From positions 2,300,789 through 2,364,788 of the forward strand of contig NZ_CP037968.1 in NCBI RefSeq assembly GCF_019633745.1: a stretch of DNA of 64,000 nucleotides, given 5' to 3'. The notes beneath the pieces are model-generated. The model searched no databases, had not been told where the DNA came from, and saw nothing but the letters and a program-made list of their open reading frames with translations. Shown piece after piece: positions 1 through 64,000 of this stretch (its first letter is position 1; each line of letters starts with the position of its first letter). A program made the position numbers and the translations under genes. This DNA comes from Methanofollis formosanus (lineage in GTDB: Archaea > Halobacteriota > Methanomicrobia > Methanomicrobiales > Methanofollaceae).

Positions 1-1
1 T

Positions 2-622
2 ATATTACCTGTTTTAATGAAGGATATGCCATTAGAAGCAATAGCATCGAAGTACTGTCTGGATAGTAATTCTATATACATATTATGGACAACTCAGTGT
101 CATGGCTTATCTATGGAAGAGAATATCTGTAATTTCAATACTGTTTTTTCTGCAATTGAAGGATTGGAAAACGTGAATCTTGTTATCAAGCAACATCCTG
201 GAGAAGGTGACGAATATACCGATTTAATAAAAGAATATTTAAAAGATTATTCTATTAAAGTCAAGATCTGTCCTAGAGATTCGAATACATTCGAACTCCT
301 ATGTGCTTGTGATTTAGTTATTACAAAGTCTTCGACGACAGGATTGGAAGGTATTGCTCTTAATAAACCATTAATTATACTTAATTTAAGTGAAGATCCA
401 GATACTGTCGATTATGTCGATCAGGGAGTTGCCATAGGTGTTTACGATGCTAGTGACCTAAAACGCGCAATAACACAGTTGTTGAACGATGATTCCATGC
501 TCGCACAGAATAGAAAAAAGTTTATTAAAAGAAATTTGTACTCTGTGGATGGGCAGGCGACAGAAAGGGTTATTCGGTGTGCTATGAGCATGATAGAGAA
601 GAAAATTCATGCTGATGGATAA
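2..622 (+). CDS. GT-B-fold surface-carbohydrate enzyme, C-terminal part (5' truncated by window edge)
   Basis: The frame is open to the first base, so only the last ~206 residues are present. They look like the C-terminal Rossmann half of a GT-B protein of the capsule/UDP-GlcNAc 2-epimerase type: an 'IKQHPGE' strand-turn, an 'ACDLVITKSSTTGLEG' nucleotide-binding loop and a 'NKPLIIL' strand. This layout occurs in capsule-type polysaccharide transferases, CDP-glycerol glycerophosphotransferase-like proteins and sugar-nucleotide epimerases, and the exact reaction cannot be decided from this half. The gene is AT-rich like the nonulosonic acid genes at 3.2-6 kb. About 200 bases after its stop hold no recognisable gene before an IS256 copy begins. 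Confidence 0.6.
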   Translation: MLPVLMKDMPLEAIASKYCLDSNSIYILWTTQCHGLSMEENICNFNTVFSAIEGLENVNLVIKQHPGEGDEYTDLIKEYLKDYSIKVKICPRDSNTFELLCACDLVITKSSTTGLEGIALNKPLIILNLSEDPDTVDYVDQGVAIGVYDASDLKRAITQLLNDDSMLAQNRKKFIKRNLYSVDGQATERVIRCAMSMIEKKIHADG

Positions 623-820
623 TCCTATGATCTTAGACCTATGTTGTCTTAGGAGCCACGCAATAATAACTTGAGCATAACCCCATTCATCCTGAAGCAT
701 AGTGAGAGGCTGCACGCCCTGATGAAAACGCCGATGAGGCCGCGTTCGGCCACAGGCGCAACCGATGAAAATCCCGAAGGGCGAAAACCGCTGGTATGTC
801 ACGTTTGGGAGCACGGCAAT

Positions 821-2078
821 GGTAGTGTTTCAGATCTTCTGTAATTTGTCTGATCCCTGTCTCCTTGCTTGATCATTCCTTCTCCATCGTCAAATACCTT
901 CTGCCGGTCACCCACTCCTCGTTGATGTCATCAAGATGGATCCTGCCAGTCTGAGGAGTGAACCTTCATTGGGAAATGCTCCTACGACTTTCGTTCTGCG
1001 TTTCAGTTCCTTGTTGATTCTTTCCATCATGTTCGTTGTTCGAATCCGTTTTGCATGTTGTTTCAGGAATACTGTGTAACTCATGAGTCCCGGCAGAAAC
1101 CTCTCGATGGTATTCGCTGCTTTCCGATATCCTCGTTCGTTCAGATCATCTGCGACCTCCTGAAGTCTCCCTTCGTTCCCATATGCCTCCTTCAAACTCT
1201 CGGCAACTTCTTTCTGATGTTTCCTGGGAGTATTTCTCAAAACCGCGCGAGTACAGTGGACTGAACACATCTGCCATGATGCACCGAGGAAAGCAGTTTC
1301 TGCTGCTCTCTGGATCCCTGCATGACCATCTGAGACGATCAGTTTGACACCAGTTAATCCTCGTTCTTTGAGTTCCTCGAACAGACCGAACCAGAACTCC
1401 TCATTCTCACAGTCGGTGATTCTGGCTCCCAGGATTTCCCGATAACCGTCCACTCGCACGCCGGCGATCACCAGAAGAGCTTTGGTGATGTACCGGGGTC
1501 CATCTCGGATTTTGAAATAGGAGGCATCGACAAAGAGATAGGGAATTTCCTCTTCAATTGGTCTCTGGAGAAATGCATGGACCTGTTCGTTGAGGTTGTG
1601 TGCCATCCGAGAAACAGAAGAAGGAGAGAGTTGATCGATCCCCAGATGAGCAACGATTTCTTGGATCCGGCGAGTTGAAACACCCTGAAGATAGGATTCA
1701 GAGATCGCATTCACAAGAGCTTTCTCAACCCGAGAATAACGTCCAAATACCTGGGTTTCGAAGGGGAATTCACGGAACTGAGGTTTCTGGAGAACGAGAT
1801 CGCCATAGCGAGTTTTCAGAGAGCAACTCTTGTATCCGTTTCGGTGCGCCTGCCGCACAGCAGTTCGTTCATACGGCTCGGCTCCAGCCTGCTGGAGCGC
1901 CTCCAGTAGCATCACTTCGTTGAGGAACGACGTGAGGAGGTTCTTCATACCATTCTCATTATCGGAAAGATAATTTTCGATAAAAAATAAAGAATTCATG
2001 CCCTGTTTCACCTTTCTGCAAATCTAGGTTGGAGGCAGAGCCTGATCAATTTTTACAGAAGATTCGTTACACTATCTC
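821..2078 (-). mobile_element. IS256-family insertion sequence
   Basis: The element encloses one transposase gene. Its ends carry related inverted repeats: TAGTGT-N5-ATCTTCTGTAA at 822-843 on the plus strand, and the same pattern at about 2055-2075 on the minus strand. The right boundary at 2078 is supported by a second, truncated copy at 8666-8802 that is near-identical up to exactly the equivalent base and then diverges. The right end interrupts an IS4-like transposase gene. Left and right flanks show no matching target duplication, so a flanking deletion after insertion is likely. Confidence 0.85.
908..1999 (-). CDS. IS256 (mutator-type) transposase, C-terminus frameshifted
   Basis: DDE transposase of the mutator superfamily, about 363 residues from the ATG at 1999, which follows a GGTGA ribosome site; a GTG at 2011 is an in-frame alternative. 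Catalytic residues are visible in 'FVDASYFK' (D), 'IVSDGHAG' (D) and 'TTNMMERINKELKRRT' (E). The normal family C-terminus 'DINEEWVTGRRYL' lies in another frame just downstream. Losing one base near 929-932 switches the frame at 'SILM', so the protein ends early at 908 instead of at about 873. The catalytic core is intact, so activity cannot be excluded, but the copy is decaying or carries a sequencing error. Confidence 0.85.
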   Translation of the reverse strand: MNSLFFIENYLSDNENGMKNLLTSFLNEVMLLEALQQAGAEPYERTAVRQAHRNGYKSCSLKTRYGDLVLQKPQFREFPFETQVFGRYSRVEKALVNAISESYLQGVSTRRIQEIVAHLGIDQLSPSSVSRMAHNLNEQVHAFLQRPIEEEIPYLFVDASYFKIRDGPRYITKALLVIAGVRVDGYREILGARITDCENEEFWFGLFEELKERGLTGVKLIVSDGHAGIQRAAETAFLGASWQMCSVHCTRAVLRNTPRKHQKEVAESLKEAYGNEGRLQEVADDLNERGYRKAANTIERFLPGLMSYTVFLKQHAKRIRTTNMMERINKELKRRTKVVGAFPNEGSLLRLAGSILMTSTRSG

Positions 2079-2453
2079 GACGATAATTGTTCGGTGTGTT
2101 CTTCTCTGTGGTCTGCAGTGTGTACGGAGAAGAGCATTGATCAACCCGACAAATCGTCTTTCATCGATCCTGCTGATGAAACGGTACACATCATCAGCTA
2201 AAAGAACCTGTTCGAGATGGGCAAAGGCTCGGAGTTCTTTGCGTTTGTTGAGTTCATCAATGACATACGTGATCTCAGAAGAGAAGAAGAAAGCAATCAG
2301 AAGGATTCGCAGAATCGAACCAGTGTTCTGAACGGAAATAGGACCTTGTTTTGCCATCTCCTGTTTTGAACGACGCGAAGTTGTCATCGAATGAACTTGA
2401 TCAAGGAGAAGCCATTTTGTATCTTCACGATCGACAATGAGTGGGGATTTCAT
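2079..2453 (-). pseudogene. IS4-like transposase, N-terminal fragment cut by IS256
   Basis: About 125 residues starting 'MKSPLIVDREDTKWLLL' and continuing through the conserved N-terminal block of archaeal IS4-type transposases ('TYVIDELNKRKELRAFAHL', 'VYRFISRIDERRFVGL'). The homology stops at 'RTIIV', exactly where the IS256 end begins, just before the first catalytic aspartate would be expected. The rest of the gene is not found on the far side of IS256. Family assignment rests on recalled similarity to Methanosarcina/Methanospirillum elements. Confidence 0.6.
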
Positions 2454-2548
2454 TTTTATCGCTAGATATGATGCCCCCTTTGAGTACGATCAATTTTACG
2501 ATTTTAATCGATACAAAGAGAGGGGAGATTTTGGAGGGGGCTATCTAT

Positions 2549-2587
2549 ATGATAATTGCGACCTTTTGTCATTGACTTGCCACTAGG
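2549..2587. repeat. Remnant of an IS630 end
   Basis: This stretch matches the right end of the complete IS630 copy at about 7290-7330: the shared core 'TTGCGACCTTT', then GTCATTGACT, then CACTAGG, with a few substitutions. No IS630 transposase remains here. It abuts the group II intron reverse-transcriptase remnant, so an IS630 copy probably inserted into the intron and then lost its body. Confidence 0.65.
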
Positions 2588-2752
2588 AAATGGGTCTTCA
2601 AGACAGAGTCGACAAAACTGGTCAGTTTTGTAGACACACAAATTCGCAGACACTCGATGGTGAAGCTTGATGCAAACCCCTATCTGGACAGGGATTACTT
2701 CCGTGCCAGGAGGGAGAAGTTGCGAAGGCAGACGCCATGGAATCAAACATGA
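2588..2752 (+). pseudogene. Group II intron reverse transcriptase/maturase, C-terminal remnant
   Basis: The plus-strand frame reads KWVFKT..., then 'VDTQIRRH', then 'LDANPYLDRDYF' and an Arg/Lys-rich tail, ending with a stop at 2752. The pattern (I-x-R-H, then NPY-x-x-x-x-YF) is the one expected at the extreme C-terminus of group II intron-encoded maturases. The call is greatly strengthened by a canonical intron domain V 50 bases downstream on the same strand. Everything upstream (catalytic RT domain, intron domains I-IV) is missing, replaced by the IS630 end remnant. Confidence 0.6.
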
Positions 2753-2801
2753 CTTTCATTTATTCCATATTGCCGCTCGAATCTCGGGTTGTGAGGTGCT
2801 T

Positions 2802-2872
2802 GAGCGGAGTGCGGTGAAAGTCGCACGCTCCGTTCTGAGAAGGGGGGAAGATGGTAACACCTTCTCCCTATT
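2802..2872 (+). ncRNA. Group II intron domains V and VI (3' end of intron)
   Basis: Positions 2802-2835 form a 34-nt hairpin with the hallmarks of domain V: a GAGC start, a GAAA tetraloop in the context GGTGAAAGTCGC, a two-base bulge on the 3' arm and a GTTC end. It is followed at about 2838-2867 by a second stem (GGGGGGAAG pairing with CTTCTCCC) in the place of domain VI, and then by the presumed 3' splice site near 2870. The intron end lies antisense inside an IS5-type transposase pseudogene. Without 5' domains this is a dead fragment. Confidence 0.8.
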
Positions 2873-3085
2873 CGACGGATCGGACAACCCATACCACTGC
2901 TGTAGCACCAGCAGCCGGAGCATGAGGATAACGTCATAATATGGGCGACCACCGTTCCCGGCATCGTTCGAGTACAGGTCCGCTAGAAGAGGACGGAAGG
3001 CATCCCACTCGATCAAACCCTCACTCGATCAAACCCTGGATCTCGCCTAACCGGTCTCCCTGAGCGGCAAAAGAAGTACATTCGT
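2873..3085 (-). pseudogene. IS5-family transposase, N-terminal fragment
   Basis: The minus-strand translation contains 'LIEWDAFRPLLADLY' and 'GGRPYYDVILMLRLLVLQQW', ending at 'YGLSDPS': the N-terminal region of IS5-type transposases. It is broken twice. A 16-base tandem duplication near 3006-3040 (the motif TCGATCAAACCCT occurs twice) introduces a stop and frame change after 'GLIE', and the homology ends at the group II intron end near 2872. The C-terminal DDE domain is absent. Confidence 0.7.
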
Positions 3086-3228
3086 GCCTAATAGCGGAAT
3101 TGGCGAACGTAATCCTGAGAAAAGATCGATCGGAGGCGATAAAGTACTTTGGAATGGGGAGTTATTCGAAATCCTCATATATCGACTATGACTAATGAAG
3201 ATTAGGATATTTGTGGGAGAGAGAACAC

Positions 3229-4917
3229 ATGCTTTCAGCGAAAAAAATGAAGATGATTGCCATTATTCCAGCAAGATGTGGCAGTAAAGGAATCCCAAGA
3301 AAGAATATCAAACTTCTCTCAGGCAAACCCCTGATCGCATACGTCATCGAAGCGGCCATGACCTCCCGATATATCGACAACGTAGTCGTCTCCACCGATG
3401 ACGAGGCGATCGCTGAGATAGCCAGAATATATAGGGCTAAGATAATCATGAGGCCTCCAGCATTGGCCGAAGACCACATCCCACTAGATCCTGTGATATA
3501 CCACGCGGTTACCGCTGTTGAAAGGAAGGAAAATATACAGTACGACTACGTTTTGACAATACAGCCGACCTCACCATTGCTACAAACAATTACTCTCGAT
3601 AAGATGATTGAAAAGATGGTTGAGGGCGATTATGACACCATCATGAGCGTCAAAGCAGAGAACCATCTCTTCTGGATAAAAAAAGACGCTCAATTCTCTC
3701 CCCTCTACAAAGAAAGGAAAAATCGACAGTATCTAGACCCGATCTACCGAGAAACCGGGGCGGTTACGATCTCGATAAGGGCTGTCCTGACAGAGAACAA
3801 CAGGATCGGGAAAAACATTTCATTATTTGAACTCCCCGACGAGGAAACCGTTGATATCGATGATTATCAGGATTGGGAGACTGCTGAAAGTCTACTCCGG
3901 CGGAGGAAAATCGTCTTCAGAGTTGACGGTGATCATGATATCGGGCTAGGTCACATCTACCGGGCACTTACGTTGGCAACCAGGTTAGTCTTCCACCATA
4001 ACATCTACTTCGTCATGGACAGGTCGAGGGAGCTAGGAATCCAGAAAGTGCGCGAATATTACTATCCTATAAAACTGTTCTCCGATGATATCGAGATGTT
4101 TGAGACCTTGAATGAAATCAACCCAGACATTGTAATCAATGACATCCTCGACACCGACCCGGAGTATGTGCAGAAGTTACGCTCAAATGGGTACTTCGTT
4201 GTAAATTTTGAGGATCTGGGAGAAGGAGCTGAAGATGCTCACATTGTGATTAACGCCCTGTACGAGAACAGTTACCCCGCGAAGAACCACTATTATGGTT
4301 ACAGATACGAGTGCCTAAGAGATGAATTCTATATTTTCCCTCAGAAGGAACCTGAGCCTGAGGCGAACACCTTATTGGTCACGTTTGGGGGAACCGACCC
4401 CAACGACCTGACCAGGAGAACCCTCCAAGCGCTCGAACAATTAGGCCTTAAAAATATCATGACCCGGGTCATCTTGGGGAAAGGGTACAGGCCAAAGGAG
4501 CAATTGTTTGAGTACGTATCTGGTCTCCGGAAAGACGGATTCCAGATCGATGTAAAGGAAAATGTCCGTCTCATGGCAAAAGAGATGAGTAAAGCGGACA
4601 TCATGATTACGTCCAACGGAAGGACAATCTACGAAGTCGCGAGCTTGGGAACGCCATGCATCTCAATATCTCAGAACGAACGCGAGGCACGTCATCTCTT
4701 TGTTCATAACTCTCATGGCCCCCTCTACCTCGGGATCGCCTACACTGTTTCTGTCGATGACATTGCTTCGGCGATACTTAGGCTGATCGATGACTATCCG
4801 CTGAGGAAAGAGATGAGTCAAAAACTTCTGCAATTTGATCTTAAAGGGAATCTTGAGAGAGTCCTCAACCTTATTCTGAATAACTATTGGGAGTGGGAGA
4901 GACATGAAACCGATTGA
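3229..4917 (+). CDS. Bifunctional CMP-nonulosonate cytidylyltransferase (NeuA/PseF) - PseG-like UDP-sugar hydrolase
   Basis: A fusion of about 562 residues. Residues ~8-223 are an acylneuraminate/pseudaminate cytidylyltransferase: 'IIPARCGSKGIPRKN' CTP-binding loop, 'VVSTDDEAIA', 'QPTSPLL', 'DIDDYQDW'. Residues ~227-562 match PseG, the UDP-sugar hydrolase of pseudaminic acid synthesis, with 'RVDGDHDIGLGHIYR' (including the His expected to be catalytic), 'VTFGGTDPNDLTRRTL' and 'TSNGRTIYE'. The ATG at 3229 is chosen because GGGAGAG stands about 7 bases before it. The gene overlaps neuB by 14 bases, so the two are co-translated. Together they cover hydrolysis to the free sugar, condensation with PEP (NeuB) and CMP activation. 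The product could be pseudaminic, legionaminic or another nonulosonic acid. Confidence 0.88.
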   Translation: MLSAKKMKMIAIIPARCGSKGIPRKNIKLLSGKPLIAYVIEAAMTSRYIDNVVVSTDDEAIAEIARIYRAKIIMRPPALAEDHIPLDPVIYHAVTAVERKENIQYDYVLTIQPTSPLLQTITLDKMIEKMVEGDYDTIMSVKAENHLFWIKKDAQFSPLYKERKNRQYLDPIYRETGAVTISIRAVLTENNRIGKNISLFELPDEETVDIDDYQDWETAESLLRRRKIVFRVDGDHDIGLGHIYRALTLATRLVFHHNIYFVMDRSRELGIQKVREYYYPIKLFSDDIEMFETLNEINPDIVINDILDTDPEYVQKLRSNGYFVVNFEDLGEGAEDAHIVINALYENSYPAKNHYYGYRYECLRDEFYIFPQKEPEPEANTLLVTFGGTDPNDLTRRTLQALEQLGLKNIMTRVILGKGYRPKEQLFEYVSGLRKDGFQIDVKENVRLMAKEMSKADIMITSNGRTIYEVASLGTPCISISQNEREARHLFVHNSHGPLYLGIAYTVSVDDIASAILRLIDDYPLRKEMSQKLLQFDLKGNLERVLNLILNNYWEWERHETD

Positions 4918-5992
4918 GTTCGACCGGTACGTCATCAACGAGAGATCAAGACCGTTTGTGATCGCTGAGATCGGTGTCAATTACTATGACATCGCGCAAA
5001 AAGAGCAGAACGATCCTCTGGATGCGGCAAAGGAGATGATAGCCGCGGCAGCAGGTGCAGGAGCTGATGCAGTAAAGTTCCAGACCTATAAGGCCGAGAA
5101 ACTGGCCTCTCGATACTCTCCTGCGTACTGGGATACCTCAAAAGAGAGGACGCAATCGCAGTATGAACTCTTCAAAAAATTTGATTCATTTGGAGAAGAC
5201 GAATACCGCGAACTTGCACGTTTTTCCAGGGAACAGAAGGTGGTCTTTCTATCGACTCCATTTGACTCTGAGGCGGCGGATATACTGGACGAGCTGATGC
5301 CTCTTTTCAAAGTATCGTCCTCTGATATCACAAACACCCCCTTTATCCGGCATATCGCCCGAAAACAAAAACCTGCATTTCTCTCAACCGGAGCGTCGAC
5401 TACCTCGGAGATCGATGAGGCGATAAAAACAATCGAGCAAGAGGGGAATAATAGGATAGTGGTCATGCACTGCATCCTGAATTACCCCACAGCCTACAAG
5501 GATGCCAACCTCGGTATGATCTCGCACCTGAAGGCATTATACCCTGAGTACCCTGTAGGGTACTCAGATCACACCCTCCCAGATCCTCAGATGTCAGTGC
5601 TCACAACCGCCGTCAGCCTGGGAGCACGGGTAATTGAAAAACATTTCACGCTAGACAAATCTCTTCCCGGAAACGACCATTATCATGCAATGGATCCAGA
5701 GGACCTGAAACGATTCATCCGGAATTTGGTGTTCATACAGGAGATAACCGGGGAGATGGAGAAGAGGCCTCTTGAGAGCGAAATGCCAGCCCGGCTGTAT
5801 GCGCGCCGGAGCATTGTAGCAAAGAGAAAAATTCCCAAGGGAACTCTGATAACAGAAGATATGATCACGTTTAAGAGGCCCGGAACTGGTCTAAGTCCCA
5901 ATGAAATTGGGCAGATTATAGGAAGGGAAGCGAAAAGGAGTATACTGGAAGATGAAATCATCGAAAGAGATTGTTTTGAACGCGACAGGTGA
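4904..5992 (+). CDS. neuB: Nonulosonic acid synthase (NeuB/PseI/LegI family)
   Basis: 362 residues, normal family length. The N-terminal ~280 residues are the PEP-dependent TIM barrel ('FVIAEIGVNY', 'GADAVKFQTYKAEKL', 'FLSTPFDSEA', 'GYSDHT', 'VIEKHFTLD'). The C-terminal ~60 residues are the SAF antifreeze-like domain ('ARRSIVAKRKIPKGT', 'RPGTGL'). It condenses PEP with a 2,4-diacetamido-hexose or ManNAc. The start has GGGAGAG upstream and lies inside the end of the NeuA-PseG gene. Typical upstream steps (dehydratase, aminotransferase, N-acetyltransferase) are not in this window. The family member cannot be settled from sequence alone; the PseG fusion favours pseudaminic acid. Confidence 0.9.
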   Translation: MKPIEFDRYVINERSRPFVIAEIGVNYYDIAQKEQNDPLDAAKEMIAAAAGAGADAVKFQTYKAEKLASRYSPAYWDTSKERTQSQYELFKKFDSFGEDEYRELARFSREQKVVFLSTPFDSEAADILDELMPLFKVSSSDITNTPFIRHIARKQKPAFLSTGASTTSEIDEAIKTIEQEGNNRIVVMHCILNYPTAYKDANLGMISHLKALYPEYPVGYSDHTLPDPQMSVLTTAVSLGARVIEKHFTLDKSLPGNDHYHAMDPEDLKRFIRNLVFIQEITGEMEKRPLESEMPARLYARRSIVAKRKIPKGTLITEDMITFKRPGTGLSPNEIGQIIGREAKRSILEDEIIERDCFERDR

Positions 5993-6132
5993 CCACTTGG
6001 TCGTCTCTCAAATACCCTTTGAGGGGGATCTATACCAGAGGTCATCCCAATATTCTCCAGATCATGACAGCACATGCCAAGTGAATCAGTCCCAGGAATA
6101 CAGGATGCCGATGAACAGACGCTAGTGTCCAG

Positions 6133-6826
6133 TCATTCCTCAAATGTCGGATACAGTCTCACCAACTTAATTCGGGCATCATCTTTTGTAAACCTCCACA
6201 TCACACGCGCTATTTTGTTATTCCTGTATTCTTCCCATGCTTTTACCTCAGTTCGGAGACGATTGATATCCTTGATTCTTCGGTTCAGACATTGTCCATA
6301 AAGTACGCGCAATTCAATCTCTGCTATATTTAACCAACTTCCATGTTTTGGTGTATAAACAAATTCAAACCGATCCCAGAGTTCTTTTGCCTCTTCAGGG
6401 GGATATGTCTCATAAAATGATCCCGGTGCATGGGTGTTCAGATTATCCATCACCAGCGTGATTTTATCCGCATCACTATATTCTTCAGCAATTTCCTGGA
6501 GAAATCGCGCCCAATCCTGTTTTGTCCTCCGTTCGGTGATCTTTACCATCCGTTTCCCGGCAAGGGGTTCACATGCAAGAAAGATATTACACGTACCACA
6601 ACGACGGTATTCAAAATCATATTTGGCCGTTTTCCCGGGCGAACAGGGAATAGGTTCTCTTGTTTCCCCGATGAGTTGCTTTGGGGATTCGTCCATGCAG
6701 ATGATAGGATGTCGTGGATCCCAGGGACGTTTATACACATCCAGAACCTGTTCCATGTGGGCAATAAAGGTACTATTTTGTCCTGGAGGTATGATCCAAC
6801 TCTCATTTCTCCAGGGTTTCAGTTCG
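6133..6826 (-). CDS. IS630 transposase, C-terminal reading frame (DDE domain)
   Basis: The frame is open from the A7 run at 6827-6833; the first ATG in it is at 6756. It encodes the catalytic part: 'IICMDESPKQL' (D), 'ITLVMDNLNTH' (D) and 'PKHGSWLNIAEIEL' (E), typical of IS630. The residues between the A7 run and the ATG ('ELKPWRNESWIIPPGQN') also fit the family, which argues that translation enters by frameshift from the upstream frame and not by independent initiation. Confidence 0.85.
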
Positions 6827-7264
6827 TTTTTTTAAAACCTGACGAACAGATTTGTGTGAAATGGCATCAATGTACTCAAGTTCAACTGCTTTGTCAGCCA
6901 ATAACCGCAGAGTCCAACGAACATGGCCTTCGGGGGGTTCATTGCAACTTAATGCAATCAACTTTGCCTCGAGATCACCGTCGATCTTTTTGGAATAAAT
7001 TCGATCGGGTTTTCTCTTTGTCAACGCATCATCAAGGCCGTCGAAGACAAAACGCTTCTTTACTCGATCGATCTTCCGCATGCTGATGTTGAGAACACGA
7101 GAAAGGGATTCGTTTGTACAACGATAGGGCTGATAGTCACCTTCATCGCAACCAAGGAGAATCAGAGCGTTTAAAACGGTTTGAGATGAATGCTTACCTT
7201 TGGAGGCAATCGAGGAGAGATAAGCACGTTCATCCAACGTAAGGGTCACGATATATCGTGTCAC
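6803..7264 (-). CDS. IS630 transposase, N-terminal reading frame (HTH)
   Basis: 153 residues with the paired helix-turn-helix region of IS630 transposases ('TNESLSRVLNISMRKIDRVKKRF', 'DDALTKRKPDRIYSKK', 'PPEGHVRWTLRLLADKAVEL'). The frame terminates soon after a run of seven A (minus-strand sense, 6827-6833). Past that run the family sequence continues in the +1 (equivalently -2) frame. IS630 members are known to make the full transposase by ribosomal frameshifting at such runs, so this may be a natural two-frame gene rather than a mutation. Confidence 0.85.
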   Translation of the reverse strand: MTRYIVTLTLDERAYLSSIASKGKHSSQTVLNALILLGCDEGDYQPYRCTNESLSRVLNISMRKIDRVKKRFVFDGLDDALTKRKPDRIYSKKIDGDLEAKLIALSCNEPPEGHVRWTLRLLADKAVELEYIDAISHKSVRQVLKKRTETLEK

Positions 7265-7436
7265 TGAGGAAGAATTCTATTGTTTATTCTATATCATAGT
7301 TGCGACCTTTCGTCATTGACTCGACACTAGGGGCCACACTGGGGTCAGCCGATGTGTGGCTTAGAACCTATGAAAAATAGTCCCCTCCAGATCTCATGCC
7401 TCTGCAAGCCTCTGTAGTTCGGCCTTCTGGTTTTTT

Positions 7437-8499
7437 GGCTCTGTTGAATCGGGCATGAGTCGAGAGCACGCCTCAGGCATAGCGCATGAAATGTTTTTCA
7501 TGGTAAACCCTTTCATAGAGTGATTCTTCTCTCACCTAAAGATCTATAAAAATCGCTGCTCCTTGTGTAAGTGACCAAACGAACACCAAGGAACAGCGAT
7601 CATGTCTACGAACCGGTATATCAACCTTGTCAATATCATTTGTTCTGTACTCCGCTCCTCTCATTTACCTCTTTATTCCTGCAAATATTCCCGAAAAACG
7701 TATACTCAGCACCAACTGATGGCTATTCTTCTCTTCCGTGAAGCTCTTCATACCGATTATCGTGATAACGTTGCTCTCATCGATTTGATGGATAAAATCA
7801 AAGAAATCCTCCATCTGAGTCAGGTTCCTCATTACTCAACAATTCATAAGTTTATGGCTCGAATTCCCTCTCTTTTCTTCACGAGAATCCTAAACAAAAC
7901 GCTGAAACGGTTTTATTCCTGGGGAGACATCATTCCAACAACTGCTGTTGACTCCTCGGGGTTCACCAGTTCATATGCCAGCCACTATTACTCCTGGCGG
8001 ACAGGAAAGATGCGAAAGAACTTCCTGAAACCTTCGATCGCAGTTGATACGCACAAACAGGTGATCCTGTTTGGTAAAATCTCATTGAAACCAGTACATG
8101 ACATTAAACACGCTGAAACATTGCTCAGACAGGCTCATAGAACCAGAAGGGCGGAGTGCTATGTTATGGATAAAGGCTATGACTCTGAGAACCTTCATTG
8201 CCAGATCAGAGAAAATATCGGCGCGGATTCACTGATACCAGTGAGAACATGGAAAGGGAAGATCTATTCGGGGAAATATAGACACAAAATGTATACGAAC
8301 TTTGATTATGATCGATATCATGAAAGAAACAAAGTCGAAACAACGTTTTCAGTCATTAAAAGAAGATTAGGGGAAGAACTGAAGGCACGAAAATATTGGT
8401 ATCAAAACAAGGAGATCAAGATCAAACTCATTCTATACAACCTCATGAAGGAGGCGAAAGCGCCAGGGATCGTTCTTCTCATAGGGTTTCAACAGAGCC
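7437..8499 (+). mobile_element. IS5-family insertion sequence
   Basis: Perfect 12-bp terminal inverted repeats (GGCTCTGTTGAA at 7437-7448, TTCAACAGAGCC at 8488-8499) bound a 1063-bp element with one transposase gene. The first ~65 bases of its left end belong to a sequence that recurs, more or less decayed, in several intergenic regions of the window. A second 3' end lies immediately downstream. Confidence 0.85.
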
Positions 8500-8561
8500 G
8501 AAACAACATATTCAGTCATGAAAAGAAGATTAGGAGGCGATCTAAAAGCACGAAAATATAG
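7602..8561 (+). CDS. IS5-family transposase reading through the IS end
   Basis: DDE transposase of 319 residues. '[18 protein letters not shown]' (D), '[14 protein letters not shown]' (D) and '[18 protein letters not shown]' (E) are the catalytic landmarks. The reading frame has no stop before the inverted repeat and runs ~60 bases into the adjoining partial copy, giving an unnatural tail ('[13 protein letters not shown]'). In the neighbouring partial copy the same region ends '...IDLLRRFSTEP', so a small indel near 8480 probably changed the frame at the C-terminus here. The catalytic core looks complete. Confidence 0.8.
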
Positions 8562-8663
8562 GTATCAAATCAAGGAAATCAGGATCAAACTCATTCTTCA
8601 TAACCTCATGAAGGAGGTGAAAGCGGCAGTGATTGATCTTCTTAGGAGGTTTTCAACAGAGCC
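8500..8663 (+). repeat. Second, partial 3' end of the same IS5 element
   Basis: The sequence repeats, with about 85% identity by eye, the last ~165 bases of the IS5 copy directly to its left (the 'FSVIKRR' codons to the TTCAACAGAGCC end at 8652-8663). It contains a TAG stop within the 'KARKYRYQ' homologue. The arrangement is a tandem pair from which the front of the second copy has been deleted. Confidence 0.8.
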
Positions 8664-8665
8664 GT

Positions 8666-8802
8666 TTTTCATACCACTCTCATTATCGGAAAGATAATCT
8701 TCGATAAACGATAAAAGATTCATGCCCTGTTCCACCTTTCTGCAAATCTAGGTTGGAGGCAGGGCCTGATCAATTTTTACAGAAGATTCGTTACACTATC
8801 TC
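8666..8802 (-). repeat. IS256 right-end remnant
   Basis: Near-identical to 1944-2078, the start of the IS256 transposase plus the right inverted repeat. The left side is cut by the partial IS5 copy, and the right side ends at the element boundary, beyond which a different repeat begins. It records a second IS256 insertion later damaged by IS5. Confidence 0.85.
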
Positions 8803-8810
8803 TCCTCTCT

Positions 8811-8891
8811 TGAAAAAAAGCGATCAAGCAACGAGAAATTTTCATCGCGTATGCTTGAGGCGGGCGCTCGCCTCATGAAAAATTCAACAAG
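8811..8891 (-). repeat. Dispersed IS5-end-like repeat, copy 2
   Basis: Read on the minus strand this is TTGTTGAAT..., CATGAGGCGAG, CGCCTCAAGCATACGCGATG, AAAATTTCTCGTTGCTTG, related to the left end of the IS5 copy at 7437-7500 and to copies at 31558-31624, 44338-44438, 54355-54455 and 61453-61513. Confidence 0.65.
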
Positions 8892-8972
8892 ATATTATGA
8901 TAAGAAGGCGCAACCAATTACAGGAAACTAAAGTTCACTAATTCCTAAACTTAAATGGAGGTAGATTCATCG

Positions 8973-10043
8973 ATGGTCGCACAACGCCGCATAATAATGC
9001 ACGCATTTGTTGATAATAGTGATTATAATGCTCAAAATCTTAATGCAAGAGAGATATGCTTGAGACTGGATCCTGAAAGGTTTCAAATAACATTATTTTA
9101 TCAGGACGCACCCGATGAAAGATTGGCTGACAAAAATAACATTAATTTAATAAAAGTACCAAAAAATAGATATCTGGCATCCCTTGTTGTGCTGAAGCAT
9201 CTACTTAGCCCTAAATACGATATTTATCTTAATGTGCGAGTATTCTTAGTGGATTACCTTTATCTTAAGGTGGCTAAGATTATGGCCCTTAAGAAAGTCA
9301 CAATACACCATATTGAAAATACGTTGCCCTATCCCAATAAGAATAAGTATTATAATAAAATTGCCAAGTCAAATGCTTTAAATTGTGATTTTATCTTTTC
9401 TGTAAGTAAGTATGTTGCTGAAACTGCTCAGAGTGAATATGGTATAGTCACACCTGTTGTATATGTAGGAGTGGACACCAATGTATTTTTGCCGCTGATA
9501 GATGATAATAGGAGAAATGAAAACCAAGTTAAAATTCTATATGTTGGATCATTGCAAGAGCGAAAAAGACCCGATTATGTACTAAAAGCAGCGAAGGAAT
9601 TTCCAGATGCAGTTTTTGAGATCGTTGGGACGGGGCCGCTTTTAGATAAACTGATTTATGAAAAAGAGAAAGAAAACATAAGAAATCTTAGCATAATAGG
9701 AGGGGTTTCAAAAGGGGAGTTAATAAATAAGTATCAAAACGCGGATATTTTCCTATTTCCATCATATCATGAAGGTTTTCCAAAGGTCACGCTAGAAGCA
9801 GCTTCTTGTGGATTACCAGTCATCGTTTTCAAGGATTACAAGCCAGAAACTTTAATTGATGGAGTAACAGGCTTCACAGTTGATAGTTACGAGGATATGC
9901 TTGAGAAGTTAGACGAATTAATTAAAAATCCAGATCTAAGGATTGAAATGGGAAAAATGGGAAGGAATTATGTACAAAAGTTTGATTGGAATGAGATTGT
10001 AAAGAGATGGGAAACGCATTTATCTACAATTCGATCTATCTGA
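8973..10043 (+). CDS. Glycosyltransferase family 4 (GT-B)
   Basis: About 356 residues. Retaining GT4 features are clear in the C-terminal half: 'ILYVGSLQERKRPDYVLKA' donor-site loop, 'FEIVGTGPLLDKL', and 'EGFPKVTLEAASCGLPV', which holds the E-x7-E motif that binds the nucleotide sugar. The start is placed at 8973 because GGAGG lies at 8957-8961, eleven bases before it, whereas the ATG at 8955 has no ribosome site. The gene is visibly AT-rich, like the preceding debris and the next gene, and unlike the GC-rich genes after 13 kb, so recent transfer is likely. Donor and acceptor sugars are unknown. Confidence 0.85.
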   Translation: MVAQRRIIMHAFVDNSDYNAQNLNAREICLRLDPERFQITLFYQDAPDERLADKNNINLIKVPKNRYLASLVVLKHLLSPKYDIYLNVRVFLVDYLYLKVAKIMALKKVTIHHIENTLPYPNKNKYYNKIAKSNALNCDFIFSVSKYVAETAQSEYGIVTPVVYVGVDTNVFLPLIDDNRRNENQVKILYVGSLQERKRPDYVLKAAKEFPDAVFEIVGTGPLLDKLIYEKEKENIRNLSIIGGVSKGELINKYQNADIFLFPSYHEGFPKVTLEAASCGLPVIVFKDYKPETLIDGVTGFTVDSYEDMLEKLDELIKNPDLRIEMGKMGRNYVQKFDWNEIVKRWETHLSTIRSI

Positions 10044-10131
10044 ATTTGTTAATTTTATCGGCGAGACGACGGGTGAAAACATATCAAATTTGTGTGATCG
10101 GTCCGATAAAACATAATTATTGCTAGATACT

Positions 10132-11904
10132 ATGAAGACACATACTAATTGTTTGGAAAGAGTGTACTCAATTCTAGCTACATGTATGCTCATGCTAATT
10201 TCCTATAATGCAATATCGCTAATAAAATACACCCCAAATGGCTATTCCTTTACTATCTATGAACAAATTCCATTGGAGTACTGGTGTGGCCTTCTCTTTG
10301 TTTTCATTGTGGGAACGTCGCTCACACTACAAACGAAATCGTATAAGTTTAAAAAAATAGGCTTAGTTATTCTTCTGATTAATTTCGTTTCTGGCCTTAG
10401 TATTCCTTGTGGCTTAAACTATTTAATTATGGATAGATTAGATGGTTTAACGTATCTGGGTGAGGTCATTGGAATATATAATAATGGAAGTGTATCCGCA
10501 GGTAATATATATCCCGCAGGGAGCATATTTTGTGCAGTTTTACTGATAACTGTACATGAAAACCCATATCATATTATCAAGATAGTCCCAATTTTCTTTT
10601 CCCTTTTATTTATTAGTGGCATTTATCTTTATTCAAGATTTTTTTTAGACAAATTGAAACGGTACTTCGCCTTTGAATATATTTTAATGCCCATATTGGT
10701 CATATATTATTTGAGGAGTTATCATTTTTCCATATCACCTCATTACTTTTACTTCTCATTGCTACCGATGGCATTATATTTATTATTAGGTCTTTTTTTA
10801 GCTGATGATAGGACGTACCGTACACGACACTCTTGGATTATTGCCATATCAATCATCGTTGTAGAAATACCGCTTATGCATCCATTTATATATATACAGA
10901 CATTGTATATATTAATCCTTGGGATATTGTATTTTTATTATTTACGGGCGAACAAGAATCAACTATTTATCTATCTATCCCTTATTGCGACTGTAGGCTT
11001 TATATTTTGGCTATTCCATAATTTCAAACTCTATGAGCAGTTGGAAAAGATATCTAATTCCATATCTGGACAAGCAAGGATGTCTACTCTTGCTCAGGGT
11101 ACAAATGCTTTATCATCCGGTATTTTCAAAGTGGAGCCAATAGATTTGATACAGTTTATACTAATATCGTATGGGAGATATATCGTCCCGGTTATGATTA
11201 TTAGTTTGACATATATCTTTGTGATTTCTAAATGTAATCACAATTCGTTGGTGTCACAATATAAAACGTTATTTTGTATATTTATAGCCTACTGTTTTTT
11301 TGACTTTGCTCTAGTCCTAAATCCATTTATACCCCATGTTTTCGAAAGATTGACTACACTAAATGTATTCATATATGGGCTTATTCCCCTTTTTACACTT
11401 TCATTAGGTGTTATGATTCGGAAACTTGGAACAAAAAGTGTCGTCTCCATAGTGATGATATTGGGAATTATTTTTGGTTTGTCCATCTTTGGGTTATCCA
11501 ATTCCCCATTGACATTTAGGTCAAATACCGCCTCAACATACAATGAAGCGGAGGGATTACATTGGCTATTTTCTCATAAAAATAATGCAGTTATTATTGA
11601 CACCACAAACCCCCAAAATGTATATCGTTACTGTGACTTTATGGGAGGAGGATTTGGAGCAAAAAGAGAGATGATATCCTATTCGCCACTACCTAAACAC
11701 TTTGGCTATGATCAAATGGCGTCGTTAAATAAAACAAATGCATATATTACATCATTTGAATATTCAAAGATGTCTTATTCAAAGTCATCCATAAAAGTAA
11801 ATGATATGAAAGATTACGATCTTAAAGACTATGAACGATTAGATATGGATTGCAAAGTTTCTAAAATATTTAATAGCCTTGATATTGACGTTTACCGAAC
11901 TTAG
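10132..11904 (+). CDS. Polytopic membrane protein, GT-C glycosyltransferase-like or polymerase
   Basis: About 590 residues with roughly a dozen hydrophobic segments, followed by a C-terminal ~120-residue soluble part predicted outside the membrane. Residues ~100-130 read 'DRLDGLTYLGEVIGIYNNG' then 'IYPAG'. This resembles the first extracytoplasmic loop of archaeal GT-C-type proteins, where an acidic residue is normally followed by a DxxxH-like pattern; the His appears replaced by Tyr/Leu here. The protein at 42086-44008 has the same layout, including the soluble tail that begins with an acidic 'E-x-x-G' helix. A role in lipid-linked oligosaccharide transfer or repeat-unit polymerisation is inferred from the glycan context only. 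The ATG at 10132 is preferred over TTG at 10120. Confidence 0.6.
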   Translation: MKTHTNCLERVYSILATCMLMLISYNAISLIKYTPNGYSFTIYEQIPLEYWCGLLFVFIVGTSLTLQTKSYKFKKIGLVILLINFVSGLSIPCGLNYLIMDRLDGLTYLGEVIGIYNNGSVSAGNIYPAGSIFCAVLLITVHENPYHIIKIVPIFFSLLFISGIYLYSRFFLDKLKRYFAFEYILMPILVIYYLRSYHFSISPHYFYFSLLPMALYLLLGLFLADDRTYRTRHSWIIAISIIVVEIPLMHPFIYIQTLYILILGILYFYYLRANKNQLFIYLSLIATVGFIFWLFHNFKLYEQLEKISNSISGQARMSTLAQGTNALSSGIFKVEPIDLIQFILISYGRYIVPVMIISLTYIFVISKCNHNSLVSQYKTLFCIFIAYCFFDFALVLNPFIPHVFERLTTLNVFIYGLIPLFTLSLGVMIRKLGTKSVVSIVMILGIIFGLSIFGLSNSPLTFRSNTASTYNEAEGLHWLFSHKNNAVIIDTTNPQNVYRYCDFMGGGFGAKREMISYSPLPKHFGYDQMASLNKTNAYITSFEYSKMSYSKSSIKVNDMKDYDLKDYERLDMDCKVSKIFNSLDIDVYRT

Positions 11905-11976
11905 TAAATCGCTGGATTTACTGAGCGATTTCTTATTCTCCTTTATCCTAACTTTGCCAGTTGAAAAGAACTAAGT

Positions 11977-12789
11977 GTGTTCTTAGTAATGTTTGAATCG
12001 ACCAAAATGCAAACAGAACTAAGAACGATTCAGATTGAGCCCAATGAAAATATATCCTTTCCTATTGTAATCCTCCTTGCCGTTACCAGCCATTACGAAA
12101 TCCTCAATTTCACCGATATTTTCAGGGAACACAAGAAAAATGGGATAGATATCAACAAACCCATCAGAGCTCTTGTCAGTTATAAATTGACGGATAACTT
12201 CAGCATAAAACGATCTCACGAATGGATCAACCGCCCTGAAGTTCTTGCTGAATTTGATCTCCCTTCCTTCAGCGAAAGAACACTGTATCGTGTCCTTGAA
12301 ATCCTTGGTGCCAACCGGGATGAAATCACCTCTGACCTCCAGAACGTCCTTTTTGAGCGATATGATTTTGAGCATATGAACATCAACATGGACTGGACCA
12401 GCATTGTTCTTCATGGCACTGAGGCTAAGCTTGGAAAATATGGCTATGGCCATGATCATCGGCCGGACAAAAAACAGATTACAGTCGGCGTCACAGAACT
12501 TGCAGATCCCATCAATATCCCGATTGGGATGACGATCGAACCCTGCAATCTCAATGATCAGACCCACTTCAAGAAGACCTATCGGCAATCAAGCGGCAGA
12601 CTCAGAGAGGGATCTCTGGTAATATTCGACAAAGGAGCGAATAGTGTTGCCAATACCCGGATGATTCGGGCAGATAATCTGCAGTACATTACCGGAAAGA
12701 AGCTCAACAAGAGTGATGACAAGATAATCGCTGAATTTGAAACGTATGGTCCTCAAGTTATTGATGCGGAATCCGGGTTTCAACAATGA
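11977..12789 (+). pseudogene. IS1634/IS4-type transposase, N-terminal two thirds
   Basis: About 270 residues resembling IS1634-family transposases: N-terminal 'KPIRALVSYKL', 'SFSERTLYRVLEIL', the first catalytic region 'MNINMDWTSIVLHG', the characteristic 'GKYGYGHDHRPDKKQITVG', and 'LVIFDKGANSVAN' around the second acidic residue. Homology stops near 'AESGFQQ' at 12789. The C-terminal part with the catalytic Glu is missing. Codon use and AT content match the surrounding mobile DNA. Confidence 0.7.
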
Positions 12790-12992
12790 GAGGGAGCATT
12801 GGCGCATCGTAGAGACATAAAGAGAGGTGGGATTTCGGGGGGCAATTTCCCTGATTTGCAGCGGGATTCCCGATATTCGACAAGAAGATCGCTCTCTAAC
12901 AAAAGTACATTTATTTTGGGACAAATTATGGATTCCAGCAAAATATGATCGTAAAATCGACCTTACGGAAAGGAAAATTCATTCTTGGCGAT

Positions 12993-13091
12993 ATGATAAA
13001 CTCTCCATTCATCGTTGGTCCTACTGATACAACATGGTTACTCCTTGGCCGAGTTCTTGCCGTTTTATGGGATGTGCTTCTTGGTATGTAA
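12993..13091 (+). pseudogene. Small transposase-like N-terminal fragment
   Basis: A 32-codon frame that reads 'MINSPFIVGPTDTTWLLL' and ends in a hydrophobic tail. Its first 18 residues resemble the start of the IS4-like fragment at 2453 ('MKSPLIVDREDTKWLLL'), so it is probably the beginning of a related transposase joined to foreign DNA. The 200 bases between it and the IS1634 fragment show nothing recognisable. Confidence 0.35.
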
Positions 13092-13092
13092 C

Positions 13093-14331
13093 TTAGACCC
13101 AACCCTTACCCTTCGCAATCAATATAATTCCTAAACCCAGAATCATGTAGGTGAGCACCCAAGCATACCCTGCACCGATGACCCCAAACTGAATAAGGAA
13201 GATATAACTGAGCCCTAGGAGAAGCACGAACCGGATCAAATTCATGACCATGATACCCCCTACTTGGAGACGGATATTCTGAAGGGGAATGAAAAGGTTG
13301 TATGCCGTTACAAAGAGACTGGAGACAGCGATTATTCTGAGCAAATCAAATGCGGCAAGATAATCTTTTCCGAAAAGTCCGAGAAGAAATTCTCCAAAGA
13401 TGACAATAAACAGGACCGTCGGAGTAAGTATTATATAGGTCACCGTAAGGTTTCTAATTACTCCCCTCCGCAGGTTGATCCCATGGCTTCCTTCGATGAA
13501 GAAGGAGGTGCTCATCGCATTGGGGATGATGAGAACGAGATTTCCTATGGCGAAGGCAACATAGTAAAGGGCGGCCTCCTCAGGGCTAAGGAGGTTCACA
13601 ATGAGGATTGGCATCACAAGCGATGGCACGCTCTGGAAAATATTTGCAAGATAGTTCAGGGAGGAAAAACGGAAAGTCTTCCGTATGAACTCCCGGTCGA
13701 TTGGGGGAGTGAGGGTGACGTAGCCCCGGAGCATCACCAGGGCGAAGACGGCAGCGGCAAGGTAGGCGAAGCCGAAGGCGTAGAAGATCCCGAGGCTTCC
13801 GAGAAGGGCAAGGGGCAGGAGCAGGGGTAGCCGCACTCCCATGATGAGATTCTGGACGAACTTGAAGTCAGCCTTCCTGAAAGAGAGGAGGGCTTTGCCG
13901 GTGATGAGGGTGACAGAGTTGACTATAGCGAAGAGGAGGAAGAGGGAAGCGTAGTCCCTGATGAAGGCGATCTCGGGAGAGATGAGATCGATGGCGGCGA
14001 GATAGATGATACCGACCACAATCGTTGCCCCAGTCGTGATCCAGAGGCAGGTGTTGAAGACCCGGCTGTGGTCATTGGAGGGCATGAACCTGATGATGGT
14101 AATGTCAAAACCGAGACGCGAGAAGGCCATCACGAGGCCAAGGGAAGAGATAAGGGCGGTGGCGATCCCAACCTCCCCGACGGTATACAGCCGCGCTGCA
14201 AGTGTCCAGAAGAGGAACCCGAAGCCAACGTCCGCAAACCTTCCGAGAGTGATGTAAAAGGAATTCTTGTAAAACGGGTTCCTGAGGTAGTCGTGTATTT
14301 CAGGGATGGTTTTTGGGAGGGATATGTCCAT
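13093..14331 (-). CDS. Polysaccharide flippase (Wzx/MATE-like)
   Basis: 412 residues, nearly all in hydrophobic segments (about 12). The N-terminus 'NSFYITLGRFADVGFGFLFW' and the 'EVGIATALISSLGLVMAF' motif are typical of the polysaccharide_synt (PST/MOP) exporters that flip lipid-linked oligosaccharides across the membrane. It is the last gene of the minus-strand unit encoding aminotransferase, oxidoreductase and dehydrogenase (84-bp gap), so it likely exports the glycan containing that sugar. It is one of three divergent flippases in this window. Confidence 0.85.
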   Translation of the reverse strand: MDISLPKTIPEIHDYLRNPFYKNSFYITLGRFADVGFGFLFWTLAARLYTVGEVGIATALISSLGLVMAFSRLGFDITIIRFMPSNDHSRVFNTCLWITTGATIVVGIIYLAAIDLISPEIAFIRDYASLFLLFAIVNSVTLITGKALLSFRKADFKFVQNLIMGVRLPLLLPLALLGSLGIFYAFGFAYLAAAVFALVMLRGYVTLTPPIDREFIRKTFRFSSLNYLANIFQSVPSLVMPILIVNLLSPEEAALYYVAFAIGNLVLIIPNAMSTSFFIEGSHGINLRRGVIRNLTVTYIILTPTVLFIVIFGEFLLGLFGKDYLAAFDLLRIIAVSSLFVTAYNLFIPLQNIRLQVGGIMVMNLIRFVLLLGLSYIFLIQFGVIGAGYAWVLTYMILGLGIILIAKGKGWV

Positions 14332-14415
14332 GGGTCATCTGAGGCTTGGCAGAGTTCTGCTGCTGGTCTTTTGTCACTCTAACTTTGGGTAGGCAAGGGA
14401 AATGAATGATTGGAT

Positions 14416-15858
14416 TTATTTCAGGGAATGCCCATTCTTACCTCCCCTCCCGATCCCCCGGTACGCAAACCCCGCCCTGATCCACGCATCTGGATCCACC
14501 ACGTTCCGCCCGTCAACGATCACCGGCCACTTGCACCCACACAACCCCTCCACCCGCTCAGCCACCAACCCCCGATACTCCCGATGCCCCGCAAAGACCA
14601 CGACCGCGTCCGCACCGCGGATTACTGCCTCAAGATCCTTCGACAACCCAGCTGGCACATCCGGCGCCGTCGCGGGGTCCACCCAGGGATCATGCACTCT
14701 AACCTCCGCTCCCGCCGCGATCGCCATCTCATAGAACGGCTCCGAGGGCGTATTCCTCGCATCATCCGAATCGTTGATGAAGGCCCATCCGAGGAGGGCG
14801 ATCTTCGAGCCTTTCAGGGTCTTCCCCGTCTGCGCGAGGGCGGAGGTGGTGAGGTGGAGCATATGCGCCGGCATGAAGTCGTTGATGCCGCGTGCCAGGG
14901 TGTACAGCGACTCTCTCCCATCCGGGAAGTCGAGGGCGTTGGGCCCAAGCTGCTGCACCCCCCGCTCCAGGTGGTAGGTGTCCTTGGTGAGGCAGTGGCC
15001 GCCGACGCCGGCGCCGGGCCAGAGGACGGCCCGGGTGATCCCCTCCCCCTTCAGCGAGGCAACGCCGTCACGAACATCGTAGACGTTGATGCCCATCGCC
15101 TCGCAGTACAGGGCGAGTTGGTTGATGGCGGCGATCTGGAGATCGCGGAAGGTGTTCTCCGCGGTCTTGGTCACCTCGGCGGCGGTGGCGGTCATCGGGA
15201 TGACCTGGCCGGTGGTGAGGACTCTGGAGTAGAGCTCGACGGCCCGCCGGGTGGAGACCTCGTCGATGCCGCCGACGCAGCGGTCGTGCTCGCGGATGTT
15301 CCTGAGGAGGCGGCCGACCATCACCCGTTCGGGGGCGTGGGCGAGGGCGAAGTCCTCGCCCGCGACGAGGCCCGACTCCGCTTCGAGGATCTCTCTCGCC
15401 ATGCCGGCGGTGGTGCCGGGGGTGATCGTCGACTCGAGGACGACGAGGGTGCCGGGCGTGAGGTGGCGACCGACGTTTCTGATCCCCTCGATGAGGGGAG
15501 TGAAGTCGGGGAGGAGGTCTTTGGGATCTTTGAAGGGCGTCTGGATGGCGAGGGTGACGGCGTCGCACTCGGCGACCTTCGAGAAGTCTGGGGTGCAGGA
15601 GAAATTTCCAGATGAGACGACCTTCTGGAGGAGGTCTTCGAGCCCGGGCTCCTCGCCCTTCAGGGGCGACTCGCCCTGGTTGAGCCTCGCGATCTTGTAG
15701 CCCGAGGTGGGCGAGTCGCGCTGGAAGCCGTAGACGTGCTCGATCCCCGGGGCGTCCGCAAAGAGGAGGGCGGCCGGGATGCCGACATAGCCCATGCCGA
15801 AGACGCCGATCTTTCGGATCGGGCCGCGCTGTTCGATGAGTTCTTGTAAAGATGTCAT
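14416..15858 (-). CDS. UDP-HexNAc 6-dehydrogenase (WbpA/WecC-type nucleotide-sugar dehydrogenase)
   Basis: 480 residues. N-terminal Rossmann domain 'IGVFGMGYVGIPAALLF', central dimer region, and catalytic cysteine in 'GVGGHCLTKDTYHLE', followed by the C-terminal UDP-binding domain 'IALLGWAFINDSDDARNTPS'. The GGHC context is that of UDP-HexNAc dehydrogenases rather than UDP-glucose dehydrogenase (compare GGSCFPKD at 33978-35246). Its ATG overlaps the stop of the preceding oxidoreductase gene (ATGA), so it is coupled with it. With the Gfo/Idh oxidoreductase and aminotransferase it matches WbpA-WbpB-WbpE, which build UDP-GlcNAc3NAcA-type sugars. Confidence 0.88.
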   Translation of the reverse strand: MTSLQELIEQRGPIRKIGVFGMGYVGIPAALLFADAPGIEHVYGFQRDSPTSGYKIARLNQGESPLKGEEPGLEDLLQKVVSSGNFSCTPDFSKVAECDAVTLAIQTPFKDPKDLLPDFTPLIEGIRNVGRHLTPGTLVVLESTITPGTTAGMAREILEAESGLVAGEDFALAHAPERVMVGRLLRNIREHDRCVGGIDEVSTRRAVELYSRVLTTGQVIPMTATAAEVTKTAENTFRDLQIAAINQLALYCEAMGINVYDVRDGVASLKGEGITRAVLWPGAGVGGHCLTKDTYHLERGVQQLGPNALDFPDGRESLYTLARGINDFMPAHMLHLTTSALAQTGKTLKGSKIALLGWAFINDSDDARNTPSEPFYEMAIAAGAEVRVHDPWVDPATAPDVPAGLSKDLEAVIRGADAVVVFAGHREYRGLVAERVEGLCGCKWPVIVDGRNVVDPDAWIRAGFAYRGIGRGGKNGHSLK

Positions 15859-16769
15859 AGTGTTGCTCCGTGCTTGATCGCGTCGCAGACCTGCACGTTG
15901 GCGAGTCCCTGCGCGGGCGTCACCGGGAAGGGCGTGCCGTCCCTGGCGCAGCGCACAAAGGTCTGGAGTTCGGTCTTGAGGGGTTCGACCTTGTTCACCA
16001 GGAGCTTCTCGATGATGTTCTCCTGGTGGTACAGCCCGTTGGTCTGGTCGTAGGTGCAGGGCTTGCGGTAGACGTACACCTCCTGGGCCATGAAGTCGGC
16101 CTCGATGGTGCGGCTCTCCTCCTCGATGTAGATGGACCTCACCTTCTTGGAGGACTTGCGGGAGGCGGAGAGGTAGACCGGGGTGGTGCCGAAGGTGGCG
16201 AGGGCGGCGGCGACGTCGGCGGTGCCGGTGGCCTGGATGGTGTACGCCTGGTCAGGGAAGAGGACGTTGAAGGCGACGTCGATGTCGTGGATCATCAGGT
16301 CCTCAACGACCGAGGAGCCGGTGACGCGGGCCGAGGCCGGGTTGTGGCGGTTGAAGGAGACGTACAGGGGGTCGTGGACGAGCCCGGCGATCTCGGTGAC
16401 GACCGGGTTGAAGCGCTCAATGTGCCCGACGCCGACGACGACGTCGTCCGGGATCATCCTGATGAGGGCTGCGCCCTCCCCGGTGGTGAGGCAGATCGGC
16501 TTCTCGACGAGGGTGTGCACCCCAGCCGCGATCACCTCGCCGGCGGTCCTGAAGTGGTACGGCGTCGGGACGCAGACCGAGACGCACTCGGCCTTGCTGA
16601 GGAGTTCGTCCATCGAGCGGCAGACCTCCGCGCCGGTCGCGGCCGCCACCTTCTCCGCGGCGGCGGTGTCGAGGTCGTAGACATAGGTGGTGCCGACCTC
16701 TTTGAGTTCGGTGTACACCCGGACGTGGTTCCGCCCCATCGCCCCGGTCCCGATGACGCCCGCGTCCAT
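15855..16769 (-). CDS. Gfo/Idh/MocA oxidoreductase (WbpB-like 3-dehydrogenase)
   Basis: 304 residues. N-terminal NAD(P)-binding 'GVIGTGAMGRNHVRVYTEL', then the family signature 'VHTLVEKPICLTTGEGAAL' (Lys of EKP) and 'DLMIHDIDV'. In WbpA/B/E pathways this enzyme oxidises C3 of UDP-GlcNAcA to the 3-keto sugar. The ATG at 16769 is chosen because the protein family begins there and GAGGTGAT precedes it; the frame is open upstream only as an artefact of high GC. It starts two bases after the aminotransferase stop and ends overlapping the dehydrogenase start. Confidence 0.85.
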   Translation of the reverse strand: MDAGVIGTGAMGRNHVRVYTELKEVGTTYVYDLDTAAAEKVAAATGAEVCRSMDELLSKAECVSVCVPTPYHFRTAGEVIAAGVHTLVEKPICLTTGEGAALIRMIPDDVVVGVGHIERFNPVVTEIAGLVHDPLYVSFNRHNPASARVTGSSVVEDLMIHDIDVAFNVLFPDQAYTIQATGTADVAAALATFGTTPVYLSASRKSSKKVRSIYIEEESRTIEADFMAQEVYVYRKPCTYDQTNGLYHQENIIEKLLVNKVEPLKTELQTFVRCARDGTPFPVTPAQGLANVQVCDAIKHGATL

Positions 16770-16771
16770 CT

Positions 16772-17854
16772 TTAGATCACCTCGTTGATCGTGTCGCAGA
16801 TATATGTCCGGCCCTCGTTGGTGACGTTGGGGTGGACCGGGATGGAGAGCACCGATGCCGCGAGCGCCTCGGAGATCGGGCAGGCGCCTGCTCCGGCATA
16901 GAGGGGCTGGCTGGAGAGGGCGACGGGGTAGTGGACGGCGCAACCGATCCCATGCTTGCGGAGATGAGCCATCAGGTCGTCCCGTGAGAGCGGGAAGGCG
17001 TCGGTGACCCGGAGGGAGTATTGGTGCCAGACATGGGTTCTGCCGGGGGCGACCGCCGGCAGCACCAGGCCGGGGGCGGTGATGTGGGTGCGGTAATACT
17101 CGGCGTTCTCCTGCCGCCGACGGTTGAAGCCGTCGAGTTTTTTGAGTTGCACTCGGCCGACTGCCGCGGCGAGGTCGGTCATCCGGTAGTTGTAGCCGAG
17201 TTCGGTGTGGAGATATTTGTCGGCCTGGCCGTGGTTGATGATCCGGCGGAGGTGTACCTTATACTCGTCGGAGGCGGTCGTCACCATCCCGCCCTCGCCG
17301 GTCGCCATGTTCTTGGTCGCATAGAAGGAGAAGCAGGCAAGGTCGCCGAGCGACCCGGTCCTCTGTCCGTGATATTCCCCGCCATGGGCCTGGGCGGCGT
17401 CTTCGATGAAGACGAGATTATTATCATCGCAGATCTCGCGCAGCGCCCCAGCATCGCAGGGCTGGCCGTACAGGTGGACGCCTACGACCGCCTTTGTCCG
17501 GGAGGTGATCTTCGCATTCACGTCGGTCGGGTCGACCGTGGCGGTCGCCCGCTCGACGTCGGCAAAGATCGGCACCGCCCCGCACATTGAGACCGAGGAG
17601 GCGGTCGCGAAGAAGGTGAAGGCGGGAACAATCACCTCGTCGCCCGGCCCGACGCCGGCGGCGAGCAGCGCGGCGTGGAGGGCCGCGGTGCCGGAGTTGA
17701 CGGCGACGGCGTGTGGGACACCGCAGTACGCGGCGAACTCGTTTTCAAACGCGGCGGTCTCCGGGCCCTGGGCGATCATGCCCGAGTCGAGGACGGCGGT
17801 GACGGCCTCTGCTTCCTCGCTTCCGAGGGAGGGCTGTGCGATGGGTATCTGCAT
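16772..17854 (-). CDS. DegT/DnrJ/EryC1 sugar aminotransferase (WbpE-like)
   Basis: 360 residues, PLP-dependent type I fold. Recognisable: 'IPIAQPSLGSEEAEAV' start, 'VNSGTAALHAALLA', 'IEDAAQAHGGEY' and the PLP lysine in 'FSFYATKNMATGEGGM'. It would aminate the 3-keto sugar made by the adjacent Gfo/Idh oxidoreductase. Start at 17854 is supported by GGAG seven bases upstream. Its leader is a copy of the leader of the truncated guanylyltransferase gene further upstream. An N-acetyltransferase (WbpD-type) that would finish the diacetamido sugar is not found nearby. Confidence 0.88.
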   Translation of the reverse strand: MQIPIAQPSLGSEEAEAVTAVLDSGMIAQGPETAAFENEFAAYCGVPHAVAVNSGTAALHAALLAAGVGPGDEVIVPAFTFFATASSVSMCGAVPIFADVERATATVDPTDVNAKITSRTKAVVGVHLYGQPCDAGALREICDDNNLVFIEDAAQAHGGEYHGQRTGSLGDLACFSFYATKNMATGEGGMVTTASDEYKVHLRRIINHGQADKYLHTELGYNYRMTDLAAAVGRVQLKKLDGFNRRRQENAEYYRTHITAPGLVLPAVAPGRTHVWHQYSLRVTDAFPLSRDDLMAHLRKHGIGCAVHYPVALSSQPLYAGAGACPISEALAASVLSIPVHPNVTNEGRTYICDTINEVI

Positions 17855-17866
17855 GGGGGTGCTCCA

Positions 17867-17971
17867 GATTGAATGCGCTGTTATTTTCGTGGAGATATGT
17901 ATAAAGATTTGTATTTTTATCTGGAAATAGGAGGGAATTAAACACATTCAGAAGAGGTGGAGCGCATGGAG
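17867..17971 (-). promoter_or_regulatory. Promoter/leader repeat, copy R2 (upstream of aminotransferase)
   Basis: On the minus strand a TATA-like AAATCTTTATACAT (about 17898-17912) lies some 45 bases before the aminotransferase ATG. The ~105-base leader is roughly 70-75% identical to R1 at 18645-18749; the distal ~35 bases (TTAAACA...ATTCAGAAG...GGTGGAGCGCATGGAG, plus strand) differ at only two positions. R2 also forms the last codons of the truncated guanylyltransferase gene. Confidence 0.65.
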
Positions 17972-18630
17972 AAGGCATGGGAGGAGTGGTTTGCGAAGGC
18001 TTCCGCGACCGCGGGGGCGAGGCGGCGGCACTCGGCCATGAAGAGCGCGGACGAGAAGAGAAACATCCCTGAGTTCCAGAGGTAGCCGTCGCGGAGATAT
18101 GCTTCGGCGGTCTCCTGGTCGGGCTTCTCGACGAAGGCGCCCACCGCGTGGCCGCCGGGCAGGTCGTCGCCGGGCCTGATATAGCCGTAGCCGGTGTGTG
18201 GGGAGGTGGGGGTGATGCCGAAGGTGACGAGGCGGTCCTTCGCGAGGGCGGCGGCGGCGCGGAAGGCCTTGGTGTACTCCTCGTCAGGGGTGACCAGCTG
18301 GTCAGAGGGGAGGACGGCGACGACGGCGTCCTCACCGTCCAGGGCCGTCATGCCGTAGACGATCGCCGGGAGGGTGTTTTTCCCCTCAGGCTCGACGAGC
18401 ACCCGGCCCCCGGCACCGATCGCCGCGAGCTGGTCGGCGACCAGGAAGCGGTGGGCGGCGTTGGTGACGACGTATACCTCCTCGGGCTCGGAGAAGAGAA
18501 GCGCCCGCTGCACCGTCTTCTGGAAGAGGGACTCGTTCTCGAAGAGGGGGATGAACTGTTTTGGGTAGCAGGTGCGGCTGAGGGGGAAGAGCCGCGTGCC
18601 GCTGCCGCCGGCAAGGATGAGGGTCTTCAT
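17938..18630 (-). pseudogene. Mannose-1-phosphate guanylyltransferase, truncated
   Basis: 230 residues against 464 in the full-length relative at 52782-54176. The nucleotidyltransferase core is present to about two thirds: 'LILAGGSGTRLFPLSR', 'YPKQF', 'VEPEGKNTLPAI', 'GYIRPGDDL', 'FVEKPD', 'LWNSGMFLF'. The reading frame then enters the R2 leader repeat and stops, so the rest of the GMP domain and the whole cupin isomerase domain are missing. Start at 18630 by homology. The truncation coincides exactly with a repeat, pointing to recombination between leaders. Activity is unlikely. Confidence 0.85.
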
Positions 18631-18644
18631 GGTGTGGTACTCCC

Positions 18645-18749
18645 GATAGATCGCGCTCTCATTTTCGCGTGTCAATTCATAAAGTTGTGCATTTTTTCCT
18701 GAAAAATGGGGATAGTTAAACAGATTCAGAAGGGGTGGAGCGCATGGAG
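18645..18749 (-). promoter_or_regulatory. Promoter/leader repeat, copy R1 (upstream of truncated guanylyltransferase)
   Basis: A TATA-like CAACTTTATGAATT on the minus strand (about 18676-18689) lies ~45 bases before the ATG at 18630. The leader aligns over its whole length with R2. Nothing similar was noticed upstream of the other glycan operons in the window. Confidence 0.6.
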
Positions 18750-19195
18750 GTGCTCCTTCGGTGCCTGGATCGCGATCCTGCATGGATGCCGACCCCCCTG
18801 CAATGTTCCCGGCAGGTTCGCCGATGGATCTCGTGGCGTCGCATCAGCGTCAGAAAAATCCGGCGGTATTGTCTCTTTCTCTGGTCTGAATCGCTAGAAT
18901 ACGTAAATTGTCCATCCCGATGGTTTTATGATTTTCAACCCGCAAACAATTGCCCTGAAACAGGGGGAAAATCCTACGACGTATACCCCCTGTGCGATTT
19001 GGCTCCGAGAGGTGCCGGTGACGGGAATACGCGTGAAAATCATCCGGAATCGGGCAGGTACTTTGGACCCTTGTTTCTTTGCGTTAGGAGACATGTGCGC
19101 CGGGCGGAAAAGGGACGCCGGGAGCTGACCCGGATGATGTGAAACATACCGACGTCAAAGGGCGAAGAATCGGGCCGTCAATGCAATGTGCTTGA
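18750..19195. other. Gap without recognisable gene
   Basis: Several short open frames exist on both strands (the longest ~66 codons on the plus strand from 18928) but none resembles a family I know, and none has a convincing ribosome site. This is the border between the glycan operon and the toxin-antitoxin island. Confidence 0.5.
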
Positions 19196-19462
19196 TCACA
19201 GTCCACGATACACGTTACGCCGGTGACGGACATAGAGAATTGTGATCCGCCTGCTTTCATGACAGACCTTATAGATAATTCTCTATTCGCCGGCCCGGAT
19301 GCGATAGAGAGATCCGGTACCGCTCAACTTCCGGGAACCGTGGGGTGCCGGCATTTCGGAAAGGGCTTCGATCTTCTTCAGAATGTCTGAAACCCTCTCG
19401 TGTGGCACGCCTGCAATGTCCTTCTCTACACTTGCCCTGAAAAAAATCTTATATGGGACCAT
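19196..19462 (-). pseudogene. RelE/ParE-type toxin interrupted by an amber stop
   Basis: The minus-strand frame starts with ATG at 19462, inside the end of the antitoxin gene, and reads 'VPYKIFFRASVEKDIAGVP', 'ILKKIEALSEMPAPHGSRKL', 'LYRIRAGE', stop, 'RIIYKVCHESRRITILYVRHR'. The last block is the C-terminal strand and catalytic region of RelE toxins. A single TAG (19283-19285) stands where the family has a Tyr codon ('RAGEYRIIY'). The rest is well preserved, so inactivation looks recent; a 59-residue product without the catalytic end would result. Too short for automated calling because of the stop. Confidence 0.75.
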
Positions 19463-19670
19463 TGGAGGTTGAAATTCGTTTTTTCATCTCGTCGAACGTG
19501 AGGGTCGATTCGTTGCGCCGTTCTGCCGCCACAGCCAGATCATGGAGATCCTCCTGCAACTGCTCGTACTCTTCGAGAGGGAGGATCACTGCAACTCGCT
19601 CCCCATGTTCGTCGGTAATATACTGTTCTTTTACCGCGCTCAATTGTTTCTGCCCCCTGAACATCACCAT
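19449..19670 (-). CDS. Antitoxin of the RelB/Phd-like group
   Basis: 73 residues: 'QYITDEHGERVAVILPLEEYEQLQEDLHDL' is the DNA-binding/dimerisation part of small antitoxins that partner RelE toxins, followed by a charged helix 'NESTLTFDEMKKRI'. The toxin gene starts within its last codons (14-base overlap), the normal co-translated arrangement. A TATA-like element stands just upstream. With its toxin broken it may persist as an orphan antitoxin. Confidence 0.75.
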   Translation of the reverse strand: MVMFRGQKQLSAVKEQYITDEHGERVAVILPLEEYEQLQEDLHDLAVAAERRNESTLTFDEMKKRISTSNGPI

Positions 19671-19681
19671 GTAGGGTGTGA

Positions 19682-19695
19682 GTCATATATAATCC
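19682..19695 (-). promoter_or_regulatory. TATA element of the RelB-RelE pair
   Basis: GGATTATATATGAC on the minus strand, about 12-25 bases before the ATG at 19670. This spacing predicts a nearly leaderless transcript, or a start at one of the downstream ATGs. Confidence 0.5.
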
Positions 19696-19977
19696 ATCCC
19701 ATGGGTCATCCGGGCACCATCTGCCGGTGCTCCTCCGGGCAGAAGAGATAGAAAGATCGTCCGGGGCTGGTCTCTTTCAGGAGTGCTTTAAAGATGTAGA
19801 AGGAGGGGTCGCGGAGGAGGACGGCATAACGAAGCGGTATAAGATCCTCCTCTCACCCAGCGGTATGCAGGACGCCGGCGGAGCGCTCCAACGCGTGTGG
19901 CAGGCGGCAGGGTCGACCAGATATCCCAGGATATATACGCGAACAACAGGAAAGTGATCACCATTCTATCGAACCAG

Positions 19978-20111
19978 TGGGTAGTGCTCCAGGCAATAAC
20001 TGATACCAAAAAAGTTCTCCCTGTGCGAATTTTTGTTATGAATACCGGTCACTGCTCGACGGAATTCGGTCAGATATTCTGAAATAGATTTTCATTCCGG
20101 GGCACTACCCA
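19978..20111. repeat. 134-bp MITE-like element with 13-bp inverted ends
   Basis: TGGGTAGTGCTCC at 19978-19990 and its complement at 20099-20111 (12 of 13 match) bracket 134 bp with no open frame. The right end abuts the hepT stop codon. No clear target duplication. The 280 bases to its left, back to the antitoxin promoter, hold no recognisable gene. Confidence 0.55.
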
Positions 20112-20112
20112 A

Positions 20113-20538
20113 TTATGTGTTCCCCGAAGATCGGTCGTGAAGATGCTCCAGGATGGCATCCCGGAATGCCGTGAGGGCACCGAGATCCTGGTGCAAAATT
20201 GCATAGACCTGTTCGAGGTCCAGATCCCGGTAGATGTGGACCAGGACGTTCCGGAATCCTGCCAGGGCCGAGAGATCACGGGTAAGCGGTTCCGAGAGAA
20301 TCCCGTTCTCGCCGAGGATCTCAAAAGTCTCGCGGTAACGTGCAGGTTTCCTGAGCCGCTCTTCTGCGATCAGATCGGTTGCACTATCGATCGCCGACTG
20401 GATCCCGACCAACATTGCATGAAAGACCATATTCCGGGTATCCCGATCAGAGAAGAACTGCTCCCTGGAGATGGATTGATATCGTTCCCGGCCCCCCATC
20501 GCATCCTGCAGTTCCCGCATGTGGTGAAGAATTCTCAT
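20113..20538 (-). CDS. hepT: HepT-type HEPN ribonuclease toxin
   Basis: 141 residues, mostly helical. The HepT signature R-x4-H-x-Y is present as 'RNVLVHIY' (RNase Arg and His plus the Tyr that the partner AMPylates). 'LSALAGFRNVLVHIY' is the conserved fourth helix. Its ATG overlaps the stop of the upstream mntA gene, the usual MntA-HepT order. MntA neutralises HepT by adenylylating this tyrosine in characterised systems. This copy looks intact. Confidence 0.85.
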   Translation of the reverse strand: MRILHHMRELQDAMGGRERYQSISREQFFSDRDTRNMVFHAMLVGIQSAIDSATDLIAEERLRKPARYRETFEILGENGILSEPLTRDLSALAGFRNVLVHIYRDLDLEQVYAILHQDLGALTAFRDAILEHLHDRSSGNT

Positions 20539-20972
20539 GTGACCTCTGGTGTAAGAAGCGAGCGGTCCATCCTCTCGCAGAGGGGCTTGAGATCGAGGTA
20601 CTTCGCCAGCACATCAGCCTCAAATGCAACTCGCAGGCCCTCATCCCTGGCAAAGACAACCCTTCCTGTCTTCACCACTTCGTACTGGAACTCCACGGGT
20701 GCGGTATTGAGAATCCGAAGATCCACCTCGTACCTCGGCCTGATGCATCGCTCCAGATCGGCTGCAATCTTCATGGCATACCTGAAGAGTTCATATGGAC
20801 TCCTTTCCCCGGAAACAATCAGCCCTATGTCGATGTCATGAAAGTCGCTTCGCACCAGGAACGAGCCATAGAGATAACCCAGCAGCAGATCCTCGACACC
20901 GGAGAGGCACCGGCTGATCTCTATGATCATCTGTTCTCTTTCAAGATCGTTCATATCCCGCCGGGGAGACAT
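20535..20972 (-). CDS. mntA: MntA-type nucleotidyltransferase antitoxin
   Basis: About 145 residues from the ATG at 20972 (ATG at 20954 is an alternative; neither has a strong ribosome site). It carries the minimal nucleotidyltransferase motif: 'YLYGSFLVRSDFHDIDIGLIV' (GS...D-x-D), then 'YEVDLRIL' with the third acidic residue. It is cognate to the hepT gene with which it overlaps by 4 bases. The open frame continues upstream to 21173 but that part has no resemblance to the family. Confidence 0.8.
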   Translation of the reverse strand: MSPRRDMNDLEREQMIIEISRCLSGVEDLLLGYLYGSFLVRSDFHDIDIGLIVSGERSPYELFRYAMKIAADLERCIRPRYEVDLRILNTAPVEFQYEVVKTGRVVFARDEGLRVAFEADVLAKYLDLKPLCERMDRSLLTPEVT

Positions 20973-21328
20973 AGTGACTTCAACCTGATACTTAGGGTTG
21001 GGTGAAAACAGCATAAAACTAGCGTTGCACTGAAAGCCTGGTGACACCGTACATCTATCCTTCTGCAGGATTCCGTCCAGAAGAGAAGAGATCAGGTGCC
21101 CTGGCGTTTGGTCGGCCGAAATCCCGGCGGTTGGGGGTAGCGATATTTGGATCGAGTGTGAAGAGGGGAACACTCCTCCTCACGCGAGGGATTGCATGCC
21201 GTCTGTCTTGAACCATGGTGAGGGATGATCTCCTCTTCCCTCTTCTACGACCTCATGCCAGACAGAGTACACGCTGATGAAAATCGATGGAGCAGCAGGT
21301 CTTTGCGAGGTGGATGAGCGGGGAGGAA
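20973..21328. other. Gap between mntA and the UPF0175 gene
   Basis: No gene recognised. In particular, no PIN-domain toxin, the common partner of UPF0175 antitoxins, can be read downstream of the UPF0175 gene on either strand. Confidence 0.5.
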
Positions 21329-21589
21329 TTACTGACCGCCTGTAGCATAGGCAATGTCCTGATCGAGATCCTCATCGGCATAGTGCCTGGGGATCTTCCG
21401 TGCTTCAAGCAATTTCTCCCATTCCCATCTGTTCACCCATGCGAGAGCACATGCCTTCCCTGACGAGAGGATGCCACGCTGGTAGAGCGCCAGGGCGAGT
21501 TCCTGTTGCAGCGCGGCCTGGATCGTATCGGGAGGAAGACGAAGTGCCTGGACGATACCGTGGGGCACCATGATCGTGACGTCTGACAT
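21329..21589 (-). CDS. UPF0175 family antitoxin-like protein (orphan)
   Basis: 86 residues from the ATG at 21589, preceded by GGTGA. The fold reads as the short helical UPF0175 type: 'VTIMVPHGIVQALRLP', 'ALQQELALALYQRGILSSGKA' and 'NRWEWEKLLEARKIPRHY'. Members usually sit beside a PIN-domain nuclease as its antitoxin; none is seen here. It lies among HEPN/MNT genes, and its promoter side carries hepT debris. Confidence 0.7.
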   Translation of the reverse strand: MSDVTIMVPHGIVQALRLPPDTIQAALQQELALALYQRGILSSGKACALAWVNRWEWEKLLEARKIPRHYADEDLDQDIAYATGGQ

Positions 21590-21664
21590 CGTTTCTTCAC
21601 CTGATGAATGGGGATAGGGTGAAGATCGTATAAGAGTAGTGCTGGAATCGGCGAGGTTAACCTC

Positions 21665-21957
21665 GCTCCCCACCGCATCCCGACGCCCGCAGGAAGGCCT
21701 CGATCTCCTGCCTGAACTGAGCGAAATCTCCGATATGCTCCTGCAGGATCGAAAAAGTAAGGGCATCGTCGAATTGCCCCGGAGCGGTGGACGACAATGT
21801 TTCTGAACCCTTTCATCGCCTTGAGATTCTTGAACATCGCTCTGCTGAGGACTCCGTGCCGGATCAGGTGGTCAACGATATCCTCGTCCTTGCCGGGCAC
21901 GCCGAGACGGAGGTCGGTGTTGAGCATCGCACAGATATCGAAGACATTCTCAATCTT
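21665..21957 (-). pseudogene. HepT remnant, active-site Tyr lost, fused to HD fragment
   Basis: Clearly homologous at DNA level to the intact hepT at 27444-27899. The copy begins abruptly at 'ENVFDICAMLNTDLRLGVPG', keeps 'NLKAMKGFRNIVVHR' but has Ser in place of the signature Tyr (R-x4-H-x-S), and is frameshifted a few codons later by one inserted base in the 'GAIDDA' region. The conserved 3' DNA ('ATCTCCTGCCTGAACTGAGC' on the plus strand) continues after the frameshift. Confidence 0.8.
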
Positions 21958-22409
21958 TTCCAGAGCCGTTCCATCTCCTCGCTCTCGATGAGCCTGAGCG
22001 TCATCGCCTCGTGGTCCCGGGCAGGGGGAAACAGGTCTTCTGATGCATGAGAAAAAGGAGCATGACCAATATCATGGACAAGAGCTGCCATTCTCACGGT
22101 GCGTCGGTAATACTCTTTCTCATAATCGCCATCGATTTCCAGAACATCAGGAGAGCTGGTATTAACCACAATATCATAGATCCGTGTTGCCAGTTCCATG
22201 ACGCCAGGGGAGTGCTCAAAGCGTCTGTGGGTTGCACCAGGACAGACCAGATATGTCAATGCAAACTGGTGGATATGACGAAGGCGCTGCACCGATACTG
22301 AGTTCAGAACCTGTCTCTCCTCCGAATCCAGATGAATAAACGCATACATCGGGTCCCTGATCTCGTGGTTATTTTTCCTTGCCATTTCCTCTGCCCTCTT
22401 CTCAAACAC
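21864..22409 (-). pseudogene. HD-superfamily phosphohydrolase (COG1078-like), C-terminally truncated chimera
   Basis: The first ~155 residues are a good dGTPase/COG1078-type HD domain: 'IRDPMYAFIHLDSEERQVL', 'VQRLRHIHQFALTYLVCPGA', 'THRRFEHSPGVMELA' and the metal-binding 'ALVHDIGHAPFSH'. Intact members are ~400 residues. At 'MERLWKR' (about 21958) the DNA switches to hepT sequence, translated in a wrong frame to a stop at 21864. Met at 22385 is an alternative start. It is a recombinant pseudogene of two unrelated genes. Confidence 0.75.
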
Positions 22410-22678
22410 ACCACAGAATTCTACCCATTACGCGGCAGATTACAGTCTTCAGACATACCTGGAGAACAGGAGTAGATCTATCGTCCGATATGAGTCCACC
22501 GTACCCGGAGAGGACGGCGCACCATCGAAAGGTGATTATGATGGGTACGTCCCCCTTGATGGCAGTCGAACTGTCGCCTCTCAGAGTGAGGGGACTCCAT
22601 CATCAGGACATGTTCGCCAGCGGTATGAAGACCCCCATGATACCCTGCCGGATAATCTGGTCTTTTTCTCTTCCACTT

Positions 22679-23158
22679 TCACGATCCTTCCTGGAGCCGC
22701 ACTGCTTCTTCCCTGAGGCGTGAGATCTCTCCCTGATGGAGCCGTTCCATGAAATCAAGAAGGTCTGCGCAGAACGCCTCAGCCTCTTCTATGGAGTCCT
22801 TGACCTCCTCCGCCGTGATTGCAAAGTCCACATAATACTGTTTATCGATGCGATCCCTTTTGGCGGCGGCAATGCGGGAACTGTCAATGCCATACAGTCT
22901 CTCCAGAAGGATCATCGCACCGGTGTGGTTCTCGCATTTTATGCCAGTCTTGAAAAGGAGGGCCAGCACCATGTAGTACATGCTGTAATATGCCATCGAT
23001 ACGGTTTCTTCAAGCCGCCCGTTCTCCAGCAGGATCTTTGCGGAGATGAGATAACTCTCAGATTTCTTCCGGTATGCCTCCTGGACCTGAACACTGGGAT
23101 CGACGACCCTGATCTTTCCTTCTCTGAAGAGTTTATTCAAAAAATTTTGTGTTTTCAT
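22679..23158 (-). CDS. HEPN-domain protein (PF05168-type), partner of HTH-nucleotidyltransferase
   Basis: 159 residues. 'AYRKKSESYLISAKILLENGRLEETVSMAYYSMYYMVLALLFKTGI' and 'NHTGAMILLERLYG' are typical HEPN helices. Instead of the R-x4-6-H nuclease motif it has 'RIDKQYY', so RNase activity is doubtful. It overlaps by 26 bases the upstream nucleotidyltransferase gene, and the pair forms a HEPN-MNT module. The same arrangement occurs again at 24457-25423. Confidence 0.8.
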   Translation of the reverse strand: MKTQNFLNKLFREGKIRVVDPSVQVQEAYRKKSESYLISAKILLENGRLEETVSMAYYSMYYMVLALLFKTGIKCENHTGAMILLERLYGIDSSRIAAAKRDRIDKQYYVDFAITAEEVKDSIEEAEAFCADLLDFMERLHQGEISRLREEAVRLQEGS

Positions 23159-23678
23159 AATACCGTTCGACTCCTTTCACGATGACATGATTCTTTACGA
23201 TCTCCTGGATCAGTAAATTTTCCGGTTCCCAGGGCCCGATCTTTATACTGAGCCGCGAGTGACACCTTTCCAGCTCCCGCTTCACCTCTCGATCGTCCGT
23301 CTCGATATAGACGTCGATGTCGCTCTTCGGGTCCGCGGTCCCCTTCGCATAGCTCCCGAAGAGCACGACAAGGGGGATGTCCTGTCTCTCCTGAAGTGTC
23401 CTGACGACAGACCTCAGATGGGGGGCCTGTTCGATCAATATTCCGAGCGCGTACCACTCTGTCATGAATATATACACCCGCGCTTCAAGGGTTTTTTTCA
23501 GGAAATATACTCTATTTTTCCCTTCTGTCCTGAAGTCGACGACATTCCCGTCTAAAAGATTCTTGAGTTTCCGCAGTATGGTCGTGTGTGAGGTACCTAG
23601 ATCTTTTGCGAGTTTGCGGGGGTGTGCGTCGCCCCTGAGCAGGTGAGCGATGATCTTGATGGTTACGTTTTGTTCCAC
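23133..23678 (-). CDS. Winged-helix DNA-binding domain fused to MNT nucleotidyltransferase
   Basis: 181 residues. Residues 1-65 form a winged helix ('KIIAHLLRGDAHPRKLAKDL', 'TSHTTILRKLKNLLDGN', 'FRTEGKNRVYFLKK'); residues ~95-150 are the nucleotidyltransferase: 'LVVLFGSYAKGTADPKSDIDVYI' with GS...D-x-D. The DNA-binding part could make the module autoregulatory, a role conventional MntA-HepT pairs leave to other factors. Its stop overlaps the HEPN gene. Function inferred from domain content. Confidence 0.82.
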   Translation of the reverse strand: MEQNVTIKIIAHLLRGDAHPRKLAKDLGTSHTTILRKLKNLLDGNVVDFRTEGKNRVYFLKKTLEARVYIFMTEWYALGILIEQAPHLRSVVRTLQERQDIPLVVLFGSYAKGTADPKSDIDVYIETDDREVKRELERCHSRLSIKIGPWEPENLLIQEIVKNHVIVKGVERYYENTKFFE

Positions 23679-23942
23679 ATGGAACTTATTTGAACCAATG
23701 GTAGAAAAAAATAGCGTCTCTCCAGGGTGGTGTGTCTCCTGTTCTCAGGGTCTTCTCCTGGTCCTCGATGCTCAGAGATATGCGACTCGATCCTGTGGTC
23801 TGCTACGGCCAGACACGGTCTTTCTCCATTATGCCAGAGGGGATGAAGGAAGATACTCTGGGCAAGGATGAGGGGGGAGACATTCAAGGGAGCGACCCCA
23901 TGGCAACTCTTATCTTTCCCGATTCAGATAGGAGAAGATCAG

Positions 23943-24233
23943 ATGAGCCTGTATGCAGATGTGCTGGAAAAAAGGGAAGAAATCCTGCGGGTCGCAGCAG
24001 GCCACGGCGCCCGTACGATCCGGCTCTTCGGCTCGGGTGTCAGGGGTGAGGAGACCCCGGAGAGCGACATCGATCTGCTCGTTGAATTTGAACCCGGACG
24101 AAATCTCCTCGACCACGTCGCCCTCGTCCAGGACCTGGAGGATCTGCTCGGCCGCACGGTCGACGTCGTGACCGAGGGTGGACTGCACTGGTATATCAGG
24201 GACCGCATCCACGAGGAGGCCGCCCCCCTGTGA
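23943..24233 (+). CDS. mntA: MntA-type nucleotidyltransferase antitoxin, duplicated copy 1
   Basis: 96 residues from the ATG at 23943 (GGAGAAGAT upstream). 'IRLFGSGVRGEETPESDID' carries the nucleotidyltransferase motif and 'RTVDVVTEG' the third acidic strand. The DNA from about 23891 to 24420 is almost identical to 26700-27220, so this is one of two recent duplicates. The stop overlaps the GTG start of a hepT gene (GTGA). That hepT is truncated, so this antitoxin has no complete cognate toxin next to it. Confidence 0.85.
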   Translation: MSLYADVLEKREEILRVAAGHGARTIRLFGSGVRGEETPESDIDLLVEFEPGRNLLDHVALVQDLEDLLGRTVDVVTEGGLHWYIRDRIHEEAAPL

Positions 24234-24420
24234 AAGACGACCGGCTGTACCTCATCCATATCCTCGAGTGTGCCGGCAGGATCGAGTCCTACACCCGGGG
24301 AGGTCGGGACGCGTTCATGGCATCCCCGATGGTGCAGGATGCGGTGGTCCGGAACTTCGAGATCATCGGCGAGGCGGTGAAGCAGGTCTCAGAACAGGTG
24401 AAAGAAAAACGTCCCGATGT
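24230..24420 (+). pseudogene. HepT, 3'-truncated (copy 1)
   Basis: Begins correctly with 'DDRLYLIHILECAGRIESYTRGG' and 'VVRNFEIIGEAVKQVSE' but homology to the copy at 27038 ends at 'KEKRPDV' (about 24420). The R-x4-H-x-Y helix and C-terminus are missing and the frame runs on into unrelated DNA to 24535. The break lies just before the 3' end of the convergent HEPN gene at 24457. Confidence 0.8.
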
Positions 24421-24456
24421 TACTCTGCATCCCGCGGCCCCATCGGGCAGGACTGT

Positions 24457-24882
24457 TCACTCAAGGACGCTCCTGACCTGGTCGAGCACCGCCTTTGCCG
24501 ACGTCACCACATCGTGGGCATCCTTTTCTGAATAGACACACCCGTAATCTGCGCCCTCACGCGTACGCATCGCAAAGATGAAGTCCTCAAGTACAGAGGG
24601 GAGCAAGATTTTTTCATCGATATAAAGCGCTTCGACAGCATACCGAAGGCACGTGTGGCTCTTTTCTCGATATCCTCTGGCAAACACCAGCGCACGAAGG
24701 GCGTGAAACTGTGCATAGTATCCCTGGATGATCGCCCACTTCATGTTTCCCTCTGCAAGCGAGTGCTCGGCAGCATGGCGATCGTCGTCCGCCTCTCGCA
24801 GTTCTCTTTCGACCCATGTCCCATCGACTGGGATGCGCACGATCTTCCCTCGCCGCAGGCACTGCTCAAACTGATGCTTCAT
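24457..24882 (-). CDS. HEPN-domain protein (PF05168-type), second HTH-MNT partner
   Basis: 141 residues: 'LREADDDRHAAEHSLAEGNMKWAIIQGYYAQFHALRALVFARGY', 'KSHTCLRYAVEAL' and 'RTREGADYGCVYS'. The last block is the R-x-x-A-D-Y motif of PF05168 HEPN proteins. It overlaps the upstream HTH-nucleotidyltransferase gene by 17 bases. Only distantly similar to the HEPN protein at 22679, so the two modules are not a recent duplication. Confidence 0.8.
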   Translation of the reverse strand: MKHQFEQCLRRGKIVRIPVDGTWVERELREADDDRHAAEHSLAEGNMKWAIIQGYYAQFHALRALVFARGYREKSHTCLRYAVEALYIDEKILLPSVLEDFIFAMRTREGADYGCVYSEKDAHDVVTSAKAVLDQVRSVLE

Positions 24883-25423
24883 CGTACTCCTCGATCAACA
24901 TTTTCCCACCAAGGATGCGCTCATAGAGGCCCGGATCTGTTCTCTTCAATGAACGGAATTCACCGGGCGTGAGGATGATCGGCGAGATCTCGCGGTCAAG
25001 CCCGGCCTGGGCCGCGGCAATCGTCTCTGCGACCCTGATTTTATCATCGGTTTCGAGAAACAGATCGATGTCGCTCTCATTGGTGTCTTCCCCGCTTGCC
25101 GCGCTCCCGAAGAGTATCGTCCGCCTCACCTCCCCCCGCAGGCTGAGGACCAGCGGGTTAATGTCGAGAAGAGTGGCACAGACCTTCACCTCGCGAAGGA
25201 GCGGGCTTTCCATCGCTGCCCGGTACAGCACCAGACGTCCTCTCTCCTCACGGTGGAGCAGACCGGCCTCTGACAGGCGGGCAAGTGTTTCACTCGCCGA
25301 TCCTGTTCCCAGGTGGAGCAACCGGGCAATCTCACGGACATAAAATCCTTTATGGTAGTTTCTGCCCAGAAATCTGAGCAGCAGAAACGACGTCCTGGAG
25401 AGTATGTTCGTATCTTCGAACAT
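24866..25423 (-). CDS. Winged-helix domain fused to MNT nucleotidyltransferase, second copy
   Basis: About 185 residues from the ATG at 25423; the open frame extends to 25489 without family resemblance. Winged helix: 'SRTSFLLLRFLGRNYHKGFY', 'VREIARLLHLGTGSASETLA', 'GLLHREERGRLVLYRA'. Nucleotidyltransferase: 'RRTILFGSAASGEDTNESDI' followed by D-L-F. The C-terminal ~40 residues ('FRSLKRTDPGLYERILGGK') are typical of HTH-MNT proteins. Same domain order and partner as 23133-23678. Confidence 0.82.
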   Translation of the reverse strand: MFEDTNILSRTSFLLLRFLGRNYHKGFYVREIARLLHLGTGSASETLARLSEAGLLHREERGRLVLYRAAMESPLLREVKVCATLLDINPLVLSLRGEVRRTILFGSAASGEDTNESDIDLFLETDDKIRVAETIAAAQAGLDREISPIILTPGEFRSLKRTDPGLYERILGGKMLIEEYDEASV

Positions 25424-25870
25424 ATGTTCATATTTGTGAACGGACTCCTTTGAAGCTGCCGGTATTTTTCTGGAGCAGGCCGGTGTCACGATCTCATCAT
25501 CGCGCCTATTCTGGGATCAACAGGTCGATCATCCGGACAACGATCCGGGATGACATTCCTCCGCTCAGATCTGCATTTCAAAACCTCGCGACGATCTGAG
25601 AGCAGAGAAAACCGGGGAGAGGTCTCTGTCCCGTGGCGAGTCAAGAACAAAAGGTTGTCAATAGATACAATTGAACGATAGTGCTGGTCTCTGTGCGGGG
25701 TTTTGGTCTTCGAAGATTTTCAATTTATTCGACTCGCTCTGTTTGTCCCCCTGGTCATCCTGGCGCAATGGATAGAGCCAGAAACGGCCCCCCAGAGAGA
25801 AGAGATGCCGGTACGGGATCGGCAAAACGATGAATCAACTCTTCTGTCGAAAGACTGATGAAGAGGGGGG
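25424..25870. other. Gap without recognisable gene
   Basis: Divergent promoter region between the minus-strand HTH-MNT/HEPN pair and the plus-strand MntA/HepT pair. No gene or clear repeat was recognised. Confidence 0.5.
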
Positions 25871-26230
25871 ATGAATAGTCACAGCAAGAGCGAGGGAGAA
25901 ATGCCGAGATATACCTTGACCGAGAAGATCTGTGAGACCATCGTTCGCGTCCTGACACAGAACGATGCCGAGCGGATCGCAATCTTTGGTTCCTATGCAC
26001 GGGGAGAGGCCGGTGCACAGAGTGACATTGACATCCTGGTCAGATTCGCCCGCACAAAAAGCCTCCTCCAGCTTGTGCGGATCGAAGACGACCTCAGGGT
26101 CGCCCTCCAGAGAAACGTCGATCTCGTCACGGAACATGCGGTCAGCCCCTACCTCGCCGATGCGATACACCGTGACGAAGTGGTGATCTATGACGCCGGA
26201 AGATCCCGCCTACCTCCATCATATTCTTGA
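25871..26230 (+). CDS. mntA: MntA-type nucleotidyltransferase antitoxin
   Basis: 119 residues from ATG 25871 behind GAGGGGGG; ATG 25901 behind GGGAG is equally possible. 'RIAIFGSYARGEAGAQSDIDILV' holds the motif, 'RNVDLVTE' the third acidic strand. It overlaps the following hepT gene by 41 bases. Its sequence is distinct from the duplicated copies on either side, so it is an independent module. Confidence 0.85.
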   Translation: MNSHSKSEGEMPRYTLTEKICETIVRVLTQNDAERIAIFGSYARGEAGAQSDIDILVRFARTKSLLQLVRIEDDLRVALQRNVDLVTEHAVSPYLADAIHRDEVVIYDAGRSRLPPSYS

Positions 26231-26615
26231 CGCCATCGTCAACATTGAGAATTTTTCCCGGGACATTGCGTCGGCGGAAGAACTCAGAGACCGCCCCCTT
26301 GAGCGTGCCGGAATCGAGCGGATGCTCACGATCATCGGCGAGGCTGCAAAGAATATCTCGCCGCAACTGCGCAAGAGTTATCCTGAAATCCCCTGGAAAG
26401 AGATCGCAGGCATGCGGGACAAGATCGTTCATCACTACTTTGGTGTGGACTATGAAGCAGTATTCCTGACCGTACAGGACGACACATCCCCCTGCTCAAG
26501 CAGGGCATTCTGGCAATCCTCGATGAAACCACCACATAAATCCCGCCAGGCAGAGATGATCGACGTTATGATAGGTGCCTGGATCGAGCGAGGCCGCCAC
26601 CATGCGGCAGGGTAG
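26190..26615 (+). CDS. hepT: HepT-type HEPN toxin with frameshifted C-terminus
   Basis: 141 residues as read. The HEPN core is intact: 'YLHHILDAIVNIENFSRDIA', 'ERMLTIIGEAAKNIS' and 'IAGMRDKIVHHYFGV' (R-x4-H-x-Y). After 'FLTVQDD' the sequence leaves the family; an extra two bases near 26482-26486 shift the frame. Without them the protein would end '...IPLLKQGILAILDETTT' at 26539, a normal HepT tail. The catalytic helix precedes the shift, so residual function is possible. Confidence 0.78.
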   Translation: MTPEDPAYLHHILDAIVNIENFSRDIASAEELRDRPLERAGIERMLTIIGEAAKNISPQLRKSYPEIPWKEIAGMRDKIVHHYFGVDYEAVFLTVQDDTSPCSSRAFWQSSMKPPHKSRQAEMIDVMIGAWIERGRHHAAG

Positions 26616-26750
26616 GCCTGCATTAGACCCGATCTCCGTCCTTATCCGATGAGTTCGCCCGGCTGGAGGAGAGTTCGGCATCAGATGCCGGAGATGGGAA
26701 CGACCCCCTGGCAACCCTTATCCTCCTCTATTCAGATAAGAGAAGATCAG

Positions 26751-27041
26751 ATGAGCCTGTATGCAGATGTGCTGGAAAAAAGGGAAGAAATCCTGCGGGT
26801 CGCAGCAGGCCACGGCGCCCGTACGATCCGGCTCTTCGGCTCGGCTGTCAGGGGTGAGGAGACCCCGGAGAGCGACATCGATCTGCTCGTTGAATTTGAA
26901 CCTGGACGAAATCTCCTCGATCACGTTGCCCTCGTCCAGGACCTGGAGGATCTGCTCGGCCGCACGGTCGACGTCGTGACCGAGGGTGGACTGCACTGGT
27001 ATATCAGGGACCGCATCCACGAGGAGGCCGTCCCCCTGTGA
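26751..27041 (+). CDS. mntA: MntA-type nucleotidyltransferase antitoxin, duplicated copy 2
   Basis: 96 residues, differing from the copy at 23943 by very few residues (for example FGSAVRG against FGSGVRG). Motif 'FGSAVRGEETPESDID' intact. The shared DNA starts ~50 bases before the ATG, including AGAGAAGATCAG. Its stop overlaps the GTG of a hepT gene that is itself frameshifted. Confidence 0.85.
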   Translation: MSLYADVLEKREEILRVAAGHGARTIRLFGSAVRGEETPESDIDLLVEFEPGRNLLDHVALVQDLEDLLGRTVDVVTEGGLHWYIRDRIHEEAVPL

Positions 27042-27371
27042 AAGACGACCGGCTGTATCTCATCCATATCCTCGAGTGTGCCGGCAGACACCCGGGGAGG
27101 TCGGGACGCATTCATGGCATCCCCGATGGTGCAGGATGCGGTGATCCGGAACTTCGAGATCATCGGCGAGGCGGTGAAGCAGGTCTCGGAAAAGGTGAAA
27201 GAAAAACGTCCCGACGTCCCCTGGCGTGCGATTGCCGGCCTTCGGGATATCCTGATCCATCGGTATATGGGGGTGGACCTGGACGCCGTGTGGGACGTCG
27301 TCGAACAGGATCTCCCTGCACTGAAGCGGGCAGTTACAGAGATCCTGGATGCGCTACAGCAGGATCCCTGA
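27038..27371 (+). pseudogene. HepT with 11-base deletion (copy 2)
   Basis: Starts GTG 'KDDRLYLIHILECAGR', then lacks 11 bases that copy 1 has (GATCGAGTCCT), shifting the frame. The remainder is intact in the new frame from about 27078, with 'RNFEIIGEAVKQVSEKVK', 'IAGLRDILIHRYMGVDLDAV' (R-x4-H-x-Y) and a normal C-terminus at 27371. An internal ATG at 27117 could give an N-terminally shortened protein. Confidence 0.8.
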
Positions 27372-27443
27372 ACCGGAGACGATCGAGGGCTGCGCTTTTT
27401 TGAAAAATGTCCTCTCTTTCCAGAAAAGGATGGACCCTGACAG

Positions 27444-27899
27444 TCAGTCCCGGGTGTCGGCCGCGGCATCCCGGCTGCGCAAAAATGCCTCGATCTCCTG
27501 CCTGAACTGAGCGAAATCTCCGATATGCTCCTGCAGGATCGCAAACGTGAGGGCATCGTCGATCGCTCCGTAGCGGTGGACGACGATGTTTCTGAACCCT
27601 TTCATCGCCTTGAGGTTCGTGAGCATCCCTCTGCTGAGGACCCCCTGCTGGATCAGGTGGTCGACGATATCCTCGTCCGTGCCGGGCACGCCGAGGCGGA
27701 GGTCGGTGTTGAGCATCGCACAGATATCGAAGACATTCTCAATGGCATATTCGATCCTCTTGTAGATGCCGTCCCTGACGATCCCGAGCCTGGTGAATGC
27801 CCCGGCCGAATCAGGCAGATGCTCCCGGACCATGCCGATGCTCTCGGTCATCTCCTGAAGTTTGGTCCTGATGGCGGCACTCCTGATGGGTCCGTTCAT
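27444..27899 (-). CDS. hepT: HepT-type HEPN ribonuclease toxin
   Basis: 151 residues, intact. 'YKRIEYAIENVFDICAMLN', 'DLRLGVPGTDEDIVDHLI' and 'LKAMKGFRNIVVHRYGAIDD' with R-x4-H-x-Y. Start overlaps the stop of the upstream nucleotidyltransferase by 4 bases. This gene is the reference for the decayed copy at 21665-21957. Confidence 0.87.
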   Translation of the reverse strand: MNGPIRSAAIRTKLQEMTESIGMVREHLPDSAGAFTRLGIVRDGIYKRIEYAIENVFDICAMLNTDLRLGVPGTDEDIVDHLIQQGVLSRGMLTNLKAMKGFRNIVVHRYGAIDDALTFAILQEHIGDFAQFRQEIEAFLRSRDAAADTRD

Positions 27900-28288
27900 G
27901 GCATCGCCCGCTCCCCGATATAGTCATAGAGGCGGTGTTTGAATGCGTCGAATTCCCTGATGGTCTCGACGGCGACGTCGTACAAAAACCGCTCGTCAGG
28001 GCAGTAGAGCACCCGGCCGCGCAAGCACTCCACCCGCACATAGAGCGGGAGCTGCTGAAAAATCTGGAGGTCGTACCGATCGCTGAAGAGCTCTGCAAGC
28101 GCGAGAAACCTGAACCTCGACGCCTCCGCGGGACTTCCGTCGAAGAAGACACAGAGGTCGATATCTGATCCCTCTCTTGCATCGCCCCGGGCGACCGAAC
28201 CGTAGAGGATGACGAAACGGACTTTCTTGAACCCCTCGACTGTTCGAAGCCTCTCGATTGCCTCTTCCACTGCAGACACCTGGTGCAC
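27896..28288 (-). CDS. mntA: MntA-type nucleotidyltransferase antitoxin, start uncertain
   Basis: 'VRFVILYGSVARGDAREGSDIDLCVFF' holds the GS...D-x-D motif, and 'RYDLQIFQQLPLYVR' follows. No ATG lies close upstream in frame; a GTG at 28288 ('HQVSAVEEAIERL') is the nearest usable start, and the frame remains open well beyond it (family-like residues 'GRQKNYETKDLSS' precede). Either the start codon is unusual or the 5' end was altered where the gene meets the ATPase fragment. Partner of the hepT gene at 27444. Confidence 0.75.
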   Translation of the reverse strand: MHQVSAVEEAIERLRTVEGFKKVRFVILYGSVARGDAREGSDIDLCVFFDGSPAEASRFRFLALAELFSDRYDLQIFQQLPLYVRVECLRGRVLYCPDERFLYDVAVETIREFDAFKHRLYDYIGERAMP

Positions 28289-28412
28289 GTAGTAAGAGGA
28301 TAGGTCTTTCGTCTCATAATTCTTCTGGCGGCCGGGCAGATACGCCGTGCCGTCCGCCTGGAAGATCCGGGCGGCCGCACCAGAAGACCTGGACTCGACG
28401 TCCTTGAGGCGC

Positions 28413-28904
28413 TCATCTCCGGACTGCTTCCGCTCTGATCTCTTCGACCCGTGCCATACAGTCGTCAAGGTCGAGAAAGATATCCTCGCTCTCCGGAACC
28501 TGGTGCGAGAACGACCGCACAACGACGCAGAAGTGCTCCTCCCGCCGCAACCCTGCGATGACCTCGGCGGCATCGACCCCGTCCTGCCCCCTGCACTCGC
28601 AGAAGAGGATCCGGTGTTCGTCCTCGGCGAGGCAGACAATATCGATCTCCTCTCCCCGGTGCCACTCGCTCCCGATCCTGGTGAAGACGAACGGCAGGAG
28701 GCCGTGCCGGTTGAAGGAGTCGAAGAGGTCCGTCACCATGCCCTCGAAGTGCTTGCCGACGTAGCGCGCAAAGTGCGGCCGCACGTATCGGTCCACGATC
28801 AGTGGTGCGTTGCCGCGCTCAAGGGTATCGAGGTAGGGATTGACGAATGAAAACCAGAAGTCAAAGAGGTTGTCCGAGAGAAAGTAGAGGCCTTTTCTGC
28901 TCCT
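28413..28904 (-). pseudogene. Archaeal ATPase of the DUF234 type, C-terminal fragment
   Basis: About 163 residues in one frame: 'RKGLYFLSDNLFDFWFSFV', 'YLDTLERGN', 'FARYVGKHFEGMVTDLF', 'FVFTRIGSEWHRGEEIDIV' and 'FCECRGQ'. This is the C-terminal DUF234 nuclease-like region of archaeal AAA-type ATPases (the GxxWHRGEEIDIV and E-x-K/R pattern). A stop at 28905-28907 bounds it upstream; the P-loop ATPase domain is gone. Confidence 0.7.
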
Positions 28905-29310
28905 CTACCCTTCGGTCACAGGGATGCGCCGGTGCACCAGCTTCAGATCGATGAGGCCGATCCTGTGGTTCCTTCGGTGGAAACGGCTGTACGGTGAATG
29001 AGTGAGGAGGAGTTCCTGCCTCCTCGCGGCATCTGATCGGTCCCGGTCGAGTTCGCCATCGGCAGGAACGATTCTCCGCGGCCAGATATCTGAATCGTTC
29101 AATGGCATTCGAGTGGCGACCTTCTGGTACTGATCTGGGTGTGGTGAGGAATGCGAGCAATCTGATGATCTGCTCTCTGTGGTCTCTCACTCCGGTCGTG
29201 AGGGGGGGAAGGCAACAGAGGTTTCCTGCAGGACCACTCCTTATGGGCCCCATTCAATCGTCGTGATGCCACTCCCCGCAGACCCTGATCCCTCCGATTC
29301 CTGCAAACAG
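28905..29310. other. Gap without recognisable gene
   Basis: Right edge of the toxin-antitoxin island. Short open frames only; no family recognised. Confidence 0.5.
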
Positions 29311-29324
29311 AATCTTTATAGAAT
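29311..29324 (+). promoter_or_regulatory. TATA element of the beta-propeller gene
   Basis: AATCTTTATAGAAT, 23-36 bases before the ATG at 29347. The spacing predicts a leader of only a few bases. Confidence 0.55.
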
Positions 29325-29346
29325 CCTCAGACAATAGTCAGGACAC

Positions 29347-30975
29347 ATGCGGTGCGTGATCGTCCTCCTCTGGACCTGTCTCCTCCTTGCCGGCCTGCCT
29401 GGCGGCGCCCTGGCAGGGGGCCCCCTCTGGAATTTTTCGGCGCCTTCAGAGATCACCGGCCTCTCCCTCACGCCGGACGGGAGGTATGTCCTCCTCGGCG
29501 GGGAGCGGCTCTGCCTTCTTGCCGGCGACGGCACCCCTATCTGGAAGGAGTGGTCGGCGGAGATGACCGCCTGCTCGGCAGACGGCCATTTGGTCGCCGG
29601 GATAGATGGCCCGCAGCTCACCCTCTTTGACGGGGACGCGGGCGTGCTCTGGAGGCAGGAATTGGCTGCAGACACGGCGGCCCTCGCCCTCGCCTCGGAC
29701 GGCTCGCGCCTGGCGATCGCGGACCGGATCGGCGAGGTGCACTTCTACGACCGCGACGGAACCTGCCGCGCCACCGTCGACACCAGGGGCGACCCCGACG
29801 ACGACGACGACGAGACCGAGGTCCAGTCCTGGATCCAGGACCTCGCCCTCTCGGAGAAGGCCGCCTATGCCGCGGTCATCTCCAGCCGCGGCCTCTTCTA
29901 TTATACCGGCACCGGCCGGAAACTCTGGGCGCACGAGGGTGAACTGGAGGGCGGCACCGCCGTCGCGGTCTCCAGGAGCGGCGACGAGATCGCCGCCGCC
30001 TCGGACGCCCGGGTCCGCCTCCTGAACCGCACCGGTGCGCTCCTCTGGGAGCACCGCACCCACCGCCCGGTTACGGCCCTGGCGATCTCCGGCGACGGTT
30101 CCCGCGTCCTCGCCGGTTCGCAGGACAACACGCTCACCTGTTTCGATCGCGAGGGCGAGCAGCTCTGGACCTTCACCGCCGGCGGCTGGATCCGGGATGT
30201 CGCCGTCTCGGAGAACGGCTCTCGCGTCCTTGCCGGGTCCATGGACCAGCAGGCCTCCCTCTTCGACGGCGAGGGGCACCTGCTCGGGGCCCACCCCCTC
30301 GGCGGCTGGGTCGACCATGTCGCCCTCACCGCCGACGGCACTGCAGGCGTCGCCGCCGCCTCCCGGGAGGTGATCGGGTTTTCGACGGCGGCGGTCGCCG
30401 CCGCCACCCCGGCCCCGACGGTCGAGGCCCCGGTGACGGAGACGCAGACGACCGAGCAGCCGACCACCGTCACCCCGACGACGCCGGTCCCGACGACCAC
30501 AACCGCAGCGGCCGCTCCTCCCGAACAGGCGAGCGGTGGCGACGCCGGGGTGATGCCCCTCCTCCTGGCCGGCCTCCTGATCGGAGGGGTGGCCCTCGGT
30601 GCCGGGTACTGGCACCGGCGCCGTCGACAGGTGCCCTCCCCGCCGGTGGAAGTATCCGCACCGGCAGAGGTGCCGCCTCCCGCGGTGGAGAGGGCGGCGC
30701 CTGTCGCACGCTGGGAGTCCGCGCTGGAGGACGGCAGGACGAGGGAAGCGGCCCGGCTCCTCCTGCAACAGATGAACGCCCTCATCGAGGAGCGTACCGG
30801 AACCCGGATCCTCCGCACCGCCGACGCCCTGGACGCCTGCCCTGAGGAGCAGCGCAAAGACCTGGCGACGTTCTTCGCGCTCGCCGACCGCCTCCTCTAT
30901 GCCCCGCCCATCCCCGAGAAGGATGAGGTGGAGGCGCTCGCGGCGGCGTACCGCCGGCTTGCTGAGGAGATTTGA
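29347..30975 (+). CDS. Membrane-anchored extracytoplasmic beta-propeller protein
   Basis: 542 residues. Signal peptide 1-23 ('VIVLLWTCLLLAGLPGGALA'); residues ~25-345 contain 6-7 WD40/PQQ-like blades with repeats such as 'SGDGSRVLAGSQDNTL' and 'SENGSRVLAGSMDQQ', plus a run of five Asp at ~151-155; residues ~350-398 are a Thr/Pro/Ala stalk; ~402-421 a membrane helix ('VMPLLLAGLLIGGVALGAGY') followed by RRRR; ~430-542 a cytoplasmic helical tail. A sensor or surface-binding protein linking outside to inside is inferred; no catalytic residues are seen. High GC, chromosomal character, own promoter. Confidence 0.75.
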   Translation: MRCVIVLLWTCLLLAGLPGGALAGGPLWNFSAPSEITGLSLTPDGRYVLLGGERLCLLAGDGTPIWKEWSAEMTACSADGHLVAGIDGPQLTLFDGDAGVLWRQELAADTAALALASDGSRLAIADRIGEVHFYDRDGTCRATVDTRGDPDDDDDETEVQSWIQDLALSEKAAYAAVISSRGLFYYTGTGRKLWAHEGELEGGTAVAVSRSGDEIAAASDARVRLLNRTGALLWEHRTHRPVTALAISGDGSRVLAGSQDNTLTCFDREGEQLWTFTAGGWIRDVAVSENGSRVLAGSMDQQASLFDGEGHLLGAHPLGGWVDHVALTADGTAGVAAASREVIGFSTAAVAAATPAPTVEAPVTETQTTEQPTTVTPTTPVPTTTTAAAAPPEQASGGDAGVMPLLLAGLLIGGVALGAGYWHRRRRQVPSPPVEVSAPAEVPPPAVERAAPVARWESALEDGRTREAARLLLQQMNALIEERTGTRILRTADALDACPEEQRKDLATFFALADRLLYAPPIPEKDEVEALAAAYRRLAEEI

Positions 30976-31672
30976 TCAAGGATTGAAACGAGGGGGATCT
31001 TCCCCCTCACGCGATGAGATTGCAACTCCTATTTCGGGCTTCGCGTTCAGGTCATGGACTATCACAAGCACATGGCGCTGGGAGGGACGCACCTCGTAAA
31101 GAAGAACTCTATCTCGAACCATGATTTTTTTGCCGTAAGGTCATCCCAAAAGTATCGGAGAAATGAATCTTTGTCTGGATCAAAGCCCATCATTCTGGGA
31201 ATTCTGAACAGATCTTTCTTGCAGGGGGGAGAAAACTCGCATCTCTCCATGGATGGAGATTGGCGAGGGACGAAACCTCCTCTTCATGTTCATATCTCCG
31301 CCTTCCTGGTCCTATCGCAATCCCGTGGGTTCCGGGAACAGCGCCCTTTCCACGATTGATGGGTGGAAGGCGTGATGATCAGATGTGCCGCCTCCATCAC
31401 AGAACCTTTCCTGCCTTCTCGCGCCGTGGGCGAAACTCCCGAGATCATCCCTGGATGAGGATAGGCAGGGGCGGCAGGCGTAGAGGATTTCAGGTTGTAT
31501 CTCCCTGCCACAGGGAGAAGGATCCAGGATCGATTCTTCCATACTCCAGAGGACTGTGACACGAGATTTTCATCTGGTATGCTTGAGACGTGCTCTCGAA
31601 TCATGAGCGATTCAACAGAACCCAGAAATCGGCATTACAGAGATTGGAGGAGGCATGAGATCTAGAGGGAGC
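30976..31672. repeat. Gene-free stretch built of dispersed repeats
   Basis: Contains the repeat ATCCCAAAAGTATC...ATGAATCTT (31143-31173, also at 61065-61090), a GCCTTCCTGG...CCTATCGCAATCCCG module (31293-31325) related to GC-rich palindromes elsewhere, and the IS5-end-like arm at 31558-31624 ending in TTCAACAGAACCC. No gene seen. Confidence 0.65.
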
Positions 31673-31688
31673 TAATATATTTATATGG
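31673..31688 (+). promoter_or_regulatory. TATA element of the main glycan operon
   Basis: TAATATATTTATATGG, about 55 bases before the GTG at 31742. It is the only strong TATA-like sequence before the ten-gene plus-strand unit. Confidence 0.6.
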
Positions 31689-31741
31689 AGTTATTTATTG
31701 TGGCCCTGTAGGCACAAAAAATTTGGGGGGGACTGGAAGCA

Positions 31742-32734
31742 GTGCTATGGTCTACTCAGAGGATGATAAGTCCTCGAGTTACGTTATCGTCTGTTGGTGA
31801 AAATAATACCAATATCACAATAGGCCACGCCAGGCGACGGGTCGCGGTTGTTGTACCGGCGTATAATGAGGAGCTTGTCATCGGCACTGTCATCCTCCGC
31901 GCCCGCCAACACACCGATCTCGTCATCGTCGTCGACGACGGTTCCAGAGACCGCACCGCCGAGATTGCCGACCTCGCCGGTGCCGAGGTGATCCGGATGC
32001 CGCGGAATGGCGGCAAGGCCTCCGCTCTTATGGCTGGCCTCAAGCACGCCCGCGGTCTCGACGTCGCGGCGGCTGTCATGATGGATGGCGACGGCCAGCA
32101 CGACCCTGCCACGATCCCGACTGTCCTCGCTCCTGTCCTTGCCGGCAATGCCGACCTCGTCATTGGCTCTCGCTTCCTCGACAAGAAGGCAGGAATCCCG
32201 GCCTACCGTCGCTTTGGTCAGGAGTTGCTCACCTTCGCCACCAACGTCGGAAGCGCTTGTCCAACCCGCGATTCCCAGTCCGGCTTTCGGGCCCTTTCCG
32301 GGCGGGCCCTCGAAAACCTCGACTTCGTTTCTGAAGGGTATGCGATCGAATCCGATATGATCGCCCACTTCGCCAGCCGCGGTCTTGTGATCACTGAGGT
32401 ACCGATCTCGGTGCGCTACGACGTCCCGAATCAGCACAAGATGAACCCCCTCTCTCATGGCTTCGGGGTACTGGCCACGATCGTCGGGCTCATCGGCTAC
32501 AAGCGCCCGCTGTTCAGCTTCGGGATTCCCGGCCTCCTCCTCATATGTATCGGTATCGGCTCTGGGATCTATACCTTCTCTGAGTTTTACGAGACCGCTC
32601 AGTTTCACTTCATCGTCTTCATGGTGGGTATCTCCGCTCTCCTCCTTGGTCTTCTGCTGATGACTGCGGGCTTGATCCTCCGCTCACTCGTTCAAATTAT
32701 GAAGAGCACGCAGTCTCGACAAGAGGTTTCCTAA
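31742..32734 (+). CDS. Polyprenyl-phosphate glycosyltransferase (GT2, DPM1-like)
   Basis: 330 residues. GT2 catalytic domain at ~33-240: 'VVVPAYNEELVIGTVI', 'IVVDDGSRDRTAEIA', 'MMDGDGQHDPATIP', 'GSRFLDKKAG' and 'DSQSGFRAL'. Two C-terminal membrane helices (about 253-275 and 287-315) place it with dolichyl-phosphate glucose/mannose synthases that load the lipid carrier. GTG start at 31742 has GGAAG upstream; ATG at 31763 is an alternative. First gene of the operon; two bases separate it from the next gene. Confidence 0.88.
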   Translation: MLWSTQRMISPRVTLSSVGENNTNITIGHARRRVAVVVPAYNEELVIGTVILRARQHTDLVIVVDDGSRDRTAEIADLAGAEVIRMPRNGGKASALMAGLKHARGLDVAAAVMMDGDGQHDPATIPTVLAPVLAGNADLVIGSRFLDKKAGIPAYRRFGQELLTFATNVGSACPTRDSQSGFRALSGRALENLDFVSEGYAIESDMIAHFASRGLVITEVPISVRYDVPNQHKMNPLSHGFGVLATIVGLIGYKRPLFSFGIPGLLLICIGIGSGIYTFSEFYETAQFHFIVFMVGISALLLGLLLMTAGLILRSLVQIMKSTQSRQEVS

Positions 32735-32736
32735 CT

Positions 32737-33981
32737 ATGAAGATCTTGCGTGTTGTATCTGATCTTTATCCTTCTGTGGTTGGTGGTATCGGCCTCCACG
32801 CCCATGAGATGTCACATCTTCAGGCACGCAATGGACATGATGTCACTGTCATGACCTTTAGGACAGATACCTCTCAATTTCTGATTGAAAAGAGAGACGG
32901 ATATCGTCTTGTCAGATCTGATGCTCCATTTCAAATTTTTGGAAATACGATCTCATTCTCTCTTTTTTTCCAACTTCTCAGGTGCTGGAACTCCTATGAT
33001 ATCGTTCATGCCCACTCGCACATGTTCTTCTCCACCCTCCTCTGCGCTCTCGCACGAAAGTTTCGAAAATCTCCTCTGGTCGTCACCAATCACGGCCTTG
33101 TATCACAGACCGCACCCGGCTGGCTGCAGCGGTTCTATATCCCGACGATGGGAAAATGGGTCTTTCAGTCGGCGGATGCGATCATCTGTTACACCGAAAT
33201 CGAACGATCCCAGGTGATCGATCTGGGTGTATCTCCTTCCAGGATCCATGTCATCCACAACGGCATCGATACGGATGTTTTCGTTCCGTCAGCATCGTGT
33301 AACCCCAAAAAACAGATCCTCTGGATCGGGCGGTTTGCTCCGGGAAAAGGTGTAGAATACCTCCTCAAAGGATTTCAGATCTTTGCTCGAGAGCATCCTG
33401 ACTATACTCTAATGATGGTGGGCAGCGGTCCGTTGAGGGATAAATTCATCAAGAGTATTAGAGAGGGGGGCCTTGAGGATAAGATCGTTCTCCGCGAATT
33501 CGTTCCAAATGATGAACTCCTGGGGTTGTATCATGATTCGTGTCTCTTTGTGCTTTCAAGCCTTGAAGAAGGAGTCCCTAGGACGATTCTTGAGGCAATG
33601 GCCTGTGCCAGGCCGGTGGTCTGTACCGAACTCCCCCAACTTATCGATGTTGTCGGAAGATGTGGGATCCTGATTCCTCTCAAGAATTCTGAAGCACTGG
33701 CAGGTGCTCTCTCAAAAATAGTCTGCAATCCTCGTATTGCCCGTGCTCTTGGGAATTCCGGGAGAAACAATGTGGTTTCACGCTATTCCTGGGATGATAC
33801 GGTCTGCAAAACTCTTCGGCTCTATGAATCACTTGTTAGATCCTGTTCGCCGGGGGATCAGATCTCAGAGGTCAGGAATCCGAGGGAGGATCAAGAAAAG
33901 AGGCCTGGATCCCATGACTCCGAGAGAATAGGGTGTCACCGTGAATTGGCCCCATATCAATCGAGAGGTGAGAGGCGATGA
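32737..33981 (+). CDS. Glycosyltransferase family 4
   Basis: 414 residues. 'ILRVVSDLYPSVVGGIGLHA' at the start is the GT4 acceptor-side loop; 'ILWIGRFAPGKGVEYLLKG', 'MMVGSGPLRDKF' and 'EEGVPRTILEAMACARPVV' form the donor site with the E-x7-E motif. The last ~45 residues are charged and unlike the family, suggesting an extension after the natural end. Its stop overlaps the ugd start (ATGA). Confidence 0.88.
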   Translation: MKILRVVSDLYPSVVGGIGLHAHEMSHLQARNGHDVTVMTFRTDTSQFLIEKRDGYRLVRSDAPFQIFGNTISFSLFFQLLRCWNSYDIVHAHSHMFFSTLLCALARKFRKSPLVVTNHGLVSQTAPGWLQRFYIPTMGKWVFQSADAIICYTEIERSQVIDLGVSPSRIHVIHNGIDTDVFVPSASCNPKKQILWIGRFAPGKGVEYLLKGFQIFAREHPDYTLMMVGSGPLRDKFIKSIREGGLEDKIVLREFVPNDELLGLYHDSCLFVLSSLEEGVPRTILEAMACARPVVCTELPQLIDVVGRCGILIPLKNSEALAGALSKIVCNPRIARALGNSGRNNVVSRYSWDDTVCKTLRLYESLVRSCSPGDQISEVRNPREDQEKRPGSHDSERIGCHRELAPYQSRGERR

Positions 33982-35246
33982 AGTTATCAATCGTCGGTTG
34001 TGGTTATGTCGGCACGGTGACCGGTGTCTGTTTCGCAGACCTGGGTCATGATATCACGTTTTATGATCTCGATGAGAAGAAGCTCGCCCTCCTTGGTGCC
34101 GGGAAGGCCCCTATCTTTGAACCCTCCCTTGAAGAACTGATCCGAAGAAACCAGCATCGCTTCACCACGACCTCAGATCTCACCGGTGCTGTTCATGATA
34201 CAGACCTCACCTTCGTCTGTGTCGGCACTCCGTCACAGGAGGATGGTTCGATCGACCTGAGCTATGTCCTGTCTGCATGTTCTGCAATCGGAAAAACGCT
34301 GAAAAATCTTCCTGACTTCCACCCGGTGATCATCAAGAGCACCGTCTTTCCGGGCAGCACCGGAGGGTCGATCTGTTCGGTCCTTGAGAAAAAGTCTGAT
34401 AAAAAGGCATATGTGGACTTCGGACTTGGTTCAAATCCTGAGTTTCTGCGAGAAGGCACTGCCGTTCCTGACTTCTGTACGCCTGACCGTATCGTGCTCG
34501 GTGCGGATGATGAGAGAACGATGGGAGCGCTCCGATCTCTCTATACCCCGTTTGAATGCCCGAAGATCGAGACGGCGATCCGAACTGCGGAGATGATCAA
34601 GTACGCCAGCAACGCTTTCCTTGCCACAAAGATCAGCTTTGCGAACGAGATCGGCAACCTCGCAAAAAAACTCGGGATCGATTCAGAAAAGGTCTTTGAG
34701 GGTGTCGGCCTCGACCGTCGGATCGGCCCGGCCTTCTTCGGGACAGGGATCGGCTTTGGCGGTTCGTGTTTCCCCAAGGATGTCCGCGCTCTGATCGCGG
34801 GTGCAAAGGACTATGATGAGCACCTCAGGATCCTCCCTGCGGTGCTGCAGGTCAATGAGGGTCAGCCCCTCGTTGTGGTCAGGTTGCTCCAGAAATACCT
34901 TCCTGACCTGAGAGGAAGGAAGATCGGTGTTCTTGGCCTGGCCTTCAAGCCCGATACCGACGATGTCAGGGAGAGCCGGGCGATCCCGATCATCAGACAG
35001 GTGCTCGACGCCGGGGCCGAGGTCATCGCCTACGACCCTCTGGCGATGGAAAATTTTGCCTCTCTTTTCTCGGAGATCACGTATGCCCCCTCGGCAGAGG
35101 CTGTCCTCTCGGCGGAGGCCGTCCTGATCACGACCGCGTGGGAGGAGTTTGAGCACCTGGACTATCACGGGACGATCGTTATCGATGGTCGCCGTGTCGC
35201 CGCGGCTTCCCGGGACGCAAGAGTCTATGAGGGGGTGTGCTGGTGA
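33978..35246 (+). CDS. ugd: UDP-glucose 6-dehydrogenase
   Basis: 422 residues. 'LSIVGCGYVGTVTGVCFADL' NAD-binding loop, 'IIKSTVFPGST', 'SNPEFLREGTAV', catalytic cysteine in 'GIGFGGSCFPKDVRAL', and the UDP-binding C-terminal 'IGVLGLAFKPDTDDVRES'. The GGSCFPKD context is diagnostic for UDP-glucose dehydrogenase. It makes UDP-glucuronate, with substrate UDP-glucose supplied by the next gene, galU. Confidence 0.93.
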   Translation: MKLSIVGCGYVGTVTGVCFADLGHDITFYDLDEKKLALLGAGKAPIFEPSLEELIRRNQHRFTTTSDLTGAVHDTDLTFVCVGTPSQEDGSIDLSYVLSACSAIGKTLKNLPDFHPVIIKSTVFPGSTGGSICSVLEKKSDKKAYVDFGLGSNPEFLREGTAVPDFCTPDRIVLGADDERTMGALRSLYTPFECPKIETAIRTAEMIKYASNAFLATKISFANEIGNLAKKLGIDSEKVFEGVGLDRRIGPAFFGTGIGFGGSCFPKDVRALIAGAKDYDEHLRILPAVLQVNEGQPLVVVRLLQKYLPDLRGRKIGVLGLAFKPDTDDVRESRAIPIIRQVLDAGAEVIAYDPLAMENFASLFSEITYAPSAEAVLSAEAVLITTAWEEFEHLDYHGTIVIDGRRVAAASRDARVYEGVCW

Positions 35247-36169
35247 AAGGAGTTACAAAAGCGGTCATCCCGGCGGCAGGGCTTGGCACCCGCTTTCTCC
35301 CTGCCACCAAGTCGATGCCCAAGGAGATGCTCCCCCTCATCGACCGGCCGGTGATCCAGTACGTCGTCGAAGAGGCGGTGAACTCAGGGATCGACGACCT
35401 CATCATCATCACCGGGAGGGGGAAGCGGGCGATCGAGGACTATTTCGACGACTCGCCAGAACTGGAGATGCACCTGCGGCAGCATCGGAAGACTGATCAG
35501 CTCAGGTGTATCCAGGGCATCTCCTCCCTCATCGATATCCACTATATCCGCCAGAAAGAGCCCCTTGGGCTGGGAGATGCGATCATGCGGGCCGAAAAAC
35601 ACATCGGCGACGAACCCTTCGCCATCCTCCTCGGCGACGACATCATCCAGAACCATACGCCCTGCACCAGACAGTTGATCGAGATCTTCTGTCAGAAGGG
35701 GACGTCGGTGATCGCCGTCGAGGAGGTTTCTGATGAGAAGGTTGGCAGCTATGGGATCATTCAGGGGACGAAAGTGAGTCCGTCCCTCATGCAGATCGAC
35801 GACATTGTTGAGAAACCACGGCTCGAAGATGCTCCATCCCGGATCGGCGCCATCGGGCGGTATGTGTTCACCCCTCAGATCTTTGACTGTCTGGACGAGA
35901 CCCTGCGGGGTGTAGGAAACGAGATCCAGCTCACCGATGCGATCCGCATCCTGCTGCAGCAGCAGGATGTCTATGCCTATACATTCGAGGGGAAGAGGTA
36001 TGACACCGGCGACAAGTGTGGGTATATCGAGGCGATCATCGATTTCGCCCTTGAAAATGATGATACCCGGCACGCTGTCCTTCAACACCTCGGATCAGTG
36101 CTGCGGCGCACTGCCGATGGGATGTCGGTTTCTGAAAACGTGGAGAGTGAGGGATGTCAAAGATTGTGA
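35243..36169 (+). CDS. galU: UTP-glucose-1-phosphate uridylyltransferase
   Basis: 308 residues. 'KAVIPAAGLGTRFLPATKS' with 'MPKEMLPLIDRPVIQYVVEE', then 'KEPLGLGDAI', 'FAILLGDDII', 'DIVEKP' and 'GYIEA': the complete GalU pattern. GTG at 35243 is preferred (GAGGGGG about 8 bases upstream) over GTG at 35237. Overlaps the ends of ugd and of the following epimerase gene, so tightly coupled. Confidence 0.92.
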   Translation: MKGVTKAVIPAAGLGTRFLPATKSMPKEMLPLIDRPVIQYVVEEAVNSGIDDLIIITGRGKRAIEDYFDDSPELEMHLRQHRKTDQLRCIQGISSLIDIHYIRQKEPLGLGDAIMRAEKHIGDEPFAILLGDDIIQNHTPCTRQLIEIFCQKGTSVIAVEEVSDEKVGSYGIIQGTKVSPSLMQIDDIVEKPRLEDAPSRIGAIGRYVFTPQIFDCLDETLRGVGNEIQLTDAIRILLQQQDVYAYTFEGKRYDTGDKCGYIEAIIDFALENDDTRHAVLQHLGSVLRRTADGMSVSENVESEGCQRL

Positions 36170-37128
36170 TCACCGGCGGGGCCGGTTTTATCGGCTCGCA
36201 TCTTGCCGAGGCGCTGGTCTCTGATCACGAGGTCGTCATCATCGACAACCTGGACGACTACTATTCTCCTGCCTTGAAGCGGAGGAACCTTGACTGCGTC
36301 ATGGCGAAGGGTGACGCCATCTTTGTCAGGGGTGATATCACTGACCTCGCGTTTGTCAGGAGCGTCATCGACGATACCGTCGATTATGTCTACCACGAGG
36401 CTGCCCAGGCCGGGGTCAGGATCTCTGTCCGGGATCCTTTCAAACCGAACACCGTCAATGTGACCGGCACCCTCAACGTGCTCACGGCCGCACGGGATGC
36501 CGGGGTGAAGCGGGTGATCAACGCTTCCTCTTCCTCGGTGTACGGCACGGTGCAGTACCTCCCCTTTGATGAGAACCATCCTACCATACCGGTCTCCCCG
36601 TACGGCATCTCGAAGCTCGCCGCCGAGCACTACTGCCGGATCTTCTACGAGGTCTATGGGCTCCCGGCCGTTTCCCTTCGGTACTTCACAGTCTATGGCC
36701 CGAGGATGCGCCCTGACCTTGCGATCTCCATCTTCACTCGAAAGATGCTCAAGAACGAACCGATCACGGTCTATGGCGACGGCGAGCAGACCCGCGACTT
36801 CACCTTTATCGACGACATCGTGAAGGCGAACTTGAACCTCTTGAAGACTGGTGCTGCTGATGGGTATGCGATGAATGTCGGCGGCGGCCAGCGGATCACG
36901 TTGAACGACCTGATCGCTCTGATCCGGGAGATCACGGGGAGTGCGTCTGAGGTGGTGTATTCTCAGAGGCAGAAGGGAGATGCGGAGCATACGCTCGCGG
37001 AGATCTCCCTTGCCGGGAAATTGATTGGATACAGACCTGAGGTCTCCATCGGGGGAGGTCTGGGCAGGTTTATCGAGTGGTACAGGGGGGAAGTGAGATG
37101 GGTGCCTTCAATGCCTGCAGGCTTCTGA
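36154..37128 (+). CDS. NAD-dependent nucleotide-sugar epimerase (possibly UDP-glucuronate 4-epimerase)
   Basis: 324 residues, extended SDR: 'ITGGAGFIGSHLAEAL', 'DNLDDYYSPALKRRNL', 'NASSSSVYG', 'SPYGISKLAAEHY' (Tyr and Lys of the active site), 'RYFTVYGPRMRPDLA' and 'DGEQTRDFTFIDD'. The 'DDYYSPALKRRNL' and 'VYGPRMRPD' variants resemble UDP-glucuronate epimerases, fitting the adjacent ugd; UDP-glucose or UDP-GlcNAc epimerase cannot be excluded. It overlaps the next gene by 31 bases. Confidence 0.85.
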   Translation: MSKIVITGGAGFIGSHLAEALVSDHEVVIIDNLDDYYSPALKRRNLDCVMAKGDAIFVRGDITDLAFVRSVIDDTVDYVYHEAAQAGVRISVRDPFKPNTVNVTGTLNVLTAARDAGVKRVINASSSSVYGTVQYLPFDENHPTIPVSPYGISKLAAEHYCRIFYEVYGLPAVSLRYFTVYGPRMRPDLAISIFTRKMLKNEPITVYGDGEQTRDFTFIDDIVKANLNLLKTGAADGYAMNVGGGQRITLNDLIALIREITGSASEVVYSQRQKGDAEHTLAEISLAGKLIGYRPEVSIGGGLGRFIEWYRGEVRWVPSMPAGF

Positions 37129-38378
37129 TGCAGGCCCGAAAGAACCAGTGGCTCAAACCCTCTGAACTGGAGGAGTTGCAGGCGAAACGGCTAAGGGCGA
37201 TGGTCAGGCATGCCTATGAGAATACGGAGTTCTACCATTGCAAGTTCAAGAATGCGGGGATCAGGCCTGAGGATATCAGAACCGTCGATGACCTCGAAAA
37301 AGTTCCTTTTACCACCAAGGATGAGCTCCGAAAAAATAGCACCGGTTCTATGATAGCACGAGGCGTGGACCTGGGCAGATGTCTGGTCACCGAGACCAGC
37401 GGGTCAACCGGTATCCCCACCAGGGTGGTCTATGATTCGCCTGCCAATGACTTCAGTAAGGCGATCAATTTACGCTCTCATATTGAGAACGGGTTGACTC
37501 CTACAAGTAAGTGGACGATCTTTGGGGATCCTCATCATTTTCCGAAGCCCACATGGTTCCAGAAATTCGGGATTTTCAGTCCCCGCTGGATCTCTGTCTT
37601 CGATCCGGTTGAAAAACAACTGGAATTCCTCCAGAAATTCAAACCTGATGTCCTTGGTGGGTACACTTCGTCGATAGTGCTGTTGGCCCGGGCGATCGAG
37701 GAGAGGGGCATTGAAGGTATTACTCCAAAGGCGGTTATCGGTACATCTGAGTTGCTCGATCCAGGTACTCGAGAGTACATCGACGCAGTCTTTCATATCA
37801 GGATGATTGACCACTTTGGCTGTGTCGAACTGAACCGGACTGCCTGGGAGTGCGGCGAGCATGCCGGATATCACATCGATGTTGATGCGGTTGTCATGGA
37901 GTTTGTCCGTGGTGGAAAGGCCGTTGCTCCAGGTGAACGTGGAGAGATTGTCTACACAGGCCTGTACAATTATGCCATGCCCCTCATTCGCTATAATATT
38001 GAGGATATCGGGGTGCCGGCCGACGAATTGTGCCCATGCGGGCGCGGCCTCCCTCTCATGAAGATCATTGAAGGGCGGTCCGACTCGTTTATGCAGACGC
38101 CTGACGGGAGGATCTTTGCAGCCATGATATGGGAACCCCTGATGAGGAGGATTCCAGGAATTACAATGTTCAAGGCGATTCAGGAGAGGGAGGATCTCAT
38201 CAGGATCCTGGTTGTCGGGGACGAAGTCTACTCTGCGGCCACCGCCAGGCAGATTGTGCATGATGTACAGGAGGTCATGGGTGAGGAGGTGCGTGTTGAT
38301 GTTGAGGTGGTTGAGGAGATCCCGAGGGATCCTTCAGGGAAGGTCAGGTGTGCCGTTTCGAAGGTAGGTATGATATGA
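37098..38378 (+). CDS. Phenylacetate-CoA ligase/CapK-like adenylate-forming enzyme
   Basis: 426 residues from the ATG at 37098 behind GGGGGGAAGTGAG. Adenylating-enzyme motifs: 'TETSGSTGIPTRVVY' (P-loop-like), 'TSELLDP', 'FGCVELNRTAWEC', 'GEIVYTGLYNYAMPLIRYNI' and 'VEEIPRDPSGKVRCAV' near the end with the Lys. The family includes PaaK, coenzyme F390 synthetase and capsule-locus CapK. In a uronic-acid operon it may activate a carboxylate as an acyl-adenylate, but the substrate is unknown. Stop overlaps the ATP-grasp start (ATGA). Confidence 0.85.
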   Translation: MGAFNACRLLMQARKNQWLKPSELEELQAKRLRAMVRHAYENTEFYHCKFKNAGIRPEDIRTVDDLEKVPFTTKDELRKNSTGSMIARGVDLGRCLVTETSGSTGIPTRVVYDSPANDFSKAINLRSHIENGLTPTSKWTIFGDPHHFPKPTWFQKFGIFSPRWISVFDPVEKQLEFLQKFKPDVLGGYTSSIVLLARAIEERGIEGITPKAVIGTSELLDPGTREYIDAVFHIRMIDHFGCVELNRTAWECGEHAGYHIDVDAVVMEFVRGGKAVAPGERGEIVYTGLYNYAMPLIRYNIEDIGVPADELCPCGRGLPLMKIIEGRSDSFMQTPDGRIFAAMIWEPLMRRIPGITMFKAIQEREDLIRILVVGDEVYSAATARQIVHDVQEVMGEEVRVDVEVVEEIPRDPSGKVRCAVSKVGMI

Positions 38379-39526
38379 AACAGATGATCTCTGATAATAC
38401 GAGGGAGTATATCTTCAACTCGTTCAATAGGATAAAACTGTGGGCGAATAATCAGATATATAAGCATAAGATTCGGGAGATATCACGTCAAAATCCTGGG
38501 TGCTCTGCAATAACCGATAAAAATTATCTGGAACATGTCAAGTATTGGAAGGCTCAGGGATTCAAGGATGTTGATCGGAGATGGTATCTGTTCTATAGGA
38601 ATTGCTCAGGCATAGATGATGTCAGGTATGTTCCTGAAAATATCTATTATAACAAGATCGAACCAAATTTGAATAACCAATATCTGTCATTTGGGTACGC
38701 AGATAAGAACTTTTATGAAAGACGTTATAATCCCGATCTATTTCCAGAGACGATACTCCGGTGTATTAATGGAATCTTCTATGACAGATTTTACAATAAG
38801 ATTGATGAAAATGACTCTCACTCCATCTTGGATGACTGTGGCGCCGAAGAGTGTGTATTAAAACCCACAATTGACTCAGGTGGAGGAAGAGGGGTTCAGA
38901 TTGCGAGGATCGATAGGGGAGAAATTTTTGATGCACAGAGTCGAAAGATCTCATTCAATGATCGAGTACATTTTTACGGAGGTAATTTTGTAATCCAGCA
39001 TAAGATCGAACAGAATGAGTTCTTTGCCCGATTTCATAGTGATTCGATAAACACAATGAAATTGTATACATACTACTCTGAGCATTCTGATGAGGCTTAT
39101 GTCTTAAAATCAGTGTTGAGAATGGGTATCAACAATCGATTTATGGATAATCAGGGTGCGGGGGGGATATCCTGTGGTATATGCCCTGATGGAAGACTGA
39201 ATTCTTTTGCTTATGATAAATATGGATATACGTGCTGTGAACATCCCAATTCTAAAATGAGCTTTGAAGATAAAGTCGTTCCAAACTTCAGTGAAGCGAT
39301 CAATGTCGCAAAAAGAATTCAAAACTCGAACCATCATTTCCGTGTATTGGGTATAGATATGTATGTTGATAGAAAAGGAAATACCAGGATCCTTGAAATC
39401 AATACGAAAAATAATGAAATAAATTTTCACCAGTTATATGGGGGTTCTCTTTTTGGAGATTTTACTGAGGAGGTTATTGAGATCTCAAAGAAACAGGTGA
39501 ATAGGGATCGTATACTGTGGTATTGA
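38375..39526 (+). CDS. ATP-grasp protein of the sugar-transfer-associated type
   Basis: 383 residues. 'ECVLKPTIDSGGGRGVQIAR' is the ATP-grasp lysine and glycine-rich loop, 'FVIQHKIEQNEF' the nucleotide-binding strand, and 'FRVLGIDMYVDRKGNTRILEINTKNN' the metal-binding Asp/Glu/Asn. The overall look matches the ATP-grasp family found in surface-polysaccharide loci, presumed to form an amide or ester on a sugar or on a cell-wall component. It is more AT-rich than the preceding genes. Coupled translation with the PaaK-like ligase suggests one pathway step. Confidence 0.75.
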   Translation: MKQMISDNTREYIFNSFNRIKLWANNQIYKHKIREISRQNPGCSAITDKNYLEHVKYWKAQGFKDVDRRWYLFYRNCSGIDDVRYVPENIYYNKIEPNLNNQYLSFGYADKNFYERRYNPDLFPETILRCINGIFYDRFYNKIDENDSHSILDDCGAEECVLKPTIDSGGGRGVQIARIDRGEIFDAQSRKISFNDRVHFYGGNFVIQHKIEQNEFFARFHSDSINTMKLYTYYSEHSDEAYVLKSVLRMGINNRFMDNQGAGGISCGICPDGRLNSFAYDKYGYTCCEHPNSKMSFEDKVVPNFSEAINVAKRIQNSNHHFRVLGIDMYVDRKGNTRILEINTKNNEINFHQLYGGSLFGDFTEEVIEISKKQVNRDRILWY

Positions 39527-39617
39527 TCCATATTATTCCGGGAGGATCTGTCTATGCCGTGTATAAATGCTCCTGATCTGGTTTCAGCACGATCAACGTC
39601 CATTATCGGGGGATATC

Positions 39618-40820
39618 ATGAGAATCGGGTTTTTTACTGAAATATTTCCATATCATTGCAGTTTGGATGAGAATAATATTAGAGAAGCTAATAATGCCCG
39701 TTTTAGTGGAGGCATCGGTAATGTTGTCTACAACCTCCTCCTGCAGATGTCGAAAAAGGGACATGAAATCTATGTTTTTACCACCGCTGCTATGGGAGAA
39801 GAAACTTCAGTAGAAAAGCATGAGAATGTAACTGTTGTGAGATATAAGCCCCATTTTAAAGTAAGTTCATCCCCTGTTGTATTGGATTATCTCTATTCGG
39901 GTTTTATTTTTGATCTTGACCTGGATATTGTTCATGCCCATATCGGGAACCCTATTGCTTCTCTTGGAGGAGCTCTGTATACTAAGAGACGGAGAGTTCC
40001 TTTTGTTATAACCTATCATGAGGATATGACCGGGGGGTACGGTGGCTTGCTCAGGAGAACGGCGGTATGGTTTCTGAATACTTTTGTTGTAGATCATATC
40101 CTTTCTCAGGCTGATGTTGTCATTACCCCGTCTGAGTATTATATCGAGAGATCAACCCACCTGAAGAGAATAAAGGAGAAAGTTCAGAGTATCCCCAACG
40201 GCATAATCCTCGAAGACTATCAGCGAAAGTATTCGAAAAGAGAGAGCAGGGACATCTTACATTTGCCACAGGAAGAGAAGATTGTACTCTTTGTTGGGAG
40301 TCTCACTCCAAGGAAGGCCCCGGATGTTCTTGTTAAGGCGATGCGTCTTGTTTTGAGAGATTGTCCTGATAGCCGATTACTCTTTGTTGGGGATGGATAT
40401 TATCGAAATGAATTAGAGACTCTGGCAGAAGAGTACGGCATCCTGGATCAGATCGCATTCATGGGTTTCGTTGATGACGACACTAAAAAGTTGTGCTATT
40501 CGGCATCTGATATTTTTGTCCTCCCGTCACGATCAGAAGGATTTGGCATAGTATTGCTGGAGGCTTCGGCTTATGGTTTGCCCCTTGTTGTGAGTGACCT
40601 TGAGGTTTTTCGCTCTGTTGTAAAAGATGGTTATAATGGTGTTTTTACCGAAAAAGAGAATGAGAATGATCTTGCATCAAAAATTATATATTTGATAAAA
40701 AATATTGATTTCCGAAATGATATGGGAGGGTATGCGGGGAAAAAGGTGCAGGACTTCCGCTGGGATAGTGTTGCTGATGAGACTTTGAAATTGTATATTG
40801 ATGTAATGAGAAAAATTTAA
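39618..40820 (+). CDS. Glycosyltransferase family 4
   Basis: 400 residues from the ATG at 39618 behind GGGGGATATC. 'IGFFTEIFPYHCSLDENN', 'GGIGNVVYNLLLQMSKKGHE', 'IVHAHIGNPIASLGG', donor-site 'VLFVGSLTPRKAPDVLVKA', 'LLFVGDGYYRNEL' and 'SEGFGIVLLEASAYGLPLV' (E-x7-E). AT-rich relative to ugd/galU. Sugar specificity unknown. Confidence 0.87.
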   Translation: MRIGFFTEIFPYHCSLDENNIREANNARFSGGIGNVVYNLLLQMSKKGHEIYVFTTAAMGEETSVEKHENVTVVRYKPHFKVSSSPVVLDYLYSGFIFDLDLDIVHAHIGNPIASLGGALYTKRRRVPFVITYHEDMTGGYGGLLRRTAVWFLNTFVVDHILSQADVVITPSEYYIERSTHLKRIKEKVQSIPNGIILEDYQRKYSKRESRDILHLPQEEKIVLFVGSLTPRKAPDVLVKAMRLVLRDCPDSRLLFVGDGYYRNELETLAEEYGILDQIAFMGFVDDDTKKLCYSASDIFVLPSRSEGFGIVLLEASAYGLPLVVSDLEVFRSVVKDGYNGVFTEKENENDLASKIIYLIKNIDFRNDMGGYAGKKVQDFRWDSVADETLKLYIDVMRKI

Positions 40821-40964
40821 CGAGGGGGAAACGGTGGAAAATAATTTGTCTCTCTCGTTTTGATTTATCATAAATATCTCGCTAGGAGAGTTTAATAAAT
40901 CAATTCAAGGGATCGAAATGAGTTACGCCTTTGGAACATCCGCCTCCATGTGGGGATATCTGTA

Positions 40965-42083
40965 ATGAACAGATTGAACATTGGCATAATCACTTTTCCG
41001 CAAAATAAAACTCATGTAACTCCATTGTATAATCTGGCAAGGATAATCAGTTGCCTTGCAGATCAAGTCTATGTTATAACGGGGAACGTAGGAGGCGAGG
41101 TTGCAAAAAAGTTAGAAAAACCCCACGTTCGACTAATTCGCTATAATTACAACCCCAATAAGATCATTAGAATCTATAATCATGCTATGATTCAACTGAA
41201 GACGACTTTTCTCATGACAAAACTATCAAAAAAAGTTGATATCTGGATTTTGATTGGTGGAGAATTAATGATTTTGCCAATCATGTTGACAAAAATAACT
41301 CGGATACCTCTGATTATATTTATTGATGGAAATGCGTTGAATATCGCAAGATCGAATAATGATCCGTTGTTAAAGCCGATGACCATGATATTTATGCTTG
41401 GTTATACTATTGTAGACAATATCGGCTTATATTCTCCCGCCCTAATTTCCGCCTGTAATCTCAAAAATTACAGTGAAAAAATCCATATTGTCTGTCACCA
41501 CTCCGTTAACTTTGAAAAATTTGCTGCCGTCACTCCTCTCTCCGATCGCCCGCTCCTCATTGGATACATTGGTCGGTTAAGTGTGGAAAAAGGTGTCCAG
41601 AACTTTGCCCGGGCTCTCCCTGCTATTCTCAGCAACCGGCAGAACCTCAGCGTGCTCATCGGTGGGGAGGGGAAATTGAAAGAGGCGATTGAGAGCTCCT
41701 TGCAAGAAAATGGACTCACCAACCGTGTTGACCTCGCCGGATGGATCTCTCATGAAGACCTTCCAGAATACCTGAATCAACTGCGCCTCCTCGTACTTCC
41801 GTCATACTCCGAAGGGCTCCCCAACATCATGCTTGAGGCCATGGCCTGCGGAATACCGGTGCTTGCAACGCCGGTAGGGGCGATACCGGATGTCGTCGTA
41901 GACGGGGAGACAGGATTCATCATGGAGGACAACTCCCCCGAGTGCATTGAGGAGAATGTGTTGAGGGCATTGAGCTCACCGGCGTTGGAGCAGATCGCAG
42001 AGAATGGGAAGCGATTTGTGATGGAGAATTTCACGTTTGAGCATGTGGTCGCCAGGTGGAAGGAAGTGATCGAGGGGGTATAG
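40965..42083 (+). CDS. Glycosyltransferase family 4
   Basis: 372 residues from the ATG at 40965 (GGGGATATC upstream, the same leader element as the previous gene). The N-terminal half is AT-rich and divergent; the C-terminal half, from about 41520, is GC-richer with 'LIGYIGRLSVEKGVQNF', 'VLIGGEGKLKEAIE' and 'SEGLPNIMLEAMACGIPVLA'. The abrupt composition change inside the gene suggests a recombinant transferase with an exchanged acceptor domain. Confidence 0.85.
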   Translation: MNRLNIGIITFPQNKTHVTPLYNLARIISCLADQVYVITGNVGGEVAKKLEKPHVRLIRYNYNPNKIIRIYNHAMIQLKTTFLMTKLSKKVDIWILIGGELMILPIMLTKITRIPLIIFIDGNALNIARSNNDPLLKPMTMIFMLGYTIVDNIGLYSPALISACNLKNYSEKIHIVCHHSVNFEKFAAVTPLSDRPLLIGYIGRLSVEKGVQNFARALPAILSNRQNLSVLIGGEGKLKEAIESSLQENGLTNRVDLAGWISHEDLPEYLNQLRLLVLPSYSEGLPNIMLEAMACGIPVLATPVGAIPDVVVDGETGFIMEDNSPECIEENVLRALSSPALEQIAENGKRFVMENFTFEHVVARWKEVIEGV

Positions 42084-42085
42084 AG

Positions 42086-44008
42086 GTGTGGCAGAAAACA
42101 TTGTCACTCCGATATAATATCGATACGTTCGCGGCAATATTTGGCATTATAGTATCATTGTTTATGATCATTTTTGGAGGAATTTATGGGAGAGCAGGAT
42201 TCTTCACGCTGGGTGTTCTGACCATAACCTCTTGTCTTATCTGGTTGGCAATGAGGGATAGCGCTTCATTTGAGTTTCAAGTGCCGGGAGTACGATCCAG
42301 CTTCTCCTTGTGGTGTACAGCTTTTTTTCTTTTGTACGGCCTGAGCATCATTTCAATTTACTTTCGCCCATCTATGTATGAGCGTCCTCTTCTCTATTTT
42401 GTAGTAACATCTCTTATTGCCGGTGTAATCGCATGTGAAATATTAACCGCCGATCGGCGGCATACAAACTTGATTCTAATTCAGATCCTGCTACTCGGAG
42501 TGAGTATCGGGTGGTCTCTCTTATTTATCGTTCCCGAACTTGTTGGCAAGGATCCCTGGTTCCATATGGGTTTCACGAATTTGATACTGCATGATCATGC
42601 TATTCCCGATGATTCTATTTATTCGGGCTATGAAAAACTTCCATTTTTTCATCTTATGGTTGCCATCACTTCGCTGGTCACGGGCCTTACCTATAAATAT
42701 GCCGCGATGGCATCGGTGAGTTTTGGACAGATCGTCTGTAATATTGTATTTATTTTTCTCATTTCCAATTACATCTTTAAAAACTATAGGATAGGATTGT
42801 TCTCTGCTTTACTCGTAGGTATTGCAAGTCATCATATTCTCATGAGTTACCTATTTATTCCCAATGGTTTTGGTGCGATATTTGTATTCATTGCACTATA
42901 TCTAATTTTATCTAAGACGGAAGGAAAAAATGGGGCTATTTTTTTTATTCTATTGTTAACCCAGATGATTACTATTATTTTAACACATTCAATTGTAGCC
43001 ATATTCATGGCTCTTCTTCTTCTTCTCATCTGGAGTATCGATCTGTTTCACTGTTTTTTTCATCAACAAATTATCTCTGTTATTAAATCCGCGATCCTGG
43101 TCAGTTTTATGATGGGGATGCTTGCGTGGTGGATCTATTCTTCTATTGCTCTGGAAACTTTAGTCGATCTTGTGCAGGTGGGATTTAGTGCTGAATATTT
43201 TGTGCGATTTCCTGAATATCGGCTCTATGAAGCAAATGTCCCATTTATTGAGCATGTTTATAATTTAATTGGATTATATGCCTTTTTAGGGTTGTCATTG
43301 GTGGGTGTGCTTTTTATGATTTCCCGAAGAGGGAACAAATCTACTTTCTTGATGGCATTAATCTCTGTAACTCCAGTTTTCATTGCATTTTTCTTTAATA
43401 TTTCCGGTGGTACACTGATTGAGGAGCGCTGGTTTTATTTCGGTGAGATCCTTTTAAGTGTTCCATTAGCGCTCACTGTTCTCTTTTTGGGGACATGGAT
43501 ATGTAAGAAACCAGAGTCCCAATGTTTCTTTATCTCTGGATTCATAGTAGCCTTGAGTTTTCTAACATTTACAGGCATGTTTGTCGGTCTTGACAACAAC
43601 GAACTAACTCCGGTCTCAGCAACATCCCTTTATTATACGCAATCTGAAATGGCAGGTAGTGACTTTGTTGGGGCCAGGTCAATAGGATTGATCTCTTCGG
43701 ATGTAACGTACTGCGTAAATCCGAGCAGCAGCGTATATATGAATCTCTATAATATCAATGGTGAACGGCTACAGATGCTGGATATATCGTATTTTACAGG
43801 GAGGTTCAGGCATGACGGATCAGTCAAGGTAGTGAGAAATCTCTATTTAGATGAAATCCAGAGAAAAAGCCTCCTGTCAAATTCTATATTCCCGGATGTC
43901 GACATATATTTGTCAAATTTAGACTTCTATAAGATATATGATAATTCTGCAATCACGGTTTATACCGATAAACTCAACATCGATAATAGAGCATATCCAA
44001 CTCCGTAG
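42086..44008 (+). CDS. Polytopic membrane protein, GT-C glycosyltransferase-like
   Basis: About 640 residues from the GTG at 42086 (GAGGGGG eight bases upstream). Roughly 12-14 membrane segments with a large first loop containing 'ELVGKDPWFHMGFTNLILHD': the D-x-W-x-H pattern resembles the catalytic DxxxH/DxD-type loop of GT-C enzymes. 'YEKLPFFHLMVAI' follows. A ~130-residue soluble tail ends the protein. Same layout as 10132-11904. Likely oligosaccharyl/glycosyl transfer from a lipid carrier or polymerisation on the outer face; this is inference. Last gene of the operon. Confidence 0.65.
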   Translation: MWQKTLSLRYNIDTFAAIFGIIVSLFMIIFGGIYGRAGFFTLGVLTITSCLIWLAMRDSASFEFQVPGVRSSFSLWCTAFFLLYGLSIISIYFRPSMYERPLLYFVVTSLIAGVIACEILTADRRHTNLILIQILLLGVSIGWSLLFIVPELVGKDPWFHMGFTNLILHDHAIPDDSIYSGYEKLPFFHLMVAITSLVTGLTYKYAAMASVSFGQIVCNIVFIFLISNYIFKNYRIGLFSALLVGIASHHILMSYLFIPNGFGAIFVFIALYLILSKTEGKNGAIFFILLLTQMITIILTHSIVAIFMALLLLLIWSIDLFHCFFHQQIISVIKSAILVSFMMGMLAWWIYSSIALETLVDLVQVGFSAEYFVRFPEYRLYEANVPFIEHVYNLIGLYAFLGLSLVGVLFMISRRGNKSTFLMALISVTPVFIAFFFNISGGTLIEERWFYFGEILLSVPLALTVLFLGTWICKKPESQCFFISGFIVALSFLTFTGMFVGLDNNELTPVSATSLYYTQSEMAGSDFVGARSIGLISSDVTYCVNPSSSVYMNLYNINGERLQMLDISYFTGRFRHDGSVKVVRNLYLDEIQRKSLLSNSIFPDVDIYLSNLDFYKIYDNSAITVYTDKLNIDNRAYPTP

Positions 44009-44454
44009 GAATACTCAAAATGGCTATCTCTGTGGGGGGATGGCCACCCTCCGAATCCTCTGCGTCAAGGTAGGACGAGACTGCTATCGCAACTCCCTCT
44101 TCATGTCCATTGGCTGTGCCTTCCCGGCCCAATCTTCATCGTGGGGTTCCGAGGGCAGCGCCCCCGGCGCGAGTGAGGGAGGGAGGCGAATGTTCAAAAC
44201 GTGCGATTAGAAGACGCAATGATCCGAAGTACCACCCAAAATCTTCGGATATTCTCTGCCGCCTCGAGCCGGGGGACGTTGCCCGCCGGACCCCCCACGG
44301 ACAGAAGATGGGTGGGGGTGGCAATTGAGTGAGGGTTCCACCGATTCTTCTGTCTTGAAAAGAGAGAGCAAGCGACGAGAAATTTTCGTCGCGTATGCTT
44401 GAAGCATGATATCGCCTCATGCTGAATTCTACGCAGCCCAAAATGAAATTTTGA
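44009..44454. repeat. Compound intergenic repeat (GC palindromes plus IS5-end-like arm)
   Basis: No gene. The segment holds TTCCCGGCCC...GGGCAGCGCCCCCGGCGCGAG (44125-44172), a second palindromic block GAGCCGGGGGACGTTGCCCGCCGG (44266-44290, split), and the arm 44338-44438 (GTCTTGAAAAGAGAGAGCAAG ... ATGCTTGAAGC). In reverse orientation it aligns over ~250 bases with 54355-54600. Confidence 0.7.
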
Positions 44455-45576
44455 TTACGGTTTCATTTCGTTGAGTATTTTTTCTGCCCGAGAATACCAT
44501 GAGTACTTGCGAATAAAATCATTCTTTGCATTCTCACCGAGTTGGATACGTACATCTTCTCTTTCGGATAAGAACGTTAACGCCTCTTTCCACGAATTAA
44601 TGTCATCTGGATCGCACAATAGAGCATTATGTCCGTTCTCCAGCACTTCTCGTAAAACCGGGAGATCCGAACAGATGATAGCTTTTCCCGCAGCCATGTA
44701 CTCAAATATTTTCAAAGGAGAGGTCCATTTCCCGATATCCTCATCTGTAATACAGGTCGAGACGTGTTTCTGGTTTGGAACCAGAGTGACGTCAAAGGCA
44801 AGGATGTACTCGACTGTTTTGGCATGAGGTAAAAAGCCGTAAAAGAAAATATTCTGCTGATCTTTGGTTTTCTTCCTCCAGTACGAGATATCTTTCTCAG
44901 CCCCCCCCACGATATGAAAATCAGCCCAATCACACTGGCGTACGAGGTTCGAGATCACCTCCATTCCTTTGCCCTTATAGAGGTGACCAACATAGCCGAC
45001 CTGTAATTTATTCTCCTTGTTAAGCAACAATATCGGCCTTCTATCTTCTGGCACGGGATCTGCTCCATCAGGAGCGACAATAATATTCTCTGATAGAATA
45101 GGATCCCTCTTAGAATAATACTCCTTTAATGCGTGGGTAATAACAACAAGTTTCTGAAACACAGGCTTTGCGATAAGATTTCGAAACATCCGTGAATAAA
45201 AATAATTTTCTATCGGAGCATGGGATTCAAATACCACTGGTAGGTCCAGTAAGGAAGCGAAAAAACAACCCGGAAGATCTCTTCCATATATGATATCTGG
45301 TTGCATTCTTCTTATTTTTCCTCCTGCAAGAATACCAGAGATAATTCCTTTCCCTTTGACTGGGAGGAGAGGAAGATACAGAATTTCAAAACATTTTTCC
45401 ACACCGTAAAAGGAGAACACATCTTCAACACCCGGTTCACGATCGATCTTCCTGTCGGGAACGATCAATGTGACCTCGTGCCCATTTTGAGCAAATGCCT
45501 GGCACATCTTCATAACATGAATACTGCTTGCCGTGCGAGATGGGATGGTCGAGGTGGCAATATACACAATGTTCAT
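44455..45576 (-). CDS. Glycosyltransferase family 4
   Basis: 373 residues from the ATG at 45576 (GGGAGTG upstream). 'NIVYIATSTIPSRTASSIHV' acceptor loop, 'DIIYGRDLPGCFFASLLDLP', 'LQVGYVGHLYKGKGMEVI', 'FHIVGGAEKDISYW' and 'WTSPLKIFEYMAAGKAIICS' (E-containing donor motif). Third gene of the flippase/asparagine-synthase-like unit; 14 bases from the previous stop. Gene order suggests it adds the sugar processed by its neighbours. Confidence 0.86.
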   Translation of the reverse strand: MNIVYIATSTIPSRTASSIHVMKMCQAFAQNGHEVTLIVPDRKIDREPGVEDVFSFYGVEKCFEILYLPLLPVKGKGIISGILAGGKIRRMQPDIIYGRDLPGCFFASLLDLPVVFESHAPIENYFYSRMFRNLIAKPVFQKLVVITHALKEYYSKRDPILSENIIVAPDGADPVPEDRRPILLLNKENKLQVGYVGHLYKGKGMEVISNLVRQCDWADFHIVGGAEKDISYWRKKTKDQQNIFFYGFLPHAKTVEYILAFDVTLVPNQKHVSTCITDEDIGKWTSPLKIFEYMAAGKAIICSDLPVLREVLENGHNALLCDPDDINSWKEALTFLSEREDVRIQLGENAKNDFIRKYSWYSRAEKILNEMKP

Positions 45577-45590
45577 GCCCGCACTCCCAC

Positions 45591-46871
45591 TCACTCCAAT
45601 GGGTTCTCAACACAATTTGCTGCCAGCCCGAGCAACACACAAAACGCATCCCCGTGATCCTTTCTCCGTCGCATATGCTCCTCCCAGAGCATATCCAGGT
45701 CCAGCCATGGCACAACCTGATTATCCCTTAGGTACTCAAACGCAGTTCCAAGCGTCGCTTGATAGTCCTCCCGGTTGCGGAACATCTCGTTGTAGTCGAG
45801 GTAGTTTGCCATGAGTGACGATCTGATCCCAAACTGCGGGGCTCGCGCCTGCATCTGTGAACGGAATATGTACACCCACTTTTGTATCATTGCATGCACG
45901 CCATGGCTCCACCTGGTCCCATAATTTATCTTTCCTGGCAGTGAGAAGAGTTTGGGGAACTTCAGATTGAGCATCTCAACATAGAGATTCTGCCCTTTGC
46001 GTACTTTGCGTGGTGCAGCGAGCCAGTACCCTCCCCAGGCACTGTCTGCAAAAGGAGCAATCACTCGGGCACCGTTTCTCTCTTTGCCGATGAGAGCCCC
46101 CCAGTCATCCCATTTTTCTGTAGGGGTGACTATCGGTGCTTCAGAAAATGCAACACAATAGACGTGCCATGATCTCTGAATTTTTTCATGATCTATGATA
46201 TTTGCCGGGAGATTTTGTGGACTCCGGCATACTTCATCGGGATTGAAATCAATTGCATGTATCTGTTGTGACTTTGATCTCCGTAATTTTTCTGAAAACT
46301 TTTTTGTTTTTTCGTCATAGGTCATCGACATATCAGAGGGCTGAAGACCGGTGAGTGCATCTCCCAGAAATCCGCTCCAGATAGTATCGGATGTGCTGGA
46401 AACCAGATTTCGACAGAAAGAGTTGAACATTACATCAGGCACAGGTGCCCATGGTGATGCGAGAACTGACTCTCTGAGAGTCTCCCAGGTAAAATCAATA
46501 GATCTCAAGTCGAGTGTATGATGGTTCACGCCTGCCAGGTCGGCGACTATCTTGCCCAGATCATAATCCAGATGACCTGGCACGCCGAAGGTGACGGTTG
46601 TTATCTGATCTGAATCAATACGTTCCAGCAATGCGCCAAGGATAGCACGACTGTCCCAACCACCGCTGAGAGGGATGATATGGCGTCCTGATGGGGCCAG
46701 TTCGACAAGAGCATCGAAGAGAATGTCAAACCTTTCTGCCGCCTCGCGGAGGGAATATTCTCTGCCTATGGATTCCGGGGTCATGCAGCCGGATACCCAG
46801 GCAGGAAATTCCCTGGGAGGGAGAAACCCACACCAGAGATATTGATTAATCTGAACCGGATCCATACTCAT
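45591..46871 (-). CDS. Asparagine synthase-like ATP-pyrophosphatase protein (no glutaminase domain)
   Basis: 426 residues from the ATG at 46871 behind AGGAGAT. The PP-loop 'HIIPLSGGWDSRAILGALLE' is that of asparagine synthetase-type AMP-forming enzymes, followed by 'VTFGVPGHLDYDLGKIVADL' and 'WSGFLGDALTG'. The N-terminal glutaminase domain with Cys2 is absent. In polysaccharide loci such proteins amidate a sugar carboxylate or an attached amino acid. Here three uronate-making dehydrogenases are present, so a uronamide product is plausible but unproven. Confidence 0.8.
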   Translation of the reverse strand: MSMDPVQINQYLWCGFLPPREFPAWVSGCMTPESIGREYSLREAAERFDILFDALVELAPSGRHIIPLSGGWDSRAILGALLERIDSDQITTVTFGVPGHLDYDLGKIVADLAGVNHHTLDLRSIDFTWETLRESVLASPWAPVPDVMFNSFCRNLVSSTSDTIWSGFLGDALTGLQPSDMSMTYDEKTKKFSEKLRRSKSQQIHAIDFNPDEVCRSPQNLPANIIDHEKIQRSWHVYCVAFSEAPIVTPTEKWDDWGALIGKERNGARVIAPFADSAWGGYWLAAPRKVRKGQNLYVEMLNLKFPKLFSLPGKINYGTRWSHGVHAMIQKWVYIFRSQMQARAPQFGIRSSLMANYLDYNEMFRNREDYQATLGTAFEYLRDNQVVPWLDLDMLWEEHMRRRKDHGDAFCVLLGLAANCVENPLE

Positions 46872-46953
46872 CGCTGAATCTCCTGAGAATTGACCCTTGA
46901 TGAGACGGTTGTCCCCTGATCTGGTACACAAAAGTCACCCCCAGCTCCCCTCC

Positions 46954-48327
46954 TTAGTTTGTGCTATACACCATCTTTTCTTTCAAAAAGGTATGCTCGA
47001 AACCTATCATCAAAGATGTCCATAAAAGATAATAGCACACATACGCAACGCCTGCACCAATCAACCCCATCGATTCGAGAAATAGAAACAACAATGGGAA
47101 ATACACAATTGTACTCGAAAGGTGCACCCAAAATGTCGTTTTTGGTCGACCCATCGATAACATCGCCGGCGATAACGGAAAACCATAAATGGCGATAACC
47201 ATCGCGAACATATACCAGATAAGCACAGGCTGAGCAGCAATATACTCTGCTCCAAAGACAAGCTGGATAAAGAAGGATCCAAAGAGAATAAAAATTACCC
47301 AGATTATTGCTGCTCCCCCTCCTGCAACAAACCCTGATCGGACCATGAGTTGGCTGAACCGTTTAACATCCCCTCTTGTCCATAACCTTGAGAGATCGGG
47401 ATAGATCGCTTGATATAACGGATCCGAAATCATGGCAGGAATCGCGGCAATTTGTTTTGCAATTTTATATAATCCTGCGCTTTCGACTCCTATAACGCCT
47501 CCAACAATCATGGTATCAAACTCACGAGAGGTCAATCTGATAGAACTGTTCAAATTTGTTGTTAATATAAATCCCCAGATCCCTGGATGCTGCGTTGAAA
47601 TGTTTCTGATCGTCACCTTATGTATCCCTGAGAAACCCTGTTTATGAAGCTCGCGCCAGCCCAGAACGAAAAGTAACAATTGGCCCAGAATTGTCGTTGT
47701 CATCCAGAGAATAAGAACGAACCAGAGGTCTGCACCGGTGAAAAATAGAATTACGATCCCAATGAATTTTATTGATGACGATAGTATGTTCTGTACTGCA
47801 AATAATCCGAAGCGATTGAATAGCCGGAGTAATCCTGTAGGAGTGCCACTGATATTGAACAGGATAACGAAACTATAGAGTGCAGCCATGGATACCGTTT
47901 TGCTCTCCCATGATAGCCATTGACCAATCCATGAGACGAACACCGCGGCAACGAAGGTCCCGAAAATTGCTGTGGATATATCCAGCAGTGTACAAAATTT
48001 AACAATGCTCTTGAATTCATTACGGTTTTCTCTTTCCAGCGCTTCAGCTCCATACTTGATCAGGGCTTGCCATGATTGAAAATTCAATAATTGATCCACG
48101 ATGGTAACGTAGGTCGTGATGAGCACAAGCATGCCAAACTGTGTCGACTCGAGAATCCGAGCGGTAATTGCATATGTAAAGAATCCCATTACCCATGCAA
48201 TCATATTTCCACTCAGAAGGGTGCCGGCATTCTTAAAAAGCAGCTTAAAAGAATCTTCTTTGAACCATTGATAGAGTGTTTTCAGGGGAAAATGCTGAAT
48301 TATATTTAAAAAATAACTAAAATTCAT
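46954..48327 (-). CDS. Polysaccharide flippase (Wzx/MOP family)
   Basis: 457 residues with about 14 hydrophobic segments. 'KNAGTLLSGNMIAWVMGFFT' start, 'RILESTQFGMLVLITTYVTI' and 'FDTMIVGGVIGVESAGLYKIA' are typical of PST exporters. First gene of a three-gene minus-strand unit; the 150 bases upstream contain an AT-rich ATAAAAATAAAAG that may be its TATA region (about 48450-48462). More AT-rich than the flippase at 59528. Confidence 0.87.
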   Translation of the reverse strand: MNFSYFLNIIQHFPLKTLYQWFKEDSFKLLFKNAGTLLSGNMIAWVMGFFTYAITARILESTQFGMLVLITTYVTIVDQLLNFQSWQALIKYGAEALERENRNEFKSIVKFCTLLDISTAIFGTFVAAVFVSWIGQWLSWESKTVSMAALYSFVILFNISGTPTGLLRLFNRFGLFAVQNILSSSIKFIGIVILFFTGADLWFVLILWMTTTILGQLLLFVLGWRELHKQGFSGIHKVTIRNISTQHPGIWGFILTTNLNSSIRLTSREFDTMIVGGVIGVESAGLYKIAKQIAAIPAMISDPLYQAIYPDLSRLWTRGDVKRFSQLMVRSGFVAGGGAAIIWVIFILFGSFFIQLVFGAEYIAAQPVLIWYMFAMVIAIYGFPLSPAMLSMGRPKTTFWVHLSSTIVYFPLLFLFLESMGLIGAGVAYVCYYLLWTSLMIGFEHTFLKEKMVYSTN

Positions 48328-48480
48328 GATCTCTGCCTTACTTATTTGATGCCCGGGGTGGAAGCCTGATCTCTTATAATACTAACAGGTGCTCATTCTA
48401 CTGTTGTCTATTAATCTGGATTTTTTACCGTTGGTTTCTAATCGGAAACGCTTTTATTTTTATGAGGAATTGGAATCTTT

Positions 48481-49740
48481 CTAGAGTGTACAATATCGGC
48501 ATCCCTCCCTCACTCCATTATTCCTCCACAACATCCCGGCCACATCCACGATAATCGGCGTTCCATTGCAGATCACGAAGATCTTCTCCACTGTCAGCGA
48601 CGCGAACACGTCATGCGGAGAGTTGATGATGATACAGTCCACCGGGCCGCCGATCCCCTGGAGCGAGGCGGCGGGCCGTGCTCCAAACCCCTCGATCTCC
48701 GCGGGCCCGAGGAGCGGATCATATCCATACACATCCACATCGAACTCTTTGAGCTCGCGGACCATCTCAGTGACCGGGCTCTCCCTGGTGTCGGGGACGT
48801 TCTCCTTGTAGGTGAGACCCATGATGAGCACCTTCGAGTCGCGGATCACCTTGCCGGCGCGGTTCAGTTCCTTGATCGCCATGTTAGCCACATGTTTTGG
48901 CATGGAGTCGTTGATCGCCCGCCCGGCCAGGATCACCTGGGGATGGTAGCCGAGTTCCTGGGCCTTGTAGACGAGGTAGTAGGGGTCGACCGGGATGCAG
49001 TGGCCGCCGACGAGGCCGGGGCGGTACTGGTGGAAGTTCCACTTCGTGCCCGCCGCCTTGATCACCTCCGGGGTGTCGATGCCCATCTTGTGGAAGATGA
49101 TGGAGAGTTCGTTCATGAGGGCGATGTTGAGGTCGCGCTGGATGTTCTCGATTACCTTTGCCGCCTCGGCGGTCCTGATGTCGGGGGCACGGTACACGGT
49201 GGTGACGAGACTGTAGAGTTTGGACAGGACTGCACTGGCATCTTCATCCATCCCGGCGACGATCTTGGTGATCTTCGCGAGATCATGGGCATCGTCGCCC
49301 GGGTTGATCCGCTCGGGGGAATAGCCGACCTTGAAGTCTTTCCCGCAGAGAAGGCCTGACTCCTGCTCGAGGATCGGTCCGACGATTTCTTCGGTGACGC
49401 CGGGGTACACCGTAGACTCGAGAACGACGATCGCGCCGGGCTTGAGGTGCCGGCCGACGGTGCGGGCCGCGGACTCGACAAAAGAGAGGTCGGGCTCCCG
49501 GGTCTTCTTCACCGGCGTCGGAACACAGATTAGGACGAAGTCGGCTTTTTTGATCTCGTTGGGGTCTGAGGTCACGTGCAGCGGCGCCTTCGTGGTCTCC
49601 GCGATGTGCCGCACCTTCTCTTCCACGATCTCGTAGCCGATGGTGGCGATCTTCCCGGCAAACGCCTCTGCAAGAGGCAGGCCGACATAGCCGAGCCCGA
49701 CGACACAGACGGTCTTGTCCTTCAGTGATGACTGAACCAT
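48481..49740 (-). CDS. UDP-HexNAc C6-dehydrogenase (TviB/WbpO-like)
   Basis: 419 residues. 'VCVVGLGYVGLPLAEAFAGK' NAD loop, 'VVLESTVYPGVTEE', 'GYSPERINPGDDAH', catalytic 'GLVGGHCIPVDPYYLVYKAQ' and 'VLIMGLTYKENVPDTRES'. The GGHCIPVDPYYL signature marks the Vi-antigen/UDP-GlcNAc-GalNAc dehydrogenase branch. It overlaps the epimerase gene upstream by 19 bases. The two together would give UDP-GalNAcA, as TviB/TviC do. Confidence 0.88.
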   Translation of the reverse strand: MVQSSLKDKTVCVVGLGYVGLPLAEAFAGKIATIGYEIVEEKVRHIAETTKAPLHVTSDPNEIKKADFVLICVPTPVKKTREPDLSFVESAARTVGRHLKPGAIVVLESTVYPGVTEEIVGPILEQESGLLCGKDFKVGYSPERINPGDDAHDLAKITKIVAGMDEDASAVLSKLYSLVTTVYRAPDIRTAEAAKVIENIQRDLNIALMNELSIIFHKMGIDTPEVIKAAGTKWNFHQYRPGLVGGHCIPVDPYYLVYKAQELGYHPQVILAGRAINDSMPKHVANMAIKELNRAGKVIRDSKVLIMGLTYKENVPDTRESPVTEMVRELKEFDVDVYGYDPLLGPAEIEGFGARPAASLQGIGGPVDCIIINSPHDVFASLTVEKIFVICNGTPIIVDVAGMLWRNNGVREGCRYCTL

Positions 49741-50648
49741 CCGATCGTCTCCATAAGTCCTGTTTTCAGGTCGTACTCTGGTGCATACCCGAACGCTTCC
49801 CGGGCGCGGGAGATGTCGGCGAGCGAGTCCCGCACGTCACCGGGGCGGGGGGCCTCGTGGACCGGCTGGAGATCTTTCCCGACGATCTCCATGATGGTGC
49901 TCGCGAGTTCCAGGAGATCAATCCGCTCGCCGCAGGCGATGTTAAAGGCACCCTGGGCGTCGCTCTCCATCGCTCTGATGTTCGCCTGCACGACGTTTTT
50001 GATATAAGTGAAGTCCCGCGTCTGTTTGCCGTCGCCGTAGATGATCGGCGGTTGGTCGTTCAAAATCCGCTTCACGAAGTTCGGGATGACGGCGGCGTAC
50101 TGAGAGTTCGGATCCTGCCTGGGGCCGAAGACATTGAAGTACCTGAGGCAGACGGTCTGCACCCCGAAGAGATCGGAAAATACTGATGCATAGTACTCGT
50201 CGGCGATCTTTGAGACGGCGTACGGGGAGAGGGGGTGGGGGATCATGCCCTCGTGCTTGGGCAGGGTCGGGGTGTTGCCGTAGACTGAGGAAGAGGAGGC
50301 CATGACGACTTTCCGAACGCCTGCATCACGGGCCGCGAGGAGGACATTCAGGGTTCCGGTGACGTTTGCCTTATGGGTCGCCATCGGGTTCTTCACCGAA
50401 CGCTGGACACTGGGGAGTGCCGCCTGGTGGAAGATCCCGTCGGCATCCTGGAAGAGATCTAGGAGAAGTGTGGCGTCATTGATGTCTCCCTGGACAAAGC
50501 GTATGTCCTCCCTGTCGATGAGGTCCTGGATGTTTTCTATCCGTCCCGTGGAGAGGTTGTCGATGATCGTGGCCTCATGATTTTGTGAAAGTGCCCCGGC
50601 TAGATTTGAACCGATGAATCCTGCCCCCCCCGTGATAATATACTTCAT
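49722..50648 (-). CDS. UDP-GlcNAc/UDP-GlcNAcA 4-epimerase-like SDR (TviC/WbpP-like)
   Basis: 308 residues. 'IITGGAGFIGSNLAGAL', 'DNLSTGRIENI', 'HQAALPSVQRSVKNPMATH', 'SSSSVYGNT', 'SPYAVSKIADEYY' and 'RYFNVFGPRQDPNSQYAAVI' are the UDP-GlcNAc 4-epimerase pattern (ALPSVPRS-like loop and FGPRQDPNS). The adjacent TviB-like dehydrogenase supports the assignment. It is paralogous to 51854-52771. Confidence 0.86.
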   Translation of the reverse strand: MKYIITGGAGFIGSNLAGALSQNHEATIIDNLSTGRIENIQDLIDREDIRFVQGDINDATLLLDLFQDADGIFHQAALPSVQRSVKNPMATHKANVTGTLNVLLAARDAGVRKVVMASSSSVYGNTPTLPKHEGMIPHPLSPYAVSKIADEYYASVFSDLFGVQTVCLRYFNVFGPRQDPNSQYAAVIPNFVKRILNDQPPIIYGDGKQTRDFTYIKNVVQANIRAMESDAQGAFNIACGERIDLLELASTIMEIVGKDLQPVHEAPRPGDVRDSLADISRAREAFGYAPEYDLKTGLMETIGWFSHH

Positions 50649-50681
50649 ATCAATGCTTTCTGCGGATAAAATCCTCTGAAT

Positions 50682-50700
50682 CTATATTTTTTAAAAAATA
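50682..50700 (-). promoter_or_regulatory. Probable TATA region of the TviC/TviB-like pair
   Basis: The minus strand reads TATTTTTTAAAAAATATAG, 34-52 bases before the ATG at 50648. It is the only AT-rich block between the gene and the repeat-filled gap upstream. Confidence 0.5.
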
Positions 50701-51853
50701 TTGGCATCTGTCACTTTTTTTGATATTGAGGTCATCCCAAAACTCTCCGGCCTTGCTATGTGATGGGAAGACGTTTCTGAAGTATGGTGTCGTTCAAGAG
50801 CGTGCCGCCGCCCCGTCCCTATCTTCGTTGTGGGGGGTTCCGGGGGTTTCCCCCGGCGGGAGAGAGCAAGGAAACCCGCTTTCTTCTCTCGGTGGGCGGC
50901 ACGGCTGATCAGTCCAGATACTTTTGGGATATGCTCATTGTCTGGTACCTCTCTCATGGTCGAAACTATGGAACCAGCAGATGAACTTCTGGCCGTGTTC
51001 ATCAAGGTAGAATACCAATGAATGGCTTTTGCCTCCTCTTTTCTGTGGAAGGACTCTATGGTGGGCATCTGCACGGTGCCTCTCCGAATGGTGAGATGAG
51101 TGGAGCAACCATCGCCAAGTCAATATATAATTATTTGTATGTGGCCGGGACATGGAGCAGAACGAACATATTCGTACGATCTGGGGATCCTGAATATAGG
51201 AAAAATACTGCGAAGAGAAATGTGCTCTCTTCTGGGTCAGAAGATCTGGGTTATTATTCTGGTTTGGTTATGGTGGATGAAATTCTTTAGGGGTGATCGG
51301 AGGTCCAGGTGCGTCGATAAAAGGTGATCCGGAGGGTTGCTGATTCTGAATCGGCGCCTGCCATAGAGCAGAATATGATCTGTGCTATCGCTCCGATATC
51401 ATGTAATAGGATTGTTCTCGATTTGGATTGGGAAATATACAATACGAGTGTACGAGGTTATGCTTGTAGGGTGCGTGGGCATGGTATGGGAGGTGACATT
51501 AAACGGGATGGTGGTGGTTCCCACCGTCACGTTCATCCAAACCGTAGTCTCGTTTATTAAAACGATACCGGGTGAAAACTCCCGGCACAGGCGGTAACCC
51601 GGAGGGGAGTGCGTCTTCATGGTCTCAGGGACAGGAGATGAGATCGCTCCTCTCTCAAACCGAGGGTATCCCCTTCAGGAACAGATTTTGGACTGCCTTG
51701 CTACAGCCCAGACCTGGAGAAGAGCCTCAATATGCTCCACAGCGGTGTGTTTTCTGGTGCTGATTATCTCTCTCAGGATTACCTCTTTCATTGAGGTACT
51801 CCTGGCAGCATGCCTGCACCTTCCAGGGATCGGGTGTTCGGAGGTGAATGAAT
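50701..51853. repeat. 1.15-kb gene-poor gap with dispersed repeats
   Basis: Holds GAGGTCATCCCAAAACTCTC (50727-50746), a palindromic GGGGGTTCCGGGGGTTTCCCCC block (50836-50860, split), and the complement of GAGCATATCCCAAAAGTATC (about 50915-50934). From 51000 to 51850 several frames of 60-110 codons are open on both strands, but none is recognisable and none has a convincing start. Codon patterns look degenerate, consistent with old decayed genes. Confidence 0.5.
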
Positions 51854-52771
51854 CTACTGCCCCCGTGCATCCCATCCCATCGTCTCCACCAGTCCGTCCA
51901 CCAGCGTCCACTCAGGTGCCCACCCGAGCACCTCGCGGGCCCTGGTAATATCCGCGAGCGAGTGGCGGACGTCGCCCTGGCGGACCGGGCCGTACTCCAC
52001 CGGCACCTCGCGCCCGGCTGCCTCCATCACGCCCCTGGCCAGGGTGTTGAGGTCGGTCTGCTGGCCGCGTGCGATGTTGAAGACGCCGGTCACGTCCCGC
52101 TCCATCGCAAGGAGGTTGGCCCGGACGACGTCGGCGACATAGACGAAGTCGCGGGTCTGCCCGCCGTCGCCGTGGATGGTGATCGCCTCGCCCGCCCTGA
52201 CCCGGTCGGTGAAGATGGAGATCACGCCCGAGTACTGGGAGGAGGGGTCCTGGCGCGGCCCGAAGACGTTGAAGTACCTGAGTGCCACCGTCTTGAGCCC
52301 GAAGAGTTTTGAGAAGACCGCCTCGTAGTGTTCGCCAGTCAGTTTGGAGATGGCGTACGGGGAGACCGGGGCCGGGAGCATCCCCTCGTGTTTCGGGAGG
52401 GTGGGCTCCTCGCCGTACACCGCGGAGGAGGAGGCGAAGACGACCTTCTTCACCCCGGCGTCCCTGGCCGCGAGGAGGACGTCGAGCGTCCCGGTCTCGT
52501 TGACGGCGTGGGTGGCGAGAGGGTCGTCGACCGATTTGGGGACCGAGGCGATTGCCGCCTGGTGGAAGACGCCGTCGGCACCTGTGAAGATCTCCTGGAG
52601 AAGAGGGAGGTCGGTCACGCTCCCCTCGACGAACTCGACGTCGAAGTCCTGAATATTCTCACGATGGCCGGTGGAGAGGTCGTCGACGACCACGACCTCG
52701 TGCTCTCCTGCGAGGGCCTCTGCGATATGGGAGCCGATGAACCCCGCTCCCCCTGTCACGACATATCTCAT
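51854..52771 (-). CDS. NAD-dependent nucleotide-sugar epimerase (UDP-GlcNAc/UDP-glucose 4-epimerase-like)
   Basis: 305 residues. 'VVTGGAGFIGSHIAEALAGE', 'DDLSTGHRENI', 'HQAAIASVPKSVDDPLATH', 'SSSAVYGEEP', 'SPYAISKLTGEHYEAVF' and 'RYFNVFGPRQDPSSQYSGV'. Similar throughout to 49722-50648 but GC-richer, and located 10 bases after the GMP/PMI gene in the same unit. Substrate not resolvable. Confidence 0.87.
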   Translation of the reverse strand: MRYVVTGGAGFIGSHIAEALAGEHEVVVVDDLSTGHRENIQDFDVEFVEGSVTDLPLLQEIFTGADGVFHQAAIASVPKSVDDPLATHAVNETGTLDVLLAARDAGVKKVVFASSSAVYGEEPTLPKHEGMLPAPVSPYAISKLTGEHYEAVFSKLFGLKTVALRYFNVFGPRQDPSSQYSGVISIFTDRVRAGEAITIHGDGGQTRDFVYVADVVRANLLAMERDVTGVFNIARGQQTDLNTLARGVMEAAGREVPVEYGPVRQGDVRHSLADITRAREVLGWAPEWTLVDGLVETMGWDARGQ

Positions 52772-52781
52772 GCGATCCTCC

Positions 52782-54176
52782 CTAGTGTATCGTATGGTTT
52801 AATAGCACTGTCGGTCTTTTTTCGGGTCGCCGCTCGCGTTTGAAATCGTCGTCGTACCTGACGATGTCGTTTTCGGTGATGTGCTCGCCGTTCTGGACCT
52901 CGATCACCTCGAGCGGGATCAGCCCCGGGTTCTCGAGCCGGTGCTTCACCCCGGCGGGGACAAAGGTGCTCTCGCCCGAGCGGACAAAGAACCGTTCTCC
53001 GTTGTTCGAGACGAGGGCCGTGCCCCGCACCACCACCCAGTGCTCGCTGCGGTGGTGGTGGAGCTGGAGCGAGAGCCGCCGGCCTGGGAGGACGGTGATC
53101 CGCTTGATGGAGAAGGAGGGGCCGCGTTCGAGGGTCGTGTACGACCCCCAGGGCCTGAAGACCGTGGTGTGACTCTCGCACCGGGCGTCCCCCCGCCTCT
53201 GCAGGGTTCCGACGACCTCGCCGACCCGTTGTGCCTCGGCCTTCGGGCAGACCAGCAGGACGTCCCTGGTATCGACGATCGCCATCTCAGAGACCCCGAT
53301 GGTGGCGACCAGGCGGTCGGAGACGATGAGGTTGTCCCCGCCGTCGATCCCGAGGTGTTCGCCGTGGACGACGTTTCCTTTCTGATCTTTCTCGGCAAGG
53401 GCATAAAATGCGTCGAAACTCCCCACGTCGCTCCATGCCGAGGTGAGCGGGACGACTGCCGCCCGCTTCGTCCGCTCCATCACCCCGTAGTCGACCGAGA
53501 TCGCCGGGGTGAGGCGGAATGCCTCTTCGGTCGGTTTTTCAAAGGCGGAGAGGGCTTCGGGCATGCAGTGCCGGCACTCTTCCAGGAAGAGGCGTGGGTT
53601 GAAGAGGAACATCCCCGAGTTCCAGAGAAACCCCTCGGCGATATACCGCTCAGCCGTCCGGAGGTCGGGTTTCTCGACGAAGGCGTCGACCCGGTACCCT
53701 CCATCGAGCGGGGCGCCCGGCCTGATATAACCATATCCGGTCTGCGGCGAGCGCGGCGTGACCCCGAAGGTGATGAGGTAATCGTCTGCCAGGCACTCTG
53801 CCACCTTCATCGCCGCTCCATAGGCCTCGTCGGTCTCGACGAGGTGGTCGGAGGGGAAGACGGCGACGGGTTCGTCCGTGTCGGCGAGATCTTTCAGCCC
53901 GTACAGCACCGCCGGCAGGGTGTTTTTGCCTTCTGGCTCGACGAGCACCCGGCCCTCGGCGCCGATCCCCTTCATCTGGTCCACGACCAGGAACCGGTGG
54001 TCCGCACTCGTGACCACGGTCACCTCGTCGGGCGCCGAGAAGAGGAGGGCCCGCTTGAGCGTTTTCTGGAAGAGTGACTCCCCCTCGAAGTACTGGAGAA
54101 ACTGTTTCGGGAAATGGGAACGGCTCAAGGGAAAGAGCCGGGTACCTCTCCCGCCTGCAAGGATCAAGGTCTTCAT
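52782..54176 (-). CDS. Bifunctional mannose-1-phosphate guanylyltransferase / mannose-6-phosphate isomerase
   Basis: 464 residues, full family length. N-terminal GMP domain: 'LILAGGRGTRLFPLSRSHFP', 'VEPEGKNTLPAVLYG', 'VFPSDHLV', 'FVEKPD' and 'WSDVGSFDAFYAL'. C-terminal type II PMI cupin (about 345-450): 'WGSYTTLERG', 'LSLQLHHHRSEHWVVV' and 'VPAGVKHRLENPG'. It supplies GDP-mannose. ATG preceded by GGGGGGACAG. The truncated relative at 17938-18630 lacks the second half. Confidence 0.93.
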   Translation of the reverse strand: MKTLILAGGRGTRLFPLSRSHFPKQFLQYFEGESLFQKTLKRALLFSAPDEVTVVTSADHRFLVVDQMKGIGAEGRVLVEPEGKNTLPAVLYGLKDLADTDEPVAVFPSDHLVETDEAYGAAMKVAECLADDYLITFGVTPRSPQTGYGYIRPGAPLDGGYRVDAFVEKPDLRTAERYIAEGFLWNSGMFLFNPRLFLEECRHCMPEALSAFEKPTEEAFRLTPAISVDYGVMERTKRAAVVPLTSAWSDVGSFDAFYALAEKDQKGNVVHGEHLGIDGGDNLIVSDRLVATIGVSEMAIVDTRDVLLVCPKAEAQRVGEVVGTLQRRGDARCESHTTVFRPWGSYTTLERGPSFSIKRITVLPGRRLSLQLHHHRSEHWVVVRGTALVSNNGERFFVRSGESTFVPAGVKHRLENPGLIPLEVIEVQNGEHITENDIVRYDDDFKRERRPEKRPTVLLNHTIH

Positions 54177-54226
54177 CTGTCCCCCCGTGGTGGAATAAGA
54201 AATTCTCGAGGGACTATAATTGTGTG

Positions 54227-54240
54227 ATAATATATAATGG
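54227..54240 (-). promoter_or_regulatory. TATA element of the GMP/PMI unit
   Basis: Minus-strand CCATTATATATTAT, 50-64 bases before the ATG at 54176; a good archaeal TATA box with room for a ~25-base leader. Confidence 0.6.
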
Positions 54241-54791
54241 TGGCGGGTCTCTCACCAGGCCGTCGGAAGAAAGGGATGCAGATTCATCTGGTTCTGGTGC
54301 ATCAGGGATGAACCGGGAGCACCCTTCAGGGCTGCTGCGTGGAATGGTTTCATGACCCGGTGGAATCGGGCGTGAGTCGAGATCACCCCTCAAGCATACG
54401 AGATGAAAATGTTTCGTTGCTTGCTCTCTCTTTTCAAGACAGGAGAATCGGAGGAGACTTCACTCCATTGCCGCCCCCACCAATCCTCACTTCGTGGGGG
54501 GCCCGGGGGGCACAGCCCCCGGCGCGAGACGTCGGTGAAAATTCTCCGATGAAGGGCGGCACGTCAGATCATCACGCCTTCCTTACCATACGCGCCGGGG
54601 GCGCTGCCCCCGGACCCCCGGGATGAAGATAGGACCGGGAAGGCCACGACGTCGATCCTGATCATTCCTCTTATTGACTGATTCTACGACCGGGGCGGCA
54701 CGTCTGATCGACGTGCCTTTCCACGGCCTTACGCCTGGAAAATCTCTGCTTTCAAAAATAAGAGGAGCTTTCTCCAGCACCCAGAAACGCT
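54241..54791. repeat. Compound intergenic repeat
   Basis: No gene. The IS5-end-like arm at 54355-54455 (GGAATCGGGCGTGAGTCGAG ... CAAGCATACGAGATG ... CTTGCTCTCTCTTTTCAAGA) is followed by a GGGGGGCACAGCCCCCGG palindrome (54508-54526), GGCGGCACGTCAGATCATCA (54555-54575) and GCGCCGGGGGCGCTGCCCCC (54592-54612). Aligns in inverse orientation with 44170-44438. Confidence 0.7.
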
Positions 54792-55175
54792 TCACTCGGT
54801 TTTCACACAGACGATATCGAGGACGCCGTGGTTGCAGGAGACCGAACTCTGCTCCTCGTCGACCTCGCTCTCCAGGTCGATCGTCTCCTGCGCGTCGCCG
54901 ATCGTCAGGGTGACCGCCTTCCCCTCGATCGCCGCCGAGACATTGTCCTCGCATTCCGGCGGGATCGGGGCGGTGATATAGACGCAACGGTCGCACTCGG
55001 TGATCTCGTAGTCGATCCCGTCGTCGTCATGGGCCTCGGGTTCGGGCCCGGGCCCCCCCCCGCCGGCGATGATGGCGCACCCGATGACCCGCGGCCGGTC
55101 GCTGCTCTCGCTCATGGCCTCCTTGAGGATCTCTGCCAGGTGCTTGAAAATTTCTTCATAGGGATTGTTTGACAT
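54792..55175 (-). CDS. Small Hsp20/CS-like domain protein
   Basis: 127 residues from the ATG at 55175, overlapping the upstream regulator gene by 20 bases. Residues 1-30 are helical ('NNPYEEIFKHLAEILKEAM'), then a Gly/Pro/Asp linker, then an all-beta part: 'YEITECDRCVYITAPIP', 'AAIEGKAVTLTIGDAQ' and 'NHGVLDIVCVK', which follows the strand pattern of alpha-crystallin domains including the G-V-L near the end. Archaeal ArsR-type regulators are often paired with hsp20 genes, supporting a stress role. Identity moderate, function inferred. Confidence 0.6.
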   Translation of the reverse strand: MSNNPYEEIFKHLAEILKEAMSESSDRPRVIGCAIIAGGGGPGPEPEAHDDDGIDYEITECDRCVYITAPIPPECEDNVSAAIEGKAVTLTIGDAQETIDLESEVDEEQSSVSCNHGVLDIVCVKTE

Positions 55176-55788
55176 AAGGACCACGCAACATGTACTCGTT
55201 CCCGTTCTGTTCGACGATACCCTTCACGATCAGGTCGTTGAGCATCCTCTCCACCGGCCCGGCCTCCAATCCGGTATACTCCTCGAGGTCGCGGAGGGTG
55301 AGGGTGCAGTGCGCCAGGGCCAGCACCAGGTCCATCTCGACCTCGCTGGCGAGAAGATTCCGGCTGTACCGCACGATGTCGTTCATCTTGACATCGATCT
55401 CCCGCTCGATCGTCTCCAGGTCGGCGATCAGGCGGTCACGCGCCCGGATCATCCGGGCAAGGGTGTACAGGGAGGCCAGGTACTTTCCCTCCAGACTCTC
55501 GGCCGGCCTGACGAGGGGGACCGGATCGCCGTTGCTGAACTGGACGTCGATCCTGATCTCTCGGGTCAGGCAATAATATTTCCGCCGCCGGTCGTCGTGG
55601 AAGGAGGAGAGGATCCGTTCCTGTTCCATCAGCTGGAGGTGCTCGATCACCGCTTTCGGCGAGATCATCAGTCGGTCCGAGATCTCCGTGACAAAGCAGG
55701 GCTTCTGTCTGAGGAGGTCCAGGATCCGCCGCCGGTTGCGGTTCCCCAGGATGTCGAGGATGCGGGAGGTCTCAGTGCTCTCAAGCAT
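55156..55788 (-). CDS. ArsR-like winged-helix transcriptional regulator (heat-shock regulator type)
   Basis: 210 residues. N-terminal winged helix 'RILDILGNRNRRRILDLLRQ', 'VTEISDRLMISPKAVIEHLQ', 'DDRRRKYYCLTREI'; central helical region 'RDRLIADLETIEREIDVKMN'; a second helix-turn-helix-like C-terminal block 'LRDLEEYTGLEAGPVERMLN'. The layout resembles euryarchaeal regulators such as Archaeoglobus HSR1 encoded with hsp20, and the next gene here is Hsp20-like. Likely autoregulates the pair. Confidence 0.7.
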   Translation of the reverse strand: MLESTETSRILDILGNRNRRRILDLLRQKPCFVTEISDRLMISPKAVIEHLQLMEQERILSSFHDDRRRKYYCLTREIRIDVQFSNGDPVPLVRPAESLEGKYLASLYTLARMIRARDRLIADLETIEREIDVKMNDIVRYSRNLLASEVEMDLVLALAHCTLTLRDLEEYTGLEAGPVERMLNDLIVKGIVEQNGNEYMLRGPYVKQSL

Positions 55789-55810
55789 CTTTACCTGATG
55801 TTAGTGTTCA

Positions 55811-55830
55811 TCCTATTAAAAAAATAGGGA
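55811..55830 (-). promoter_or_regulatory. T-tract after guaB and TATA region of the regulator gene
   Basis: The minus strand reads CCTATTTTTTTAATAGG just behind the guaB stop and ~25-40 bases before the regulator's ATG. The T7 run fits archaeal termination and the AT block fits a TATA box, so one short sequence probably serves both. It is also a small palindrome (CCTATT/AATAGG) that could bind the regulator. Confidence 0.5.
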
Positions 55831-57297
55831 TTATCCCATCTGCCGGTAGTTCGGGGCCTCGTCGGTGATGAGGATATTGTGCGGGTGGGACTCGCCCATC
55901 CCGGCCGGGGTGATCCTGACAAACTGCGCCTTCGTCCTCAGGTCCTCGATCGTCGCCGAGCCCGTATAGCCCATCGCCGACTTCAGTCCGCCGATGAGCT
56001 GGTAGACGACCTCAGAGACCTTCCCGACATAGGGGATCGCCCCTTCGACGCCCTCGGGGACGTACTTGGTCCGGCCGATCCCCTTCTTCTGGAAGTAGCG
56101 GTCAGACGACTCGCCGCCGCTCATCACGCCCAGGGAACCCATACCGCGGTACTGCTTGTACTTCCTGCCCTGCATTGCGATGAGCCGTCCCGGCGCCTCG
56201 TCGGTCCCGGCGAGGAGGCTGCCCATCATCACCGAGTTGGCACCTGCGGCGATGGCCTTGGCGATGTCGCCCGAGTAGCGCACCCCGCCGTCGGCGATGA
56301 CCGGGATGCCGAGCGGCGACGCCACCTCGGCGACGCTCGCGATCGCCGTCACCTGCGGGACACCGACCCCGGCGACGATCCTGGTGGTGCAGATGGAGCC
56401 CGGTCCGATCCCGACCTTGAGCGCGTCGACCGTGTCGGCCAGGGCCTCGGCGGCTTCAGAGGTCGCGATGTTGCCCGCGATGACGTCGGCCTTCACGCTG
56501 CCCTTGATGTTCCTGACCGCTTCGACCACGTTCATGTTGTGCCCGTGGGCACAGTCCACGACCACGGCGTCGACCCCCGCCTCGTCGAGCATGATGGCCC
56601 GCTCCGCGTCGAAGGGCCCGACCCCCGCGGCCACCCGGAGGCTGCCCGAGGCGTCGCGGTTTGCCTGCGGGAAGGAACGCTTCTCCAGGATGTCCTGCAT
56701 CGTGATGATCCCGAGGAGTTTCCCGTTCCCGTTGGTCACCGGCAGGCGCTCGACCTTGTTGGTGTACATCGTCTCCAGTGCCTCGCTGGCGGTGACGTCC
56801 TCGCGCGCGGTGATCGGTTCTCTTGTCATGATCGAGGCGATCGGTTCGTCGCCGCGCACATGGAGGATGGCCCTGATGTCACGTCGGGAGACGATCCCGA
56901 CGAGCTGCTTCTCCTTGATCACCGGCACCCCGCTGATCCCGTGCCGGTTCATCAGCGCCTCCACCTCGTTGAGGGTGGCGTCGGGCCCGACCGAGAGCAC
57001 CTCGCGCTCGATGAGGTCCTCGGCGTGCTTGACCCTGGTCACCTCTTCGACCTGGTGGTCGGGCTTCATGTTCCGGTGGATGACCCCGATCCCGCCGAGA
57101 CGCGCGAGGGCGATGGCCATCTCCGACTCGGTCACCGTGTCCATCGCCGAGGAGACGATCGGGATATTCAGCGGGATGTTCTTTGAGAAGGCCGCGTGCA
57201 CGTCGGCGTTGTACGGCTCGACGTACGACGCCGCGGGTTTGAGCAGGACGTCGTCGAAGGTGAGGGCGGTCGGGATCTCGAATTTCTCGGTGAACAT
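55831..57297 (-). CDS. guaB: IMP dehydrogenase
   Basis: 488 residues. '[20 protein letters not shown]' start, two CBS domains (about 95-210: '[20 protein letters not shown]', '[10 protein letters not shown]', '[17 protein letters not shown]'), 'VDCAHGHN', catalytic cysteine in '[17 protein letters not shown]', '[18 protein letters not shown]', and the flap 'YRGMGSLG'. Converts IMP to XMP for guanine nucleotides. AGGTGAGG precedes the ATG at 57297; it starts five bases after mfnB. Confidence 0.96.
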
Positions 57298-57302
57298 CGT
57301 CC

Positions 57303-57989
57303 TCACCTGAGCATTGCCAGGGCCTTTTCCACCAGTTCGGGCCTGATGGCGTCGGTTCGGTCGCCGCCGCAGACCATTCCGCGCACGCCGATGATCTCGG
57401 GGTCGATGGTCTTGAGAGCGGTGAGGTCCTCGAACTTCAACGAACCCGCCAGGGCGGTCTCGACTCCCAGATCCCGGTTCTGCGCGGTGTAGGCGGCGAG
57501 CATATCCGCGTCCATGAAGGCGAAGGTGCTCTTCCCGTCTTTCTTTCCGGTGTCGATCATGGCGACGTCGGCGCCGGCGTCGGCCGCGGCTTCAGCGGCG
57601 ACGAAGGGCGAGATGGTGCCGAGGCGCTGGTAGTCGGAGTATGCGGCGATGACGACGATCTTCTCAGGGAACTCGTCTTTGACTGCCTGCACGACTGCCT
57701 TGCTCAGTTCGTAGGCCTTCTCCTTGCCGTCGAACATGAGCCCCACCTTGACATAGTCAGCACCAGCGCACGCGGCCCCATATGCTGCGAGAGCGGCGCC
57801 GCCAGGTTTGTAATCAAAATCGCCAATGGCAGCACTGACTGGCTTCTCCGCCATCTCCTTGATGGCGCGGATCACCCAGGGGAAGTTGGCACCGAGCGAG
57901 CCCTCCGACGGTTTTTTCACGTCGATGATGTCTGCGGCGAGGGCGGATCGAGCCTCTTCGATACTGCTTGGGCTGACCAATAATCGCAT
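57303..57989 (-). CDS. mfnB: (5-formylfuran-3-yl)methyl phosphate synthase (methanofuran biosynthesis)
   Basis: 228 residues. 'LLVSPSSIEEARSALAADII' with 'DVKKPSEGSLGANFPWVI' is the hallmark of MfnB (formerly DUF556), which condenses two glyceraldehyde-3-phosphates to the furan core of methanofuran; the Lys of 'DVKKP' and the later 'DTGKKDGKS' match the catalytic lysine positions of the characterised Methanocaldococcus enzyme. It marks the organism as a methanogen or close relative. Divergent from the hisA-like gene. Confidence 0.93.
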   Translation of the reverse strand: MRLLVSPSSIEEARSALAADIIDVKKPSEGSLGANFPWVIRAIKEMAEKPVSAAIGDFDYKPGGAALAAYGAACAGADYVKVGLMFDGKEKAYELSKAVVQAVKDEFPEKIVVIAAYSDYQRLGTISPFVAAEAAADAGADVAMIDTGKKDGKSTFAFMDADMLAAYTAQNRDLGVETALAGSLKFEDLTALKTIDPEIIGVRGMVCGGDRTDAIRPELVEKALAMLR

Positions 57990-58033
57990 AGAAATTAATG
58001 ATCTTTTATCCTAATAGTGATTACGTTGAGCAC
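57990..58033. promoter_or_regulatory. Divergent promoter between mfnB and the hisA-like gene
   Basis: 44 bases shared by two divergent genes. GATCTTTTATCCTAATAG (57999-58016) is AT-rich and can supply TATA elements in both directions; leaders must be very short. Confidence 0.45.
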
Positions 58034-58699
58034 ATGGAATGTATTCTTGCAATGGACCTGAAGGGGGGTTGTGTTGTCCACGGCGCAAAGGGACGACGGG
58101 AGACGTATGCCCCGCTCACCTGGGGGCTTTCCTCCACGGCCGAGCCTGAGGCGTACCTCCGGGATCTTGCGCCCCAATATCTCTATATCGCCGACCTCGA
58201 CCGGATCGAGGGGGTGGGAGACCATGACGAGGTTGTCCGCCGCCTCGCCGGGATGGTGAAGCGCTGTTATCTCGACCGCGGCTGCCGCACGCCGGCCGAC
58301 CTGATGGCCGGGGTGACGAACGTCGTCGGGACCGAGACGGCTGGGGACGACCTTTCCGGGTATGCGGGCTCTTTTCTCTCGGTGGACATCAAGGACGGCC
58401 TCGTGATCCCGAAGGGAGAACGGCCGATCGAGGTGCTGAAGCGGGCCGAGTCCCTCCCCTTCGCCGGGTGCATCCTCCTCAATATCGGCGGTGTCGGGAC
58501 CGGGTGCGGCCTCCCCGACGACCTGGAAGACCTCCGCGCCGCGTACTCGGGCCGCCTCCTCTGGGGCGGCGGCGTGGCCGGGGTGCGCCACCTCGATATG
58601 CTCGAGGGCGCGGGGTTCGACGGGGCGATCGTGGCGACCGGCGTCCACAAAGGTGCGATCCCGCTCGAATGGCTGCAGGAGGGGCGGACATGCTCGTGA
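58034..58699 (+). CDS. HisA/HisF-related TIM-barrel protein
   Basis: 221 residues from the ATG at 58034. 'CILAMDLKGGCVVHGAKGRR' replaces the HisA start (IPAIDLKDGKCVRL-like), 'YLYIADLDRIEG' and 'LLNIGGVGTG' and 'LLWGGGVAGVRHLDML' are the phosphate-binding barrel strands. It corresponds to the methanogen-specific hisA/hisF-like family whose reaction is not established; its place opposite mfnB suggests a cofactor role, but this is inference. It overlaps the tmk start. Confidence 0.8.
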   Translation: MECILAMDLKGGCVVHGAKGRRETYAPLTWGLSSTAEPEAYLRDLAPQYLYIADLDRIEGVGDHDEVVRRLAGMVKRCYLDRGCRTPADLMAGVTNVVGTETAGDDLSGYAGSFLSVDIKDGLVIPKGERPIEVLKRAESLPFAGCILLNIGGVGTGCGLPDDLEDLRAAYSGRLLWGGGVAGVRHLDMLEGAGFDGAIVATGVHKGAIPLEWLQEGRTCS

Positions 58700-59286
58700 C
58701 CGTCGAAGGGATCGACGGGAGCGGGAAGAGCACCCTGGTGAAGGGGCTTGCCGGCGCCCTCGCCGACCTCGATCCCGTCATCACCCGCGAGCCCGGGGCC
58801 ACCTGGGTCGGCGAGGCCGTCCGCCGGTCTATCGCCGAGAACGACGACCCCATGACCGAGTGTCTTCTCTTCATCGCCGACCATGCCGCGCATCTCAGGC
58901 ATGTCGTCAGGCCGGCCCTGGCCGCCGGGCGGATCGTCGTCTCCGACCGCTACGCCGACAGCCGTTACGCCTACCAGGCGGTGACGCTCAAAAATCTTCT
59001 CCCTGACCCCGCCGGCTGGCTGCAGGCCGTCCACGCCCCCTTCACCGTCGTCCCCGGCCTCACCTTCCTCTGCGTCCTCCCGGTCGATGCGGCGGTGACG
59101 AGACTCAAAGAGAAGCGGGAGCACTTCGAGGAGGCGTCGGTCCTCGGAGAGGTCCAGCAGAACTTCCTGGCCCTGGCGGAAGCCGATCCCGAACGGTTCG
59201 TCCTGGTCGACGCCCTCCTCCCGGTCGACGAGATGCTTTCGTTCGTCGCCGACGAGATCAGGCGGCGCGCGGGCGCGGCGAGGTAA
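58690..59286 (+). CDS. tmk: Thymidylate kinase
   Basis: 198 residues from the ATG at 58690 behind GGAGGGG. P-loop 'LVTVEGIDGSGKSTLVKGLA', 'VITREPGATWVGEAVR' (DRE/TREP-type loop), 'LLFIADHAAHLRHVVRPAL', 'IVVSDRYADSRYAYQ' and the lid 'TRLKEKREHFEE'. Phosphorylates dTMP. The Arg-rich LID is typical of archaeal/bacterial TMK. Confidence 0.94.
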   Translation: MLVTVEGIDGSGKSTLVKGLAGALADLDPVITREPGATWVGEAVRRSIAENDDPMTECLLFIADHAAHLRHVVRPALAAGRIVVSDRYADSRYAYQAVTLKNLLPDPAGWLQAVHAPFTVVPGLTFLCVLPVDAAVTRLKEKREHFEEASVLGEVQQNFLALAEADPERFVLVDALLPVDEMLSFVADEIRRRAGAAR

Positions 59287-59527
59287 TCTCTTCAGATCCG
59301 GATCGATCACTCTGCGGGGGGCTGGCCGCCCTCCGAACCCCCCGCGCGAGCGATGGGTGGAGAACGGCATCCCGACATTCAGGATCTTTTTTTCAGCCTT
59401 CCCGGCCCTATCGCCATGCCGGGGGTCCGGGGGCAGCGCCCCCGGCGCGAGGAGAGGGGAAGGCGGTTGAGTCACGTTCGCATTCAGAAGACGAGAGAGT
59501 ATCTCCAGAGCCATTTTTTTCAAGCAT
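59287..59527. repeat. Intergenic GC-palindrome repeat
   Basis: Contains CTTCCCGGCCCTATCGCCAT (59398-59417) and CCGGGGGTCCGGGGGCAGCG followed by CCCCCGGCGCGAG (59418-59450), the best-preserved copy of this palindrome in the window. No gene. Confidence 0.7.
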
Positions 59528-60973
59528 TCACAACCACCGCGGCCAGGGCACCCCGAGTTGCACGACGAGGTCGCGGAGTTCGTCACGGATGCCGCGGTCG
59601 GCCTTCAGGAGCACCAGACCGTAGACGATCGCGCCGAGGGCGACGGCGGCGAGGACGACGAAGACGTTCGAGAGGGGGATGACGGCCCGGTACGACAGGA
59701 GCACGAGAGCCATCAGCCCGGCGGCGATGAGGATGTGGAGGGTGGGGCCGCGTTCGAGGCGCACCGAGATCTGCTTTGAGAGATAATGGCGGGCGATCGC
59801 GGCGTTGACGAGCATCGTTACGAGCGTGGCGATCGCCGCTCCTTCGATCCCGATGAGGGGGATGAGAGCAAGGTCGAGGGCGACGTTCACGGCCGCTGCG
59901 GTGCCGGTGGCGTAGAAGGATTCGCGCGGGCGGTCGATGGCGTTGAGGGTCATCGTCTGGAGGTACATGAAGACGTTGACCACCTGCACGAGGAGGAGGA
60001 TGCCGAGGGCTGCTGCACCTTCGGCGAACCCCGCGCCGTAGAAGAAGTACAGGAGGCGCTCACCGAGGACCCATCCCCCGACCGCCACCGGGACGGCGAG
60101 GAGGAGGGAGTAGGTGAAGGCGCGGGAGAGGGCGTTGGCGATCCAGGTAGGGTTGCGGTCGGCGTGCCAGCGGCTGATCTTTGGGTAGAGCGTGGTGCGA
60201 AGCGCCGTGGTGGTGAAGGCCGCGGCCGTGGTGAACTGGAAGGCGATCTGGTAGACACTGACGTCGGCGTCGGTCATGAAGTAGCCGACGAGGATCGTGT
60301 CGGCATGGGAGAAGATGATCACGCCGCTCGATGCGAGAAAGATCCAGAAGGAGAAGGTGCTGAGGTTTCTGAGGTGGCGCCCGGTGAACCGTGCCGGTCT
60401 GAGCGTGAGAAACCTGAGGGTAAAGAGGCCGCCGACGAAGAGACCGGCGACGAACCCGCCGATAAGTCCGGCGGCACCGTACCCGAAGAAGACGGCGACC
60501 ACCTGGAGAAGAATTTTTACCAGACTGTTCAGGAGACCCCCGCTCTGGTTCACGCCGACCTTCCCTTCTCCATAGACTCCATTTCCCGTGACGCCGGTGA
60601 AGACCCCGATGACCAGTGCAAGCACCAGCCAGAAAAGGGTCCCTTCGCCCTGGAGATCGTCGATGAACGGGCGGATGGCGAGGAGTGCGGTCACCGAGAG
60701 CGCGAGGAGAAGCACCCTGAGTACGAGAAAGGCCGTGAAGTATTCGTTCTGTTCGCTCTCCTCTGAGATCCGTTTGACCGCCGCGCCGCCGAACCCCCCG
60801 TCGCCGATGAGATTGAAGATCCCGTAGTACGCGAGGAAGAGGGCGTACGGTCCATATGCGGCCTTCCCCAGCACATGGGTAAAGTACATCGTGGCAACAA
60901 AACCGGCAGCAGTGAGGCCGACCGTGGAGGCGAGACTGATCAGACTCTGCCGGCGGACCGGGTCCATGCCCAT
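59528..60973 (-). CDS. Polysaccharide flippase (Wzx/MOP family)
   Basis: About 481 residues, ~14 membrane segments, GC-rich. 'SLISLASTVGLTAAGFVATM', 'HVLGKAAYGPYALFLAYYGI', 'GDGGFGGAAVKRISE' and 'ADTILVGYFMTDADVSVYQI' are typical. Start among ATG 60973 and 60967 is uncertain; neither has a clear ribosome site. It stands alone between repeats and is not in an operon with glycan genes. Confidence 0.85.
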   Translation of the reverse strand: MGMDPVRRQSLISLASTVGLTAAGFVATMYFTHVLGKAAYGPYALFLAYYGIFNLIGDGGFGGAAVKRISEESEQNEYFTAFLVLRVLLLALSVTALLAIRPFIDDLQGEGTLFWLVLALVIGVFTGVTGNGVYGEGKVGVNQSGGLLNSLVKILLQVVAVFFGYGAAGLIGGFVAGLFVGGLFTLRFLTLRPARFTGRHLRNLSTFSFWIFLASSGVIIFSHADTILVGYFMTDADVSVYQIAFQFTTAAAFTTTALRTTLYPKISRWHADRNPTWIANALSRAFTYSLLLAVPVAVGGWVLGERLLYFFYGAGFAEGAAALGILLLVQVVNVFMYLQTMTLNAIDRPRESFYATGTAAAVNVALDLALIPLIGIEGAAIATLVTMLVNAAIARHYLSKQISVRLERGPTLHILIAAGLMALVLLSYRAVIPLSNVFVVLAAVALGAIVYGLVLLKADRGIRDELRDLVVQLGVPWPRWL

Positions 60974-61536
60974 AAGGCGGGAGATGGGACGAGGTTGCAA
61001 GACCACGATTTGGTACTATGGGGGGAATCTCAATAATGATTTGGCCCTGAGGATACTCTGAGCATATCCCTAAAGTATCCCGAACATGAATCTTCGTCCG
61101 TATCAAAACCCTTCATTCCAGAAATTCTGATCGCAGATCTTCCGCCGGGTGGCTGGTTGCCTGCCGTTCCCCCCGCAGAAGATAGGGAGGAGGACGGTAA
61201 TCCCCTCTTAAGCATCATCTCATGCGCCTTCCCGCCCCTATCGCAATCCCGGGGGTCCGGGGGCAGAGCCCCCGGCACGAGCATGCGGGAAGGCAGGCCG
61301 ATCGACGTGCCGCCCCACCTATAGAGTAAAGAATGTTCTCCTGCTTTCTTTAGCCGGGGGGAGACCCCCAGGACCCCCCACGATGAAGATAGTCGAGGGG
61401 CGGCGGTTGAGAGGGATCAAGAATCCTTCCACACCTCAAAATGCCACTTAGAACAATGTTCCCGCGGTATGCCTGAGGCGTGCTCTCGGTTCATACTTGA
61501 TTCTCAGGGCCAGAAAATGATGACCTTTCGCCGTGC
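60974..61536. repeat. Gene-free repeat cluster
   Basis: In order: GAGCATATCCCTAAAGTATC (61052-61071) with ATGAATCTTCGTC; CTTCCCGCCCCTATCGCAAT and CCGGGGGTCCGGGGGCAGAG palindrome (61229-61280); GGGGGGAGACCCCCAGGACC (61353-61373); and the IS5-end-like arm 61453-61513 (GCCTGAGGCGTGCTCTCGG). No gene recognised. Confidence 0.7.
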
Positions 61537-62391
61537 TCATTCCCCGACCGGGTACTGGATCTCGGTCATGAGGTCTGCGGCCGCGGTCTCTGCCGGGTCG
61601 TTGAGATAGACCTCCCGCTCAGGACCGGTCTGGTGCAGGCCATGGGCGTCGAGATATTTCCTCACCTGTCGGTGGGCCAGGGGGAGGTTCTCATGCGGTC
61701 CCCGGTGCAGCACCGAGAGGACGCAGCACCCCGGCAGCACCCGCACCTCGACGGCCGGGTCGCTGACCGTCACCGCTCCCGCGACCGGGAGGGCCACCTC
61801 GACGTCGCAGTCGTTTCCGATCTCGTCTCCGTCATGACAGACCGAGATGACGGTCCCGGTGACCTTCACCATGGCGTTCCTGTTCTCAGGGAGGGCGACC
61901 TCCCGGCAGAGTTTCTCGATCATCGGGCCGGTGACCTCTGCATATGCTCCTTTTTCACGGGTCGAGACGACGCGCAGGGGCGCGATCTCCTTGATTGTCC
62001 ATTCGGTTAATGACATCTTGAACAACTCCTTCAACGGGTCTGCCGACGACAGCACCCGTTCCACCCCATGCAACCGATCGATCTCCTGCCTGACGGCACG
62101 GCGCCGCATCTGCATGAGTCCGGCAACGACCGCGGACTCCCCCCGGTCCAGGGCGTCGAGGACGGTTCCTACTTCGTCCAGGGAGAACCCGAGGCCGGCA
62201 AGGGCGCGGATCCTGACGGCCCGGTCGATCTGGGCGATCGCATAATACCGGTACCCGGAACAGAGGTCCTTTGCCACCGGCACCAGCAGGCCCTTCTGGT
62301 CGTAGCAGTGCAGCGCTTTCTTCGAGAGCCTGGTCAGGTGGGAGAACTTCCCGATCGGGATCTGATCGATTGGCATGGTATGATCAATCAT
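61537..62391 (-). CDS. MerR-family regulator with GyrI-like effector domain
   Basis: 284 residues. MerR helix-turn-helix 'IGKFSHLTRLSKKALHCYDQ' and 'GLLVPVAKDLCSGYRYYAI', then the coiled-coil linker 'LMQMRRRAVRQEIDRLHGVE', then a ~150-residue effector-binding domain ('PLRVVSTREKGAYAEV', 'VLHRGPHENLPLAHRQVRKY') as in BmrR/BltR-type drug sensors. ATG at 62376 ('PIDQIPIGKFS') is an alternative start. No obvious efflux gene is adjacent. Confidence 0.85.
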   Translation of the reverse strand: MIDHTMPIDQIPIGKFSHLTRLSKKALHCYDQKGLLVPVAKDLCSGYRYYAIAQIDRAVRIRALAGLGFSLDEVGTVLDALDRGESAVVAGLMQMRRRAVRQEIDRLHGVERVLSSADPLKELFKMSLTEWTIKEIAPLRVVSTREKGAYAEVTGPMIEKLCREVALPENRNAMVKVTGTVISVCHDGDEIGNDCDVEVALPVAGAVTVSDPAVEVRVLPGCCVLSVLHRGPHENLPLAHRQVRKYLDAHGLHQTGPEREVYLNDPAETAAADLMTEIQYPVGE

Positions 62392-62537
62392 GGAGAGCGG
62401 TGATAATAGGGCCTGGTTCTCTCCCCCGGGGGTGAGTTCGATAAAAGGAAAAGATCGGATTGTTCAGATGAGTTCGACACAGCCGAAGAGTTCTGTGTCC
62501 ATCACGAATCGACAGTACCAAAAAAAAGTTGGAAGGC

Positions 62538-64000
62538 TCAGTCACGCCGCAGCGTAACCGTCACCTCATCGAAGTCGAGCACCTCGACCTCTTCGCCTTC
62601 CACGGAGAAGGCGAACTTCGGGGCAAAGGCGTCCTCAGGCACGGCGATCTCCTCGCCGTCGACGCTCACCGTTGCCGGCGGGGTGACGATGGCCTCGGCC
62701 GGCAGGGCCTCGACCGCCTGCATGAAGGCCTTCGCCTGCTTGCGCAACTTCGGCCCGATCACCGCCATATTGAACGTAACGCCGGCCACCGACTTCTCGA
62801 GCTTCGGCTCGCCGGTCTTCCAGGCGACGGTGGCGTTCAGCGCCCGCGCCACATCGCCGGAGTCGTCGATCTGGTCGGGGGCGTAGATGTTCATCGTCCC
62901 GAAGGGAGCGTTCAGGGCAAGCCCCGCGTCGTGCTTGTACCGGCGGAGCTCTGCCGTGAGGCCGACCACATGGTCGCCGATCCGCTCGGCCTCCGGGTCG
63001 TCGACGGCGATCTCCACCCACGGCTGCTTCAGCACCGAGTCCTCCCTGAACTGGGCCCAGCACTCCTCGGCGAAGTGCGGGGTATAGGGTGCGATCATCC
63101 GGCAGAGGGCGTCGACGGTGATGGTCAGGGCGCGGCAGGCGCTCGCACGTTCAGGGGCGTCGGAGTACAGCCGGCCCTTCACCAGTTCGATGTAGTCGTC
63201 GGCAAGGATGTTCCTGGTGAAGTCCCGGATCGCCTTGAGCCCCTGGTCGAACTGGTAGGTCTCGAGGGCGTTCGTCACCTCGGCCGCGGTCTTTGAGAGT
63301 TTCACGAGGAGCCAGCGGTCCAGGAGTTCGGTCACTTCGGCCGCCTCGTCCACCGGCTCGCGTTCGAGCTGGGTCAGCACAAAGCGGATGATGTTCCACA
63401 TCTTGGTCTGGAACCTGGACGCCGCGACGACGTCGTTCCAGTTGAACATGATGTCCTGCCCGGTGGCCGAACCCATCGCCCCCCACTGCCGGAAGGCGTC
63501 GGCGCCGTACTCGCTGAGGATGTCCTCGGGCGGGATGATGTTGTTGCGGCTCTTGGACATCTTGTATCCGTCCTCGCCGAGCACCATCCCGTTGACCAGG
63601 ATCCCGTCCCACGGCCGCTCGCCGGTGAGGGCCACCGAGCGGAGGATGGTGTAGAAGGCCCAGGTCCTGATGATGTCGTGCCCCTGGGGCCGCAGCTGCG
63701 CCGGGAAGATCTCGGGCGTCTCGCTCCCGTCCCACCCGGTGATATTCAGGACCGAGATCGAGGAGTCCATCCAGGTGTCCAGGACGTCGTCCTCGCCCAC
63801 AAACTCCTCTGACCCGCACGTCGGGCAGGGGTGATTGGGCTTTGTGACCGTCGGGTCGATGGGCAGGTCGGCCTCGTCGGGTAGGACCATCTCGCCGCAC
63901 TTCGCGCAGAACCAGACCGGGATCGGCGTGGCGAAGATCCGCTGGCGCGAGATGCACCAGTCCCACTCCATCTGCTCGACCCAGTTCTCCAGGCGCATCT
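62538..64000 (-). CDS. valS: Valyl-tRNA synthetase, C-terminal part (continues past window end)
   Basis: At least 487 residues. 'WCISRQRIFATPIPVWFCAK' with zinc-like Cys pairs, 'DVLDTWMDSSIS', 'GHDIIRTWAFYTI', 'GMVLGEDGYKMSKSRNN' (KMSKS loop), anticodon-binding domain with 'YRKYK'-type 'LRRYKHDAGLALNAPFG'. The frame remains open at the edge of the window, so the start and HIGH motif lie outside. Charges tRNA-Val. Confidence 0.94.
   Translation of the reverse strand, partial: MRLENWVEQMEWDWCISRQRIFATPIPVWFCAKCGEMVLPDEADLPIDPTVTKPNHPCPTCGSEEFVGEDDVLDTWMDSSISVLNITGWDGSETPEIFPAQLRPQGHDIIRTWAFYTILRSVALTGERPWDGILVNGMVLGEDGYKMSKSRNNIIPPEDILSEYGADAFRQWGAMGSATGQDIMFNWNDVVAASRFQTKMWNIIRFVLTQLEREPVDEAAEVTELLDRWLLVKLSKTAAEVTNALETYQFDQGLKAIRDFTRNILADDYIELVKGRLYSDAPERASACRALTITVDALCRMIAPYTPHFAEECWAQFREDSVLKQPWVEIAVDDPEAERIGDHVVGLTAELRRYKHDAGLALNAPFGTMNIYAPDQIDDSGDVARALNATVAWKTGEPKLEKSVAGVTFNMAVIGPKLRKQAKAFMQAVEALPAEAIVTPPATVSVDGEEIAVPEDAFAPKFAFSVEGEEVEVLDFDEVTVTLRRD

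What the first reader, a model, noticed from the sequence alone, without database searches (positions are those of the whole stretch)
2588..2872. 3' end of a group II intron, with canonical domain V, inside an IS5 transposase pseudogene
A 34-nt hairpin with all domain V hallmarks lies at 2802-2835, preceded by a maturase C-terminus and followed by a domain VI-like stem, antisense to an IS5 transposase fragment that resumes right after the presumed 3' splice site. The 5' part was replaced by an IS630 end. Group II introns are patchy in archaea and mostly known from Methanosarcina, so a relic here is notable, and the mobile-in-mobile nesting is typical of archaeal introns.
Basis: partly seen in the sequence, partly recalled or inferred. 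Interest (0 to 1): 0.65.

Follow-up and report, generated by a model that had tools for sequence, protein, structure and literature searches.

The report
Dead fragment of an archaeal retro-intron
This is the last 289 letters of a self-splicing, copy-and-paste genetic element (a group II intron) that once jumped into another jumping gene of a methane-producing archaeon and was later cut short at a third one; it is a genuine but ordinary fossil that can no longer move or splice.

Summary
Window 2588-2876 (+) is the 3' end of an ORF-containing group II intron. Domains V-VI match Rfam RF00029 at 64.3 bits (E 2.4e-10), with a conserved bulged A and covarying pairs. The upstream frame is the C-terminus of an intron-encoded protein (IEP): up to 72% identical to a Methanoculleus copy, and broken by one in-frame stop. 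The 3' splice site is 2876|2877: homology to intact IS5 transposase genes starts exactly at 2877, on the opposite strand, and relatives' introns end at the equivalent of 2876 (...TTCGAC). The 5' boundary is an IS630-type end at 2587; the rest of an about 2.1-kb intron (domains I-IV, reverse transcriptase) is gone. The host genome holds only four relics of this intron family and no reverse transcriptase, so the element should be unable to splice or move. Intact relatives exist in other Methanomicrobiales and Methanosarcinales. Truncated group II introns among other mobile DNAs are common, and archaeal ones are already known to concentrate in this class. It is an ordinary relic of a known kind. 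The nesting in an IS is real here, but no transposase turned up beside ten related copies whose flanks were checked.

The parts
2588..2794 (+). C-terminal remnant of the intron-encoded protein (its C-terminal end only; no RT, no maturase X domain), with an in-frame TGA at 2750-2752 and the natural stop at 2792-2794
   Evidence: matches to intact IEPs of relatives, about 40-72% identity; translation
2800..2876 (+). Group II intron domains V and VI
   Evidence: Rfam RF00029, 64.3 bits, full-length model match 1-77; covariation over 19 relatives
2802..2835 (+). Domain V hairpin: AGC triad at 2803-2805, GAAA tetraloop, bulge
   Evidence: alignment to model; A and C of the triad invariant, G in 18 of 19
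2838..2876 (+). Domain VI stem and intron 3' terminus TTCGAC; presumed branch point is the bulged A at 2870, 7th base from the 3' end
   Evidence: conserved bulged A and pairs; 3' end confirmed by IS5 junction
2877..3122 (-). 3' exon: N-terminal part of an IS5-family transposase pseudogene, antisense to the intron (frame broken by a short tandem duplication near 3005-3035)
   Evidence: DUF772 PF05598 E 8.6e-7; 78% DNA identity to IS5 copies in L050/L051 beginning exactly at 2877, and tblastn pieces 3019-2876 and 3122-3024
2544..2587 (.). End of an IS630-type element that bounds the intron on its 5' side
   Evidence: 89-93% repeats ending at the same base at window 7288-7331 and at 392,623-392,663, the latter next to an IS630-type transposase (HTH_32, DDE_3)
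823..2076 (-). IS256-type (Mutator transposase) element upstream of the IS debris; its inner ORF is 908-2011
   Evidence: PF00872 E 2.2e-99; inverted ends 823-844 and 2053-2074; related copies at 347 and 643 kb

Best explanation
A mobile, IEP-encoding group II intron of a family still intact in other Methanomicrobiales and Methanosarcinales inserted, antisense, into an IS5-family transposase gene. By established knowledge of the family, it did so by reverse splicing into DNA and target-primed reverse transcription. Insertion of, or recombination at, an IS630-type element then removed the 5' exon, domains I-IV and most of the IEP. What remains is the last 289 nt of an intron about 2.1 kb long: IEP C-terminus, domain V, domain VI, 3' splice site. 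It lacks domain I (exon recognition and scaffold) and the reverse transcriptase, and none was found in the genome to supply in trans. So it should neither splice nor move and is decaying. Shown: identity of the parts, both boundaries, absence of the rest, no detectable reverse transcriptase in the genome. Inferred: the original insertion route, the order of events, and present inactivity.
For: Rfam RF00029 64.3 bits, E 2.4e-10. Nineteen related sequences support the D5-D6 structure: 97% of cells paired and covariation score 0.550 versus 0.206 +/- 0.018 shuffled and at most 0.163 when slid. IEP C-terminus 40-65% identical to the relatives and 72% to Methanoculleus sp. FWC-SCC1; intact relatives carry RVT_N, RVT_1 and GIIM domains. 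DNA 78% identical over the first 234 nt to the FWC-SCC1 copy. 3' junction at 2876|2877 from two independent sides: IS5 homology starts at 2877, and relatives end at TTCGAC. 5' junction at 2587|2588 from an IS repeat. Relatives define the full intron as GTGYGACAAG...TTCGAC, 2106 nt in L036. No RVT_1 in the host genome, with the search positive in control genomes, no other IEP pieces except N-terminal and C-terminal stubs, no domain I-like DNA.
Against: None of weight. Domains V-VI keep their pairs, which could suggest constraint, but the stretch is short and the decay may simply be recent. Loss of the 5' part could be one IS630 insertion followed by deletion, or several rearrangements; the sequence does not decide between them.
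Confidence: 0.97

Rival explanations
1. The fragment is one piece of a split (trans-splicing) group II intron, whose other parts are transcribed elsewhere in the genome.
For: D5-D6 are structurally intact; other relics of the same family exist in the genome.
Against: No domain I-IV-like DNA and no reverse transcriptase or maturase found elsewhere. The host exon is an antisense half of a transposase pseudogene whose other half was not found in the genome, so there is nothing to splice.
Confidence: 0.01
2. The D5-D6 hairpins have been kept for another role, for example as a transcript 3' end or terminator for neighbouring genes.
For: Very stable fold (z -4.58); D5 pairs kept despite the broken IEP.
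Against: The other relics in the same genome are eroding: D5 deleted at 377 kb, poor D6 at 1172 kb. A recent death explains the intact pairs equally well.
Confidence: 0.02
3. Chance hairpin next to unrelated coding sequence.
For: None beyond the short length of domain V.
Against: E 2.4e-10 for a full-length model match, adjoining IEP homology in the correct order, and exact boundary agreement.
Confidence: 0.001

Closest known systems
Group II intron of Methanoculleus sp. FWC-SCC1 (locus L066, NZ_VCYH01000007.1)
   Same: Same IEP C-terminus (72% aa; 78% DNA over 234 nt), same spacing to domain V
   Different: Retains most of its IEP and a 5' end GTGCGACAAG, but its domain V is interrupted by another sequence and its IEP frame is also broken
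Intact Methanomicrobiales group II introns in Methanoregulaceae archaeon UBA467 (L036, L037, L038) and in genome G012
   Same: Same order IEP - D5 - D6, same 3' terminus TTCGAC (TTCGCC in L037); D5-D6 align almost without gaps
   Different: Full length (2106 nt in L036), open IEP with RVT_N, RVT_1 and GIIM, inserted beside non-transposase genes in the copies checked
Archaeal CL1A-type group II introns described in PMC8919778
   Same: Class Methanomicrobia hosts; commonest archaeal IEP type in that survey
   Different: Class assignment of this relic was not tested by phylogeny here; only the C-terminal 68 codons remain

Membership tests
Group II intron (as a sequence family) | Domain V: about 34-nt hairpin with AGC catalytic triad, GNRA loop and bulge | tested here: met
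   RF00029 64.3 bits; triad at 2803-2805, GAAA loop
Group II intron (as a sequence family) | Domain VI with bulged branch-point A near the 3' end, and 3' terminus AY | tested here: met
   A at 2870 conserved and bulged; terminus ...TTCGAC at 2876
Group II intron (as a sequence family) | 3' exon junction at the end of domain VI | tested here: met
   IS5 homology begins exactly at 2877
Group II intron (as a sequence family) | 5' terminus GUGYG and domains I-IV | tested here: not met
   Lost: sequence before 2588 is an IS end; no such DNA found elsewhere in the genome. This marks a truncated member, not a functional one
[quoted passage not shown]
   Only the last 68 codons, one of them a stop; no RVT_1 in the genome
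Mobile (autonomous) group II intron | Self-splicing activity | not testable with these tools
   Needs RNA work; not expected without domain I
Archaeal CL1A IEP class | Position of the IEP in an RT phylogeny | not tested
   No RT domain in the relic; relatives' IEPs were not placed in a reference tree
IS5-family transposase gene (the 3' exon) | DUF772 N-terminal domain and homology to intact IS5 copies | tested here: met
   PF05598 E 8.6e-7; 81% aa identity to copies in G004 and G034

The most novel reading that the evidence does not exclude
The intact D5-D6 is retained by selection, either as part of a split intron or as an RNA 3'-end element, in a lineage that has otherwise lost every group II reverse transcriptase.
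Probability: 0.02. Interest if true: 0.55.

Novelty: already known. Interest (0 to 1): 0.12.

Why it matters
It adds one host lineage to the record of group II intron decay in Methanomicrobiales: four relics and no detectable surviving reverse transcriptase, while related families keep intact copies. That is a clean small case of repeated intron death, partly at IS elements. It tests no open question by itself.

Tried and rejected
A full copy elsewhere in the host genome: none; RF00029 rings three times, and the protein and DNA searches add a relic at 377 kb. The missing half of the IS5 transposase (the 5' exon side): no match in the genome or near the window. Domain I-like DNA in the host: only a 19-bp chance match, E 0.7. 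Pfam on the 54-aa IEP remnant: no hit, too short and outside the RVT/GIIM models; similarity came from direct comparison with relatives. 'Mobile-in-mobile is typical': ORFs abutting ten related 3' ends gave no transposase family, though five of the ten gave no Pfam hit passing its cut-off. Literature on group II introns in Methanofollis or Methanoculleus: nothing relevant.

Full report
Observation. The window has a single Rfam match above its curated threshold: group II intron domains V-VI at 2800-2876, plus strand, 64.3 bits against a gathering score of 40, E 2.4e-10, covering the whole model (alignment). Domain VI follows to 2876. The stretch folds to -37.1 kcal/mol against -22.1 +/- 3.3 for shuffles. 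Over 19 related D5-D6 sequences the structure is supported by covariation: 97% of cells paired, score 0.550 against 0.206 shuffled and at most 0.163 for slid versions. The bulged A at 2870, seventh base from the 3' end, is conserved and is the likely branch point.

The protein part. 2588-2749 reads KWVFKTESTKLVSFVDTQIRRHSMVKLDANPYLDRDYFRARREKLRRQTPWNQT, then TGA, then LSFIPYCRSNLGL and a final TGA at 2792-2794. The same C-terminus, down to its natural end a few bases before domain V, is found in intact intron-encoded proteins: identity 40-65% to the sequences and 72% to Methanoculleus sp. FWC-SCC1. There the codon at the stop is a sense codon and the protein ends ...SLFAYCRPTFGL. Intact relatives carry RVT_N, RVT_1 and GIIM domains and gave no endonuclease domain hit.

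Boundaries. The 3' splice site is fixed from two sides. Relatives end in ...ATTCGAC followed by different flanks, which puts the last base at 2876. DNA homology to IS5 copies in same-order genomes begins at 2877 and runs on the opposite strand (78% identity). At the protein level, in the better relatives the match ends at residue 47 of the fragment, the junction. On the 5' side, a 44-bp sequence ending at 2587 recurs at window 7288-7331 and at 392,623-392,663, where it lies beside an IS630-type transposase with HTH_32 and DDE_3 domains. So the intron is cut by an IS end exactly at 2587|2588. Comparing copies within and between relatives gives the full intron: GTGYGACAAG... to ...TTCGAC, 2106 nt in L036. 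About 14% of such an intron remains here.

The rest of the host genome (2.97 Mb, one contig). No RVT_1 domain was found, although the same search is positive in control genomes. The intron family survives as four relics. The first is this one. The second, at 391 kb, has the start of the IEP joined straight to its end plus D5-D6, with about 1.3 kb deleted inside and an IS256-type end at its 5' side. The third, at 377 kb, has an IEP C-terminus and a D6-like end with domain V missing. The fourth, at 1172 kb, is a degraded D5-D6 (37.6 bits). No domain I-like DNA was found, and the other half of the IS5 transposase was not found. Domain V hits occur in 9 of 61 genomes (the host plus 60 relatives), among them two same-genus genomes with only weak matches (34.7 and 32.2 bits, below the curated threshold).

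Taxonomy. Contig lengths identify G055 with Methanoregulaceae archaeon UBA467 and G050 with a Methanospirillaceae archaeon, so the host order is Methanomicrobiales. The genus may be Methanofollis, but that is a guess from genus and family sizes only.

What it is and how it works. In life this would have been a retro-mobile intron: spliced with help of its own protein, then inserted into DNA by reverse splicing and reverse transcription (established knowledge of the family). It landed antisense in an IS5 transposase gene. It was later truncated at an IS630-type element, and the surviving protein end took a stop. Without domain I and without any detectable reverse transcriptase in the genome it should be inert. 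The order of these events is inferred.

Against the literature. [quoted passage not shown] PMC8919778 finds archaeal group II introns in 28 of 296 genomes, concentrated in class Methanomicrobia, with CL1A the commonest type, and mentions a copy divided by a transposase in Methanosarcina mazei S-6. The present relic fits that picture.

Verdict: observation confirmed, interpretation correct, biologically ordinary.

Noticed in passing
L004 6125-6405 (host genome about 391,124-391,404, minus strand): Intron relic with the first codons of the IEP fused to its end and D5-D6 (internal deletion of about 1.3 kb); 86-87% DNA identity to the intact intron in L036; an IS256-type end abuts its 5' side at 391,405.
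   Followed up: partly
L034 4409-4650 (host genome about 377,408-377,650): IEP C-terminal relic followed by a D6-like stem and CTCGAC with domain V deleted, then an IS256-type end.
   Followed up: partly
L066 2602-2660: In Methanoculleus sp. FWC-SCC1 the nearest relative's domain V is itself interrupted just after the GAAA loop by other sequence, and a second intron copy with an open IEP lies on the opposite strand nearby.
   Followed up: partly
window 823-3122: Pile-up of mobile element debris between a gene ending at 622 and a sugar-nucleotide biosynthesis-like cluster from 3211: IS256-type element, unidentified IS debris (2077-2543, including a 29-bp end repeated at 2,393,392), IS630-type end, group II intron relic, IS5 pseudogene.
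   Followed up: partly
window 3005-3035: Short tandem duplication (CTCGATCAAACCCT repeated) that breaks the IS5 transposase frame.
   Followed up: no
window 7288-7331 and 8664-8802: Further copies of the IS630-type end and of the IS256-type end inside the window.
   Followed up: no
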